DNA of 43,064 nucleotides from Thermithiobacillus tepidarius DSM 3134 (GTDB lineage Bacteria > Pseudomonadota > Gammaproteobacteria > Acidithiobacillales > Thermithiobacillaceae): positions 314,360-357,423 of the forward strand of contig NZ_KE384096.1 of the NCBI RefSeq assembly GCF_000423825.1, given 5' to 3'. Each line of letters opens with the position of its first letter. The first letter of the stretch is position 1. Shown here piece by piece: positions 1 through 43,064 of the stretch. The translations under genes were made by a program, and so were the position numbers. The notes beneath the pieces were generated by a model. That model was not told where the DNA came from and did not search any database. It saw nothing but the letters and a program-made list of their open reading frames with translations.

Positions 1-1258
1 TGCCAGCACGCGCCCGGCGGCGGCGCCGATCGCCGAGGCATCGCCCGCAAAGGACGCAATGAAGGCGCCGGAGCCGACGCTCGGCAACAAAGAAGAGACC
101 ACTATTCGAGTGGACACCCGGCGGCTGGACGAGGTCATGAACCTGGTCGGCGAGCTGGTGCTGGTGCGCAATCGCATCCTGACCCTGGAGGGCAGCAGTG
201 ACGGGGAAGGGCGGGAGGCGGCCGCCGCGCACCTGGATCTGGTGACCTCCAGCTTGCAGGCGGCGGTCATGAAGACCCGCATGCAGCCCATCAAGAAGGT
301 GTTCGGCCGCTTTCCGCGCCTGGTGCGCGATCTGGCCAAGAACCTCGGTAAGGAAATTGAGCTGGTGCTGCAGGGCGAGGATACGGACCTGGACAAGACC
401 TTGGTGGAAGAGCTGGCCGATCCGCTGGTGCACCTGGTGCGCAACGCCGTGGACCACGGCATCGAGACGCCCGAAGAGCGCCTGGCGGCGGGCAAGCCGG
501 CCACGGGGCGGGTACTGCTGTCCGCTCAGCAGGAAGGCGACCACATCCTCATCACCATCTCCGACGACGGCCGCGGCATGAATCCGGAAGTGCTCAAGCG
601 CAAGGCCCTGGAGAAGGGGGTCATCGACGAGGAGACCGCCGCCCGTTTGGATGAGCGCCAAGCCTTCAATCTGATCTTCGCGCCGGGTTTTTCTACCAAG
701 GAGCAGATCTCCGACGTCTCCGGGCGCGGGGTGGGCATGGACGTCGTCAAGACCCACATCACCCGGCTGAACGGCGCTATCGACATCCATTCCCGGCCCC
801 AGCAGGGCAGCACTTTCCTGATCCGCTTGCCCTTGACCTTGGCCATCATTCCCACCCTCATGGTGGGCCTGGGCAACCAGACCTTCGCCCTGCCGCTCAG
901 CCTGGTGCGGGAGATCTTCCATCTGGACATGTCCCAGACCCGCATCGTGAACGGGCAGCAGGTGGCGCTGGTGCGGGAAGAGGTGCTGCCCCTGGGCTAC
1001 CTGGCGCAGTGGCTGCGCCTCGGCTATGGCTCCCAGCGTGAAGGTAAGTCCTACGTGGTGGTCGCCGTGATCGGCGAGCAGCGCATCGGCCTGGTGGTCG
1101 ACTCCCTGTATGGCCAGGAAGAGGTGGTGATCAAGTCTCTGGGCACCATGCTGCAGCACGTCAAGGGTTTTGCCGGGGCCACCATCACCGGCAACGGCCA
1201 CGTCGTATTGATCCTGGACGTGCCCAATCTGCTCAATGCGCACGGACTCATGCACTGA
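1..1258 (+). CDS. cheA: Chemotaxis histidine kinase CheA (5' truncated)
   Basis: Autophosphorylating kinase of the chemotaxis complex, which passes phosphate to CheY and CheB at receptor arrays. The reading frame is open from base 2 to the stop at 1258, so the P1 phosphotransfer and P2 domains lie off the left edge and the Ala/Pro-rich start is linker. Counting from the Met at base 59, the dimerisation helices cover about residues 13-85. The HATPase domain follows with N box HLVRNAVDHGIE (125-136), G1 DDGRGM (169-174), F box FAPGFSTKE (207-215) and G2 GRGVGMD (222-228). The CheW-like P5 domain closes the protein from about 265 (ALPLSLVREIF). cheB starts 22 bases downstream, so this is the same operon. 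The family assignment is certain; only the start is missing. Confidence 0.97.
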   Translation, partial: ASTRPAAAPIAEASPAKDAMKAPEPTLGNKEETTIRVDTRRLDEVMNLVGELVLVRNRILTLEGSSDGEGREAAAAHLDLVTSSLQAAVMKTRMQPIKKVFGRFPRLVRDLAKNLGKEIELVLQGEDTDLDKTLVEELADPLVHLVRNAVDHGIETPEERLAAGKPATGRVLLSAQQEGDHILITISDDGRGMNPEVLKRKALEKGVIDEETAARLDERQAFNLIFAPGFSTKEQISDVSGRGVGMDVVKTHITRLNGAIDIHSRPQQGSTFLIRLPLTLAIIPTLMVGLGNQTFALPLSLVREIFHLDMSQTRIVNGQQVALVREEVLPLGYLAQWLRLGYGSQREGKSYVVVAVIGEQRIGLVVDSLYGQEEVVIKSLGTMLQHVKGFAGATITGNGHVVLILDVPNLLNAHGLMH

Positions 1259-1280
1259 CGATGAGCAAAGGAAGTTCGCA

Positions 1281-2420
1281 ATGCCAGCCCGCGTATTGAT
1301 CGTCGATGACTCCGCCTTCATGCGGCGCGCGCTGCGCGGCATGCTGGAGCACGGCGGCGAGATCCAGGTCGTGGGCTTTGCCGACAACGGGCGGGAAGCC
1401 ATCGAGCAGGTGCTCGCCCTGAAGCCGGACGTGGTGACCATGGATGTGGAAATGCCCGTGCTGGATGGGGTCAGCGCAGTGCGCAGGATCATGGCGCGCT
1501 GTCCGACGCCCATCCTGATGTTTTCCTCCCTGACCGAGGAGGGGGCCACGGCCACCTTGGACGCCCTGGATGCCGGCGCCATCGATTTCCTGCCCAAGCG
1601 GCTGAGCGACTTGGCCAAGGACCGGGCCCAGGTGGAGCGCATCCTGCGCGAGAAGGTGCTGCATGTGGCCTCCGCCGGCCGGCGCATGGGCCTGGAACGC
1701 AAACGGGCCGGCAGCGCGCGCCTGCCGCCCGACAGGCCAAAGCCGGCAGCGGCCGAGCCGGCCAGATCCAGCCTGCCCCGCCCCGCGCTGACCGAAGCGC
1801 CCCGGCCCGCGCCGGCGGCCGCGCACAGGCCTTCCGGGCGGCGCCGCTCGCCTCCGTACCGACTGGTGCTCATCGGTACCTCCACCGGCGGACCGAAGGC
1901 GCTGCAGGAAATCATCAGCCGGCTGCCCGCGAGCTTTCCGTTGCCCATCGTGCTGATTCAGCACATGCCGGCCAATTTCACCAACACTTTCGCCCAGCGG
2001 CTCGACCAGACTTCCGCCTTGCACGTGAAGGAAGCGCAGAGCGGCGATCGCCTGTTGCCAGGGCAGGTGCTCCTCGCGCCGGGCGGCAGGCAGCTGCGCT
2101 TCGAGCGCCGCGGCGACGAGGTCGCCATCCGCGTCGAAGAGGCCACTGCGGAACAGATTTACAAGCCGAGCGTCGATGTCGCTTTCGGCAGCGCGGCTCA
2201 GGTCTTCGGCGCCAGCGTGCTGGCCGTGGTGCTGACCGGGATGGGCGCGGATGGCCGTGAGGGCGCGCGCGCCTTGGTGGCCGACGGTGCGACCGTATGG
2301 GCCCAGGACGAGGAAAGCTGCGTGATCTACGGCATGCCCAAGGCCGTGGTGGACGCCGGTCTCAGCGAGCGGGTGGTATCGCTGACCGAGTTGCCCGACT
2401 TGCTGCAGGAGGAGGTCTGA
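1281..2420 (+). CDS. cheB: Chemotaxis protein-glutamate methylesterase/deamidase CheB
   Basis: Removes methyl groups from receptor glutamates during adaptation and is switched on by CheA phosphorylation. The 379-residue protein has a receiver domain (acidic pair D9 D10, phospho-acceptor D55 in TMDVEMP). A long Pro/Ala/Arg-rich linker covers about residues 135-190. The C-terminal esterase domain has the catalytic Ser in GTSTGGP, His in QHMP and Asp in GMGADG. The ATG at 1281 is chosen because an AAAGGAAG ribosome-binding site lies just upstream at 1267-1273 and the protein then begins with the typical receiver strand MPARVLIVDD. An upstream in-frame start at 1236 would overlap cheA and add unrelated residues. 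The stator genes follow after 3 bases. Confidence 0.96.
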   Translation: MPARVLIVDDSAFMRRALRGMLEHGGEIQVVGFADNGREAIEQVLALKPDVVTMDVEMPVLDGVSAVRRIMARCPTPILMFSSLTEEGATATLDALDAGAIDFLPKRLSDLAKDRAQVERILREKVLHVASAGRRMGLERKRAGSARLPPDRPKPAAAEPARSSLPRPALTEAPRPAPAAAHRPSGRRRSPPYRLVLIGTSTGGPKALQEIISRLPASFPLPIVLIQHMPANFTNTFAQRLDQTSALHVKEAQSGDRLLPGQVLLAPGGRQLRFERRGDEVAIRVEEATAEQIYKPSVDVAFGSAAQVFGASVLAVVLTGMGADGREGARALVADGATVWAQDEESCVIYGMPKAVVDAGLSERVVSLTELPDLLQEEV

Positions 2421-2423
2421 CGC

Positions 2424-3164
2424 ATGGATATCCTGAGCATCCTGGGCATTCTGGTGGCCATCGGCGCCATCCTGGGCGGCCAGCACCTGGAAGGCGGCCA
2501 CGTGGGCTCCATCCTGCAGTTGACCGCCTTCATCATCGTCATCGGCGGCACCATCGGCGCCTGCATGCTGCAGTTTTCCCTGCCGGTCTTCGTCAAGGCG
2601 CTGAAGATGACCGCCTGGGTCTTCAAGCCGCCGCACCATTCGCCTGAAGAGGTGATACAGCAGGTGGTGGAGTGGAGCAACACGGCGCGCAAGGGCGGGC
2701 TCCTGGCCTTGGAGCCCATAGTGGAAAATGTGGAGGACGCTTTCGTCAAGAAGGGCCTGCAGATGCTGGTGGACGGCGCGGAGCCGGACAAGCTGAAGGC
2801 GGTGCTGGAAGTGGAGATGGAAGCCAAGGAGCACATGGACAACCAGGCGGCCAAGGTTTTCGAATCGGCCGGCGGCTACGCCCCCACGGTGGGCATCCTC
2901 GGCGCCGTGCTCGGCTTGATTCACGTCATGGAAAACCTGGCCGATCCCTCCAAGCTGGGAGGCGGCATCGCCGTGGCATTCGTGGCCACCGTCTACGGCG
3001 TCGGCGCGGCCAATCTCTTTTTCCTGCCCATCGCCAACAAGCTGAAGGCCATCATCCATCATCAGACCGTGCTCAAGGAGATGTTCATCCAGGGATTGAT
3101 TTCCATTGCCGAGGGCGAAAATCCCCGGCTGATCGAATCCAAGCTGCAGAGCTACATCCCGTAG
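2424..3164 (+). CDS. motC: Flagellar motor stator protein, MotA family (MotC-type)
   Basis: Ion-channel subunit of the flagellar stator, forming the torque unit with the MotB-type protein encoded next. The 246 residues show two N-terminal membrane segments (about 3-22 and 30-52), a long charged cytoplasmic loop carrying the torque region (about 70-150), and two more membrane segments. These two are around PTVGILGAVLGLIH and AVAFVATVYGVGAANLFFLP. The position directly after cheB, before a MotB homologue and cheW, matches the motC/motD pair of the Pseudomonas-type chemotaxis operon rather than the separate motAB locus. The symbol rests on that synteny; plain motA would also be defensible. Confidence 0.9.
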   Translation: MDILSILGILVAIGAILGGQHLEGGHVGSILQLTAFIIVIGGTIGACMLQFSLPVFVKALKMTAWVFKPPHHSPEEVIQQVVEWSNTARKGGLLALEPIVENVEDAFVKKGLQMLVDGAEPDKLKAVLEVEMEAKEHMDNQAAKVFESAGGYAPTVGILGAVLGLIHVMENLADPSKLGGGIAVAFVATVYGVGAANLFFLPIANKLKAIIHHQTVLKEMFIQGLISIAEGENPRLIESKLQSYIP

Positions 3165-3179
3165 CCGGGTGCGAAGCCG

Positions 3180-3986
3180 ATGGCGCGCAAGAAAAAGCAC
3201 GAAGAGCATGAAAATCACGAGCGCTGGCTGGTGTCCTACGCGGACTTCATCACCTTGCTCTTCGCCTTTTTTGTGGTGATGTACGCGCTGTCCTCCATCA
3301 ACGAGGGCAAATACCGCATCTTGAGCGAGTCGCTGGTGGCCGCCTTCAAGGAAAGCCCGCGCTCGATCCAGCCGATCCAGGTGGGGCCGCAGTCTCCCAA
3401 CGGAAAGACGCCCACCCCGCAGGGCTCTCTGACCTCGCAGACGCCCATCAACGTGGGCACGCCGGTCAAGGCCGATGCCAGCGGCATCATGGATCGCATC
3501 GCCCAGGAAATGCAAAAGGCGCTGGGAGAGCTGATCAAAACCGGCAAGGTGCGCATCACCCGCAGCGCTCGCGGCATCGTGGTGGACATCAATGCCAATT
3601 TTCTCTTTGCCTCCGGCCGCGCGGCGCTGACGCCCGATGCCCTGCCGCTGCTCAACAAGGTGGCGGAGATCCTGGCGACCTTTCCCAATGAAATCCAGGT
3701 GGAGGGCTTTACCGACAACCAGCCCATTCACACGGTCGAGTTCCCGTCCAACTGGGAGCTGAGCGCCGCCCGCGCGAGCACGGTGATCCGCCTGCTGGCC
3801 AGCCAGGGTGTCGAACCAGGCCGCATGGTGGCCGCCGGCTATGGGGAATACCACCCCGTGGCGCCCAACGACAGCGAGCTCAATCGGGCCAAGAACCGCC
3901 GGGTCAGCATCGTCATCCTGGCCCCGAACAAGCGCAGCAAGATCGGCGGCACGCCCCTGATCGAACTGCCGGACAAGGCCATTTGA
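3180..3986 (+). CDS. motD: Flagellar motor stator protein, MotB family (MotD-type)
   Basis: Peptidoglycan-anchoring stator subunit. The 268-residue protein has a basic cytoplasmic N terminus (MARKKKHEEHENHERW) and a single membrane helix that includes the ion-binding aspartate D22 in SYADFITLLFAF. A flexible periplasmic linker follows (about 60-100). The C-terminal OmpA-type domain binds peptidoglycan and has the signature VEGFTDNQPI and the later NRRVSIVIL strand. The start follows the motA-type stop by 15 bases. It is probably co-translated with its partner. The sequence does not settle whether the stator uses protons or sodium. Confidence 0.91.
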   Translation: MARKKKHEEHENHERWLVSYADFITLLFAFFVVMYALSSINEGKYRILSESLVAAFKESPRSIQPIQVGPQSPNGKTPTPQGSLTSQTPINVGTPVKADASGIMDRIAQEMQKALGELIKTGKVRITRSARGIVVDINANFLFASGRAALTPDALPLLNKVAEILATFPNEIQVEGFTDNQPIHTVEFPSNWELSAARASTVIRLLASQGVEPGRMVAAGYGEYHPVAPNDSELNRAKNRRVSIVILAPNKRSKIGGTPLIELPDKAI

Positions 3987-4032
3987 AGTACTCCCGGGAA
4001 CGGGCGTGCGAGTGAAATCACAAGGAGGTTCC

Positions 4033-4485
4033 GTGGAACAGACAGCCAAGGTCCAGACCCAGGGCGTGACCCAATGGGCGACATTCCAGCTCGATCAGGA
4101 GAAGTACGGCGTGAACGTCCTGCAGGTGCAGGAGATCATCCGCATGACCGAGATCACCCCCGTGCCCGGCGCCCCCGGCTACGTGCTGGGCGTCATCAAC
4201 CTGCGCGGCAACGTGGTGCCGATCATCAGCACACGCGAGCGCTTCAATCTGCCGGCTGCGGAGCCCACCCCGGAGACCCGCATCATCCTGGTGGACCTGG
4301 AAAAGCAGGTGGTCGGCATCGTGGTGGACAGCGTGGCCGAAGTGGTCAACCTGGAAGCCGGCGAGATCGAGAAGGCGCCCAGCATGGACAAGGACGAGTG
4401 GGTGCAGTTCATCCACGGCGTGGCGCGCCGGCAGAGCGATCTGCTGATTCTGCTCGACTTGGGCAAGCTGCTGTCGGAAGACTAG
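4033..4485 (+). CDS. cheW: Chemotaxis coupling protein CheW
   Basis: Adaptor linking CheA to chemoreceptors. The 150-residue protein is a single CheW beta-barrel with the family landmarks TFQLDQEKYGVNVLQVQEI, GVINLRGNVVPIIS and GIVVDSVAEVV. The GTG at 4033 is preferred over the in-frame ATG at 4006 because a strong AAGGAGG at 4022-4028 sits 4 bases before it and the extra nine residues are not CheW-like. In the Pseudomonas-type cluster a ParA-like localisation gene (parC) usually sits between motD and cheW, and often a second CheW-domain gene. Neither is present here, and only about 46 bases separate motD from cheW. Confidence 0.95.
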   Translation: MEQTAKVQTQGVTQWATFQLDQEKYGVNVLQVQEIIRMTEITPVPGAPGYVLGVINLRGNVVPIISTRERFNLPAAEPTPETRIILVDLEKQVVGIVVDSVAEVVNLEAGEIEKAPSMDKDEWVQFIHGVARRQSDLLILLDLGKLLSED

Positions 4486-4522
4486 GCGGCGGATGGCGTT
4501 TTCCTCGTCGGGAGTTCATGCC

Positions 4523-4723
4523 ATGACCGAGATCAAGCCCGTAGCGCCCGTGGATGCCGCGGCCGCGCTGGCCGCAAGCCGGGAACGCCGGGAGGCCGAG
4601 CGCCGCGCCCGGCGCGACAGGAAAAAGGCGCCGGGCGCTGCCGCTATTGATGCCTCCACGGAAAATTCCGACAATAGCAACGCTGAACGGCCTGCTTCGC
4701 CAGGCATCGACGATTACGCCTGA
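4523..4723 (+). CDS. Small charged protein of unknown function in the chemotaxis operon
   Basis: Encodes 66 residues with no recognised domain. The middle is a dense Arg/Glu/Ala stretch (RERREAERRARRDRKK) that should be helical and highly basic. The rest is Ala/Ser/Asn-rich and probably disordered, ending in IDDYA. The ATG at 4523 follows a GGGAG at 4510-4514. It lies 37 bases after cheW and 9 bases before the DUF2802 gene, on the same strand, so it is probably co-transcribed and translated. Its composition differs from the hydrophobic neighbours. A functional link to chemoreceptor arrays or flagellar export is only suggested by position. Confidence 0.6.
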   Translation: MTEIKPVAPVDAAAALAASRERREAERRARRDRKKAPGAAAIDASTENSDNSNAERPASPGIDDYA

Positions 4724-4732
4724 GGAAAGAGA

Positions 4733-5128
4733 GTGCCCTGGTTGACGGTTCCGCCGCTGCTCATCTACTTGCTGCTGGGTTTGGTCCTGGTGATTATCAT
4801 CGCCCAGTTCCTAATCCTGCGCGGCCAGTCGCGGGCGGGCGACATGCTCAAGGCGCGCATGCGCGAGGTGCGCGACCTGGAGGCCGCGCTGCTGGAAACC
4901 CAGAGCCTCCTGGCGCAAGTCCGGGAAGAGGTCCATGACCTGCAGCAGCGTCTCACCCGGCCCCTGTCGGCTGCCGCCGCTCCCCTGCCGCAGCAGCCCT
5001 ACGCCCGCGCCATCGAGCTGATCCGCCAGGGCTACGGCCCCGAGGCCTTGATGGAGGCCTGCGAACTCAGCCGCGGAGAGGCGGAGCTGCTGCTGACCAT
5101 GCACCGTCCCCCCGCTCCCGCACCTTGA
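4733..5128 (+). CDS. DUF2802 family single-pass membrane protein
   Basis: The 131-residue protein has one N-terminal membrane helix (about residues 6-27, LLIYLLLGLVLVIIIAQF). A heptad-rich coiled coil follows (about 38-75). The conserved C-terminal motif (AIELIRQGYGPEALMEACELS) reads like a small helix-turn-helix and is typical of the DUF2802 proteins that follow cheW in many gammaproteobacterial flagellar clusters. The start is GTG at 4733 preceded by AGGAAAGA. Its stop overlaps the TTG start of the next gene (TTGA at 5125-5128), implying translational coupling. The role is unknown; location implies a flagellar or chemotaxis accessory. Confidence 0.8.
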   Translation: MPWLTVPPLLIYLLLGLVLVIIIAQFLILRGQSRAGDMLKARMREVRDLEAALLETQSLLAQVREEVHDLQQRLTRPLSAAAAPLPQQPYARAIELIRQGYGPEALMEACELSRGEAELLLTMHRPPAPAP

Positions 5129-6261
5129 AGCTTCCCGATCTCCTGGCCCAACTGCTGCTGAATCGGGGAGACGCGCTTTCCCCCACCCAGGTGCTGCCGC
5201 CGCCGGAAGAGACCTTGCCCTATGCGCCCGGGCAACGGCTGCCGGCCCAGGTGCTGGCACCGGTCGCGCCGGATCGTTTCCTGGTGGCGGTGGGCGCGCG
5301 GCGCTATGAGATGCCGCTGCCTGGCGGCCTGCGTGCGGGCGACAAGCTGGAGCTCGTCTATCTGGGCAGCGGCCAAGGCGGTCCCCGCTTTCTGCTGGCC
5401 AAGCCGGCAGCCAGCGGCCATGAAGCCGTGGCGCTGAGCGGCGATGGCAAGTTCATCAGCGCCCTGCGGCAGGCGACCCAGCCGCCGGCTGCCGATGCGC
5501 CGTCCATGGAACCCGCCTCGGTGCGCTCAGTCCCGCTGTTGAGTGCCGGCGAATTGCCCCCGGCCGTGCGCTTGGCCCAAGTTCTGACCCAGGCCATTGA
5601 GCAGAGCGGCTTGTTCTATGAAAGCCACGTGGCCGGCTGGGCTGCGGGGGAGCGTCCGCTGGCCAGCCTGCTGCAGGAGCCGCAGGGGCGCTCGTCGCCG
5701 CTGCTCCAGGCTCCCGCCGATCATTCGTCCGAGTCCCGCCGTCCGGGCGAACAGGGGCGGGCGGATTCCGCCGCCGGTGCGCACCCGGCGGCGCGAGACA
5801 GGGCAGGAACAGGCGCCGTGGCGAGCCAGCTGGAGCACGACGTGCGCCGCGCCTACCAGGAGCCCCCGCCGGCGGATGCGGCGGAGCCGGCATCCTTGCA
5901 GATCCGCCATGCCGATCTCGTGCAGCAGCAGCTGCACAGCCTGGAAAGCCGCCAAGTGAACTGGGCGGGGCAGATCTGGCCGGGCCAGCACTTGGAGTGG
6001 CAGATCGAGGAGCGCCCTGCCGCGGCGCCGGGCGGGGTGGAGGGACGGGTCTGGTTCACCACGCTCAAGCTGGAGCTGCCTGGGCTGGGACGGATTTCCG
6101 TCCAAATCCAGCTGCTGGACCGCCAGGTCCAGCTGCGCATCCAGGCGGCGGAGGCGGCGTTGCCCCGGCTGCGGGCCGATGAATCGCTGCGCGACGGCCT
6201 GCGGAATGCGGGTCTGGCGCTGCAAGGCATGGTGTTGGATGTCGCCGACGGATCGCGATAA
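5125..6261 (+). CDS. FliK C-terminal-domain (flagellar hook-length control-like) protein
   Basis: The 378-residue protein has a variable Ala/Pro/Gln-rich N-terminal two thirds. Its C-terminal domain of about 80 residues (about 300-375) resembles the FliK hook-length control domain, with beta strands like TLKLELPGLGRISVQIQLLD and the tail LRDGLRNAGLALQGMVLDV. FliK measures hook length and switches the export gate by contacting FlhB. The next gene is a free-standing FlhB C-domain, which strengthens the assignment. The TTG start overlaps the previous stop, and the 3' end overlaps the next gene by 23 bases. Canonical fliK normally lies in the fliEFGHIJ region, so this is more likely a second, accessory FliK-like protein. 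Confidence 0.72.
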   Translation: MKLPDLLAQLLLNRGDALSPTQVLPPPEETLPYAPGQRLPAQVLAPVAPDRFLVAVGARRYEMPLPGGLRAGDKLELVYLGSGQGGPRFLLAKPAASGHEAVALSGDGKFISALRQATQPPAADAPSMEPASVRSVPLLSAGELPPAVRLAQVLTQAIEQSGLFYESHVAGWAAGERPLASLLQEPQGRSSPLLQAPADHSSESRRPGEQGRADSAAGAHPAARDRAGTGAVASQLEHDVRRAYQEPPPADAAEPASLQIRHADLVQQQLHSLESRQVNWAGQIWPGQHLEWQIEERPAAAPGGVEGRVWFTTLKLELPGLGRISVQIQLLDRQVQLRIQAAEAALPRLRADESLRDGLRNAGLALQGMVLDVADGSR

Positions 6262-6550
6262 GCCGGCCGGCGCGGTCGCCCTGAGCTACCGCGAGGGACA
6301 GGCCGCGCCGCGGGTGGTGGCCAAGGGGCGCGGCCTGGTGGCCGAGCACATCATCGCCCGAGCCCGGGAAGCCGGGGTATATATCCACGAATCGCCGGCG
6401 CTGGTCGGCCTGTTGTTGCAACTCGATCTGGATCAGGAAATTCCGCCGGAGCTCTATCGGGCCGTGGCCGAGGTGCTGGCCTGGATCTATCAGCTGGAGC
6501 AGGGCTTGGCGGTGGATGAAGAGGGGACGGGCCCGGCGCCTGCCGTTTGA
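6239..6550 (+). CDS. Stand-alone FlhB C-terminal domain protein (FlhX-like)
   Basis: The 103-residue protein corresponds to the cytoplasmic C-domain of the flagellar type III export switch FlhB/EscU. It carries the family run VALSYREGQAAPRVVAKGRG, then LVAEHIIARAREAGVYIHES, and DQEIPPELYRAVAEVLAWIY. It begins just after the point where FlhB has its NPTH autocleavage motif and has no membrane part and no NPTH. Proteins of this kind can mimic the cleaved C-fragment of FlhB. The ATG at 6239 is chosen because the protein then starts right before the domain; an in-frame ATG at 6179 adds residues from the fliK-like frame. It is the last gene of the operon. Confidence 0.85.
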   Translation: MSPTDRDKPAGAVALSYREGQAAPRVVAKGRGLVAEHIIARAREAGVYIHESPALVGLLLQLDLDQEIPPELYRAVAEVLAWIYQLEQGLAVDEEGTGPAPAV

Positions 6551-6553
6551 TGC

Positions 6554-6586
6554 GGCTGCGCACGGCTTTCCGGCCGCAGCGCAGCC
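6554..6586 (+). terminator. Possible terminator hairpin after the flagellar operon
   Basis: An 8-bp inverted repeat (GGCTGCGC at 6554-6561 against GCGCAGCC at 6579-6586) encloses a smaller CGG-CTTT-CCG hairpin and starts 3 bases after the flhX-like stop. There is no U tract after it, so if it ends transcripts it would need Rho or act as an RNA-stabilising 3' end. Confidence 0.3.
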
Positions 6587-6615
6587 TGCGTCGATCCGCG
6601 GCGTTTTATTGCCCA

Positions 6616-6644
6616 TTGACGCTCGCGGCCAATCAGCCCACAAT
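6616..6644 (+). promoter_or_regulatory. Sigma-70-like promoter facing right
   Basis: TTGACG at 6616-6621 and CACAAT at 6639-6644 are separated by 17 bases, so transcription would start near 6651. The transcript would meet the 15-bp terminator stem at 6676-6710 after about 25 bases. It either gives a very short RNA or reads on through the antisense of tRNA-Leu into rnr. Confidence 0.45.
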
Positions 6645-6675
6645 GTGCGGCATGCACAGGCTGACCGAACAACAG

Positions 6676-6710
6676 AAAAGCGGGTTATGGAAGGACCATA
6701 ACCCGCTTTT
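6676..6710 (-). terminator. Intrinsic terminator of tRNA-Leu (perfect 15-bp stem, symmetrical)
   Basis: The arms 6676-6690 and 6696-6710 are perfect reverse complements around a 5-base loop (AAGGA on the plus strand). Each arm begins with AAAA or ends with TTTT, so the hairpin followed by U residues works in both directions. It starts 5 bases beyond the 3' end of the minus-strand tRNA-Leu, which makes it the tRNA terminator. It would also stop rightward transcripts from the 6616 promoter. Confidence 0.85.
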
Positions 6711-6715
6711 GAATT

Positions 6716-6801
6716 TGGTACCGAGGACTGGACTCGAACCAGCACGGGAATTACCCACTAGTACCTGAAACTAGCGCGTCTACCAATTCCGCCACCTCGG
6801 C
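6716..6801 (-). tRNA. tRNA-Leu (anticodon CAG)
   Basis: The minus strand reads a complete class II tRNA. The acceptor arm GCCGAGG pairs with CCTCGGT (a G-U pair at position 1-72). The D arm contains GGTAGACGC. The anticodon loop TTCAGGT gives CAG, read against CUG codons. A long variable arm (TGGGTAATTCCCG) is followed by the T loop GGTTCGAGTCC, the discriminator A and an encoded CCA end at 6716-6718. The long variable arm and CAG anticodon identify leucine. It is transcribed away from rnr from its own promoter at 6811-6840. Confidence 0.96.
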
Positions 6802-6810
6802 ATGAATGAA

Positions 6811-6840
6811 TTTATACACGGAACAGGAGCCGGTTGTCAA
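6811..6840 (-). promoter_or_regulatory. tRNA-Leu promoter overlapping the rnr start codon
   Basis: On the minus strand a perfect TTGACA (plus-strand 6835-6840) and TATAAA (plus-strand 6811-6816) are separated by 18 bases. The -10 box lies 9 bases from the mature tRNA 5' end. The -35 element includes the first base of the rnr ATG, and the spacer covers the rnr Shine-Dalgarno sequence. Confidence 0.85.
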
Positions 6841-9095
6841 TGGCGAGAGGAAAAAAACAAAACAAGCAGGAGTCGTGGGATGCGGGCGAGGAGCCCAAGG
6901 GCAAGAAGAAGGAGAAAGCTCCTGCGCCCCTGGCTGAGCGCGACCCCATGTATGCACGGGAAGCGCAGAAGTACGAGCGGCCGATCGTCAGCCGCGAGCT
7001 GATTCTGGATTATCTGGCCAAGCTGGGAGCGCCGGCCACGCTGGAGCGCATCGCCGAGGATCTGGAGGTCGAGGAGGAGGACGTCGAATCCCTGCGCCGG
7101 CGCCTGAAGGCCATGGAGCGTGACGGCCAGGTGGTCCGCAACCGCAAGAACGCCTACGGCGTGGCCGAGCGCATGGATCTGATCCGCGGCCGAGTCAGCG
7201 GCCATCCGGACGGCTTCGGCTTCCTGATCCCCGACGAGGGCGGCAATGATCTCTTTCTGTCGCCCAAGCAGATGCGCCAGACCATGCATGGCGACATCGT
7301 GCTCGGCCGGGTCGTCGGCATGGATCGGCGCGGCCGCCCGGAAGGCGCGGTGGTGCGGGTGCTCGAGCGCGCCAATCAGCGGCTGGTGGGCCGCTTCTTC
7401 ATGGAGGACGACGTCAGCATCGTCGTGCCCGAGGACAAGCGCATCACTCAGGACTTCCTGGTGCCGCCCAAGCATCGGGGCGATGCCCTGCATGGGCAGA
7501 TCGTCACCATCGAGATCACCCAGCAGCCGGACGGCCGGCTGCAGCCGGTAGGCAAAGTGGTGGAAGTGCTGGGCGACCACATGGGTCCGGGCATGGAAGT
7601 GGAGATCGCCATCCGCAAGTATGACTTGCCCCACGTCTGGGCACCGGAAGCGGTGGCCGAAGCGGAAGCCTTTCCCGACGCAGTGCCGGAGGAGGCCAAG
7701 GCCGGCCGCGTGGATCTACGCGAGCTGCCGCTGGTCACCATCGACGGCGAGGATGCCCGCGACTTCGATGACGCCGTTTTCGCCGAGCGCCAGGGCAACG
7801 GCTTCCGCCTGATCGTCGCCATCGCCGACGTGGGCGCTTACGTGCAGGAGGGCAGCCATCTGGACCGGGCGGCCTACGAGCGGGGCAATTCGGTGTATTT
7901 CCCCAATCGCGTCATCCCCATGCTGCCCGAGACCCTGTCCAACGGCTTGTGCTCGCTCAACCCGCAGGTGGACCGCCTGGCCCTGGCCTGCGAGATGTTC
8001 GTCAGCGCCACCGGCCAGATCAAGCGCTTCCGTTTCTTCGAGGCGGTGATCCGCTCGCATCACCGCTTCACTTACACCACGGTGGCTGCCATCCTGCAGC
8101 ACCGCGATCCGGTCGCGCGCGACCAGCACGCGGCGTTGCTGGAGCCGCTGGAAACCCTGTACGCGCTCTATCATGCGCTGCTGCACGCGCGTGAAAAGCG
8201 CGGGGCGATCGACTTCGACACCCAGGAAACGCGCATCATCTACGGCGAGGACATGCGCATCGAGCGCATCGTGCCGACCCAGCGCAACGATGCCCATCGC
8301 CTGATCGAGGAATGCATGCTGGCGGCCAACGTCTGCGCGGCCAGTTTTTTCCAGACCCAGGAGATTCCGGTCCTGTACCGGGTGCACCACGCGCCGCCGC
8401 CGGACAAACTGGAGGATCTGAAAAACTTCCTGGCCGAGCTCGGCATCCCCTTCCGGGTGCAGGGCGAGGTGACCGCCAAGCATTACGCCAAGCTGCTGGA
8501 CAAGGTGCGCGGCCGCAAGGACTTCAACATGGTGCAGACGGTCATCCTGCGCAGCATGTCGCAGGCCGTCTACAGTCCTGACAATGCCGGTCACTTTGGG
8601 TTAGCCTATCCGGCCTACACCCATTTCACGTCGCCGATCCGGCGCTACCCGGACCTGCTCGTCCATCGGACCATCAAGCAGCTGCTGAACGGGGTGGGCG
8701 AGGGCTGGTTCGGCGCCAGTCATGAGCGACTTCAGGAAATGGGCACCCACTGCTCCGCCACCGAACGGCGCGCCGACGAGGCAACCCGCGACGCGGTCAA
8801 CTGGCTGAAGTGCGAATACATGCTGGACAAGGTGGGCCAGGTCTTCTCCGGCATCGTCACCGGCGTGACCGGCTTCGGGCTTTTCGTCCAGCTGGACGAA
8901 GTCTTCGTCGAGGGCCTGGTGCACATCTCCACCCTGGGCAACGACTACTTCCACTTCCAGGCGGAGCGTTACCGGCTCATCGGCGAGCGCACGGGACGGC
9001 GCTTCCAGCTGGGCGACGCGCTGCAGGTGCGCGTGGTGCAGGTGAATCTGGACGACGGCAAGATTGATTTCGAGCTGGCAGAAGCCGTAGCCTAA
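6840..9095 (+). CDS. rnr: Ribonuclease R
   Basis: Processive 3'-to-5' exoribonuclease that degrades structured RNA, rRNA fragments and mRNAs in quality control. The 751-residue protein has a basic N terminus (ARGKKQNKQE), a winged-helix domain (about 45-105) and cold-shock OB folds (about 115-290). The RNB catalytic domain has acidic residues in DGEDARDFDDAVF and the late signature SPIRRYPDLLVHR. A C-terminal S1 domain starts near GQVFSGIVTGVTGFGLFV. It ends soon after S1 without the long Lys-rich tail seen in E. coli. The ATG at 6840 lies 10 bases after AGGAG (6825-6829); a TTG at 6834 is also in frame but too close. In many proteobacteria rnr precedes rlmB; here two genes intervene. Confidence 0.96.
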   Translation: MARGKKQNKQESWDAGEEPKGKKKEKAPAPLAERDPMYAREAQKYERPIVSRELILDYLAKLGAPATLERIAEDLEVEEEDVESLRRRLKAMERDGQVVRNRKNAYGVAERMDLIRGRVSGHPDGFGFLIPDEGGNDLFLSPKQMRQTMHGDIVLGRVVGMDRRGRPEGAVVRVLERANQRLVGRFFMEDDVSIVVPEDKRITQDFLVPPKHRGDALHGQIVTIEITQQPDGRLQPVGKVVEVLGDHMGPGMEVEIAIRKYDLPHVWAPEAVAEAEAFPDAVPEEAKAGRVDLRELPLVTIDGEDARDFDDAVFAERQGNGFRLIVAIADVGAYVQEGSHLDRAAYERGNSVYFPNRVIPMLPETLSNGLCSLNPQVDRLALACEMFVSATGQIKRFRFFEAVIRSHHRFTYTTVAAILQHRDPVARDQHAALLEPLETLYALYHALLHAREKRGAIDFDTQETRIIYGEDMRIERIVPTQRNDAHRLIEECMLAANVCAASFFQTQEIPVLYRVHHAPPPDKLEDLKNFLAELGIPFRVQGEVTAKHYAKLLDKVRGRKDFNMVQTVILRSMSQAVYSPDNAGHFGLAYPAYTHFTSPIRRYPDLLVHRTIKQLLNGVGEGWFGASHERLQEMGTHCSATERRADEATRDAVNWLKCEYMLDKVGQVFSGIVTGVTGFGLFVQLDEVFVEGLVHISTLGNDYFHFQAERYRLIGERTGRRFQLGDALQVRVVQVNLDDGKIDFELAEAVA

Positions 9096-9175
9096 GGCGC
9101 ACGTCAACCGATCCTCCCGGTGAGCGTTCTAGACCACGGAAGCTCATCATAACGACAGCAACAGGAGATATTTGT

Positions 9176-9859
9176 ATGGCCTTGAACAACAGCGTCAGAA
9201 ATCGGGGTTTGGCTTTGCTGGTGGCCGGCACGCTGGGCTTGGCGGGATGCGCCACCACGCCGGGCTATGAGCGGACCCAGCAGGGCGCCGTCATCGGCAC
9301 CCTGGGCGGTGCCGCGGCCGGCGCCGTGATCGGCAACCAGTCCGGCAACCCGCGCACTGGTGCTGTCATCGGTGCGGCGGTCGGCGGTCTGCTCGGCGCC
9401 GGCATCGGCCGCTACCTGGACAACCAGCAGCGCGAGCTGGAGCAGCGCCTGGCGGCGGAGCGGGCGGCGAACGAGGTCAACATCCAGCGCGTGAACAACG
9501 GGCAGGCCTTGAACGTCACCATGAACAGCCAAGCCTTCTTCCGCTTCGGCACTGCCGAGATCGTCGGCGACGGCCATCGCATCCTGGACAACGTGGCCGA
9601 CGTGCTGAACCGCTATCCCGAGTCGCGCGTGACCATCACCGGCCACACCGACAGCGTGGGCGATGCGGCCTTCAATCAGCGTCTGTCCCAGCAGCGTGCC
9701 CAGGCGGTGATGAGTTACCTGGCCAGCCGCGGCGTGGCTTCGAGCCGCATGGTGGCGCAGGGCATGGGCGAATCCAACCCGATCGCCAGCAACGGCACGG
9801 AAGCCGGCCGGCAGTTGAACCGCCGCGTCGAAATCCTGATCACGCCCACCGCCTCCTGA
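9176..9859 (+). CDS. OmpA-family outer-membrane lipoprotein with glycine zipper
   Basis: The 227-residue protein has a lipoprotein signal peptide (hydrophobic core ALLVAGTLG, lipobox LAGC with C25). A glycine-zipper region follows (about 38-78, with repeats like GAVIGTLGGAAAGAVIGN). A short Gln/Glu-rich helix comes next. The C-terminal OmpA peptidoglycan-binding domain has the motif VTITGHTDSVGDAAFN and ends with NRRVEILITP. It probably tethers the outer membrane to peptidoglycan, as the YiaD/YfiB class does. The ribosome-binding site is AGGAG about 8 bases before the ATG, and a strong hairpin follows the gene at 9878-9905. The residue after Cys25 is Ala, which favours outer-membrane sorting. 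Confidence 0.9.
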   Translation: MALNNSVRNRGLALLVAGTLGLAGCATTPGYERTQQGAVIGTLGGAAAGAVIGNQSGNPRTGAVIGAAVGGLLGAGIGRYLDNQQRELEQRLAAERAANEVNIQRVNNGQALNVTMNSQAFFRFGTAEIVGDGHRILDNVADVLNRYPESRVTITGHTDSVGDAAFNQRLSQQRAQAVMSYLASRGVASSRMVAQGMGESNPIASNGTEAGRQLNRRVEILITPTAS

Positions 9860-9877
9860 TGGAGGCGCTGAGCCAAG

Positions 9878-9905
9878 CGAGGGCGCCGCGCATGCGGCGC
9901 CCTCG
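9878..9905 (+). terminator. Terminator-like hairpin after the OmpA-family gene
   Basis: A 12-bp GC-rich stem (9878-9889 against 9894-9905) with a GCAT loop is followed by TGCTTTG. It starts 18 bases after the lipoprotein stop. The T tract is short, so termination may be partial. It lies upstream of the ATG at 9916 used for the next gene, which argues against the in-frame ATG codons at 9859 and 9892. Confidence 0.6.
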
Positions 9906-9915
9906 TGCTTTGTGC

Positions 9916-10374
9916 ATGCAGGAGCGCGTGATCGCGCACTTCGGCGGCCTGGGCTGGCGGCTGCTGCCGTGCGGGCCCTTGCGCCGGGGAGCCGACACCA
10001 TCGAGCGCGTGGAGCTTCTGCTGGATCTTGGGCAGAGCCCGGAGCCCGACTGGCCGGCGTTCCTGCGTCAGGTGCCCGATGCGGGCGCCGTGGACGCGCC
10101 CCAGCGCAGCGTGTGCCTGACGATGGGCGAAGTGCTCAAATTCTACCGCAGCCCGGCGGACAGCCTGGGCTTTGCCCTGATTGCCCACACCGGGCCGGCC
10201 GACTTCGTGCAGCGGCTGCGCCGGCGCCCCGGATGGGATCTGGTGCCGGCCACGACGGAGGAGGATGCCTTCGCGCGGGTGGGCCTGCCCTGGATTGCGC
10301 CGACGCTGCGGGCGTTGCCGGACGTCATCGAACTGGCCGAGCAGGGGTATCTTCCGGAGGAGCCACCCGCATGA
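9916..10374 (+). CDS. Degenerate PolX-like (DNA polymerase beta family) palm/thumb domain protein
   Basis: The 152-residue protein has no catalytic signature but resembles the palm and thumb part of bacterial PolX. GPLRRGADTIERVELLL matches the PolX run GxLRRGxETxGDxDLL. The end TEEDAFARVGLPWIAPTLR matches the PolX segment that closes the polymerase core (TEEEVYxxLGLPWIPPELR). Both aspartates of the GDxD metal site are replaced (ERVE), and there is no HhH domain, no fingers and no PHP nuclease. It is therefore probably not a polymerase. It overlaps rlmB by 4 bases (ATGA), so the two are translationally coupled. The start at 9916 avoids the terminator hairpin. I inferred the homology by eye from motif patterns; profile comparison would settle it. 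Confidence 0.6.
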   Translation: MQERVIAHFGGLGWRLLPCGPLRRGADTIERVELLLDLGQSPEPDWPAFLRQVPDAGAVDAPQRSVCLTMGEVLKFYRSPADSLGFALIAHTGPADFVQRLRRRPGWDLVPATTEEDAFARVGLPWIAPTLRALPDVIELAEQGYLPEEPPA

Positions 10375-11117
10375 GCGCTGCCGACGATCTGATCTTCGGA
10401 ATTCACGCAGTGCAGGCCGCCCTCGATGCCGGGGAAGTGGCGATGCTTTGGGTCATGGCCGGGCGCGAGGACGAGCGCCTGCGGCCCATCCTGCAGAGCG
10501 CCCGGCAGCAGCGCCTCTCCATCGAAAGCCGCAGCCGCGAGCAGATGGACCGGCAGCTCGGCGGTGCCCGTCACCAGGGCGTGATGGCCCGTCTCAAACC
10601 CATCCGGCCCTGGCAGCTGGAGGATCTGCTGGAGCATCTGGACACGCAGCCGGCACCGCCCTTCGTCCTCATTCTCGACGGCCTGCAGGACCCGCACAAC
10701 GTCGGCGCCTGCCTGCGCACGGCCGAGGCCGCCGGCGTTCACGGCGTGATTCTGCCCAAGGACCGGGCCTGTCCGATCAATGCCACGGTGCGCAAGGTGG
10801 CGAGCGGAGCGGCCTCGCGTCTGCCGATCGCCCAGGTGACCAACCTGGCGCGCAGCATGGAGCAGCTGCAGGCGCGCGGACTCTGGCTGATCGGCCTGGC
10901 CGGCGAGGGGCCGGCGTCCCTTTACGAGCAGGATCTGCGCGGGCCCCTGGGAATCGTCATGGGCGCCGAAGGGGAGGGGTTGCGGCGCCTGACCCGCGAG
11001 CACTGCGATGCCCTGGCGCGCATTCCGATGCAGGGCGGCTGCGGCAGCCTGAATGTTTCGGTGGCCGCCGGCGTGGCCCTCTTTGAAGCGGTACGCCAGC
11101 GGCAGGCGCCCGCGTAA
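10371..11117 (+). CDS. rlmB: 23S rRNA (guanosine-2'-O-)-methyltransferase RlmB
   Basis: SPOUT-class enzyme that methylates the ribose of G2251 in 23S rRNA. The 248-residue protein has an N-terminal L30e-like substrate domain (IFGIHAVQAALDAG, HQGVMARL). A TrmH/SpoU knot follows with motif 1 LDGLQDPHNVGACLRTAEAAG, motif 2 IVMGAEGEGLRRLT and motif 3 IPMQGGCGSLNVSVAAGVALFE. The length is normal for the family. The start codon ATG at 10371 overlaps the previous stop; the upstream GGAGGAG (10356-10362) provides the ribosome-binding site. rlmB directly upstream of rpsF is a common proteobacterial order. Confidence 0.95.
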   Translation: MSAADDLIFGIHAVQAALDAGEVAMLWVMAGREDERLRPILQSARQQRLSIESRSREQMDRQLGGARHQGVMARLKPIRPWQLEDLLEHLDTQPAPPFVLILDGLQDPHNVGACLRTAEAAGVHGVILPKDRACPINATVRKVASGAASRLPIAQVTNLARSMEQLQARGLWLIGLAGEGPASLYEQDLRGPLGIVMGAEGEGLRRLTREHCDALARIPMQGGCGSLNVSVAAGVALFEAVRQRQAPA

Positions 11118-11133
11118 GGCGTCGGCGCGGGCC

Positions 11134-11161
11134 TTGCAATTTCCGTCGATTGCTTTACACT
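11134..11161 (+). promoter_or_regulatory. Probable promoter of the rpsF operon
   Basis: TTGCAA at 11134-11139 and TACACT at 11156-11161 with a 16-base spacer lie 70 bases upstream of the rpsF start codon. The start site would be near 11168, leaving a leader of about 64 bases that contains the foldable element at 11182-11225. Confidence 0.6.
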
Positions 11162-11181
11162 TCCCGCCTTTGTTCATCCAT

Positions 11182-11225
11182 CTCCTTGCTCCAGGCGCGT
11201 CCTGGGGCTTGACAGCCAAAAGGAG
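11182..11225 (+). promoter_or_regulatory. rpsF leader structure that can mask the ribosome-binding site
   Basis: CTCCTT at 11182-11187 is complementary to AAGGAG at 11220-11225, which is the Shine-Dalgarno sequence of rpsF. Between them lie two hairpins: CCAGG/CCTGG (11191-11195 with 11201-11205) and GGCT/AGCC (11206-11209 with 11214-11217). The result is a three-way junction whose closing stem hides the ribosome-binding site. rpsF leaders in several phyla are known to bind the S6:S18 complex for feedback control. This leader has the position for that, but I did not identify the published CCG-bulge motif. Confidence 0.5.
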
Positions 11226-11231
11226 CTCCAC

Positions 11232-11627
11232 TTGAGACACTATGAAATCGTGTTTCTGGTCCATCCCGACCAGAGCGAGCAGGTCCCCCAAATGATTGAC
11301 CGCTATCGCGGCACCATCGAATCTTCCGGCGGCGCCATTCACCGCCTGGAGGATTGGGGCCGCCGGCAGCTGGCCTATCCCATCGCCAAGGTGCACAAGG
11401 CGCACTACGTGCTCATGAACATTGAGTGCGACCATCCCACCCTGCAAGAGCTCGAGCATGCCTTCCGCTTCAACGACGCCGTGCTGCGCCACCTGGTCGT
11501 CAAGCGCGAGGAGGCTGTGACCACGCCCTCGCCGTTGGCCCGCGACGGCAGCCAGGAAAGCGCTGGCGAGAGCAGCGCCGACAATGAGCCGGCCTCCGCC
11601 GATGGCGACGAGGACGACAACGAATAA
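11232..11627 (+). CDS. rpsF: 30S ribosomal protein S6
   Basis: Small-subunit protein that binds the platform together with S18. The 131-residue protein begins [17 protein letters not shown] and contains the family motif [10 protein letters not shown]. After residue 95 comes an acidic, Ser/Ala-rich tail (ending DGDEDDNE) as in E. coli-type S6, the substrate region for RimK glutamylation. The start codon is TTG at 11232, 6 bases after AGGAG; no ATG or GTG gives a better N terminus. It is first in the rpsF-priB-rpsR-(DUF2232)-rplI operon. Confidence 0.96.
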
Positions 11628-11632
11628 GCACC

Positions 11633-11962
11633 TTGCCGAACGCGGGGCTTGATACCAACCTGACCCACTTAGGTGGTATCATCGCTCAAGTGGATCCTGT
11701 CCGTTACACCCCCGCCGGCAAGATCGTGCACGGCTTCGTGCTGGAGCATCGGTCCGTGCTGCTGGAGGCGGGGCTGCCGCGCCACAGCCACTGCCGGATC
11801 CGGGTGGTGGCCATCGATCTGGCGCCAGAGCAGCTTGCCCTCATTCAGCCGCAGACCGGCGTGGTGGTCAGCGGCTTTCTGGCGCGGGAACGGGTAGGGC
11901 GGGAAAATCGACTGGTGCTGCACGCGCAAGCTGTTCGAGCAGCACAAGGGAAATCAGTTTAG
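11633..11962 (+). CDS. priB: Primosomal replication protein N (PriB)
   Basis: Single-stranded-DNA-binding OB-fold protein used in PriA-dependent restart of replication forks. The 109-residue protein has the PriB signature [14 protein letters not shown], the middle strand [10 protein letters not shown] and the closing strand VLHAQAVRA. It sits between rpsF and rpsR as in E. coli. The start is uncertain. The TTG at 11633, 5 bases after the rpsF stop, is the only conventional codon that keeps the first OB strand ([13 protein letters not shown]). It has no good Shine-Dalgarno of its own, so it may depend on coupling to rpsF translation. The 5' coding region forms a strong hairpin (11651-11680). 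Confidence 0.88.
11651..11680 (+). promoter_or_regulatory. Hairpin in the 5' coding region of priB
   Basis: GATACC-A-ACCT (11651-11661) pairs with AGGTGGTATC (11671-11680): 10 base pairs with one bulged A and a 9-base loop. It begins 18 bases after the TTG start codon, where structure can affect initiation. An RNA role in balancing S6, PriB and S18 output is possible but unproven. Confidence 0.4.
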
Positions 11963-11973
11963 GAGAGATGAAT

Positions 11974-12237
11974 ATGCAGAATCGCAGACCGGCTGCCAAG
12001 AAAGATGGCGAGAAGCGTGGCGGTTTCTACCGCCGCAAGAAGTTCTGCCGCTTCACCGCCGAAGGCGTGAAGGAAATCGATTACAAGGACCTGAAGACCC
12101 TGCAGGCCTACATCGGCGAAACGGGCAAGATCGTTCCCAGCCGCATCACCGGGACCAAGGCCCGCTACCAGCGTCAGCTGGGCGTCGCCATCAAGCGCGC
12201 CCGCTACCTGGCGCTGCTGCCCTACGTGATCAGCTAA
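11974..12237 (+). CDS. rpsR: 30S ribosomal protein S18
   Basis: Partner of S6 on the 30S platform. The 87-residue protein has the family core [20 protein letters not shown] and the C-terminal [20 protein letters not shown]. The ATG at 11974 is preferred because AGGAG (11961-11965) is then 8 bases upstream. The ATG at 11968, in the same frame, is only 2 bases from it. The protein keeps the Cys in KKFCRF but lacks the other zinc-ribbon cysteines of C+ S18. Confidence 0.96.
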
Positions 12238-12248
12238 AATTGACCGTA

Positions 12249-12265
12249 CCTGGCTGCGCGCCAGG
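12249..12265 (+). terminator. Weak hairpin after rpsR
   Basis: CCTGGC (12249-12254) pairs with GCCAGG (12260-12265) around a 5-base loop, with CGCTGTTTT following. The stem is short and the U run is 5 bases away from it. It may cause partial termination and so lower expression of the membrane protein gene that follows. Confidence 0.35.
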
Positions 12266-12277
12266 CGCTGTTTTGCG

Positions 12278-13186
12278 ATGATGGCGGAAACGCTGACAGA
12301 GCGCATTAGCGCCTGGATCCTACGCAGCCGCTGGCATGCCACTCTGAGCCTGGCTGCGATTTTCAGCCTGGGCTGGTGGCTGCCGCCGCTGGCCGGTCCC
12401 CTCTTTGCGTTCAGCTGCGCCGTCGTGGTGCTGATCGCTCTGCAGGTGGGTACCCGCGGCAGCCTGGAGGTGGGCGCGTTGAGCGCGGCGGCGGTGGCGC
12501 TCTTGACCATCAAGCCCGCTGTCGGCTTGGCCTTCGTGCTGCTCTGGCTGCCGGCCTGGCTGCTGGGCGAGGTATTGCGCCGCAGCGGCACGCTGCGCGC
12601 CGCCAGCTGGGTGCTTCTGGGCTTGGGCGCCATGATCGTGGCGCTGGCTGTCTACGCGGTCCCGGGCGAGGCGTCCAGCTATTGGACGGGCGTGCTGCAG
12701 CAGGCACTGAGCCAAGTCGCCCAGGATGGCGGGGCGAACGCGGAGGCCGTGGCGCAGCTGGCCGCGCTCTTCCCGGGGCTGATGGGCGCCAGCGCGGTGG
12801 TGGTCTGGGTCCTGGCACTGCTGCTGGGGCGCTGGATGCAGGCCAGCTACGCGGAAGAGCACACCCTGCAGGGCGAGCCCTTCCGCGATTGGAGCCTGCC
12901 CAACGCGTTTTTGTTGATGCTGCCGCTGGCTTTTTTGCTGGGCTGGCTGGGTTCGGGTGATTTGGCGCTCTTTGGCCAGAACATCGGCTTGATCCTGGGC
13001 GTCCTGTTCATGTTCCAGGGGCTGGCAGTGATCCACACCGTGGCGGGACTGCGGCAATGGCCATGGCAGGTGCTGCTGGCTTTTTACGTGGTCCTGATCC
13101 TCCTCGCCCAGCTGGCCTTCGTGGTGAGCGGGCTCGGGATCGCGGACAAGGCGCTGGATCTGCGCCAGCGTCTGCAGGAAAGGTAA
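12278..13186 (+). CDS. DUF2232 (YybS-like) integral membrane protein
   Basis: The 302-residue protein has about eight membrane segments, for example LSLAAIFSLGWWLPPLAG, VGLAFVLLWLPAWLLG and LLAFYVVLILLAQLAF. It has no large soluble domain. DUF2232 proteins recur between rpsR and rplI in many proteobacteria, and synteny here is exact. The family resembles the membrane part of energy-coupling-factor S components, but its substrate is unknown. Translation starts at ATG 12278 or the adjacent 12281. The next gene, rplI, is 83 bases downstream. Confidence 0.82.
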   Translation: MMAETLTERISAWILRSRWHATLSLAAIFSLGWWLPPLAGPLFAFSCAVVVLIALQVGTRGSLEVGALSAAAVALLTIKPAVGLAFVLLWLPAWLLGEVLRRSGTLRAASWVLLGLGAMIVALAVYAVPGEASSYWTGVLQQALSQVAQDGGANAEAVAQLAALFPGLMGASAVVVWVLALLLGRWMQASYAEEHTLQGEPFRDWSLPNAFLLMLPLAFLLGWLGSGDLALFGQNIGLILGVLFMFQGLAVIHTVAGLRQWPWQVLLAFYVVLILLAQLAFVVSGLGIADKALDLRQRLQER

Positions 13187-13269
13187 AAACATGAGCCCAC
13201 CGCTGGGTCGGACAGGCCAGCGGGGGCGCAAATTCGACGGCCTGGCGGCCGTAACGGAAGGAGAGTGCA

Positions 13270-13716
13270 ATGCAAGTGATTCTGCTGGAAAAAGTAAGAA
13301 ATCTCGGCAACTTGGGCGATGTGGTTTCGGTGGCGCCGGGCTATGGCCGCAACTACCTGATCCCCCAGCACAAGGCCGTGCCGGCCACCCAGCGCAACCT
13401 GGAAGACTTTGCCGCCCGCCGGGCGGAGCTGGAGGCGCAGCAGGCCAGGATGCTGGCGGAGGCGCAGCAGCGCGCCAGCATCCTGGATGGCGTGGCGGTG
13501 CAGGTCGCCCGCCAGGCGGGCGAGGGCGGCCGGCTCTTCGGCTCCGTGGGCACCCAGGATATCGCCGAGGCCCTGACCGCCGCCGGCCATGCTGTGTCCC
13601 GCGCGGAAGTACGCCTGCCGCAGGGCGCCTTCAAGAGCACCGGCGAGCGCAGCGTGGAGATTCAGCTGCACCCGGATGTCGTGGTCACCGTGACCGTGAA
13701 CGTGGTGCCCGCCTAA
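13270..13716 (+). CDS. rplI: 50S ribosomal protein L9
   Basis: Elongated large-subunit protein at the base of the L1 stalk. The 148-residue protein shows the N-terminal domain with the family signature GDVVSVAPGYGRNYLIP. The long connecting helix (about 40-75) is rich in Ala/Glu/Gln. The C-terminal domain contains GRLFGSVGTQDIAEAL and closes with the VVVTVTVNVVPA strand. The ribosome-binding site is AAGGAGAG before ATG 13270. A strong hairpin follows the gene, before dnaB. Confidence 0.97.
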   Translation: MQVILLEKVRNLGNLGDVVSVAPGYGRNYLIPQHKAVPATQRNLEDFAARRAELEAQQARMLAEAQQRASILDGVAVQVARQAGEGGRLFGSVGTQDIAEALTAAGHAVSRAEVRLPQGAFKSTGERSVEIQLHPDVVVTVTVNVVPA

Positions 13717-13728
13717 GCAGCACGATGC

Positions 13729-13751
13729 CGGGGCCGGCTGAGCCGGCCCCG
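13729..13751 (+). terminator. Terminator-like hairpin between rplI and dnaB
   Basis: A 10-bp all-GC stem (13729-13738 with 13742-13751) with a TGA loop is followed by ACTTTGTC. It starts 13 bases after the rplI stop and ends 20 bases before the dnaB ATG. The T tract is poor, so it may act as an attenuator or an mRNA processing/stability element separating ribosomal from replication gene expression. Confidence 0.5.
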
Positions 13752-13771
13752 ACTTTGTCGGGGTGCCGGCA

Positions 13772-15148
13772 ATGGATGCAGATTATCCCTCCGAAGTTTC
13801 CCTGAAGCTGCCTCCGCACGCCCTCGAGGCGGAGCAGGCCGTCCTGGGCAGTGTTTTGCTGGACAACAATGCCTGGGATCGTGTCGCCGATCTCCTGCAG
13901 GAAGCCGATTTCTACCGCAAGGAGCACCGTCTGATCTTTGCGGGCATGCAGCGCATGCTGGCGGACGGCCATCCGGTGGACGTGCTGACCCTCAGCCAAT
14001 GGCTCGAGGCCAACGGCGAGCTGGACGAGGTCGGCGGGCTGGTCTACCTGGCCACGCTGGCCAACGAGACGCCCACTGCCGCCAACGTGCAGGCCTATGC
14101 CCGCATCGTGCGCGAGCGCGCCGTTGCCCGCAGCCTGATCCGGGTGGGCAATCAGATCGCCGAACTGGCCTACGAGCCGGAAGGCCGCCCCGCCAACGCG
14201 CTGGTGGACGAGGCCGAGCGCCTGGTCTTCGAGATTTCCGAGGCGCAGGCGCGCGGGCAGGGGGGCTTCCGCTCGCTCAACTCCCTGCTGACCGAGGTGG
14301 TCGACCACATCGAGACCATGTCGCGCGAGAACCGCAAGATCACGGGCGTGCCCACCGGCTTCGTCGATCTGGACGAGCGCACCTCGGGCCTGCAGAATTC
14401 CGATCTCATCATCATCGCCGGCCGGCCCAGCATGGGCAAGACCTCCTTCGCCATGAACATCGCCGAGCACGTGGCGGTGGTGGAGAAGCTGCCGGTGGCG
14501 GTGTTCAGCATGGAAATGCCCGGCAGCCAGATCACGCTGCGTCTGCTGTCCTCGCGCGGGCGCATCGACCAGCACAAGGTGCGCACCGGCCAGCTCGGCG
14601 TCGACGACTGGCCGCGGCTGGCGCATACCATGGGCGAGCTGTCGGAGGCACCGCTCTTCGTCGAGGACACGCCGGCCCTGTCGCCCACCGAGCTGCGCTC
14701 GCGGGCACGGCGCCTGAAGCGCGAGCACGGACTGTCGCTGATCGTGGTCGACTACCTGCAGCTCATGCAGGTGCCGGGCCGCAGCGAGAACCGCACCGCC
14801 GAGATCTCGGAAATCTCGCGCGGCCTCAAGGCCTTGGCCAAGGAGTTGAACGTGCCGGTGATCGCCCTGTCCCAGCTCAACCGCGGTCTGGAGCAGCGCA
14901 CCGACAAGCGCCCGGTGATGGCGGACCTGCGCGAATCGGGCGCCATCGAGCAGGACGCGGATCTGATCATGTTCATCTACCGCGACGAGGTCTACCACAA
15001 GGACCAGGAGGACAACAAAGGCATTGCCGAGATCATCATCGGCAAGCACCGCAACGGTCCCACCGGCGTGGTGCGCATGACCTTCCTGGGCGAGTACACC
15101 CGTTTCGAGAATTATGCCGGGCCCGGCTACGACTCCGCCTATGGCTGA
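13772..15148 (+). CDS. dnaB: Replicative DNA helicase DnaB
   Basis: Hexameric 5'-to-3' helicase of the replisome. The 458-residue protein has the N-terminal DnaG-interaction domain (PPHALEAEQAVLGSVLLDN) and a linker helix. The RecA-type motor follows with Walker A GRPSMGKTSFAMN, Walker B VVDYLQLM, motif H3 near VIALSQLNRGLEQR and the arginine-finger region LRESGAIEQDADLIMFIYRD. No intein is present. A GTG at 13763 is in frame three codons earlier; the ATG at 13772 is chosen. rplI-dnaB-alr is a conserved order. Confidence 0.96.
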   Translation: MDADYPSEVSLKLPPHALEAEQAVLGSVLLDNNAWDRVADLLQEADFYRKEHRLIFAGMQRMLADGHPVDVLTLSQWLEANGELDEVGGLVYLATLANETPTAANVQAYARIVRERAVARSLIRVGNQIAELAYEPEGRPANALVDEAERLVFEISEAQARGQGGFRSLNSLLTEVVDHIETMSRENRKITGVPTGFVDLDERTSGLQNSDLIIIAGRPSMGKTSFAMNIAEHVAVVEKLPVAVFSMEMPGSQITLRLLSSRGRIDQHKVRTGQLGVDDWPRLAHTMGELSEAPLFVEDTPALSPTELRSRARRLKREHGLSLIVVDYLQLMQVPGRSENRTAEISEISRGLKALAKELNVPVIALSQLNRGLEQRTDKRPVMADLRESGAIEQDADLIMFIYRDEVYHKDQEDNKGIAEIIIGKHRNGPTGVVRMTFLGEYTRFENYAGPGYDSAYG

Positions 15149-15197
15149 GCGCCTGCCGTCTCCCCGTTGTCCTTAGCCTGTCCTTAGTTACTGCCCT

Positions 15198-16301
15198 ATG
15201 AGTCGCCCTACCCAAGCCCTGATCAGCATCGGGGCGCTCCAGCACAATCTGGCCGCGGTTCGCGCCCATGCGCCGCAGAGCCGCGTCATGGCGGTGGTCA
15301 AGGCGGACGCCTATGGCCACGGCGCGCCCATGGTCGTCCGCACCCTGGCCCAGGCCGGCGTGGACGGCCTGGCGGTGGCCTGCCTGGAGGAAGCCCTGAT
15401 CCTGCGCCAGCAGCAGATCTTTCTGCCCATCTTCATCCTGGACGGCCCCTTCGCCCCCGCCGATCTGCCCGAGATTTCGCGCTGGCGTCTGGGCGTGGTG
15501 CTGCACAACCGTCGCCAGCTGCAGTGGCTGCTGGATGCGCCGCAGGATTTTCCCGTCGATGTCTTCGTCAAGGTGGACACCGGCATGCACCGCCTGGGCT
15601 TCGCGCCCTTGGAGCTGCCGGCGGTGCTGGCGCATCTGGTCCATGCGCCCGGCGTGCGCCTGCGTGGGCTCTTGAGCCACTTGGCGCGGGCGGACACGCC
15701 GGAGGACTGGTATAATACCCATCAAATGGATGGCTTCCGCGAGGCCGCCGCGCACCTGCCGCAAACTCCTGGATTGGAGCTGTCCCTGGCCAGTTCCGCC
15801 GGCATCCTGCGCTTGCCGCAGAGCCACTACCAGTGGGTGCGCCCCGGCCTGATGCTGTACGGCATGTCCCCCTTCGCCGCCGAAGACGGCTTGGCGCTCG
15901 GCCTGCGCCCGGTGCTGCAGCTGCGTTCGGAGCTGATCGCCATCCGCGATCTGCGCCCCGGCGAGTGGCTGGGCTATGGCGCCGGCTTCCGCGCCGACGT
16001 CCCGACCCGGGTCGGAGTGGTGGCGGTCGGCTACGGCGACGGCTATCCCCGTCTGGGCACGGGTACCCCGGTGCTGGTGGGCGGCCGGCGCACGCGCCTG
16101 CTGGGGCGGGTGTCCATGGACATGCTCTTCGTCGATCTCACGCCCCTGCCCGGCGCGCAGCTGGGCGACGAAGTGGTGCTGATGGGCGAGCAGGGCGGCG
16201 AGCGGGTGACCGTGGAGGAGCTGGCCGCCCTATGCGGTACCATCCCTTATGAACTGACCTGCCGGCTGCAAGGGCGGGTCCCGCGAGTACCGGTGCCATG
16301 A
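15198..16301 (+). CDS. alr: Alanine racemase
   Basis: PLP enzyme converting L- to D-alanine for peptidoglycan. The 367-residue protein has the PLP lysine K35 in VVKADAYGHG and the barrel motifs KVDTGMHRLGF and RPGLMLYG. The C-terminal domain carries the catalytic tyrosine region LGYGAGFRA and GRVSMDMLFVDL. The ATG at 15198 lacks an obvious Shine-Dalgarno sequence. A 9-base direct repeat (TGTCCTTAG, 11 bases apart) lies in the 49-base gap after dnaB. The stop overlaps the radA start (ATGA), so the two are coupled. Confidence 0.95.
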   Translation: MSRPTQALISIGALQHNLAAVRAHAPQSRVMAVVKADAYGHGAPMVVRTLAQAGVDGLAVACLEEALILRQQQIFLPIFILDGPFAPADLPEISRWRLGVVLHNRRQLQWLLDAPQDFPVDVFVKVDTGMHRLGFAPLELPAVLAHLVHAPGVRLRGLLSHLARADTPEDWYNTHQMDGFREAAAHLPQTPGLELSLASSAGILRLPQSHYQWVRPGLMLYGMSPFAAEDGLALGLRPVLQLRSELIAIRDLRPGEWLGYGAGFRADVPTRVGVVAVGYGDGYPRLGTGTPVLVGGRRTRLLGRVSMDMLFVDLTPLPGAQLGDEVVLMGEQGGERVTVEELAALCGTIPYELTCRLQGRVPRVPVP

Positions 16302-17656
16302 GCAAGAGCAAGACCATCTACGTGTGCGACGCCTGCGGCGCCACGTCGCCGAAGTGGCTGGGGCGCTGCCCCGACTGCGGCGCCTGGAACAGCCTGGTGG
16401 AAAGCCTGCCGATGGCGGCGAGCGCCAACACCCGGCACACGGCTTACGCCGTGGCCAGCCATGCCCAGGATTTGACGGCGGTGGTGTCCGAAGAGACGCC
16501 GCGGGTGTCCACCGGCCTGCAGGAGCTGGATCGCGTGCTGGGCGGCGGCCAGGTCGCCGGCGCGGCCATGCTGCTGGGCGGCGATCCGGGCATCGGCAAG
16601 TCCACCCTGCTCCTGCAGGCCGTGAGCCATCTGGCCCAGAGCGGGCCGGCTTTGTACGTGACCGGCGAGGAATCGGCCGGCCAGGTGGCCATGCGCGCCC
16701 GGCGCCTGGACCTGAGCAGCCGCGGCATCCGCCTGCTGGCGGAGAACAACCTGGAGCAGATTCTGGCCCAGGCACAAACGGAATCGCCGGCGGTGCTGGT
16801 GGTGGATTCCATCCAGACCGTGTTCAGCGATGCCCTGCAGTCGGCGCCGGGCTCGGTGGCCCAGGTGCGCGAGTGCGCGGCGCAGCTGGTGCGCTATGCC
16901 AAGCGCGCCGGCGTGGCCGTCTGGCTAGTGGGCCACGTCACCAAGGAGGGCACCCTGGCCGGGCCGCGGGTGCTGGAGCACATGGTGGATACGGTGCTCT
17001 ATTTCGAGGGCGAGCCGGGCAACAGCTTCCGCATCGTGCGCGCCATCAAGAACCGCTTCGGCGCCGTCAACGAGCTGGGCGTGTTCAGCATGACGGACAA
17101 AGGCTTGGCGGAGGTGGACAATCCCTCCAGCCTCTTCCTGTCCCAGCACGCGCAGCCGGTGCCCGGCAGCGCCGTGCTGGTCACCCAGGAAGGCACGCGA
17201 CCGCTGCTCGTGGAGGTGCAGGCGCTGGTGAGCCCGAGCCCGCTGGCGAACCCGCGCCGGGTGGCCATCGGCCTGGACCCGAACCGCCTGTCCATGTTGC
17301 TGGCCGTGCTGCACCGCCATGGCGGCGTGCCGCTCTTCGACCAGGACGTCTTCATCAACGTGGTCGGCGGCGTGCGCCTGAACGAGCCGGCCGCCGACCT
17401 GGCGGTGGTGATGGCGCTGCTGTCCAGCTTCCGCAACCGCCCGTTGGATGCGGAGCGCGTGCTCTTTGGCGAGGTCGGCCTGGCCGGCGAGGTGCGGGCG
17501 GTGTCGCGCGCCGGCGACCGCCTCAAGGAGGCGGCCAAGCTCGGCTTCAAGCGCGCGATGCTGCCCGCCGCCAGCCGCCTGGAGCGCAGCGTGGGCGGCA
17601 TCAAGGTGCTGCAGGTGGACAAGCTGGGCGACGCCTTGGACCTGGCCTTCGACTGA
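16298..17656 (+). CDS. radA: DNA repair protein RadA
   Basis: RecA-related, DnaB-like helicase that processes recombination branches. The 452-residue protein has an N-terminal four-cysteine zinc finger (VCDACGATSPKWLGRCPDCG) and a RecA core with Walker A GGDPGIGKSTLLLQ. The RadA-specific KNRFG motif is seen in IKNRFGAVNELG. The C-terminal Lon-protease-like domain (GVRLNEPAADLAVVMALLSS) lacks the Ser-Lys dyad in the usual context, as in other RadA. It starts inside the alr stop codon. Confidence 0.96.
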   Translation: MSKSKTIYVCDACGATSPKWLGRCPDCGAWNSLVESLPMAASANTRHTAYAVASHAQDLTAVVSEETPRVSTGLQELDRVLGGGQVAGAAMLLGGDPGIGKSTLLLQAVSHLAQSGPALYVTGEESAGQVAMRARRLDLSSRGIRLLAENNLEQILAQAQTESPAVLVVDSIQTVFSDALQSAPGSVAQVRECAAQLVRYAKRAGVAVWLVGHVTKEGTLAGPRVLEHMVDTVLYFEGEPGNSFRIVRAIKNRFGAVNELGVFSMTDKGLAEVDNPSSLFLSQHAQPVPGSAVLVTQEGTRPLLVEVQALVSPSPLANPRRVAIGLDPNRLSMLLAVLHRHGGVPLFDQDVFINVVGGVRLNEPAADLAVVMALLSSFRNRPLDAERVLFGEVGLAGEVRAVSRAGDRLKEAAKLGFKRAMLPAASRLERSVGGIKVLQVDKLGDALDLAFD

Positions 17657-17707
17657 GCCGAAGTTAAAACGAGAACAATTTTTTACGCGGACCAAGAACC
17701 CGCTTTG

Positions 17708-17716
17708 TGGTATAGT
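17708..17716 (+). promoter_or_regulatory. Extended -10 promoter before the FAD/FeS dehydrogenase
   Basis: TGGTATAGT is an extended -10 element (TG-N-TATAGT) 73 bases before the ATG at 17790. No good -35 is present at 17 bases, which fits extended -10 promoters. A GC-rich inverted repeat (GCCGGCGCC...GGCCGGCG) lies in the leader around 17740-17765. Confidence 0.45.
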
Positions 17717-17789
17717 CGGCGTTGATTGAAGCCGTGCCTGGCCGGCGCCCTTTCGCCGGCCGGCGTTTCCGAGCGTGTGACCCGATCCG

Positions 17790-20700
17790 ATGAGCGATTC
17801 CAGCAATTCCCGCATCCGCGAAATCCCCTACAATTATACCTCCTTCTCCGATCGCGAGATCGTGATCCGCTTTCTGAGTGAGGAGATGTGGGCGGTGCTC
17901 AACAGCCTGCGGGCGCAGCGGCGCACCGGGCGCTCGGCGCGCATGCTCTTCGAGGTGCTCGGCGACCTGTGGGTGGTGTCGCGCAACCCCTATATCCAGG
18001 ACGATCTGCTGGAAAACAGGAAGCGCTTCCAATCCCTGGTGCATGCCCTGCATCACCGTCTGGACCAGATCGTGGCGCGGGCCGAGGGCAATGCCCAGGC
18101 GTTGCGCCTGGTAGAGGCGGCGCGCCGGGCGGTGGCGGAGTTCGAAGCGTGGTTCCCGCAGCAGCGCCAGCTGCGCCGGCGGGCGCTGAGCGAGTTCAGC
18201 AAGGTCACCCGCAAGGACAACATTCATTTCGACGGCCTGGCACGGGTCAGCCACGCCACCGATGCCACCGATTGGCGCGTGGAATTTCCTTTCGTGGTGC
18301 TGACTCCGGATACGGAAGAGGAGATGGCCGGCCTGGTGGCCGCCTGCATCCGTCTCGGCCTGACCGTCATTCCGCGCGGCGGCGGCACCGGCTACACCGG
18401 CGGCGCCGTGCCTCTGCACGCCGACAGCGCGGTGATCAACACGGAAAAGCTGGAGGAGCTGGGCGCGATCACCCATCGGGAGATTCCCGGCGTGACCGGA
18501 CCGGTGGCCACCATCCGCGCCGGCGCCGGCGTCGTGACCCGGCGCGTGGCGGACGCCGCCTATGCCGCCGGCCTGGTTTTTGCCGTGGACCCGACATCCC
18601 AGGATGCCTCCACCATCGGCGGCAACATCGCCATGAACGCGGGCGGCAAGAAGGCCGTGCTGTGGGGCACCACCCTCGACAATCTGGTGTCCTGGCGCAT
18701 GGTGACGCCCGATGCCCAGTGGCTGGAGGTGGAGCGGCTCAACCATAACCTGGGCAAGATCCATGAGCTCGATTTCGCCGTGTTCCGCGTCACCCGCTAT
18801 GCGTCGGACGGCAAGACGCCGCTCGGCGAGCCGGAGATCCTGCGCATTCCCGGGCCGGACCTGCGCAAGCAGGGCCTGGGCAAGGACGTGACCAACAAGT
18901 TCCTGGGCGGCCTGCCCGGCATCCAGAAGGAAGGCTGCGACGGGCTGATCACCTCGGGTGTGTTCATCCTGCACCGCCAGTTCCAGCACACGCGCACCGT
19001 CTGCCTGGAGTTCTTCGGCGCGGATCTGCGCGATGCCGTGCCGGCCATCGTGGAAACCAAGGATTACCTGGATGGACTGGACGGCGTGGTGCTGGCCGGC
19101 CTGGAGCATCTGGACGAGCGCTACGTGCGGGCGGTGGGCTATGCCACCAAGGCGCCGCGGCCCGAACGGCCCAAGATGGTGCTGATCGCCGACATCAGCG
19201 GCGACGACGAGCAGGCGGTGGCCGCCGCCGCCAGCCAGGTGGTGCGCCTGGCCAACGCCCGCGGCGCCGAGGGCTTCGTCGCCGTGAGCGCGGAAGCGCG
19301 CAAGGCGTTCTGGAAGGACCGGGCCCGCACCGCCGCCATCGCCGCCCACACCAATGCCTTCAAGATCAACGAGGACGTGGTCATCCCCCTGGAGCGCCTG
19401 GCCGACTACAACGACGGCATCGAGCGCATCAACATCGAACTGTCCACCGAGAACAAGCTCGCGATCCTGGACGCGGTGCTCGATTACCTGCGCGGCGGCT
19501 TGCCCGAGGCGCGCGAGCGAGCCGAATTCCGCAGCCGCGAGGGCGAGGAGATCATCGCCCACAAGCGCCAGCGGGCCGTCGAACATCTGCTCGCGGTGCA
19601 GGCGCGTTGGCAGCGGCTCATGGCCGACCTGGACGCGCCGGCGGCCGATTTGGCCCTGGAGGCGGAGATCCGGGCGCGGCTGCGGCCGGGGGACACGGTG
19701 TTCCGCCTGCTGCAGCGCCGCGACCTGCGCATCTCCTACCGGCGCGAGGTCGGGCAGGTGCTGCACGAGATCTTCGCCGGCCGCGAGTTCGAGGCCCTGC
19801 GCCGCCGCCTGGACGGCATTCACGAGGAAGTGCGCAAGAGCCGGCTCTTCGTTGCCTGCCACATGCATGCCGGCGACGGCAACGTGCACACCAACATTCC
19901 GGTGAACTCCAACGACTACGCCATGATGCGGCGCGCCGAGGCGGTGGTGGAGCGGGTGATGGCGCTGGCGGCGGCCCTGGACGGCGTCATCTCCGGCGAG
20001 CACGGCATCGGCATCACCAAGATGCAGTTCCTGGATCCGGCCACGGTGGCGGCCTTCGCCGAATACAAGCGCCACGTGGACCCGGAAGGCCGCTTCAATC
20101 GCGACAAGCTCATGCCCGGCTCGGGGCTGCAGCGCGCCTACACGCCGAGCTTCAATTTGCTGGAGGCGGAGGCCATTATCCTGGAGAGCACCCAGCTCAA
20201 CGCCCTGGCCGACGACATCTCCGACTGCCTGCGCTGCGGCAAGTGCAAGCCGGTCTGCACCACCCATATCCCGCGCGCCAACCTGCTCTACTCGCCGCGC
20301 AACAAGATCCTCGGCACAGGCTTGGTGATGGAGGCGTTTCTCTACGAAAAACAGACGCGTAGAGGCATTTCCTTGCACCATTTCGAGGCCATGAACGACA
20401 TCGCCGACCACTGCACGGTCTGCCACAAATGCGCCAATCCGTGCCCGGTCAACATCGACTTCGGCGACGTGTCCATCCGCATGCGCACCATCCTGCAGGA
20501 GCAGGGGCAAAAGCACTTCAACGCCGGCACCTGGATGTCCATGGCCTTTCTCAACGTGACCGATCCGGCCACGGTCAAGCTCATGCGCAAGGGCATGATC
20601 GAATGGGGCTACCGCGGCCAGCGACTGGCCCACGGCCTGGCCAAGCGGGTGGGACTGCTGCGCAACGGCCAGCGGCCGGCGGACACCACCGGCAAGACGC

Positions 20701-21635
20701 CGGTCAAGGCGCAGGTGCTCAATTTCATCCGCAAGCCCATGCCCGCCCAGTTGCCCATGAAGACCGCCCGTGCCCTCCTGGGCGTGGAGGACGAGAAGGT
20801 GGTGCCCATCCTGCGCGATCCCGCCAAGGTGACGGATAGCTCGGACGCCGTGTTCTACTTCCCCGGCTGCGGCTCGGAGCGTCTCTTCAGCCAGGTGGGG
20901 CTGGCCACCCAGGCCATGCTCTTCGAACTCGGTGCGCAGACCGTGCTGCCGCCCGGCTATCTGTGCTGCGGCTATCCGCAGGCTTCCAGCGGCAACCGCG
21001 CCAAGGGCGAGCAGATCACCGCCGAGAACCGGGTGCTTTTCCACCGGGTGGCCAACACGCTGAACTACATGGACATCAAGACGGTCATCGTGTCATGCGG
21101 AACCTGCATGGATCAGCTCTTGAAATACCAGTTCGAGCAGATCTTCCCGGGCTGCCGGCTGCTGGACATTCACGAGTACCTGATGGAGAAGGGCATCCGG
21201 CTCGACGGAGTGAGCGGCGTGCAGTACCTCTATCACGATCCCTGCCACACGCCCATGAAGACCTACGACGCCCAGAGCGTGGCGTCGGATCTGATGGGCC
21301 AAGCGGTGCTGCTGTCCGACCGCTGTTGCGGCGAGGCCGGCACCCTGGCAGTGGCGCGGCCGGACATCTCCACCCAGCTGCGCTTCCGCAAGCAGGAGGA
21401 GATCCAGCGCGGCGTGCAGCAGCTGACCGGCGGCCCCGTGGCGGAGGCCGGGCGGGTCAAGATGCTGACGAGCTGTCCCGCCTGCCAGCAGGGCCTGGCC
21501 CGTTATGAGGAGGACACCGGCGTGGAAACGGACTACATTGTGGTGGAGCTGGCCAGGCACATCCTGGGACCGGATTGGCAGGAGCGCTTTGTCGAGAGAG
21601 CCCGCCAGGGCGGCATCGAGCGGGTGATCTTGTAG
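17790..21635 (+). CDS. DUF3683 FAD-linked oxidase / FeS / CCG-domain fusion (D-2-hydroxyacid dehydrogenase-like)
   Basis: A 1281-residue fusion, probably a membrane-associated D-lactate or glycolate type dehydrogenase that passes electrons through FeS clusters to the quinone pool. In order it has a DUF3683 N-terminal helical region (about 1-160) and a FAD-binding type 4 domain with [15 protein letters not shown]. The FAD-oxidase C-terminal domain follows, with [17 protein letters not shown] and [14 protein letters not shown]. Two 4Fe-4S motifs are [11 protein letters not shown] and [13 protein letters not shown]. Two CCG/HdrB-like cysteine blocks are [10 protein letters not shown] with [10 protein letters not shown], and HDPCHTP with CCGEAGTLA. 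It thus combines GlcD-, GlcF- and GlpC-like parts in one chain. The substrate is not visible in the sequence. Confidence 0.9.
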
Positions 21636-21654
21636 CAAAAACAAGGAGATGGCC

Positions 21655-23013
21655 ATGGATGTGAATGTGGATTATGCCGCGCGGCGGCAAAAGCTCCTGG
21701 CGCGCATGGGGCAGGGCATCGCCATCCTGCCCACCGCCACCCAGAAGCTGCGCAACAATGATGCGCACTATCGCTTCCGGCCCGACAGCGATTTTTATTA
21801 CCTGACCGGCTTCGCCGAGCCCGAGGCGGTGCTGGTGCTGGCGCCCGGCCATCCGCAGGGGCCCTACATCCTCTTCGTGCGGCCCCGCGATCCGGAGCGC
21901 GAGATCTGGGACGGCTACCGTGCCGGCCTGGAGGGCGCGCGCGCGCGCTTCGGCGCCGACCAGGCTTTCAGTATCCACGACATCGACAATATCCTGCCCG
22001 GCTTCCTGGAGAACCAGGACATCCTCTTTTACAGCGTCGGCCGCAACGCCGATTTCGACGGCCGCGTCATGCACTGGCTCAACATGGCGCGGGCCAAGGT
22101 GCGTGCCGGGGTGAGCGCGCCGCGCGAGATCGTGGATGTGGACGAGCTCATCCACGAGATGCGTTTGCGCAAGGATGTCGCCGAGATCGAGCTGATGCGC
22201 CGCGCCGCCGGCATCACCGGCGCCGCCCACCGCCAGGCCATGCGCAACTGCCGCCCGGGCCTCTACGAGTACGAGTTGGAAGCGGAGATCGAGTACGTGT
22301 TCCGGCGCCTGGGCGCCAGTGCCTCCGCCTATCCATCCATCGTCGGAGGCGGCGCGAACGGTTGCATCCTACATTACATCGAGAACCGGGCGCCCCTGCG
22401 CGACGGCGATCTGGTGCTGATCGATGCCGGCGCCGAGTACGACTGCTATGCCGCCGACGTGACCCGCACCTTTCCGGTGAACGGCCGCTTCAGCGCGGAG
22501 CAGCGCGCGCTCTATGAGCTGGTGCTGGCGGCGCAGCAGGCCGCCATCGAGGCGGTGCGTCCGGGCAACCCTTACCATCTGTACCACGATGCCGCCGTGC
22601 GCGTGCTGACCGAGGGGCTGATCCGGCTGGGTCTGCTGCAGGGCAGCCTGGAGCAGTGCCTGGGGAAGGAAAGCTACAAGCCCTTCTACATGCACCGCAC
22701 CGGCCACTGGCTGGGCATGGACGTGCACGATGTCGGCGTCTACAAGCGCCAGGGAGAATGGCGGCTGTTGGAGCCGGGCATGGTGCTGACCGTGGAGCCG
22801 GGCCTTTATGTGGCGCCCGACAACCTGGACGTGGAGGCGCGCTGGCGCGGCATCGGCATTCGCATCGAGGATGACGTGCTGGTCACGGACACGGGCTGCG
22901 AGGTGCTGACCCGCGACGTGCCCAAGGCGGTCGACGAGATCGAGGCCCTGATGAACGGAGCCGCGCCCCGTCTCGGGCCGGACGAGGAAGACAGTCTGGC
23001 CGTCGTCGGCTGA
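21655..23013 (+). CDS. pepP: Xaa-Pro aminopeptidase (PepP/AMPP type)
   Basis: Dinuclear-metal aminopeptidase releasing N-terminal residues before proline. The 452-residue protein has the AMP_N domain (FRPDSDFYYLTGFAEPEAVL). The pita-bread fold follows with metal ligands in IDAGAEYDCYAADVTRTFP (two Asp), HRTGHWLGMDVHD (His), TVEPGLY (Glu) and IRIEDDVLV (Glu). The ATG at 21655 is favoured: AAGGAG (21643-21648) is 6 bases upstream. The in-frame ATG at 21649 directly abuts the ribosome-binding site. The gene lies 19 bases after the dehydrogenase gene and is probably co-transcribed. PepP is often near ubiquinone genes (ubiH), which are not in this window. Confidence 0.94.
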   Translation: MDVNVDYAARRQKLLARMGQGIAILPTATQKLRNNDAHYRFRPDSDFYYLTGFAEPEAVLVLAPGHPQGPYILFVRPRDPEREIWDGYRAGLEGARARFGADQAFSIHDIDNILPGFLENQDILFYSVGRNADFDGRVMHWLNMARAKVRAGVSAPREIVDVDELIHEMRLRKDVAEIELMRRAAGITGAAHRQAMRNCRPGLYEYELEAEIEYVFRRLGASASAYPSIVGGGANGCILHYIENRAPLRDGDLVLIDAGAEYDCYAADVTRTFPVNGRFSAEQRALYELVLAAQQAAIEAVRPGNPYHLYHDAAVRVLTEGLIRLGLLQGSLEQCLGKESYKPFYMHRTGHWLGMDVHDVGVYKRQGEWRLLEPGMVLTVEPGLYVAPDNLDVEARWRGIGIRIEDDVLVTDTGCEVLTRDVPKAVDEIEALMNGAAPRLGPDEEDSLAVVG

Positions 23014-23051
23014 TTTTTGTCTCTTGCCGCGCCATTTGCACAGGAGCCCCC

Positions 23052-25607
23052 ATGCCGGGTAGCGTCTTTTCTCTCGAAGTCAATCCGAAGATCCCCGCCA
23101 AGCTGGCGCGCCTGAGCGAGCTCGCCAACGACCTCTGGTACAGCTGGGACCGACCCACCCGCGAGCTCTTCTTTCGCCTCGATCCCGCCCTGTGGGACGC
23201 GGTCGGCCATAATCCCAAGGTCTTCCTGCGGCGGGTGGAGGAGGCGCGGCTGGTGGAGGCTTCCCAGGACCGCGTCTTCCTGGAGAGCTATTACCGCATC
23301 CTGTCCGCCTATGACACCTACCTCCTGGAACCGGTGCGCCAGCACGACCAGCCGACGCTCGGCCATGACGACCTGGTGGCCTACTTCTGCGCGGAGTTCG
23401 GTTTCCACGAGAGCTTCCCCATCTATTCCGGCGGCCTGGGCATCCTGGCCGGCGACCACTGCAAGGCGGCCAGCGATCTCGGCATCCCCTTCGTGGCCGT
23501 GGGCCTGCTGTACCGGCAGGGCTATTTTTCCCAGACCATCGACGGCGAGGGCAATCAGCTCGCCAGCTACACCGACTCGGATTTCGCCGATTTGCCGGTG
23601 CTGCCGGTGCTGCAGGACGACGGCAACGAGGTCAAGGTGGAGATCGAGCTGCCCGGCCGCGTGGTGATGGCCAAGCTGTGGGTGGCGCGGGTCGGCCATA
23701 TCCGCCTCTACCTCCTCGACACGGACCTGCCCGAGAACAGCGAGGAGGATCGCGGCATCACCCACCGGCTCTACGGCGGCGACATCAACACCCGGATCAA
23801 GCAGGAGATGGTGCTCGGCATCGGCGGCGTGCGCGCCCTGCGCGCCGCCGGCCTCCATCCCACCGTCTGGCACATCAACGAGGGGCATGCGGCCTTCCAG
23901 ATTCTGGAGCGGGCGCGCGAGCTGGTGGCCCAGGGCCTGGACTTCCACGCGGCGCTGGAGGCCACCGCCGCCGCCACGGTCTTCACCACCCACACGCCGG
24001 TGCCCGCCGGGCATGACATCTTCCCCCACGAGCTGATGCTGGAATATTTCCGGGACTTCATCCCCCAGCTCAAGCTGGACACGGGGGCCTTCCTGGCCCT
24101 GGGGCACAAGCCCGCGGAGGGATCCGGCTTCAATCAGACCGCGCTGGCCGTGCGCGGCTCCCGCTATCAGAACGGCGTCAGCCGCATCCACGGCGGCGTT
24201 TCCTCGCGCATGATGGTGGATCTCTGGCCGCAGGTGCCGCCGGACGAAAACCCCATGACCTACGTGACCAACGGGGTGCACATTCCCACCTTCCTGGCCC
24301 AGGAATGGATGGATCTCTTCGACTCCTATCTGGGCGGCGAATGGCGCAACAAGCTGAGCGACGCCGCCTTCTGGCACCGCATCGATCAGATTCCCGATCA
24401 CCTGTACTGGAGCGTGCGCCAGGCGCTCAAGTCGCAGATGATCAACCACGTGCGCGAACGCCTGGCCCACCAGCACCGGCGCAACGGCGGCAGCGAGGCC
24501 CATCTGGACCGCCTGCTCCGCTATCTGGATCCGCTGGACCCCAGCATCCTAATGGTCGGCTTCGCCCGCCGCTTCGCCACCTACAAGCGCGCGACCCTGC
24601 TCTTCGAGGATCCGGAGCGGCTGCGCCGCATCATCAGCCATGCCGAGCGGCCCGTCGTCTTCATTTTCGCCGGCAAGGCCCATCCGGCCGACCGCCCGGG
24701 CCAGGACCTGATCCGCAACATCCACGCCATCGCCCACCAGCCCGAGTTCGAGGGCAAGGTGCACATGGTGGAGGGCTACGACATGGGCTTGGCCCGGGCG
24801 CTGGTCTACGGCGTGGACGTGTGGCTGAACAATCCCGAATATCCCCTGGAGGCCAGCGGCACCTCGGGCGAGAAGGCGGGCATCAACGGCACCATCAATT
24901 TGAGCGTGCTGGACGGCTGGTGGGGAGAGGGCTATGACGGGCACAACGGCTGGGCGATCAAGCCGCTCAAGACCGTCGACCCGTTCCGCGCCCGCCAGGA
25001 GGAAGCCAACAGCCTCTACGAGCTGCTGGAAGAGCAGGTGATTCCGCTGTATTACCAGGCAGGGAAGTACGGCTATTCCACGGAGTGGGTCAAGAAATCC
25101 AAGCATTCCATGAAGACCCTGCTGCCGCGCTTCAACGCCGCACGCATGGTGGGCGAGTACGTCAACAAGTTCTACCGGCCCGCGGCCCGCCAGGGGGTGC
25201 GGGTGACGGCGGAGGACTTCCAGGGCGCCCACGCCCTGGCCCAGTGGAAGGAGCGGGTGCAGGTGGCCTGGCCCGGCGTCGGCATCACCCGCCTGGACCA
25301 GGCACCGGCCCGCCTGCAATTCGGCCAGCAGCTGCGCATCGAGCTAGCGGTGCAGCTGAATGGCCTGCAGGCCGAGGATGTGCGGGTGGAATGCCTGTTC
25401 CGGCACCACGGCGACCTGCGCAACCGGGAACAGCCGCGCTCCTATCTCTTTCGCAGCGAGGGTGAGGCAGAGGCGGGAGGTGCGCACCGCTTCGTGCTCA
25501 ACCTGGAGCCGGAGACCTGCGGGCGCATCGATTACAAGATCCGGATCTATCCCTACCACGAGCTGCTGGCCCACCCCCATGAAACGGGGCTGATGCTGTG
25601 GCTGTGA
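23052..25607 (+). CDS. glgP: Alpha-glucan phosphorylase (GT35, DUF3417 type)
   Basis: Releases glucose-1-phosphate from glycogen or maltodextrin. The 851-residue protein belongs to the branch with an N-terminal DUF3417 domain (NDLWYSWDRPTRELFFRLDP). It continues with the active-site regions GGLGILAGDHCKAASDLGIP, HINEGHAAFQILE, RFATYKRATLLF and the PLP-lysine segment EASGTSGEKAGINGT. The short loops differ from the regulated GlgP of E. coli and match the thermophile-type enzyme without allosteric sites. The C terminus (about 750-851) carries an additional beta-rich region. No other glycogen gene lies nearby. It converges on mazG with a 7-base gap. Confidence 0.93.
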   Translation: MPGSVFSLEVNPKIPAKLARLSELANDLWYSWDRPTRELFFRLDPALWDAVGHNPKVFLRRVEEARLVEASQDRVFLESYYRILSAYDTYLLEPVRQHDQPTLGHDDLVAYFCAEFGFHESFPIYSGGLGILAGDHCKAASDLGIPFVAVGLLYRQGYFSQTIDGEGNQLASYTDSDFADLPVLPVLQDDGNEVKVEIELPGRVVMAKLWVARVGHIRLYLLDTDLPENSEEDRGITHRLYGGDINTRIKQEMVLGIGGVRALRAAGLHPTVWHINEGHAAFQILERARELVAQGLDFHAALEATAAATVFTTHTPVPAGHDIFPHELMLEYFRDFIPQLKLDTGAFLALGHKPAEGSGFNQTALAVRGSRYQNGVSRIHGGVSSRMMVDLWPQVPPDENPMTYVTNGVHIPTFLAQEWMDLFDSYLGGEWRNKLSDAAFWHRIDQIPDHLYWSVRQALKSQMINHVRERLAHQHRRNGGSEAHLDRLLRYLDPLDPSILMVGFARRFATYKRATLLFEDPERLRRIISHAERPVVFIFAGKAHPADRPGQDLIRNIHAIAHQPEFEGKVHMVEGYDMGLARALVYGVDVWLNNPEYPLEASGTSGEKAGINGTINLSVLDGWWGEGYDGHNGWAIKPLKTVDPFRARQEEANSLYELLEEQVIPLYYQAGKYGYSTEWVKKSKHSMKTLLPRFNAARMVGEYVNKFYRPAARQGVRVTAEDFQGAHALAQWKERVQVAWPGVGITRLDQAPARLQFGQQLRIELAVQLNGLQAEDVRVECLFRHHGDLRNREQPRSYLFRSEGEAEAGGAHRFVLNLEPETCGRIDYKIRIYPYHELLAHPHETGLMLWL

Positions 25608-25614
25608 GCCGGGG

Positions 25615-26436
25615 CTAGGCTGAAGGACTGCGCTTCTCCTGCTGGCGCCGTTCCAGTTCGGCCTTGGCACTTTCCCAGAGCTGCTCGAGCTCCGCTTCGC
25701 TCATGGCCTGCAGGTCGAGGGCATGGGTCGTGGCGTGATCCCACACCAGGTGCAGGCGGTTGCGGAATTTGAGGCAGGCCTGGCGCAGGGCGTTTTCCGG
25801 GTTCACGTCGAGGAAGCGGGAGAGGTTGACCAGCGAGAACAGCACGTCGCCGAATTCATCGGTCACCTGCTCGGCCACGCCGGCGGCCACCGCCTGCTCC
25901 AGTTCGCCGCATTCCTCACGGAACTTGTCCCACACCGGCGCGCTGTCTTTCCACTCGAAGCCAAGGTTGGCGGCACGCTGCTGGAGCTTGTAGGCCCACA
26001 GCAAAGCGGGCAGGGCGCTGGGCACGCCGGCATCCCAGGCCGGGGAGCGCTCCCGGGCCGCGGTCTCCCGGCGCTCCTGGGCCTTCATGTGCTGCCAGCG
26101 TTTATGCAGGGTCTCCGGGTCTGCTATACTTTCCCCCCCGAACACATGGGGATGGCGCCGCAGCATCTTGTCCACGGCGGCCTGGGCCACGTCCTCGATC
26201 CCGAAGAGCCCCTTTTCGGCCGCAATGCGGGCATAAAAAACGATGTGAAAGAGCAGGTCGCCCAGCTCGCCCTTGAGTTCCTGCCAGTCCTCGGCCTCGA
26301 TGCTCTCCACCAGTTCGTAGGTTTCCTCGATGGTGTAGGGCGGCAGGGTGCTGAAATCCTGGGCCTTGTCCCACGGACAGCCGTCGGGGCCGCGCAGCCG
26401 CGCCATGATCTTGACGAGTTCTTCGAAGGCTTGCAT
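25615..26436 (-). CDS. mazG: Nucleoside triphosphate pyrophosphohydrolase MazG
   Basis: Hydrolyses NTPs/dNTPs to monophosphate and PPi, a housecleaning and (p)ppGpp-modulating enzyme. The 273-residue protein has two MazG domains. The N-terminal one begins LVKIMARLRGPDGCPWD with the metal-binding EETYELVESIE and ELGDLLFHIVFYA. The second, catalytic one has EECGELEQAV and DEFGDVLFSLVNL. The ATG (minus strand, 26436) follows GGAG by 8 bases. It is divergent from the DUF1178 gene across a 68-base gap that must hold both promoters. Confidence 0.95.
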   Translation of the reverse strand: MQAFEELVKIMARLRGPDGCPWDKAQDFSTLPPYTIEETYELVESIEAEDWQELKGELGDLLFHIVFYARIAAEKGLFGIEDVAQAAVDKMLRRHPHVFGGESIADPETLHKRWQHMKAQERRETAARERSPAWDAGVPSALPALLWAYKLQQRAANLGFEWKDSAPVWDKFREECGELEQAVAAGVAEQVTDEFGDVLFSLVNLSRFLDVNPENALRQACLKFRNRLHLVWDHATTHALDLQAMSEAELEQLWESAKAELERRQQEKRSPSA

Positions 26437-26504
26437 GAGGAGATCTCCAGCCTCAGTAACAGTTTCAACTGCCCCTGCGAGCGGGCACGGAAAACAGGTG
26501 AAGC

Positions 26505-26909
26505 ATGATCATTTACGACCTGATCTGTGACAGCCGGCACACTTTCGAGGCTTGGTTCGCCGATGCCGGGGATTACGAAACCCAGCTGCAGCAGGGGCTG
26601 CTGGCCTGTCCCCATTGTAGCAGCCGGGCCCTGTCGAAAATACCCAGCGGCGGCAGGTTCATGCGCCACGGGCGCGGCGATGCGGGGCAGGCCAAGGCGG
26701 CGCAGGCGCGGCGGGAACTCATGGACTCTCTGCGCGCCCACGCCCGCGACGTGGGCCGCGACTTTCCCGAGATGGCGCGCCGGATCCACTACGGCGAGGC
26801 CGAAGCGGAGCCCATCCACGGGCAGGCGACGCTGCAGGAAGCGCTGGAGCTGCACGAGGAAGGCGTCGAGATCCTGCCCCTGGGGCCTGGCGTGGACGAG
26901 CTGCAGTAG
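26505..26909 (+). CDS. DUF1178 family protein with zinc-ribbon-like cysteines
   Basis: The 134-residue protein starts with the family signature MIIYDLICDSRHTFEAWF. It has Cys8 plus a CPHC pair (about residues 36-39), which suggests a small metal-binding ribbon. It continues with a charged helical part including ALELHEEGVEILPL at the end. DUF1178 proteins are widespread in alpha- and betaproteobacteria and have no assigned function. The ribosome-binding site AGGTGAAG lies just before ATG 26505. It is transcribed away from mazG and towards the methyltransferase gene. Confidence 0.85.
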   Translation: MIIYDLICDSRHTFEAWFADAGDYETQLQQGLLACPHCSSRALSKIPSGGRFMRHGRGDAGQAKAAQARRELMDSLRAHARDVGRDFPEMARRIHYGEAEAEPIHGQATLQEALELHEEGVEILPLGPGVDELQ

Positions 26910-27012
26910 GCCAGGGCGGCCTGATCCTTGGTCGGATGCGGCCCGCCGCCGGGCTCTGCTAAGGTGCTGGACTTCCGGAAGCACGGTTTCCGCCACCGCG
27001 GGAGGGCAGCGC

Positions 27013-27708
27013 ATGAACGGCAACGACCAACGGATCGAACTGGTGCAGCGCTTCTTCGCCGGCACGGGCAGCAGCTACGACTTCATGGTCAACTTCGCCA
27101 CCTTCGGCATCGACCAGCTGTGGAAGCGGCGCATGGTCGAGCTGATCCCGCCCAACCCCGCCCGGGTGCTCGATCTGGCCTGCGGCACCGGCATATCCAC
27201 CCTGGCGATCGCCCGCCGCCATCCGCGCTGCCAAGTGGTCGGCGTGGAGCTGCGCGACGAGTACCTGGAGCTCGCCCGGCGCAAGGTGCAGCGCCTCGGC
27301 GTGCGCAACGTGGAGTTCGTGCTGAGCCGCGCCGAGGATTACCGGGCCGACGCACCCTTCGACTGCATTACTTCGTCCTATCTGGCCAAGTATGCCGACC
27401 TGCCGCGCCTGATCCGCGCCAACCGGGACATGCTCCGGGACGGCGGCGTGCTCGTCATGCACGACTTCACCTTTCCCCCCAAGGCGCACCTGGTCGCCCT
27501 CTGGCGCCTGTACTTCGGCGTCATGCAGCAGGTGAGCAGCCGCGTGTTTCCAGCCTGGCGCGAGATCTACCATGGCCTGCCGAAGCTCATCGAGGAAACC
27601 CGCTGGGTGCCGGAATTGACCCTGGCCCTTCAGGAAAACGGTTTCCGAGACATCCGCCTGGAATATCTGACCGCCTACGGCTCCGCCATCGTCAGCGCTC
27701 GGAAATAG
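27013..27708 (+). CDS. Class I SAM-dependent methyltransferase (UbiE/COQ5-like)
   Basis: The 231-residue protein has a SAM-binding Rossmann fold: motif I VLDLACGTGIST (about residues 52-63), the acidic ligand in VVGVELRDEYLELARRK, and motif post-I/II around FDCITSSYLAKYAD. The N-terminal segment FFAGTGSSYDFMVNFATFG and the insertion MHDFTFPPKAHLVALWRLY resemble quinone and lipid C-methyltransferases of the UbiE class. The sequence does not fix the substrate. The 3' end overlaps the convergent polyprenyl synthase gene by 17 bases, and an isoprenoid-related substrate is an inference from that neighbourhood. ATG 27013 follows GGAGGG. Confidence 0.82.
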   Translation: MNGNDQRIELVQRFFAGTGSSYDFMVNFATFGIDQLWKRRMVELIPPNPARVLDLACGTGISTLAIARRHPRCQVVGVELRDEYLELARRKVQRLGVRNVEFVLSRAEDYRADAPFDCITSSYLAKYADLPRLIRANRDMLRDGGVLVMHDFTFPPKAHLVALWRLYFGVMQQVSSRVFPAWREIYHGLPKLIEETRWVPELTLALQENGFRDIRLEYLTAYGSAIVSARK

Positions 27709-28687
27709 CCGGGCGCGCCGGCGCCGGCTGCGGCAGCAGGGCGACGACCTGCGCGGGCGCGGCCTGGAGCAGGCGCGTCCAGCCGTTGTCGGGAAAGCCC
27801 GCCAGTGCGCTCGCCGCCAACTGCACCTGTCTTTCCACTTCGCGCATCATCCTGGCCCGCAGCACGGGCAGCCGCCCATCGAGCCACGCCTGGGCACCGT
27901 TGCCGCTGCTCTGCAGCAGCCGTAGCAGGGTGGCGCGTTTTTCCGGCAGGAAGCAGAGGAGGGCGGGCGCCCACAGGGCGAGGCGGTCGCGGGGATCTTC
28001 CGGCAGCGAGCCGGCATCGAAGAGATCCAGCAGGTCGTCGGCCAGCTGGTAGGCCTCGCCCAGGCGGGCGCCGAATTCGAAGGCCTGGTCGGCCAGCGCC
28101 GGCGGCGCCGCCGCCGCCAGGGCGCCGAGCTTGGCGGCGGCGGCGAAGAGGGCGCCGGTCTTGAGATGGATAATGCGCTTGTACAGATCCGGCGGGAAGT
28201 CCCGCCCGGCCACGGCTGCCGCCAGCTCCGCCGGACCGAGCGCTTCGCGGTAGGCGCCGCGGGCGACGGTGGCGATGGCCCGCGCCAGCGTGGCGCCGTC
28301 CTCGCGTCCCAGTTCGGCCATCTGCCAGATGGCGGTGGCGAAGATCAGGTCGCCGAGCAGCACCGCCCGGCGGGCACCCTCCACCGTCCAGATGGCCGGG
28401 CGCTGCCGGCGCAGGGTGTCGCCGTCCACGTAGTCGTCATGGATCAGCGAGGCGGCCTGGATGCACTCGATGGCGACGGCCCGCGGAATGGCCGCCGCCC
28501 GCCGACCGCCCAATGCTTCGGCGGTCAGGCAGACCAGGCAGCCGCGCAGGCGCTTGCCGCCGGTGACGGCCTGTTGGATGGAAGCCTGGTGGGCGGCGGA
28601 GAGGTCGCGCGCCAGCTCCGGCATCCACTGGGCAAAGCCGCGGTCGAGTTCAGCCTGGACGGACTGCCAATAGCCGATGAAGTCCAT
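27692..28687 (-). CDS. Polyprenyl (trans-isoprenyl) diphosphate synthase family protein
   Basis: Chain-elongating prenyltransferase building all-trans isoprenoid diphosphates. The 331-residue all-helical protein has the first aspartate-rich motif DDYVD followed by GDTLRR. It also has KRLRG near the N terminus (diphosphate binding) and the second motif DDLLD in QLADDLLDLFD. The residues just before the first motif are small (AASLIH), which in this family usually permits products longer than C15. The last 100 residues are less conserved and Ala/Arg-rich. It lies 24 bases after the UbiA-like gene on the same strand, so the two form an operon. The exact product length is unknown. Confidence 0.85.
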   Translation of the reverse strand: MDFIGYWQSVQAELDRGFAQWMPELARDLSAAHQASIQQAVTGGKRLRGCLVCLTAEALGGRRAAAIPRAVAIECIQAASLIHDDYVDGDTLRRQRPAIWTVEGARRAVLLGDLIFATAIWQMAELGREDGATLARAIATVARGAYREALGPAELAAAVAGRDFPPDLYKRIIHLKTGALFAAAAKLGALAAAAPPALADQAFEFGARLGEAYQLADDLLDLFDAGSLPEDPRDRLALWAPALLCFLPEKRATLLRLLQSSGNGAQAWLDGRLPVLRARMMREVERQVQLAASALAGFPDNGWTRLLQAAPAQVVALLPQPAPARPAISER

Positions 28688-28711
28688 GTGGACGTATCCC
28701 CGCGCGGTGCG

Positions 28712-29431
28712 CTATCCCAGCCATCGCCAGGTCAGAAGGCCCACTCCCAGCAGGATGGTGCCGGCGCTGACGCTTTTCAGAATGTCTTCCAGTTGCCGGG
28801 CCTGCGCCCGTGCCGCCTCGTCGAGAGCGCCGCGCTGTCGCATCAGGACCTTGTAGGGGCGCGACGTCTTGATCTCCACCAGGCTAAGCAGCCCCATGGC
28901 GGCGGCCACCAGCAGGGCGGCCGGGGTGAGTCGGTTGCTTTGCAGCACGTAGCCCGCCAGTGTGGGCAGCACGCCCCAGGAAAAGGCGAACCAGCCGTCG
29001 CTGTGAAAGCGGCCGCCGAACCATTCCAGGTTGTAGGCCAGCAGGAAAAAGCCTTCCGGGATGGCGATCAGCCATAAAAGCGGGGTATACAGGATCATGT
29101 AGTAGAGCCCGATGGCATAGGCGAGCAGCACGGATATGCTGGCCAGGGTCCAAAGCTGCCGGATCGAGAACACCGCGCCCCACGGCTTGGCTCCCTTGCT
29201 GCCCAGCGCATCGAGGGCATGCGCCCCCACGCCGAGGGCCAGAAAATAAATGAGCAGGAGCGCGAACACGCGATCCCAGTGCAGGTTTTCCGCCAGCATG
29301 GCGCCGACGACGGTGAAGGCGAGCACCATGCCGGTATAGGGAAGAAAGAGCAGGCCGACGGCAACCCGGAAGCGGGCCGGGCCGAAGCGGGGCACAAACC
29401 ATTCCGTGCTGCGCGTGTTGTCCAGGTCCAT
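28712..29431 (-). CDS. UbiA-superfamily-like multi-pass membrane protein
   Basis: The 239-residue protein has about seven membrane helices. The loop after the second contains GVGAHALDALGSKG, and a later loop has NLEWFGGRFHSDGWFAFSW. Both sit where UbiA prenyltransferases hold their Asp-rich motifs, though the full NDxxDxxxD is not present. A charged cytoplasmic helix (about 190-220) precedes the last segment. The gene is first in a two-gene operon with a polyprenyl diphosphate synthase, which would supply a substrate. Assignment to UbiA is by pattern and context. If real it would be an atypical integral prenyltransferase, possibly acting on a lipid head group. ATG follows GGAGAA. Confidence 0.6.
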   Translation of the reverse strand: MDLDNTRSTEWFVPRFGPARFRVAVGLLFLPYTGMVLAFTVVGAMLAENLHWDRVFALLLIYFLALGVGAHALDALGSKGAKPWGAVFSIRQLWTLASISVLLAYAIGLYYMILYTPLLWLIAIPEGFFLLAYNLEWFGGRFHSDGWFAFSWGVLPTLAGYVLQSNRLTPAALLVAAAMGLLSLVEIKTSRPYKVLMRQRGALDEAARAQARQLEDILKSVSAGTILLGVGLLTWRWLG

Positions 29432-29599
29432 GGCCGTTCTCCGCGATGGGGCTGCGTGCCGGATGGCGCATCGCGTTGTCTAAAGCCCTTAGCTCGCCAA
29501 GCTTAGCAGGCCGATGCCGGCGGCGGCATAGGACCATGGGCTGCGGGGTGAAGCCGACTGCGTGCATGGTTCGCAACAGACATCGTGGCGGAGGAAAGC

Positions 29600-29839
29600 A
29601 TGAATATCGATGATGCCAAACGCATGTTCGAAACCGGTGTGCTGGAGAGCGCGATGGTGATGCGCGACAGCTCGGGGACCGGGTGGCTGGTGCAGTTCCA
29701 GGCCAGCGGCACGGGGGTGTCGCCCTTTCTGGAGACTGCCCGGGGCGAGCCGCGCCGCTTCCAAAGCCTCGATTTCGTGGCCAAGGCCCTGCAGGCCATC
29801 GGCTTTCGGCAGTTCACCGTGTTCGTGGAAACCGCCTAG
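29600..29839 (+). CDS. Small protein of unknown function upstream of the ferritin-like pair
   Basis: The 79-residue protein starts MNIDDAKRMFETGVLESAMV and ends with LQAIGFRQFTVFVETA. It has no signal peptide and no membrane segment. Alternating beta-type strands (WLVQFQASGTG, FTVFVE) and two helices suggest a compact alpha/beta fold. ATG 29600 is chosen because GGAGG at 29590-29594 lies 5 bases upstream; the GTG at 29585 lacks one. It is 156 bases before the ferritin-like gene on the same strand. I do not recognise a characterised family. Confidence 0.7.
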   Translation: MNIDDAKRMFETGVLESAMVMRDSSGTGWLVQFQASGTGVSPFLETARGEPRRFQSLDFVAKALQAIGFRQFTVFVETA

Positions 29840-29944
29840 CCCGGCCGCCCGCATCCAGCTACAAACCGTCTTTCGTCCTATCCGCGCGGGCGAACTCCCC
29901 GGCAGGGTAGGGGGTCGCATGAGGACAGGCACTGGCAAGCCTTG

Positions 29945-29962
29945 CCGATCCCGCGGGATCGG
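29945..29962. promoter_or_regulatory. 18-bp perfect palindrome upstream of the ferritin-like operon
   Basis: Bases 29945-29962 form a perfect dyad (two 9-base arms, no spacer, centre CGCG) 33 bases before the start codon at 29996. A GGCAAGCCTTGCC hairpin lies immediately before it. The dyad could be an operator or a leader hairpin; there is no further evidence. Confidence 0.4.
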
Positions 29963-29995
29963 TTTCCTGCCACCCCACTTGTTAGGAGGGACGGT

Positions 29996-31189
29996 ATGAG
30001 TTTGGACATACTTAACGAAAAGGGCACGCCCCTCGATCGCCAGGTCTTCACCTGGCGCGAGATGGCGGGCCAACCGTACAGCAAGCTGGACGTCGATGCC
30101 TTCACCCGCGTCCGCGTGATCCTGATGAACGGCATCGAAAACGGTTCGATCCGCTTCAGCCATTCCTGCGCGCAAATGAACAACGGCGAGCTGCGTGGCC
30201 ATCTCGCCCGGGTCCGGCGCATCGACCACATGCAGGAAGTCATGGTCAACTGGCTGAATCCGGCGGATCAGTCCAATCTGGAAACCACCATCGGCTACGA
30301 GCAGGTCGCCATCGAGGTCACCGCGAGCGTGGCCCAGAACGAGCCGGATCCCTATCTGGCGCAGGTATACCGCTTCGGGATGCTGGAAGACTTCGACCAC
30401 CTCTACCGCTATTCCGCCTTGCTGGACCGCCTGGAGGGCAAGGATCCCAACAATATCCTGCAGAACTACACCGACATCATGCCGGGGCGGCCCACGGCGG
30501 TGGAGCACCGCGATCCCATGGACGATTTGCGCGATCACTACGACCGCAAGTCGGCCCATCCGATTTCCAAGCTGAATGCGCTCACCATCATGACCGGCGA
30601 GTATCAGACGCGCACCTTCTACATGAACGTCGGACCGACTTATTCCGATCCGGTGGCGCGGCAGCTCTACGCGGAGATCGTCACCATCGAGGAGCAGCAC
30701 GTGACTCAATACGAATCGCTCCTCGATCCCGGCGAGTCGTGGCTGGAGCGATGGCTGCTGCACGAGGCCACCGAAGCCTACAATTACTGGAGCTGCCTGC
30801 AGTACGAGACCAATCCGCGCATCAAGGCCATCTGGGAACGCTTCCTGTCCTATGAGCTGGGGCAGCTGCACTACGTGATGGACCTCATGAAGCGCATCGA
30901 AAAGCGCGACCCGGCGGAGGTGCTGCCGGCGGAGCTGCCGGATCCGATCAAGTACGAAAGCCACCGCGACTTCGTGCGTCAGGTGCTGAAGAACGAAGTC
31001 AACCTGCGGGCCAAGGGCAGCCAGTTCGTGGACGCCAGCCAGGAAGGACAGGAGTCGATCCGCTACCGCGAACAGCTCAACTCCCAGGGCTCGCCGTCTG
31101 AAATCGCGGCGGCCGGCTACATGTGGCAGCCCGGCACGGAGCTGGCGGGTCGCGTGGTGGAAATGGGTGCATACAGGAGGGCGCAATGA
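29996..31189 (+). CDS. Ferritin-like superfamily protein with two helical bundles
   Basis: The 397-residue, mostly helical protein has no signal peptide. The second half has metal-site residues of the ferritin-like kind: E202 in TGEYQTR, E232xxH235 in IEEQHVTQYE, E257/E260 in LLHEATEAYNY and E287...H292 in YELGQLH. The first half shows a parallel but looser set: E48, D77-H78, E102/E107 and D132xxH135 in EDFDHLYRY. This suggests a tandem duplication of a four-helix bundle with the second site better kept. AGGAGGG lies before ATG 29996; the upstream in-frame TTG at 29942 would run through the palindrome. It overlaps the next gene by 4 bases (ATGA). The specific function is not known. Confidence 0.75.
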   Translation: MSLDILNEKGTPLDRQVFTWREMAGQPYSKLDVDAFTRVRVILMNGIENGSIRFSHSCAQMNNGELRGHLARVRRIDHMQEVMVNWLNPADQSNLETTIGYEQVAIEVTASVAQNEPDPYLAQVYRFGMLEDFDHLYRYSALLDRLEGKDPNNILQNYTDIMPGRPTAVEHRDPMDDLRDHYDRKSAHPISKLNALTIMTGEYQTRTFYMNVGPTYSDPVARQLYAEIVTIEEQHVTQYESLLDPGESWLERWLLHEATEAYNYWSCLQYETNPRIKAIWERFLSYELGQLHYVMDLMKRIEKRDPAEVLPAELPDPIKYESHRDFVRQVLKNEVNLRAKGSQFVDASQEGQESIRYREQLNSQGSPSEIAAAGYMWQPGTELAGRVVEMGAYRRAQ

Positions 31190-31941
31190 AGAAACCAATC
31201 GACACGGGGATGAACCGGACCGGCATCGGCATGTCGCCTATGGATTCCAAGGCGACCATCGAGGGCGCGCGCGAGGCGGTCTCCAATCCTTCCTACGATC
31301 TGTCCGGCTATGTGGCCATTCGCGATGCCTATTCCAAGGAGGCCGAGCCGGTGGGCACCGTGCCGCCGCCGCCTTCTGTCAAGGGCATGGCGCAGACCGC
31401 CATGCAGGCGCTCAAGGGCAACAAGCCGACCGTCTTCATCGACATGCTGGGCGAGCGCCTGGCCTTCGAGCGCAGCGGCGTGCGCCTCTATGAGGCCTTG
31501 CTGAGCAAGTTCGATGCCGCCCACGTGCATGAGGGCGGACCCACGCGCGAGCAGATCCAGCATATCCATGACGAGGAGCTCAAGCACTTCGGCATGCTCA
31601 TGCAGGCCATGGAGCAATTGGGCGCCGACCCGACGGCCATGACGCCAAGCGCAGACGTCACCGGCGTTGCCTCCATGGGCGTGCTGCAGGTGCTGACCGA
31701 TCCGCGCAGCACGCTTACCGAGGCGTTGCACGCCATCCACATGGTGGAGCTGCTGGACAACGACGCCTGGCAAATGATGGCCGATCTGGCCGAGCAGCTG
31801 GGCCAGGACGATCTGGCGGCCCAGTTCCGGGAAGCCAAGCGCGAGGAGGACGAGCACCTGGAGCTGGTCCGCACTTGGCTGACCAACACGCTCATGGGCC
31901 AAGCCGGCATTGCGCGCACGCCCGGCCAGACCACCCACTGA
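31186..31941 (+). CDS. Ferritin-like di-metal protein, partner of the upstream gene
   Basis: The 251-residue protein has a disordered N terminus (about 1-80, rich in Pro, Ser and Gly). A four-helix bundle follows with a complete di-metal ligand pattern. Glu lies in GERLAFERSG, ExxH in EELKHF, Glu in HMVELLDNDAW and ExxH in EEDEHLEL. That pattern is typical of bacterioferritin, rubrerythrin and related di-iron or di-manganese proteins. The four-base overlap with the preceding gene implies 1:1 translation and perhaps a complex. No rubredoxin or heme-ligand motif is present. Two strong hairpins follow the stop, closing the operon. Likely roles are peroxide or metal handling, by inference only. 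Confidence 0.78.
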   Translation: MKKPIDTGMNRTGIGMSPMDSKATIEGAREAVSNPSYDLSGYVAIRDAYSKEAEPVGTVPPPPSVKGMAQTAMQALKGNKPTVFIDMLGERLAFERSGVRLYEALLSKFDAAHVHEGGPTREQIQHIHDEELKHFGMLMQAMEQLGADPTAMTPSADVTGVASMGVLQVLTDPRSTLTEALHAIHMVELLDNDAWQMMADLAEQLGQDDLAAQFREAKREEDEHLELVRTWLTNTLMGQAGIARTPGQTTH

Positions 31942-31949
31942 CCCGGCAA

Positions 31950-31973
31950 GCCGCGTGGCGCGAGCCACGCGGC
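31950..31973 (+). terminator. Strong GC-rich hairpin after the ferritin-like operon
   Basis: The 10-bp arms 31950-31959 and 31964-31973 are perfect complements with a GCGA loop, a GNRA tetraloop. It starts 9 bases after the stop. There is no U tract, so it may be a 3'-end stabilising hairpin or Rho-assisted terminator. Confidence 0.55.
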
Positions 31974-31992
31974 ACACCCCGGTCGGACCACT

Positions 31993-32036
31993 CCTGGTCT
32001 TCCCACGCCAGCCGCGGCTGGCGTGGGAAGACCAGG
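31993..32036. repeat. 44-bp perfect palindrome (22-bp arms, no spacer)
   Basis: Bases 31993-32014 and 32015-32036 are exact reverse complements, centred on CCGCGG. It lies 24 bases before the DUF305 start codon and 20 bases after the preceding hairpin. As RNA it would form an extremely stable stem; as DNA it could extrude as a cruciform. The segment GGACCA at 31985-31990 can also pair with TGGTC in the left arm, giving a competing small hairpin. Confidence 0.9.
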
Positions 32037-32059
32037 CGTTTGGAAACAGGAGAAAACAA

Positions 32060-32662
32060 ATGAGAAATCCTGTCATGCTGGGTCCTGCACTTGCTTTCCT
32101 GCTGTTCACTGCGAGCGGCACGACGCATGCCGCCGACTCGCGCACACCGGGCAGCAGCGCCGGCGAAGCACCGGCGGCCGCTGCTGCGCCGCAACCCGTT
32201 GCGGCGCCTTACGATTTGCAGTTTCTGGATACCATGATCCAACATCATCGCGGTGCAATCGAAATGGCGCGTCTGGCGGAACAAAAGGCGCAGCACGACG
32301 AACTCAAAACCTTTGCGCGCAAGACCCAAAAGGACCAGCAACAAGATATCGAGGAAATGCAGCGCTACCGCGAGCGCTGGTACGGGGGCAAGCCCGATGC
32401 CGTGAATGCAGCGTTGCCCGGCATGCGCGGCACCCTCGGGATGGAGATGGGCCCATTGCAGGATGCCAAAGGCGATGCCTTCGACCGCCTGTTTCTCGAT
32501 ATGATCAAGAAACACCATGACGGGGCCGTGGCGCTGTCCAAGGATGCCCAGCAAAAAGCTGCCCATCCGGAACTACGCAAGCTGGCTGGCAAAATGCTGC
32601 AAATGAACCAGGAAGACATCAAAAAAGCGGAACGCTGGCAGACCGCCTGGTACAGCAAGTGA
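32060..32662 (+). CDS. Secreted DUF305 family protein
   Basis: The 200-residue protein has a cleavable signal peptide (about 1-25, ending TTHAA), an Ala/Pro-rich linker, and two DUF305 half-repeats with His-rich helix starts. The first is LDTMIQHHRGAIEMARLAE (about 55-73), the second LDMIKKHHDGAVALSKDAQ (about 151-169). The duplicated HH(R/D)GA motif points to periplasmic metal binding. Some DUF305 members are linked to copper or iron handling. AGGAG lies 7 bases before ATG 32060. The adjacent di-metal ferritin-like genes make a metal-stress context plausible. Confidence 0.88.
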   Translation: MRNPVMLGPALAFLLFTASGTTHAADSRTPGSSAGEAPAAAAAPQPVAAPYDLQFLDTMIQHHRGAIEMARLAEQKAQHDELKTFARKTQKDQQQDIEEMQRYRERWYGGKPDAVNAALPGMRGTLGMEMGPLQDAKGDAFDRLFLDMIKKHHDGAVALSKDAQQKAAHPELRKLAGKMLQMNQEDIKKAERWQTAWYSK

Positions 32663-32717
32663 CGGCTTGCACGTGCCCGTCCAGCAGAGGAAAGTCCCTG
32701 CGGTCGGCACAGAGATC

Positions 32718-32747
32718 TGCCTGTCGGCGGCGGTGCGCCGGCAGGCA
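32718..32747 (+). terminator. Hairpin between DUF305 and the A1S_2505-like gene
   Basis: A 12-bp stem with one G-U pair (32718-32729 with 32736-32747) and a 6-base loop lies about 55 bases after the DUF305 stop and 38 bases before the next start codon. There is no U tract. Confidence 0.4.
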
Positions 32748-32785
32748 TGTTGCGATCACGGTTTTGTCCTGCAGGCAGCGAGAGG

Positions 32786-33196
32786 ATGAGCGCAAAACCC
32801 GTGGCACCTTCGGACGACTCGCGCAAGGAGATTTTCGTCTTCGGCGCGGATCTGGGAGGGCGGCACAGCAGTGGCGACGCCCTTACGGCCTTGCGCGACC
32901 ACGGTACGGTCTATGGCCGCGCCGTGGGCCTGCAGGGCAGGAGCTATGCCATCCCGGTGCGCGATGAAACCGGCAAATTGCTGCCGCTGCCGGCCATCGC
33001 CGGCTACGTGCAGGCCTTCCTGCGCTTTGCCACCACCTATCCGCAGATGCGCTTCCGCGTCACCCGCCTGGCTGCTGGCAGAGGAGGGTACCGCGATGAA
33101 GAAATGGCGCCTCTTTTCGCCGGCGCGCCCGCCAATTGCCGGTTGCCGCCGGCCTGGCAGCGCCACCTGTCGGCGGGCAAGCGGAGGCGTGGATGA
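32786..33196 (+). CDS. A1S_2505-like phage-associated protein
   Basis: The 136-residue protein carries the family pattern IFVFGADLGGRHSSGDA, then YGRAVGLQGRSYAIPVRDE, RFRVTRLAAGRGGY and the end DEEMAPLFAGAPANCRLPP. Similar proteins occur in phages and bacterial genomes and are usually annotated A1S_2505 phage non-structural protein; their biochemical role is not established. In most relatives I recall, the central motif reads GCGLAGY. Here it is AAGRGGY, so the Cys is lost. ATG 32786 is immediately preceded by GAGAGG. Upstream starts (32747) exist but extend into the hairpin. Confidence 0.7.
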   Translation: MSAKPVAPSDDSRKEIFVFGADLGGRHSSGDALTALRDHGTVYGRAVGLQGRSYAIPVRDETGKLLPLPAIAGYVQAFLRFATTYPQMRFRVTRLAAGRGGYRDEEMAPLFAGAPANCRLPPAWQRHLSAGKRRRG

Positions 33197-33255
33197 GCAA
33201 GCCGGCCTGCCATGATGGCGAGCCGCGCCCGGAACCCAGCGCAGGAGCATGTGCC

Positions 33256-33538
33256 ATGACGAGCCATCCCGAGAAGAGCGCTTTCCCCGTGAGTCAGGTC
33301 CAACGCGCCCGAACAGATCCAGGCATCCCTGATCCGGGACTGCCACGCCAGCCTCGAGTGCCGGCTCCATGACGACGCCCTGGTCGACAAATACAGCTTT
33401 TTCATTTTCGAAGTGGTCAAGGCGCATGTCGCCGCGTCACCACAGCACCCGAAGACGCTGCGTTACACCGGCGATGGCATGTTCATGCTCTCCGGCAGGA
33501 TCATCAGCCGGCGGTCCCTGTTTCGCCCGGACATGCTG
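33256..33538 (+). pseudogene. Flavin reductase (DIM6/NTAB-like) pseudogene with internal deletion
   Basis: The first 17 codons from ATG 33256 (8 bases after AGGAG) read MTSHPEKSAFPVSQVQR, the N terminus of a flavin reductase domain protein, and that frame then stops at 33372. In a different frame, from about 33306 to 33538, the C-terminal part of the same family appears: LIRDCHASLECRLHDD, then LVDKYSFFIFEVVKAHVA, GDGMFMLSGRIISRR and FRPDML. The intervening middle (roughly 100 residues in intact homologues, with the FMN-binding region) is missing and the two parts are out of frame. The expected stop after FRPDML is also absent. The gene is dead by a deletion with junction near 33300-33310. Confidence 0.82.
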
Positions 33539-33635
33539 CAAGCGGCCGGCGCTCGCGGCGGGAACCGGAGCGGGAGCGGACCGGCTTTCGCATGTTGCGG
33601 CTTGTTAAAGAATGTCTTTCCTGCCGAAGGCCCCC

Positions 33636-33664
33636 TTGAAAGCACATGCGCAATCCACAATAAA
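33636..33664 (+). promoter_or_regulatory. Probable promoter of the DUF2076 gene
   Basis: TTGAAA (33636-33641) and AATAAA (33659-33664) are separated by 17 bases, 47 bases before the chosen start codon at 33711. It lies just after the pseudogene remnant. Confidence 0.5.
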
Positions 33665-33710
33665 GGATGCGATGCACATCAAGCTCCCATCCCTTCAAGC
33701 GGAGGATTCC

Positions 33711-34313
33711 ATGACGCCGAGCGAAAAAGAACGTGTTTCCGCCTTTCTCAAGCAACTGACCCAAGCCCACGGTCTGGTCAAGGACCCGGAAGCGGACGCC
33801 ATGATCCGCGATGCCTTCGCCCAGCAGCCGGATGCCCCCTATCTGGTCGTGCTCAAGGCCATGCTCCTGGAGCAGGCCCTTGAGCAGGCCCGGGCCCAGC
33901 TCGCGCAAATGCAGAGCCGAACGGCCCAGGCGCAGTCCTTCCTGGCCGGCAGCCCGTGGGATGCGCCCGCTGCCGGTCAAGCCCCCGCCGCTCAAGCGCC
34001 GTTCAGGCCTCAGTATCAGCCCCAGGCCCAAACCCTGTCCGGCGGCATGACGAGCTTTCTGGGCACGGCCGCTTCCTTGGCGGCGGGCGTGGCTGGCGGC
34101 GCGTTGCTCTTCGAGGGCATCGAAAGCCTGCTCGGGCACCACGGCGCCGGCGGCCTGTTCGGGCAGAATGCGCCGGCACCGGTGGAGGAGACCATCAACA
34201 ATTATTACTACGGGGATGACTCGCTGACCGCGGCGGATGCTTCGGACCTGGACATGACGGATTACGGCAACGACGATCCGGGGGACGGCGGAGACGGAAC
34301 CGGCTGGGTGTGA
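33711..34313 (+). CDS. DUF2076 domain protein
   Basis: The 200-residue protein begins MTPSEKERVSAFLKQLTQA, typical of DUF2076. A predicted coiled coil follows (about 50-80, LLEQALEQARAQLAQMQ) and then an Ala/Gln/Pro-rich linker. A Gly/Ala hydrophobic stretch (about 110-140, FLGTAASLAAGVAGGALLFEGIESLLGH) resembles a glycine-zipper membrane insertion. The tail is acidic, rich in Asp and Gly. ATG 33711 is preceded by GGAGG with 5-base spacing. An upstream frame from 33612 lacks these signals and runs over the promoter. The function is unknown; such proteins are described as periplasmic ligand-binding sensor-like without proof. Confidence 0.8.
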   Translation: MTPSEKERVSAFLKQLTQAHGLVKDPEADAMIRDAFAQQPDAPYLVVLKAMLLEQALEQARAQLAQMQSRTAQAQSFLAGSPWDAPAAGQAPAAQAPFRPQYQPQAQTLSGGMTSFLGTAASLAAGVAGGALLFEGIESLLGHHGAGGLFGQNAPAPVEETINNYYYGDDSLTAADASDLDMTDYGNDDPGDGGDGTGWV

Positions 34314-34326
34314 GCCCGCCGCGCTT

Positions 34327-37300
34327 TCAAGGCTTGCGTGCGCTCCGGTCCAGCAACAGATAGAGCGGCGGCATCAGCAGGAGCACCAACGGCACGGCCA
34401 GTGCCAAACCGGCAATGATGCTGATCGCCAGCGGGGTTTGCATGGCCGCGCCGACACCGAGGCCCAGCGCCAGAGGCAGCAAGGCCAGCATGGCGATGAT
34501 GGTGGTCATGAAGATCGGGCGCATGCGCAGCTGCCCGGCCCGGATCAGGCTGCGCGCATCAGAGCGGGTGCCCGTTTCCGCGAAGTAGAAGACTGCCACT
34601 TCGGTGACGATGCCCACGATCATGGTCAGTCCCATCATGGCGGAAATGTTCAGTTCCGTGCCCGTGATCCAGAGGCCAAGGAAGACGCCGACCAGGGAGG
34701 TCAGCGTGGTCAGCAGGATTGCCAGCACCACGGCGAAGCGCTCGTACAGGAAAAGCAGCAGCACGCCGGCCAGCAGCACCGCGCTGACGAAGACCATCAG
34801 CAGATCATGAAAAGATTGCTGCTGTTGCTGGTAGAGGCCGCCGTATTCGAGGTAGACGCCAGGCGGAAGCGGCAGATCCCGCAGGGCGGCCCGGACGTCG
34901 CGGATGGTGGAACCCAGATCCCGGCCCTCGATGCGGCCGGTGACCGCCACCATCTGCTTGAGGTTCTCGCGTACCACTTGGGCTTGACCTTCGCTGATCC
35001 GGATGTGGACGAGGCGACGCAGGGTCACGTAATGACCATCGGCGGCACGGATGCGCAGATGGCTCAGGGCGTCCACCTGATCGCGCAGGTTGCCCGGCGC
35101 CCAGACTCGTACGCCCACCAGTTTTTCTCCCATCTGGATCTGGCTCGCCACCGTGCCTGCGAGCTGCTCTTGCAATTGGCGCGTGACGAAATCCGGATCC
35201 AGCCCTTCGAGCGCCGCCTTGACGCGATCCACCCGGATGTCCACCGCATCCCCGGCAATGGTGATGCCGTTGAACACCTCCACCACACCCGGCACCCGCC
35301 CGATGCGAGTCGCCACCTGCGGCGCCAGAGCGCGCAGTTGCGCGCCGTCGTCGCCGAACAGCTTGATCTCGATCGGCTGCGGCACCGCAGTCAGGTCGCC
35401 GATGAGATCCTCCATCAGTTGGGCGGTCTCGATCCGCAATCCGGGTACTTCCTGCTCCACGCGCCGGCGCAGATCCGCCATGATGACATCGATGGAACGG
35501 CGGGGCGTGGGTTTCAGGTGAATGAAGAAATCTCCCTGATTGGCCTCGGTGAGCCCGCCGCCGAGCTGCAGCCCGGTGCGGCGGGAGTAGCTGTCCACCT
35601 CCGGGAGCCGGCGGATGATGTCCTCCACTTGGCGCAGCAGCCGATCGGTTTCACTCAGGGAAGTGCCTGGCGGGGCTTTGTAGTCAAGCACAAAGCCGCC
35701 TTCATCCATGCGCGGCATGAAACCCGAGCCCACGCGCGTATAGGCCAGATAGCCCAGCAACCCAAGGCCGAACAGAATGAGCAGCGCCAGCGCTGGCCGG
35801 CGCAGCAGCCGTCCCATGATGCGCCCGTAGGTACGCTGGAGCCGACGCATGACAGGTCCGGCCATCTCCAGTCGGCGGATATCGTTTTTTTGCATCAGGA
35901 TATCGGCCAGCAGGGGTACGGCCAGCAGGGCGACGAAGAAGGAGATCACCAGACTGGCCGCCATGGTCAGGGCCAGCGATTTGAAAAAGCCGCCGGTGAC
36001 GCCTCCGAGGAAGGCCAGGGGCAGAAACACGATCACCGTAGCCAGGGAGGAGCCGGCCAGCGGCCGCGTCATTTCCAGTGCGGCTGCCAAGACCGGCCCG
36101 TGCTGCGGCGGGGGCTCAGCGCGCTCGCTCAGGCGCCGCATGATGTGTTCCAGCATGACCACGGCGTCATCCACGATGAGTCCCACCGCTGCCGCCAAAC
36201 CACCCAGCGTCATGATGTTGAAGCTCAGGTGAAACACCTGGAGCAACAGCACGGTGGCCGCGATCACCCCGGGCAAGACGAGAACGATGACCAGGGTGAT
36301 GCGCAGGTTGCGCAGGAAGGCCAGCAGGATGATCGCTGCCAAGAGCGCGCCAATGGCGATGGCGTCGCGCACACTGACCGCCGCGGCGGTCACCAGTTCC
36401 GACTGGTCATAGTAGGGCTTGATCCGAATGTCCGGCGGCGTATGTCCCTTGAAGTCGGCCAGGCGTGCCTGGATCGCATGGGCGATGGCCACGGTGTTGG
36501 CCCCCCGTTGCTGCAGGATGTTGACCAGCACGGCATCGTGTCCATTGGCGGTGACTCGGGTCCATTCGGGCCGCTCCGCCAAGCGGATGGCGGCGATGTC
36601 ATCGAGCTGCACCACGCCGTCGGGGCCGCTCTTGACGATGGTGCGGCGGAGGTCGGCCAAGCTGTGCAGGCGGGTGTCGGACAGGAGCAGGTAAAGTTTG
36701 TAGTGGTCTTCCAGGCGCCCGACGGCACCTACCACGTTGCTGGCGGACAGAGCCTGGGTCACGTCGCTGAAAGACAGCCCCAGCGCCTGCAGCCGCGCCG
36801 GGTCCACGACCACCTGATATTCGGCTTGCCGCCCGCCGAGCACTTCCACGCGCGCCACCCCGGTCACGCTGGAGAGCAGGGGGCGCAACTGGTAGTAGGC
36901 GAAATCACGCAGGGAGACCAGATCGCGGCTGTCAGAGGTCAGCGCCAGGCCGAGCATGGGAAACACGGTGGGGTCCATGCGCCGGGCGCTGAAGCGCACC
37001 CCTGGGGGCAGTTGGGGGAGGACCTGGTTGACGGCGGATTGCACCTGCAGCAGGGCGGAGACCATGTCGCTGCCCCAGGCAAAATTCACGGACAGCTCCG
37101 CCGCCCCCCGGCTGGTGGTGCTGCGGATGCCGCGCACGTCCGGCACTGCCCGCAGCGACTGTTCCAGCGGGAAGGTGATTTCGGTGACCATCCGGTCGAT
37201 GGGCCGGTCGCCGGCGTCCACGCTGACCACGATGCGGGGAAAGCTGATGTCGGGAAAGAGGGCGACCGGCAGGCGCAGGGCCATGGCGGCGCCGCCGAGA

Positions 37301-37362
37301 GCCAAAAGGGCCAGCAGCACCAGAATGGAGCGGCGGTGCCGCTGCATCCAGGGTCCGATCAT
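34327..37362 (-). CDS. RND efflux permease subunit
   Basis: Proton-driven inner-membrane pump of a tripartite system. The 1011-residue protein shows the standard RND plan of 12 membrane helices and two periplasmic porter/docking regions. It has the N-terminal helix (LVLLALLALGGAAMALRLPV), the TM4 aspartate pair in GLIVDDAVVMLEHIMRRLSE, and the porter regions GVARVEVLGGRQAEYQVVVD and GDAVDIRVDRVKA. The TM4 motif has DD rather than the heavy-metal (HME) DFG/DGA pattern, so a drug/solute or unassigned subfamily is more likely than CzcA-type metal export. It overlaps the adaptor gene by 4 bases. The substrate cannot be read from the sequence. Confidence 0.94.
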   Translation of the reverse strand: MIGPWMQRHRRSILVLLALLALGGAAMALRLPVALFPDISFPRIVVSVDAGDRPIDRMVTEITFPLEQSLRAVPDVRGIRSTTSRGAAELSVNFAWGSDMVSALLQVQSAVNQVLPQLPPGVRFSARRMDPTVFPMLGLALTSDSRDLVSLRDFAYYQLRPLLSSVTGVARVEVLGGRQAEYQVVVDPARLQALGLSFSDVTQALSASNVVGAVGRLEDHYKLYLLLSDTRLHSLADLRRTIVKSGPDGVVQLDDIAAIRLAERPEWTRVTANGHDAVLVNILQQRGANTVAIAHAIQARLADFKGHTPPDIRIKPYYDQSELVTAAAVSVRDAIAIGALLAAIILLAFLRNLRITLVIVLVLPGVIAATVLLLQVFHLSFNIMTLGGLAAAVGLIVDDAVVMLEHIMRRLSERAEPPPQHGPVLAAALEMTRPLAGSSLATVIVFLPLAFLGGVTGGFFKSLALTMAASLVISFFVALLAVPLLADILMQKNDIRRLEMAGPVMRRLQRTYGRIMGRLLRRPALALLILFGLGLLGYLAYTRVGSGFMPRMDEGGFVLDYKAPPGTSLSETDRLLRQVEDIIRRLPEVDSYSRRTGLQLGGGLTEANQGDFFIHLKPTPRRSIDVIMADLRRRVEQEVPGLRIETAQLMEDLIGDLTAVPQPIEIKLFGDDGAQLRALAPQVATRIGRVPGVVEVFNGITIAGDAVDIRVDRVKAALEGLDPDFVTRQLQEQLAGTVASQIQMGEKLVGVRVWAPGNLRDQVDALSHLRIRAADGHYVTLRRLVHIRISEGQAQVVRENLKQMVAVTGRIEGRDLGSTIRDVRAALRDLPLPPGVYLEYGGLYQQQQQSFHDLLMVFVSAVLLAGVLLLFLYERFAVVLAILLTTLTSLVGVFLGLWITGTELNISAMMGLTMIVGIVTEVAVFYFAETGTRSDARSLIRAGQLRMRPIFMTTIIAMLALLPLALGLGVGAAMQTPLAISIIAGLALAVPLVLLLMPPLYLLLDRSARKP

Positions 37363-38426
37363 CGGCTGGCCCCCGACTGCAGGCGCAGCGCCATGCCGTC
37401 GCGCAGCTCGTAGTTGCCTACCGTGACCACCAGCTCGCCCGCCTGCAACCCGCCGCGGATCTCCACTTGCCGGCCGTCATCCAGCCCGGCTCGAACCCAG
37501 CGCCGGCGCGCCGTTCCCCGGTCGACGACAAAGACGTAGGGCCGCCCATCGGCGTAGAGCACCGCCGAGCGCGGCACGGCGAGCACCGCGGGAAGGTCCC
37601 GCAGCACCAGCAGTCCGCGCACCATGCTGCCCGGCAACAGACTGGGCATGGTGGGCAGCGGCACCACCACCTCGGCGAGATGGGTCTTGGGGTCTATCTG
37701 GCGGTATATTTGGCGTACCTGGCCGGTGACCGGGGCTGCTTCCCCATAGACGGGGGTGATGCTGACCCGCTGGCCGCCGGCCACCCGCGGCAGATCCTCC
37801 GCCTCCACGCCCAAGCGTGCCCGCAGCCGGTCGCCCTTGGCCAAGCGCAGCACGGGATTGCCCGCCGGCACGATGTCGCCTTGGCGGACGTTGACCGCTT
37901 CGACCACGCCGTCCATGGGGGCGCGCAGAGTCCGGGTGGACGCGTTGCCCAGGCGCTTGCGGACATTGGTAAGCAGCGCCTCGGCCCTGGCCAGATTCTG
38001 TTCCGCCACCTGGACCTCCGCGTTGGTCGCGAGTTGGCGCACACGCAGGCCGCGCAGCCGATCCACGTCCCTGCGGGCGAAGGCGGCATCGATACGGGCC
38101 CGGTCGAGTTCGAGCAGGTCGTTGGGGGTATTGCGGATCATCGCCAGCATGGCACCTTTGCGGACCTGCTGGCCGGCAGCCACGTACACGCTCTCGACCA
38201 GTCCTTCGGCCTGCAGATCCAGAACCTGGGTATGTTGCGGCGAAAACTCCACCGTACCATAGACGGTGATGGTTTCGCGCATGGCCGTGAGCCGCGCCGG
38301 ACTGGCCTGAGCCAGTACCGAGGGCCCGCCGGGGGTGCCGCCGAAGCCCACGCTGGCGGACATGAGCACTGCCCAGCCCGCGAGCGCCGACCACAGATGT
38401 CTGGAAATGCGCAGCCGTCTAGCCAT
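37359..38426 (-). CDS. RND periplasmic adaptor (membrane fusion protein)
   Basis: Bridges permease and outer-membrane factor. The 355-residue protein has an N-terminal signal/anchor (about 10-30) and a barrel-sandwich lipoyl domain split by a coiled-coil hairpin. The first lipoyl half is VESVYVAAGQQVRKGAML, the hairpin is RIDAAFARRDVDRLRGLRVR to EALLTNVRKRL, and the second half is LRAPMDGVVEAVNVRQGDIV. The beta-barrel and membrane-proximal domains close the chain. The lipobox Cys is absent, so it is a secreted or N-anchored form. The start lies 9 bases after the outer-membrane factor stop, with AGGA upstream. Confidence 0.93.
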   Translation of the reverse strand: MARRLRISRHLWSALAGWAVLMSASVGFGGTPGGPSVLAQASPARLTAMRETITVYGTVEFSPQHTQVLDLQAEGLVESVYVAAGQQVRKGAMLAMIRNTPNDLLELDRARIDAAFARRDVDRLRGLRVRQLATNAEVQVAEQNLARAEALLTNVRKRLGNASTRTLRAPMDGVVEAVNVRQGDIVPAGNPVLRLAKGDRLRARLGVEAEDLPRVAGGQRVSITPVYGEAAPVTGQVRQIYRQIDPKTHLAEVVVPLPTMPSLLPGSMVRGLLVLRDLPAVLAVPRSAVLYADGRPYVFVVDRGTARRRWVRAGLDDGRQVEIRGGLQAGELVVTVGNYELRDGMALRLQSGASR

Positions 38427-38435
38427 TGCTCGTCC

Positions 38436-39842
38436 TCATGGCCAGGCCTCGCCTATGGCCAATTGCAGTGCCACGTCCTGTTCCGCCGCGGCCTGCTCCA
38501 GGCTGAGCAGCTTGAGCCGCTTGTCCAGGTAGCTGGCCCGTACCGCTTCGTAGCTGAGCAGGGTTGCGTTGCCTTCCGCCACCGCCCTGCGCAGGGTTTC
38601 CTCGGCCAGGTCCAAGCTGGGCAACTGTTCGGCCAGGATCGTGCGCTCCCGCTGGATTTCGGCCAGGTCGGCCACCAGAGCCGCGATGTCCGAACGGGTC
38701 TGATGCAGGCGGGCCACGTATTCCGCATAGAGCTGCGCGCGCGTGGCGCGTGCCTCGGCAATGGCGCCGCGATTGCGGTTGAAGAGGGGAAGGTCGAGCG
38801 TGACGGCGAAGCCCAGCGTCCGCACCCCGCCCGTGTCGCGCGCCCGGCCGAGGCCCAGGTTGAAGCGCGGGTACTGGCCAAGAATGGCCCGATAAAGCGT
38901 GCCTTCCTGGCTGGCATAGCCGGCCCGCAGGGCGGACAGATCGAGGCGCGCGCCTTCGGCCCGGGTGAAGAGCCGAGCCGGGTCAAGCGGGCGCTGCGGT
39001 GGAAGGGGAAAGCGATCAGCGAGCGGAAGCGGCATCTCCGGCGGCAGCCCCAGAGTGCGGTTGAGCTCCTGACGGGCTTTTTCCCGCGCGCGCGCCAGCG
39101 TCAGTGCGCGGTCTTGGGCGTCGAGCAGGGCCACCTGCCGCAAACCCAGATCCACCAGGGTGGCATCACCTCGCTGCACGTTTTGGCGGGTGATCTGATA
39201 CAGGCGGTCGGCGGTTGCGGCAGCCTCCCGGGCCACGGCCTCCTGGGCAGCCAGATAATGCAGGCGGGCGGCTTGCAGACGCGCCTGATTGGCCGTCAGC
39301 CATTCGGCCCAGGCAACGTCGTAATGCACCTGCAACGCCTTGTCCCGGGCGATGCGCTGGTTCGCCTTGCGGGTGAGCAAGCCGGCAATGTCCCAGCTCA
39401 CTCCCAAGTTGTAGGCGCTCATCAGGTCAGGAGCCTGGCCGCTCGATGGTCGGTCCAGGCTGGCGGCCAGTTGGGGATCGGGCAGCAGGCCGGCGGCAAA
39501 GACCTGGGCCTGGGCCACGCGTTCGCGGGTGCGCAACGCCTGGAGCTCGGGATTGACGAGCACGGCGATCACCGCCAGCTCTTCGCCGGTGAAGGGTCTG
39601 GAGAAGTCCAGCGTGATCGGTGGAATGCGAAGCTGCTGCAGATGCGCCGCTTGGCGGGCGAGCCGGCCGGGTGCGGGCGTGGCGAGCGCCTGGTTGAGCC
39701 GGGCTTCGTCCAGGGGCGCGGGATGGTAGGCGGCGCAGCCCGCCAGGGCGAGTAAACACCAGCCCGCTAGCCAGTGACGGCCGGCCGCGGCGGAGTTCGC
39801 GCCGACCGACAACGTCCGCAGCCCGTGGTTGTGCCTGTGCAA
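38436..39842 (-). CDS. Outer-membrane efflux lipoprotein (TolC/OprM family)
   Basis: Outer-membrane channel of the RND system. The 468-residue protein has a signal peptide with lipobox LAGC (within CLLALAGCAAYHP) and two TolC-type helical repeats. Conserved patterns include LGVSWDIAGLLTRKANQRIA and VTLDLPLFNRNRGAIAEARA. The TTG at 39842 is chosen because AGGAG lies 5 bases upstream. The in-frame GTG at 39902 would add 20 non-signal residues. It is the first gene of the pump operon (outer-membrane factor, adaptor, permease). A tandem TTAAG operator sits 75-91 bases upstream at 39917-39933. Confidence 0.9.
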   Translation of the reverse strand: MHRHNHGLRTLSVGANSAAAGRHWLAGWCLLALAGCAAYHPAPLDEARLNQALATPAPGRLARQAAHLQQLRIPPITLDFSRPFTGEELAVIAVLVNPELQALRTRERVAQAQVFAAGLLPDPQLAASLDRPSSGQAPDLMSAYNLGVSWDIAGLLTRKANQRIARDKALQVHYDVAWAEWLTANQARLQAARLHYLAAQEAVAREAAATADRLYQITRQNVQRGDATLVDLGLRQVALLDAQDRALTLARAREKARQELNRTLGLPPEMPLPLADRFPLPPQRPLDPARLFTRAEGARLDLSALRAGYASQEGTLYRAILGQYPRFNLGLGRARDTGGVRTLGFAVTLDLPLFNRNRGAIAEARATRAQLYAEYVARLHQTRSDIAALVADLAEIQRERTILAEQLPSLDLAEETLRRAVAEGNATLLSYEAVRASYLDKRLKLLSLEQAAAEQDVALQLAIGEAWP

Positions 39843-39916
39843 GAAAGCTCCTGAGCGACGGATGAGTGTACGAATCCCGCTTGCGGCGGGTACGGTCTGC
39901 ACCTTAGCAGACGTCG

Positions 39917-39933
39917 CTTAATCTGGACTTAAG
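39917..39933 (-). promoter_or_regulatory. PmrA/QseB-type tandem box before the efflux operon
   Basis: The plus strand reads CTTAAT-CTGGA-CTTAAG: two half-sites with an 11-base period, which is the PmrA-box architecture (YTTAAK-N5-CTTAAG). It overlaps the last bases of the sensor kinase gene, whose stop codon is inside the second half-site, and lies upstream of the outer-membrane factor gene. This fits control of the pump by the adjacent response regulator. Confidence 0.65.
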
Positions 39934-41248
39934 ACGCTGCAGCCGGAAAAATCACCTCGACCGACAGCCCCGTCCGCTTCGGCCCGTCGCCGAGCCGGAT
40001 CTCGGCCCGATGGCGCTGGGCGATGTCGCGAACGATGGCCAATCCCAGTCCGTTGCCGGCGACGGCGGGGTGTCGGCCCCGATGGAAGCGGTCGAAGACG
40101 CGGGCGCGCTCTGCCGGCGGGATGCCAGGCCCGGTGTCGGTCACCGACAGCGTCACGGCATTGCCGCTGCTGCGCAAGCCCACATCCACGACGCCGCCGG
40201 ACGGCGTGTAGCGGATGGCGTTGTCCACCAGATTGCCCAGCAGGACGTGCAAGGCTTCCGGATCGCCCGCAACGGTCGCCGGCGCCAGCTCGGCCACGCC
40301 GAGATCGATCCCCTGTGCCTGGGCGAGGGGCGCGTGCTGGGCCAGCACGGCATGCACCACTGGAATCAGCGCCACGGGCGTCAGCGGCTGCCGGGCCACA
40401 TCCGGGTCGTGGCGCGCCAGGAGCAGGAGTTGCGTGACCAGATGCGCGGCCCGATCCGTCCCACCCATGAGTTGCCTGATCGCCGCCGCCCGCGCGGCGG
40501 GATCGGGAGCCCGTTCGATTGCCTGCGCCTGAAGGCGAATGGCGGTCAGCGGGGTTCTGAGCTCGTGGGCAGCATCGGCCACGAAGCGCCGCTGCAGGGA
40601 AAAAGCGTTTTCCAGGCGCGCCAGCAACTGGTTCATGGCCCGAATCACCGGCCGGATCTCCGCAGGCATGTCGGCAACGGGGAGGGGGGCCAGCTCCAGC
40701 GGACGCCGGGCCTGCAGGTGAGTGGCCAAGCTGGCCAGGGGCCGCAGGCTGCGGCCGACGGCGATTCCCATGAGCAGGGCGAGCAGGGGCATCAGCCACA
40801 GCTGCGGCAGCAGCGCGCGCAATGCGATGTCGGCCGTCATTTCACGCCGCGCCGCCAGGGATTGGTATACCTGGATGATCTGCCGGTCGCGCAGGGTAAA
40901 AACCCGCCACGGCCCCGACGGGCCTGGCAGAATGGCGAAGCCCGGCCGTGCCGACGCTGGGGCCACGGTGGCGGGCAGGGAGGAGTAGAGCAGCACGCCG
41001 GAGCGAGTCCGGAGCTGGACGCGGAAGTCGTTTTCCTCTTCGCGTTCGGCCGGCGGCAGGATCGGCAAGACCGGCGCTGGACGCGCTTGGCGGGAGAGGG
41101 ACAGGGCGATCTGGCGCATCTGGTAGTCCAGCAGCTCGTCCACTTCTTCGCGCACCTTGAAATAGGTGGCCCCGCCCGTGATCACGGTCACCAAGAACAG
41201 GGCCGACAACAGCCAAGTCAGCAGATGCCGCCGGATGGAACCGATCAC
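39929..41248 (-). CDS. Sensor histidine kinase, QseC/PmrB-like
   Basis: Membrane sensor kinase. The 439-residue protein has TM1 (about 8-28), a periplasmic domain of about 110 residues (sensing part) and TM2 around MPLLALLMGIAVGRSL. The HAMP-like linker is short. The dimerisation H box is RRFVADAAHELRTPLTAI. The ATP-binding boxes are N (GNLVDNAIRYTP), G1 (DTGPGIP) and G2 (GNGLGLAIV). The periplasmic part contains EREEENDFRVQLRTRSG, with acidic clusters that could bind cations. It overlaps the response regulator gene by 4 bases. Confidence 0.94.
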   Translation of the reverse strand: MIGSIRRHLLTWLLSALFLVTVITGGATYFKVREEVDELLDYQMRQIALSLSRQARPAPVLPILPPAEREEENDFRVQLRTRSGVLLYSSLPATVAPASARPGFAILPGPSGPWRVFTLRDRQIIQVYQSLAARREMTADIALRALLPQLWLMPLLALLMGIAVGRSLRPLASLATHLQARRPLELAPLPVADMPAEIRPVIRAMNQLLARLENAFSLQRRFVADAAHELRTPLTAIRLQAQAIERAPDPAARAAAIRQLMGGTDRAAHLVTQLLLLARHDPDVARQPLTPVALIPVVHAVLAQHAPLAQAQGIDLGVAELAPATVAGDPEALHVLLGNLVDNAIRYTPSGGVVDVGLRSSGNAVTLSVTDTGPGIPPAERARVFDRFHRGRHPAVAGNGLGLAIVRDIAQRHRAEIRLGDGPKRTGLSVEVIFPAAAS

Positions 41249-41904
41249 GGCTCGCCCATCAGATAGCCCAGGCCGCGCACGTTGAGGATGGCCGACGCAC
41301 CCAGCTTCCTGCGCAGGTGATGGATGTGCACCTCCAGCACGTTGCTGTCCACTTCCTCGTGCCAGCCGTAGATCTGCTCCTCGATCTGGGCGCGGGACAG
41401 GATCGCGCCGGGACGCTCCATCAAGACGCGCAGGACGGCGAACTCGCGCGCGGACAAGGACACGGACCGGCCCTGGTGCAACACCTCGCGCGTCGCCGGG
41501 TTGACAACCAGAGCGCCATGCACGAGCAGCGGTTCCGCTCGCCCGGCGTGGCGCCGCAGCAAGGCGCGGATGCGCGCCGCCAGCTCATCCAAGTCGAAGG
41601 GCTTCACCAGATAATCGTCCGCTCCCATGTCCAGCCCATTGACCCGATCGCTGACGGCGTCCCGCGCCGTCATGATGAGCACCGGCAGCGGGTCGACGCG
41701 GCGGCGCAGATCCCGCAACAAATCCAGGCCGGATTTGTCGGGCAGGCCAAGGTCCAGCAGGAGCAGGGCATAAGGTTCGCTTCCCAGCACCGCCTCCGCT
41801 TGGCGGGCCTCCCTCGCCCAGTCGACGGTGAATCCGTCGTTGCGCAGACCTGTCCGGATGCTTTCCCCAATCATAGGGTCGTCCTCGACCAGCAGCAGGC
41901 GCAT
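41245..41904 (-). CDS. OmpR-family response regulator, QseB/PmrA-like
   Basis: The 219-residue protein has a receiver domain (acidic pair D8/D9, phospho-acceptor D51 in LLLDLGLP, conserved MTA motif and lysine in VKPFDLDEL). A winged-helix DNA-binding domain follows (SAREFAVLRVLMERPGAILS, VDSNVLEVHIHHLRRKLG, VRGLGYLM). These motifs are those of the QseB/PmrA/TctD subgroup. The ATG at 41904 has GGAGGAAGG directly upstream; the longer upstream frame to 42021 is non-coding. Tandem TTAAG boxes at 39917-39933 and 42032-42048 are its likely binding sites. The gene is divergent from pepSY. Confidence 0.95.
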   Translation of the reverse strand: MRLLLVEDDPMIGESIRTGLRNDGFTVDWAREARQAEAVLGSEPYALLLLDLGLPDKSGLDLLRDLRRRVDPLPVLIMTARDAVSDRVNGLDMGADDYLVKPFDLDELAARIRALLRRHAGRAEPLLVHGALVVNPATREVLHQGRSVSLSAREFAVLRVLMERPGAILSRAQIEEQIYGWHEEVDSNVLEVHIHHLRRKLGASAILNVRGLGYLMGEP

Positions 41905-42031
41905 CCTTCCTCCTTCAGCCAGATGGTTGAAAATGGCGATGCCATACAAACTAGCACGTCGGGCCACCTCGCTGAACCACGCACCGGCGTTTCCGCTCCT
42001 TCCCGGGGAAGGCGGCGTCATCCGCCGCGTT

Positions 42032-42048
42032 TTTAAGTGGCTCTTAAG
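42032..42048 (+). promoter_or_regulatory. PmrA/QseB-type tandem box in the response-regulator/pepSY intergenic region
   Basis: TTTAAG-TGGCT-CTTAAG gives two half-sites with an 11-base period, the same layout as the box before the pump operon. It would overlap a -35 region (about 42036-42041) of a promoter with TACCTT near 42059-42064 for the pepSY gene. It also lies 128 bases upstream of the response regulator start, so autoregulation is possible. Confidence 0.65.
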
Positions 42049-42111
42049 GAAAGGAGCTTACCTTGGTCGACAGTTCGCCAGCCGGCGAACCCGAGTTCAA
42101 GGAGATGCCAG

Positions 42112-42435
42112 ATGAAAACCGTAAAGCACGTCCTGTATGCCGCCACGCTGGCCGGCTCCCTGGCGGGCCTGTTTGGCGCTGCCCAGGCCGCCGAGCATCC
42201 GGATGCCGCGCTGGCCAGGGAAGCGAAGATCGGATCGGCACAAGCCCGCAGCATTGCCCTGAAGACGTTCCCGGGTACGGTCGTCAAGGCGGAATTGGAG
42301 CGGGAGCAGGGGGGCAGCGGACTCCGCTATTCCTATGTGATACGCCAAGCCGCTGCCCTGCACGAAGTCGGGGTGGATGCCAAGACGGGCAAGGTCCTGG
42401 AAAACCGGCCGGAAGCGCCAAGCACCAAAGACTGA
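42112..42435 (+). CDS. Secreted PepSY domain protein
   Basis: The 107-residue protein has a signal peptide (about 1-26, AGSLAGLFGAAQAA). One PepSY domain follows, with SAQARSIALKTFPGTVVKAEL and the later GLRYSYVIR and HEVGVDAKTGKVLE strands. Single-domain PepSY proteins are periplasmic and often lie beside cytochrome b561 genes and QseBC-type regulators. AAGGAG lies before ATG 42112. The gene follows the tandem TTAAG box and probably forms an operon with the cytochrome b561 gene 77 bases downstream. Confidence 0.9.
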   Translation: MKTVKHVLYAATLAGSLAGLFGAAQAAEHPDAALAREAKIGSAQARSIALKTFPGTVVKAELEREQGGSGLRYSYVIRQAAALHEVGVDAKTGKVLENRPEAPSTKD

Positions 42436-42512
42436 GGCAATTCGGCAGGCGCGCGGCCGGTTTGGGCCGGCGGCGCTGATATTCGAGCACATCTGACATG
42501 AGGAGGACAGAG

Positions 42513-43064
42513 ATGGTCCAATTCACGGCTGCCCACGCCGGCTACGACCCCACCACGCGCTGGCTGCACCTGGGGCTGGCGCTGGCCGTCACCTACCAGC
42601 TCTTCATCAGCCTGGTCATGGAGGGCCCGGAGCCCGGCGAGCCGCTGCGCGGCATGGACGCCCTGATCTTCGAAAGCCACGAATGGGTCGGCGTGGCAGC
42701 CTTCGTCCTGGTCCTGGCGCATCTCGTCTGGAGCCTGGTCGGCCCGGCGCCGGTACGCTGGAGCACCATGCTGCCCTTGCGGGCGGCGCAATGGCGCGCG
42801 CTGAAAGCCGATCTGCAGTCGCTGCGGCGCCTGCGCCTGCCCTGGCGCGAGGAGCACAGCGGCCTGTCGGCCCTGACCCACGCCTTGGGCCTGCTGGCGG
42901 TGCTCGGCTCGGCGCTGACCGGCTTCATCCTCTTCCTGTGGCTGCCGGAGAACGGCAACTTGCCGCCCGCCCTGCACACCGATCGGGAGGCGCACGAGTT
43001 CATCGCCACCTTCGTGTGGATCTACTGGGGCGGCCACGTCGCCATCGCCGTCCTGCACCAGCTC
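42513..43064 (+). CDS. Cytochrome b561 family protein (3' truncated by window end)
   Basis: The first 184 residues of a di-heme b-type membrane cytochrome. TM1 has YDPTTRWLHLGLALAVTYQ with its heme-ligand His, and TM2 has HEWVGVAAFVLVLAHLVWSL with further His. TM3 follows HSGLSALTHALGLLAVLG and TM4 includes FIATFVWIYWGGHVAIAVLH at the edge. The reading frame is still open at 43064. ATG 42513 follows AGGAGG. Together with PepSY it may form a periplasm-to-membrane electron transfer unit. The acceptor is unknown. Confidence 0.9.
   Translation, partial: MVQFTAAHAGYDPTTRWLHLGLALAVTYQLFISLVMEGPEPGEPLRGMDALIFESHEWVGVAAFVLVLAHLVWSLVGPAPVRWSTMLPLRAAQWRALKADLQSLRRLRLPWREEHSGLSALTHALGLLAVLGSALTGFILFLWLPENGNLPPALHTDREAHEFIATFVWIYWGGHVAIAVLHQL

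Follow-up and report, generated by a model that had tools for sequence, protein, structure and literature searches.

Two overlapping genes of Thermithiobacillus tepidarius DSM 3134, here called P1 and P2, raise the question of what a pair of ferritin-like proteins, the first of them annotated as 'hypothetical protein', might form and do together. They lie in the window, by which we mean the whole stretch of 43,064 nucleotides that was analysed. The gene boundaries and the ATGA overlap proposed by the first-pass annotation are present in the sequence, and a good Shine-Dalgarno sequence stands ahead of each gene. The features of the locus are listed below, with the Shine-Dalgarno sequences taken from direct reading of the sequence and the structural assignments taken from the models described later.

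29984–29989, + strand: Shine-Dalgarno sequence AGGAGG of P1
29996–31189, + strand: P1 gene, 397 aa, predicted nested double ferritin-like protein, above no Pfam cut-off
30098–30250, + strand: P1 helices 1-2 (aa 35–85), predicted first hairpin of the outer bundle, with E48 and D77xxQ80
30275–30436, + strand: P1 helices 3-4 (aa 94–147), predicted first hairpin of the inner bundle
30299–30301, 30389–30391 and 30398–30400, + strand: codons of E102, D132 and H135 (helices 3-4)
30560–30715, + strand: P1 helices 5-6 (aa 189–240), predicted second hairpin of the inner bundle
30599–30601, 30689–30691 and 30698–30700, + strand: codons of E202, E232 and H235 (helices 5-6)
30740–30901, + strand: P1 helices 7-8 (aa 249–302), predicted second hairpin of the outer bundle, with E257, E260 and E287xxQ290
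31176–31181, + strand: Shine-Dalgarno sequence AGGAGG of P2, within P1
31186–31189, + strand: ATGA shared by the P1 stop and the P2 start
31186–31941, + strand: P2 gene, 251 aa, single ferritin-like/rubrerythrin-like protein
31186–31425, + strand: P2 N-terminal extension (aa 1–80), with conserved G8, N10, G13, P18, G57, P60, P62 and G67
31426–31902, + strand: predicted P2 four-helix bundle (aa 81–239), with E95, E131xxH134, E188xxD191 and E221xxH224

The gene pair and its relatives

P1 and P2 are real genes: relatives show similarity over the full length of P1 and carry P2 homologues alongside. Scanning 84,980 species genomes yielded 531 stretches with P1 relatives, and the best 80 of these 531, near full length and 64–71% identical to window P1, make up the type I set used below; they come from Myxococcota, Pseudomonadota, Nitrospirota, Acidobacteriota and other phyla. 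Wherever the locus is intact and leaves room downstream (78 of 78), P1 is adjoined by a P2 homologue (36–58% identity); one truncated locus (L002) and two contigs ending at the locus are left out of this count. The first-pass annotation had named a survey of gene neighbourhoods as a check on the pair, and no separation of the two genes was seen in these 78 loci. The same 4-nt overlap occurs in 21 loci and a 1-nt overlap in 6, and nearly all other pairs lie less than 200 nt apart. P1 was found in 7 of 299 sampled Pseudomonadota genomes, with P2 adjacent in 6 of these 7, and in 7 of 188 sampled Myxococcota genomes. The order is reversed, P2-P1, in two genomes, one of them among the 299 Pseudomonadota.

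Pairwise distances of P1 and P2 are correlated (r 0.53; best permutation 0.12), which fits inheritance as a unit, with shared phylogeny contributing. The survey of neighbour families in the relatives' loci found no conserved third gene beside P1-P2, so the pair appears to be the unit. From their sequence context, P1 and P2 thus look like obligate neighbours, an arrangement compatible with a hetero-oligomer.

The distribution of the pair is patchy. The window's genome (2.96 Mb) carries it, and among 57 genomes of relatives just one other P1 match was found, covering residues 1–156 only and without an adjacent P2, so the pair has been lost or acquired. Locus L002 (1501–2040; the same region as L124), from the same class, encodes just residues 1–156 of P1 (73% identity); this fragment without P2 is a remnant gene. 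In a quick tree, P1 sequences cluster largely by phylum, with extra changes, which suggests some transfer. Several P1 copies occur in single genomes, two in Sorangium, two in a Kofleriaceae bin and three in Nannocystis (L018/L082, L023, L123), and one of the Nannocystis copies belongs to the divergent subtype described below, with a type I pair a few kb away. In L035 (8001–10052), the P1 frame lacks a stop and runs out of frame across P2, probably through a sequencing or assembly error. Near the pair on a Pandoraea plasmid is a second, more distant P2-like gene (L097, 3940–4617, minus strand; E 5e-11), annotated as hypothetical. A phage or viral origin of P1-P2 was considered and set aside, as viral contigs gave no match.

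Between P2 and the next gene of the window lies a perfect inverted repeat with 21-nt arms and a 2-nt loop, without a T-run (31993–32036), which could separate P1-P2 transcriptionally from that gene. The gene (32060–32662) encodes a DUF305/CopM-like product with DUF4142 similarity, another four-helix metal-type protein, and is not conserved as a neighbour of P1-P2 in other loci. On the 5' side of P1, 27037–29431 holds genes for a UbiE-type methyltransferase, a divergent polyprenyl synthetase and a Pfam-less, hydrophobic-looking protein, possibly an isoprenoid/quinone set, which is not conserved beside P1 in relatives. An ORF of 569 aa antisense to P1 (29489–31198, minus strand) is most likely a codon-bias shadow; long antisense ORFs are found in relatives too. 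A simple promoter and terminator scan of the whole window returned nothing. In agreement with the first-pass annotation, no rubredoxin or reductase gene adjoins the pair, and none is conserved in the relatives' neighbourhoods.

Predicted folds and metal-ligand sets

P1 lies above the cut-off of no Pfam or NCBIfam family. Its score against the Ferritin model PF00210 is 17.6 bits, below the ferritin/bacterioferritin family cut-off of 24.5, and only 3 of the 80 members match this model even at E 0.1. A PDB sequence search with P1 gave no match. An AlphaFold2 model built on the 80-sequence alignment (pLDDT 92.2, pTM 0.91) places the bundle helices at residues 35–61, 64–85, 94–114, 119–147, 189–215, 219–240, 249–270 and 274–302, followed by a C-terminal tail. 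VIA-align matches to this model are of two types: the first covers residues 92–245, as with mini-bacterioferritin 9qq5 (120 residues, 1.9 Å, Z 11.2, 19% identity), and the second spans residues 31–305 with only ~125 residues aligned (bacterioferritins, Z ~12). These ranges indicate an inner bundle made of helices 3-4 and 5-6, and an outer bundle made of helices 1-2 and 7-8. A structure missing from the VIA-align list carries no weight here as a negative. In Foldseek, the top-ranked match class was CopM (TMt ~0.7), with alignments of ~154 columns, equal to P1 92–245 as compared by length and not by printed range. CopM (DUF305) is thus alike in fold and has a relative in the gene 3' of the pair, but it is a copper-binding single-bundle protein, unlike the double-bundle P1.

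The loops between hairpins lead to the same pairing. Those at 86–93 and 241–248, with 8 residues each, are not long enough to make a ferritin B-C crossover, whereas the 41-residue loop at 148–188 is. The first-pass annotation had assigned one bundle to each half of P1, one active and one decayed; this arrangement was rejected on account of the short loops and of matches from both aligners that cross the halves. Its broader claim of two ferritin-like proteins, one of them double-bundled, agrees with the AlphaFold2 models and the fold matches, and the predicted structures contain four-helix bundles in both P1 and P2. Alignment ranges and residue counting together suggest that P1 is built as two nested four-helix bundles, resembling a fused hairpin-swapped dimer. 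Profile alignment of one half against the other (P ~8e-5, a low-diversity estimate) supports a probable origin of P1 by internal duplication. Covariation at an Meff of 56 gave no clear signal on helix pairing in P1. Comparison of P1, including its segments, with P2 at the profile level gave no convincing homology (Neff <2).

In EncFtn, a ferritin-like site arises where two-helix hairpins with E and ExxH come together, and duplication of such a hairpin unit has been proposed as the origin of classical ferritins (PMC5012862). The nested bundle of P1 would be a naturally occurring fused hairpin-swapped dimer, which bears on this proposed origin. P1 differs from EncFtn in having four hairpins in one chain, and its matches are far below cut-off; in the divergent subtype, single hairpins resemble EncFtn weakly (E 0.02–0.06), and P1 relatives score 13.6–15.2 bits against a cut-off of 27. 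No encapsulin family is among the 25 commonest neighbour families of P1 loci. P1-P2 as encapsulin cargo was rejected, the EncB match of P2 being sub-threshold (22.3 bits against 90).

Under the nested pairing, the best P1 site draws E102 and D132xxH135 from the half previously called decayed, and E202 and E232xxH235 from the other half. This inner set is present in 80/80 type I sequences and in 25/25 across both subtypes. Residues 6–137 of 9qq5 align to P1 model residues 92–245 and, counting from the aligned ends, E102 corresponds to 9qq5 residue 16, E232 to 124 and H235 to 127; the 9qq5 ferroxidase ligands include Glu16, Glu124 and His127 (PMC13168243). With a turn three residues shorter per hairpin, D132/H135 correspond to Glu49/His52 and E202 to Glu91. 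By this residue counting, the inner bundle is predicted to hold a near-canonical ferroxidase or oxidase site. The likeness to the mini-bacterioferritin of Ca. Methanoperedens (9qq4/9qq5) thus covers both the superposition of the inner bundle and the ligand register. P1 departs from that protein in that its single chain also wraps a second bundle around the first, one Glu is replaced by Asp, a haem site is not known, and the gene has an obligate partner.

The outer set is nearly as constant among type I sequences: E48 (79/80), E/D77 (80/80), Q80 (79/80), E257 (79/80), E260 (80/80) and E287 (80/80). In E. coli-type Bfr, residue 1 pairs with P1 model residue 31, which puts E48 on Glu18. Position 290 is His in 58 of the 80 sequences and Gln in 22, including window P1. 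The outer site therefore appears to be modified, with Gln where His is usual, yet conserved and not decayed. The N-terminal set had been called degenerate, a description that does not hold, since E48, E/D77, Q80, E102, D132 and H135 are conserved like the C-terminal set. For the C-terminal half, the residues listed in the first-pass annotation are present and nearly all conserved; the exception is H292, which varies, the fourth-helix ligand being residue 290.

The AlphaFold2 model of P2 (pLDDT 90.6) contains one bundle and the conserved 80-residue N-terminal arm, a possible docking segment. The folds closest to it are those of thioferritin, Dps, Bfr and YciF (Z ~16; YciF, 2gs4, Z 16.2), and its best PDB profile match is symerythrin (1.1e-5, over helices B-D). 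P2 exceeds the Pfam cut-offs of Ferritin (30.4 against 24.5), Rubrerythrin (27.8 against 22.8) and COQ7 (24.6 against 23.5) and stays below that of DUF892 (10.7 against 23.7 bits), which 15 of 79 P2 relatives match at E <=0.001. The full E...ExxH...E...ExxH set claimed for P2 was borne out: E95, E131, H134, E188, D191, E221 and H224 are each invariant in 79/79 sequences. The seven-ligand site of rubrerythrin includes an extra Glu on helix C, where the motif is ExxE; the corresponding stretch of P2 reads E188xxD191, both residues in 79/79, and resembles it. P2 differs from rubrerythrin in its N-terminal arm, its constant pairing with P1 and the lack of a rubredoxin donor, C-terminal or separate, in P2 itself or conserved nearby; symerythrin is not known to have a rubredoxin electron donor either. 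The YciF/YciE (DUF892) stress proteins are alike in fold, and no P1 partner is known for them. P2 is best described as a putative di-metal protein with a single rubrerythrin/YciF-like bundle.

The four-helix bundle with E/ExxH/E/ExxH ligands that marks the ferritin-like superfamily is found in P2 and, by the model and VIA-align with geometry from residue counting, in P1. The superfamily is already known; the P1 family, its nested double bundle and the obligate P1-P2 pairing appear new within the literature searched, and P1 was not described in the libraries searched for double or tandem ferritin-like proteins, their neighbours and the regulon. The P1 family is strongly conserved across phyla and has no entry in Pfam or NCBIfam.

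A possible di-metal redox complex and its alternatives

At a probability of about 0.5, we infer that P1-P2 is a hetero-oligomeric non-haem di-iron (or Fe/Mn) redox complex acting, when cells are stressed or oxygen is low, on peroxide, O2 or Fe(II), the complex, metal, activity and trigger all being part of what is inferred. Translational coupling would ensure co-production of P1 and P2, probably from a sigma-54 promoter in many relatives, and the two would become partner subunits of a cytoplasmic complex with di-metal (di-iron, possibly Fe/Mn) sites. P1, as a tandem-duplicated four-helix unit folded as a fused hairpin-swapped dimer, would contribute the near-canonical site of its inner bundle (helices 3-4/5-6) and the modified site of its outer bundle (1-2/7-8), and P2 the rubrerythrin/YciF-like bundle with its arm. 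The di-iron sites would use O2 or H2O2 to oxidise Fe(II) or to remove peroxide or O2. We found no assay of the module in the literature searched.

Several findings count against the redox-complex reading: three other ferritin-family genes are present in the window's genome, the window's own P1 lacks a good sigma-54 site upstream, profile comparison revealed no convincing homology of P1 with P2, and the weak matches of P1 are no more to ferritins than to oxidases and oxygenases (fatty-acid desaturase, ribonucleotide reductase small chain, aldehyde deformylating oxygenase). These weak matches suggest an unlikely alternative, in which P1, perhaps together with P2, would be a di-iron oxygenase or oxidase and not a detoxifier of oxidants; its substrate would be a small molecule or lipid, the reaction a hydroxylation, desaturation or deformylation, and P2 would serve as partner or activator. 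P1 members match FA_desaturase_2 (12), Ribonuc_red_sm (9) and Ald_deCOase (3), and the P1 profile finds its best PDB sequence match in aldehyde deformylating oxygenase, whose helix 1-2 region aligns with E48 and E77xxQ80; P2 exceeds the COQ7 cut-off, and two- and three-component di-iron oxygenases are common. Every one of these P1 matches is weak, however (E 0.005–0.8), the neighbourhoods surveyed hold no conserved reductase, ferredoxin or biosynthetic gene, and the neighbours and candidate co-regulated genes are of a stress type.

The likeness of the P1 inner bundle to a 12-mer mini-bacterioferritin, the Bfr and Dps fold matches and Ferritin score of P2, and the presence of heteromeric Bfr/Ftn structures (9iig, 9h1u, 9bts) among the P2 fold matches would also suit a heteromeric mini-ferritin, in which P1 and P2 co-assemble into an iron-storing shell as heteromeric bacterioferritins do. 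We regard this as quite unlikely, because the nested bundles and C-terminal tail of P1 and the 80-residue arm of P2 are unlike cage subunits, and because the genome already has the three other ferritin-family genes.

Candidate sigma-54 promoters and the divergent subtype

The sequences upstream of P1 suggest that many relatives of P1-P2 are probably transcribed from a sigma-54 promoter. With the consensus TGGCAC-N5-TTGCW, GG and GC being obligatory, sites scoring at least 9 of 11 were found 5' of type I P1 at 21 of 80 loci and in 15 of 43 sequence clusters (80% identity), compared with 1.5 in shuffles (maximum 5), 0–3 loci at other spacings and 5.8% for other genes in the same loci. Sites scoring at least 10 occur at nine loci, against none at other spacings. 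The window's own P1 upstream region has no convincing site; the organism has RpoN. An activator gene adjoins P1 in just 1 of 81 loci.

In six beta/gamma-proteobacterial loci, a dyad TGTAA-N3-TTAC(A) with 9/10 matches lies 5' of the sigma-54 site, against 0.18 in shuffles. In six such genomes, a dyad followed by a sigma-54 site was seen in 10 of 48, against 4.5% at random positions, a figure to be read with the dyad having been noticed post hoc and the strands of palindromic sites not being independent. The same combination stands 5' of hemerythrin genes (three genomes) and of CBS, SRPBCC-Hsp20, alpha-amylase-family (trehalose-type) and glycosyltransferase genes. As a lead, these sites outline a candidate sigma-54 regulon of beta/gamma-proteobacteria with the operator TGTAA-N3-TTAC (L159, L162, L163, L165, L169, L175, L184), and the sigma-54 link would offer a handle on when P1-P2 is made.

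Such sharing of the dyad and promoter by P1, hemerythrin, CBS, SRPBCC-Hsp20 and trehalose-type genes in six genomes, together with the sigma-54-type promoters 5' of P1 in relatives, speaks for a further alternative: a low-oxygen module, made as oxygen falls, that binds or consumes O2 like bacterial hemerythrins. A comparable regulon exists in M. xanthus, where low-O2 control of CBS, USP, cbb3 and hemerythrin genes lies with the sigma-54 activator NmpR (PMC11841059). NmpR itself was rejected as the P1 activator, since its motif GCGCA-N5-TGCGC is not enriched 5' of P1 (40 against 36 by chance). This result and the single locus with an adjacent activator gene speak against the low-oxygen module, which we consider improbable.

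The divergent P1 subtype is 41–47% identical to window P1, lacks P2 and occurs in an alphaproteobacterium, Tistrella, Streptantibioticus, Nonomuraea, Nannocystis and others. A hemerythrin, DUF4142 or DUF892 gene lies within a few kb in 5 of 8 loci and adjoins P1 in 3. The arrangements, with one type I locus for comparison, are as follows.

L118: P1-DUF4142-hemerythrin
L098: DUF4142-P1-hemerythrin/DUF892 fusion
L096: P1-hemerythrin
L095 and L120: hemerythrin gene near P1 (in L120 identified by eye)
Pandoraea (type I): P1-P2-DUF892

DUF892 genes thus stand beside P1 in both Pandoraea and Tistrella, and type I loci have DUF4142 (4 members) as one of their most frequent families downstream. That P2 is an obligate partner, and that the divergent subtype lies close to genes for hemerythrin and other four-helix proteins, suggests that free-living bacteria have a di-iron module here. 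The preferred redox-complex reading has a more far-reaching form, which is speculative and rather doubtful: P1-P2 would be an enzyme of a type not yet recognised, in which each pair of a hetero-oligomer holds three different di-metal sites on a fused hairpin-swapped double ferritin fold. Its O2 or peroxide chemistry would go beyond that of known ferritins, rubrerythrins and hemerythrins, and the pair would be under the control of a cross-phylum sigma-54 stress or low-oxygen regulon. The window's genome also carries four hemerythrin-domain genes within 13 kb (G000 contig C6, 1058–13949).
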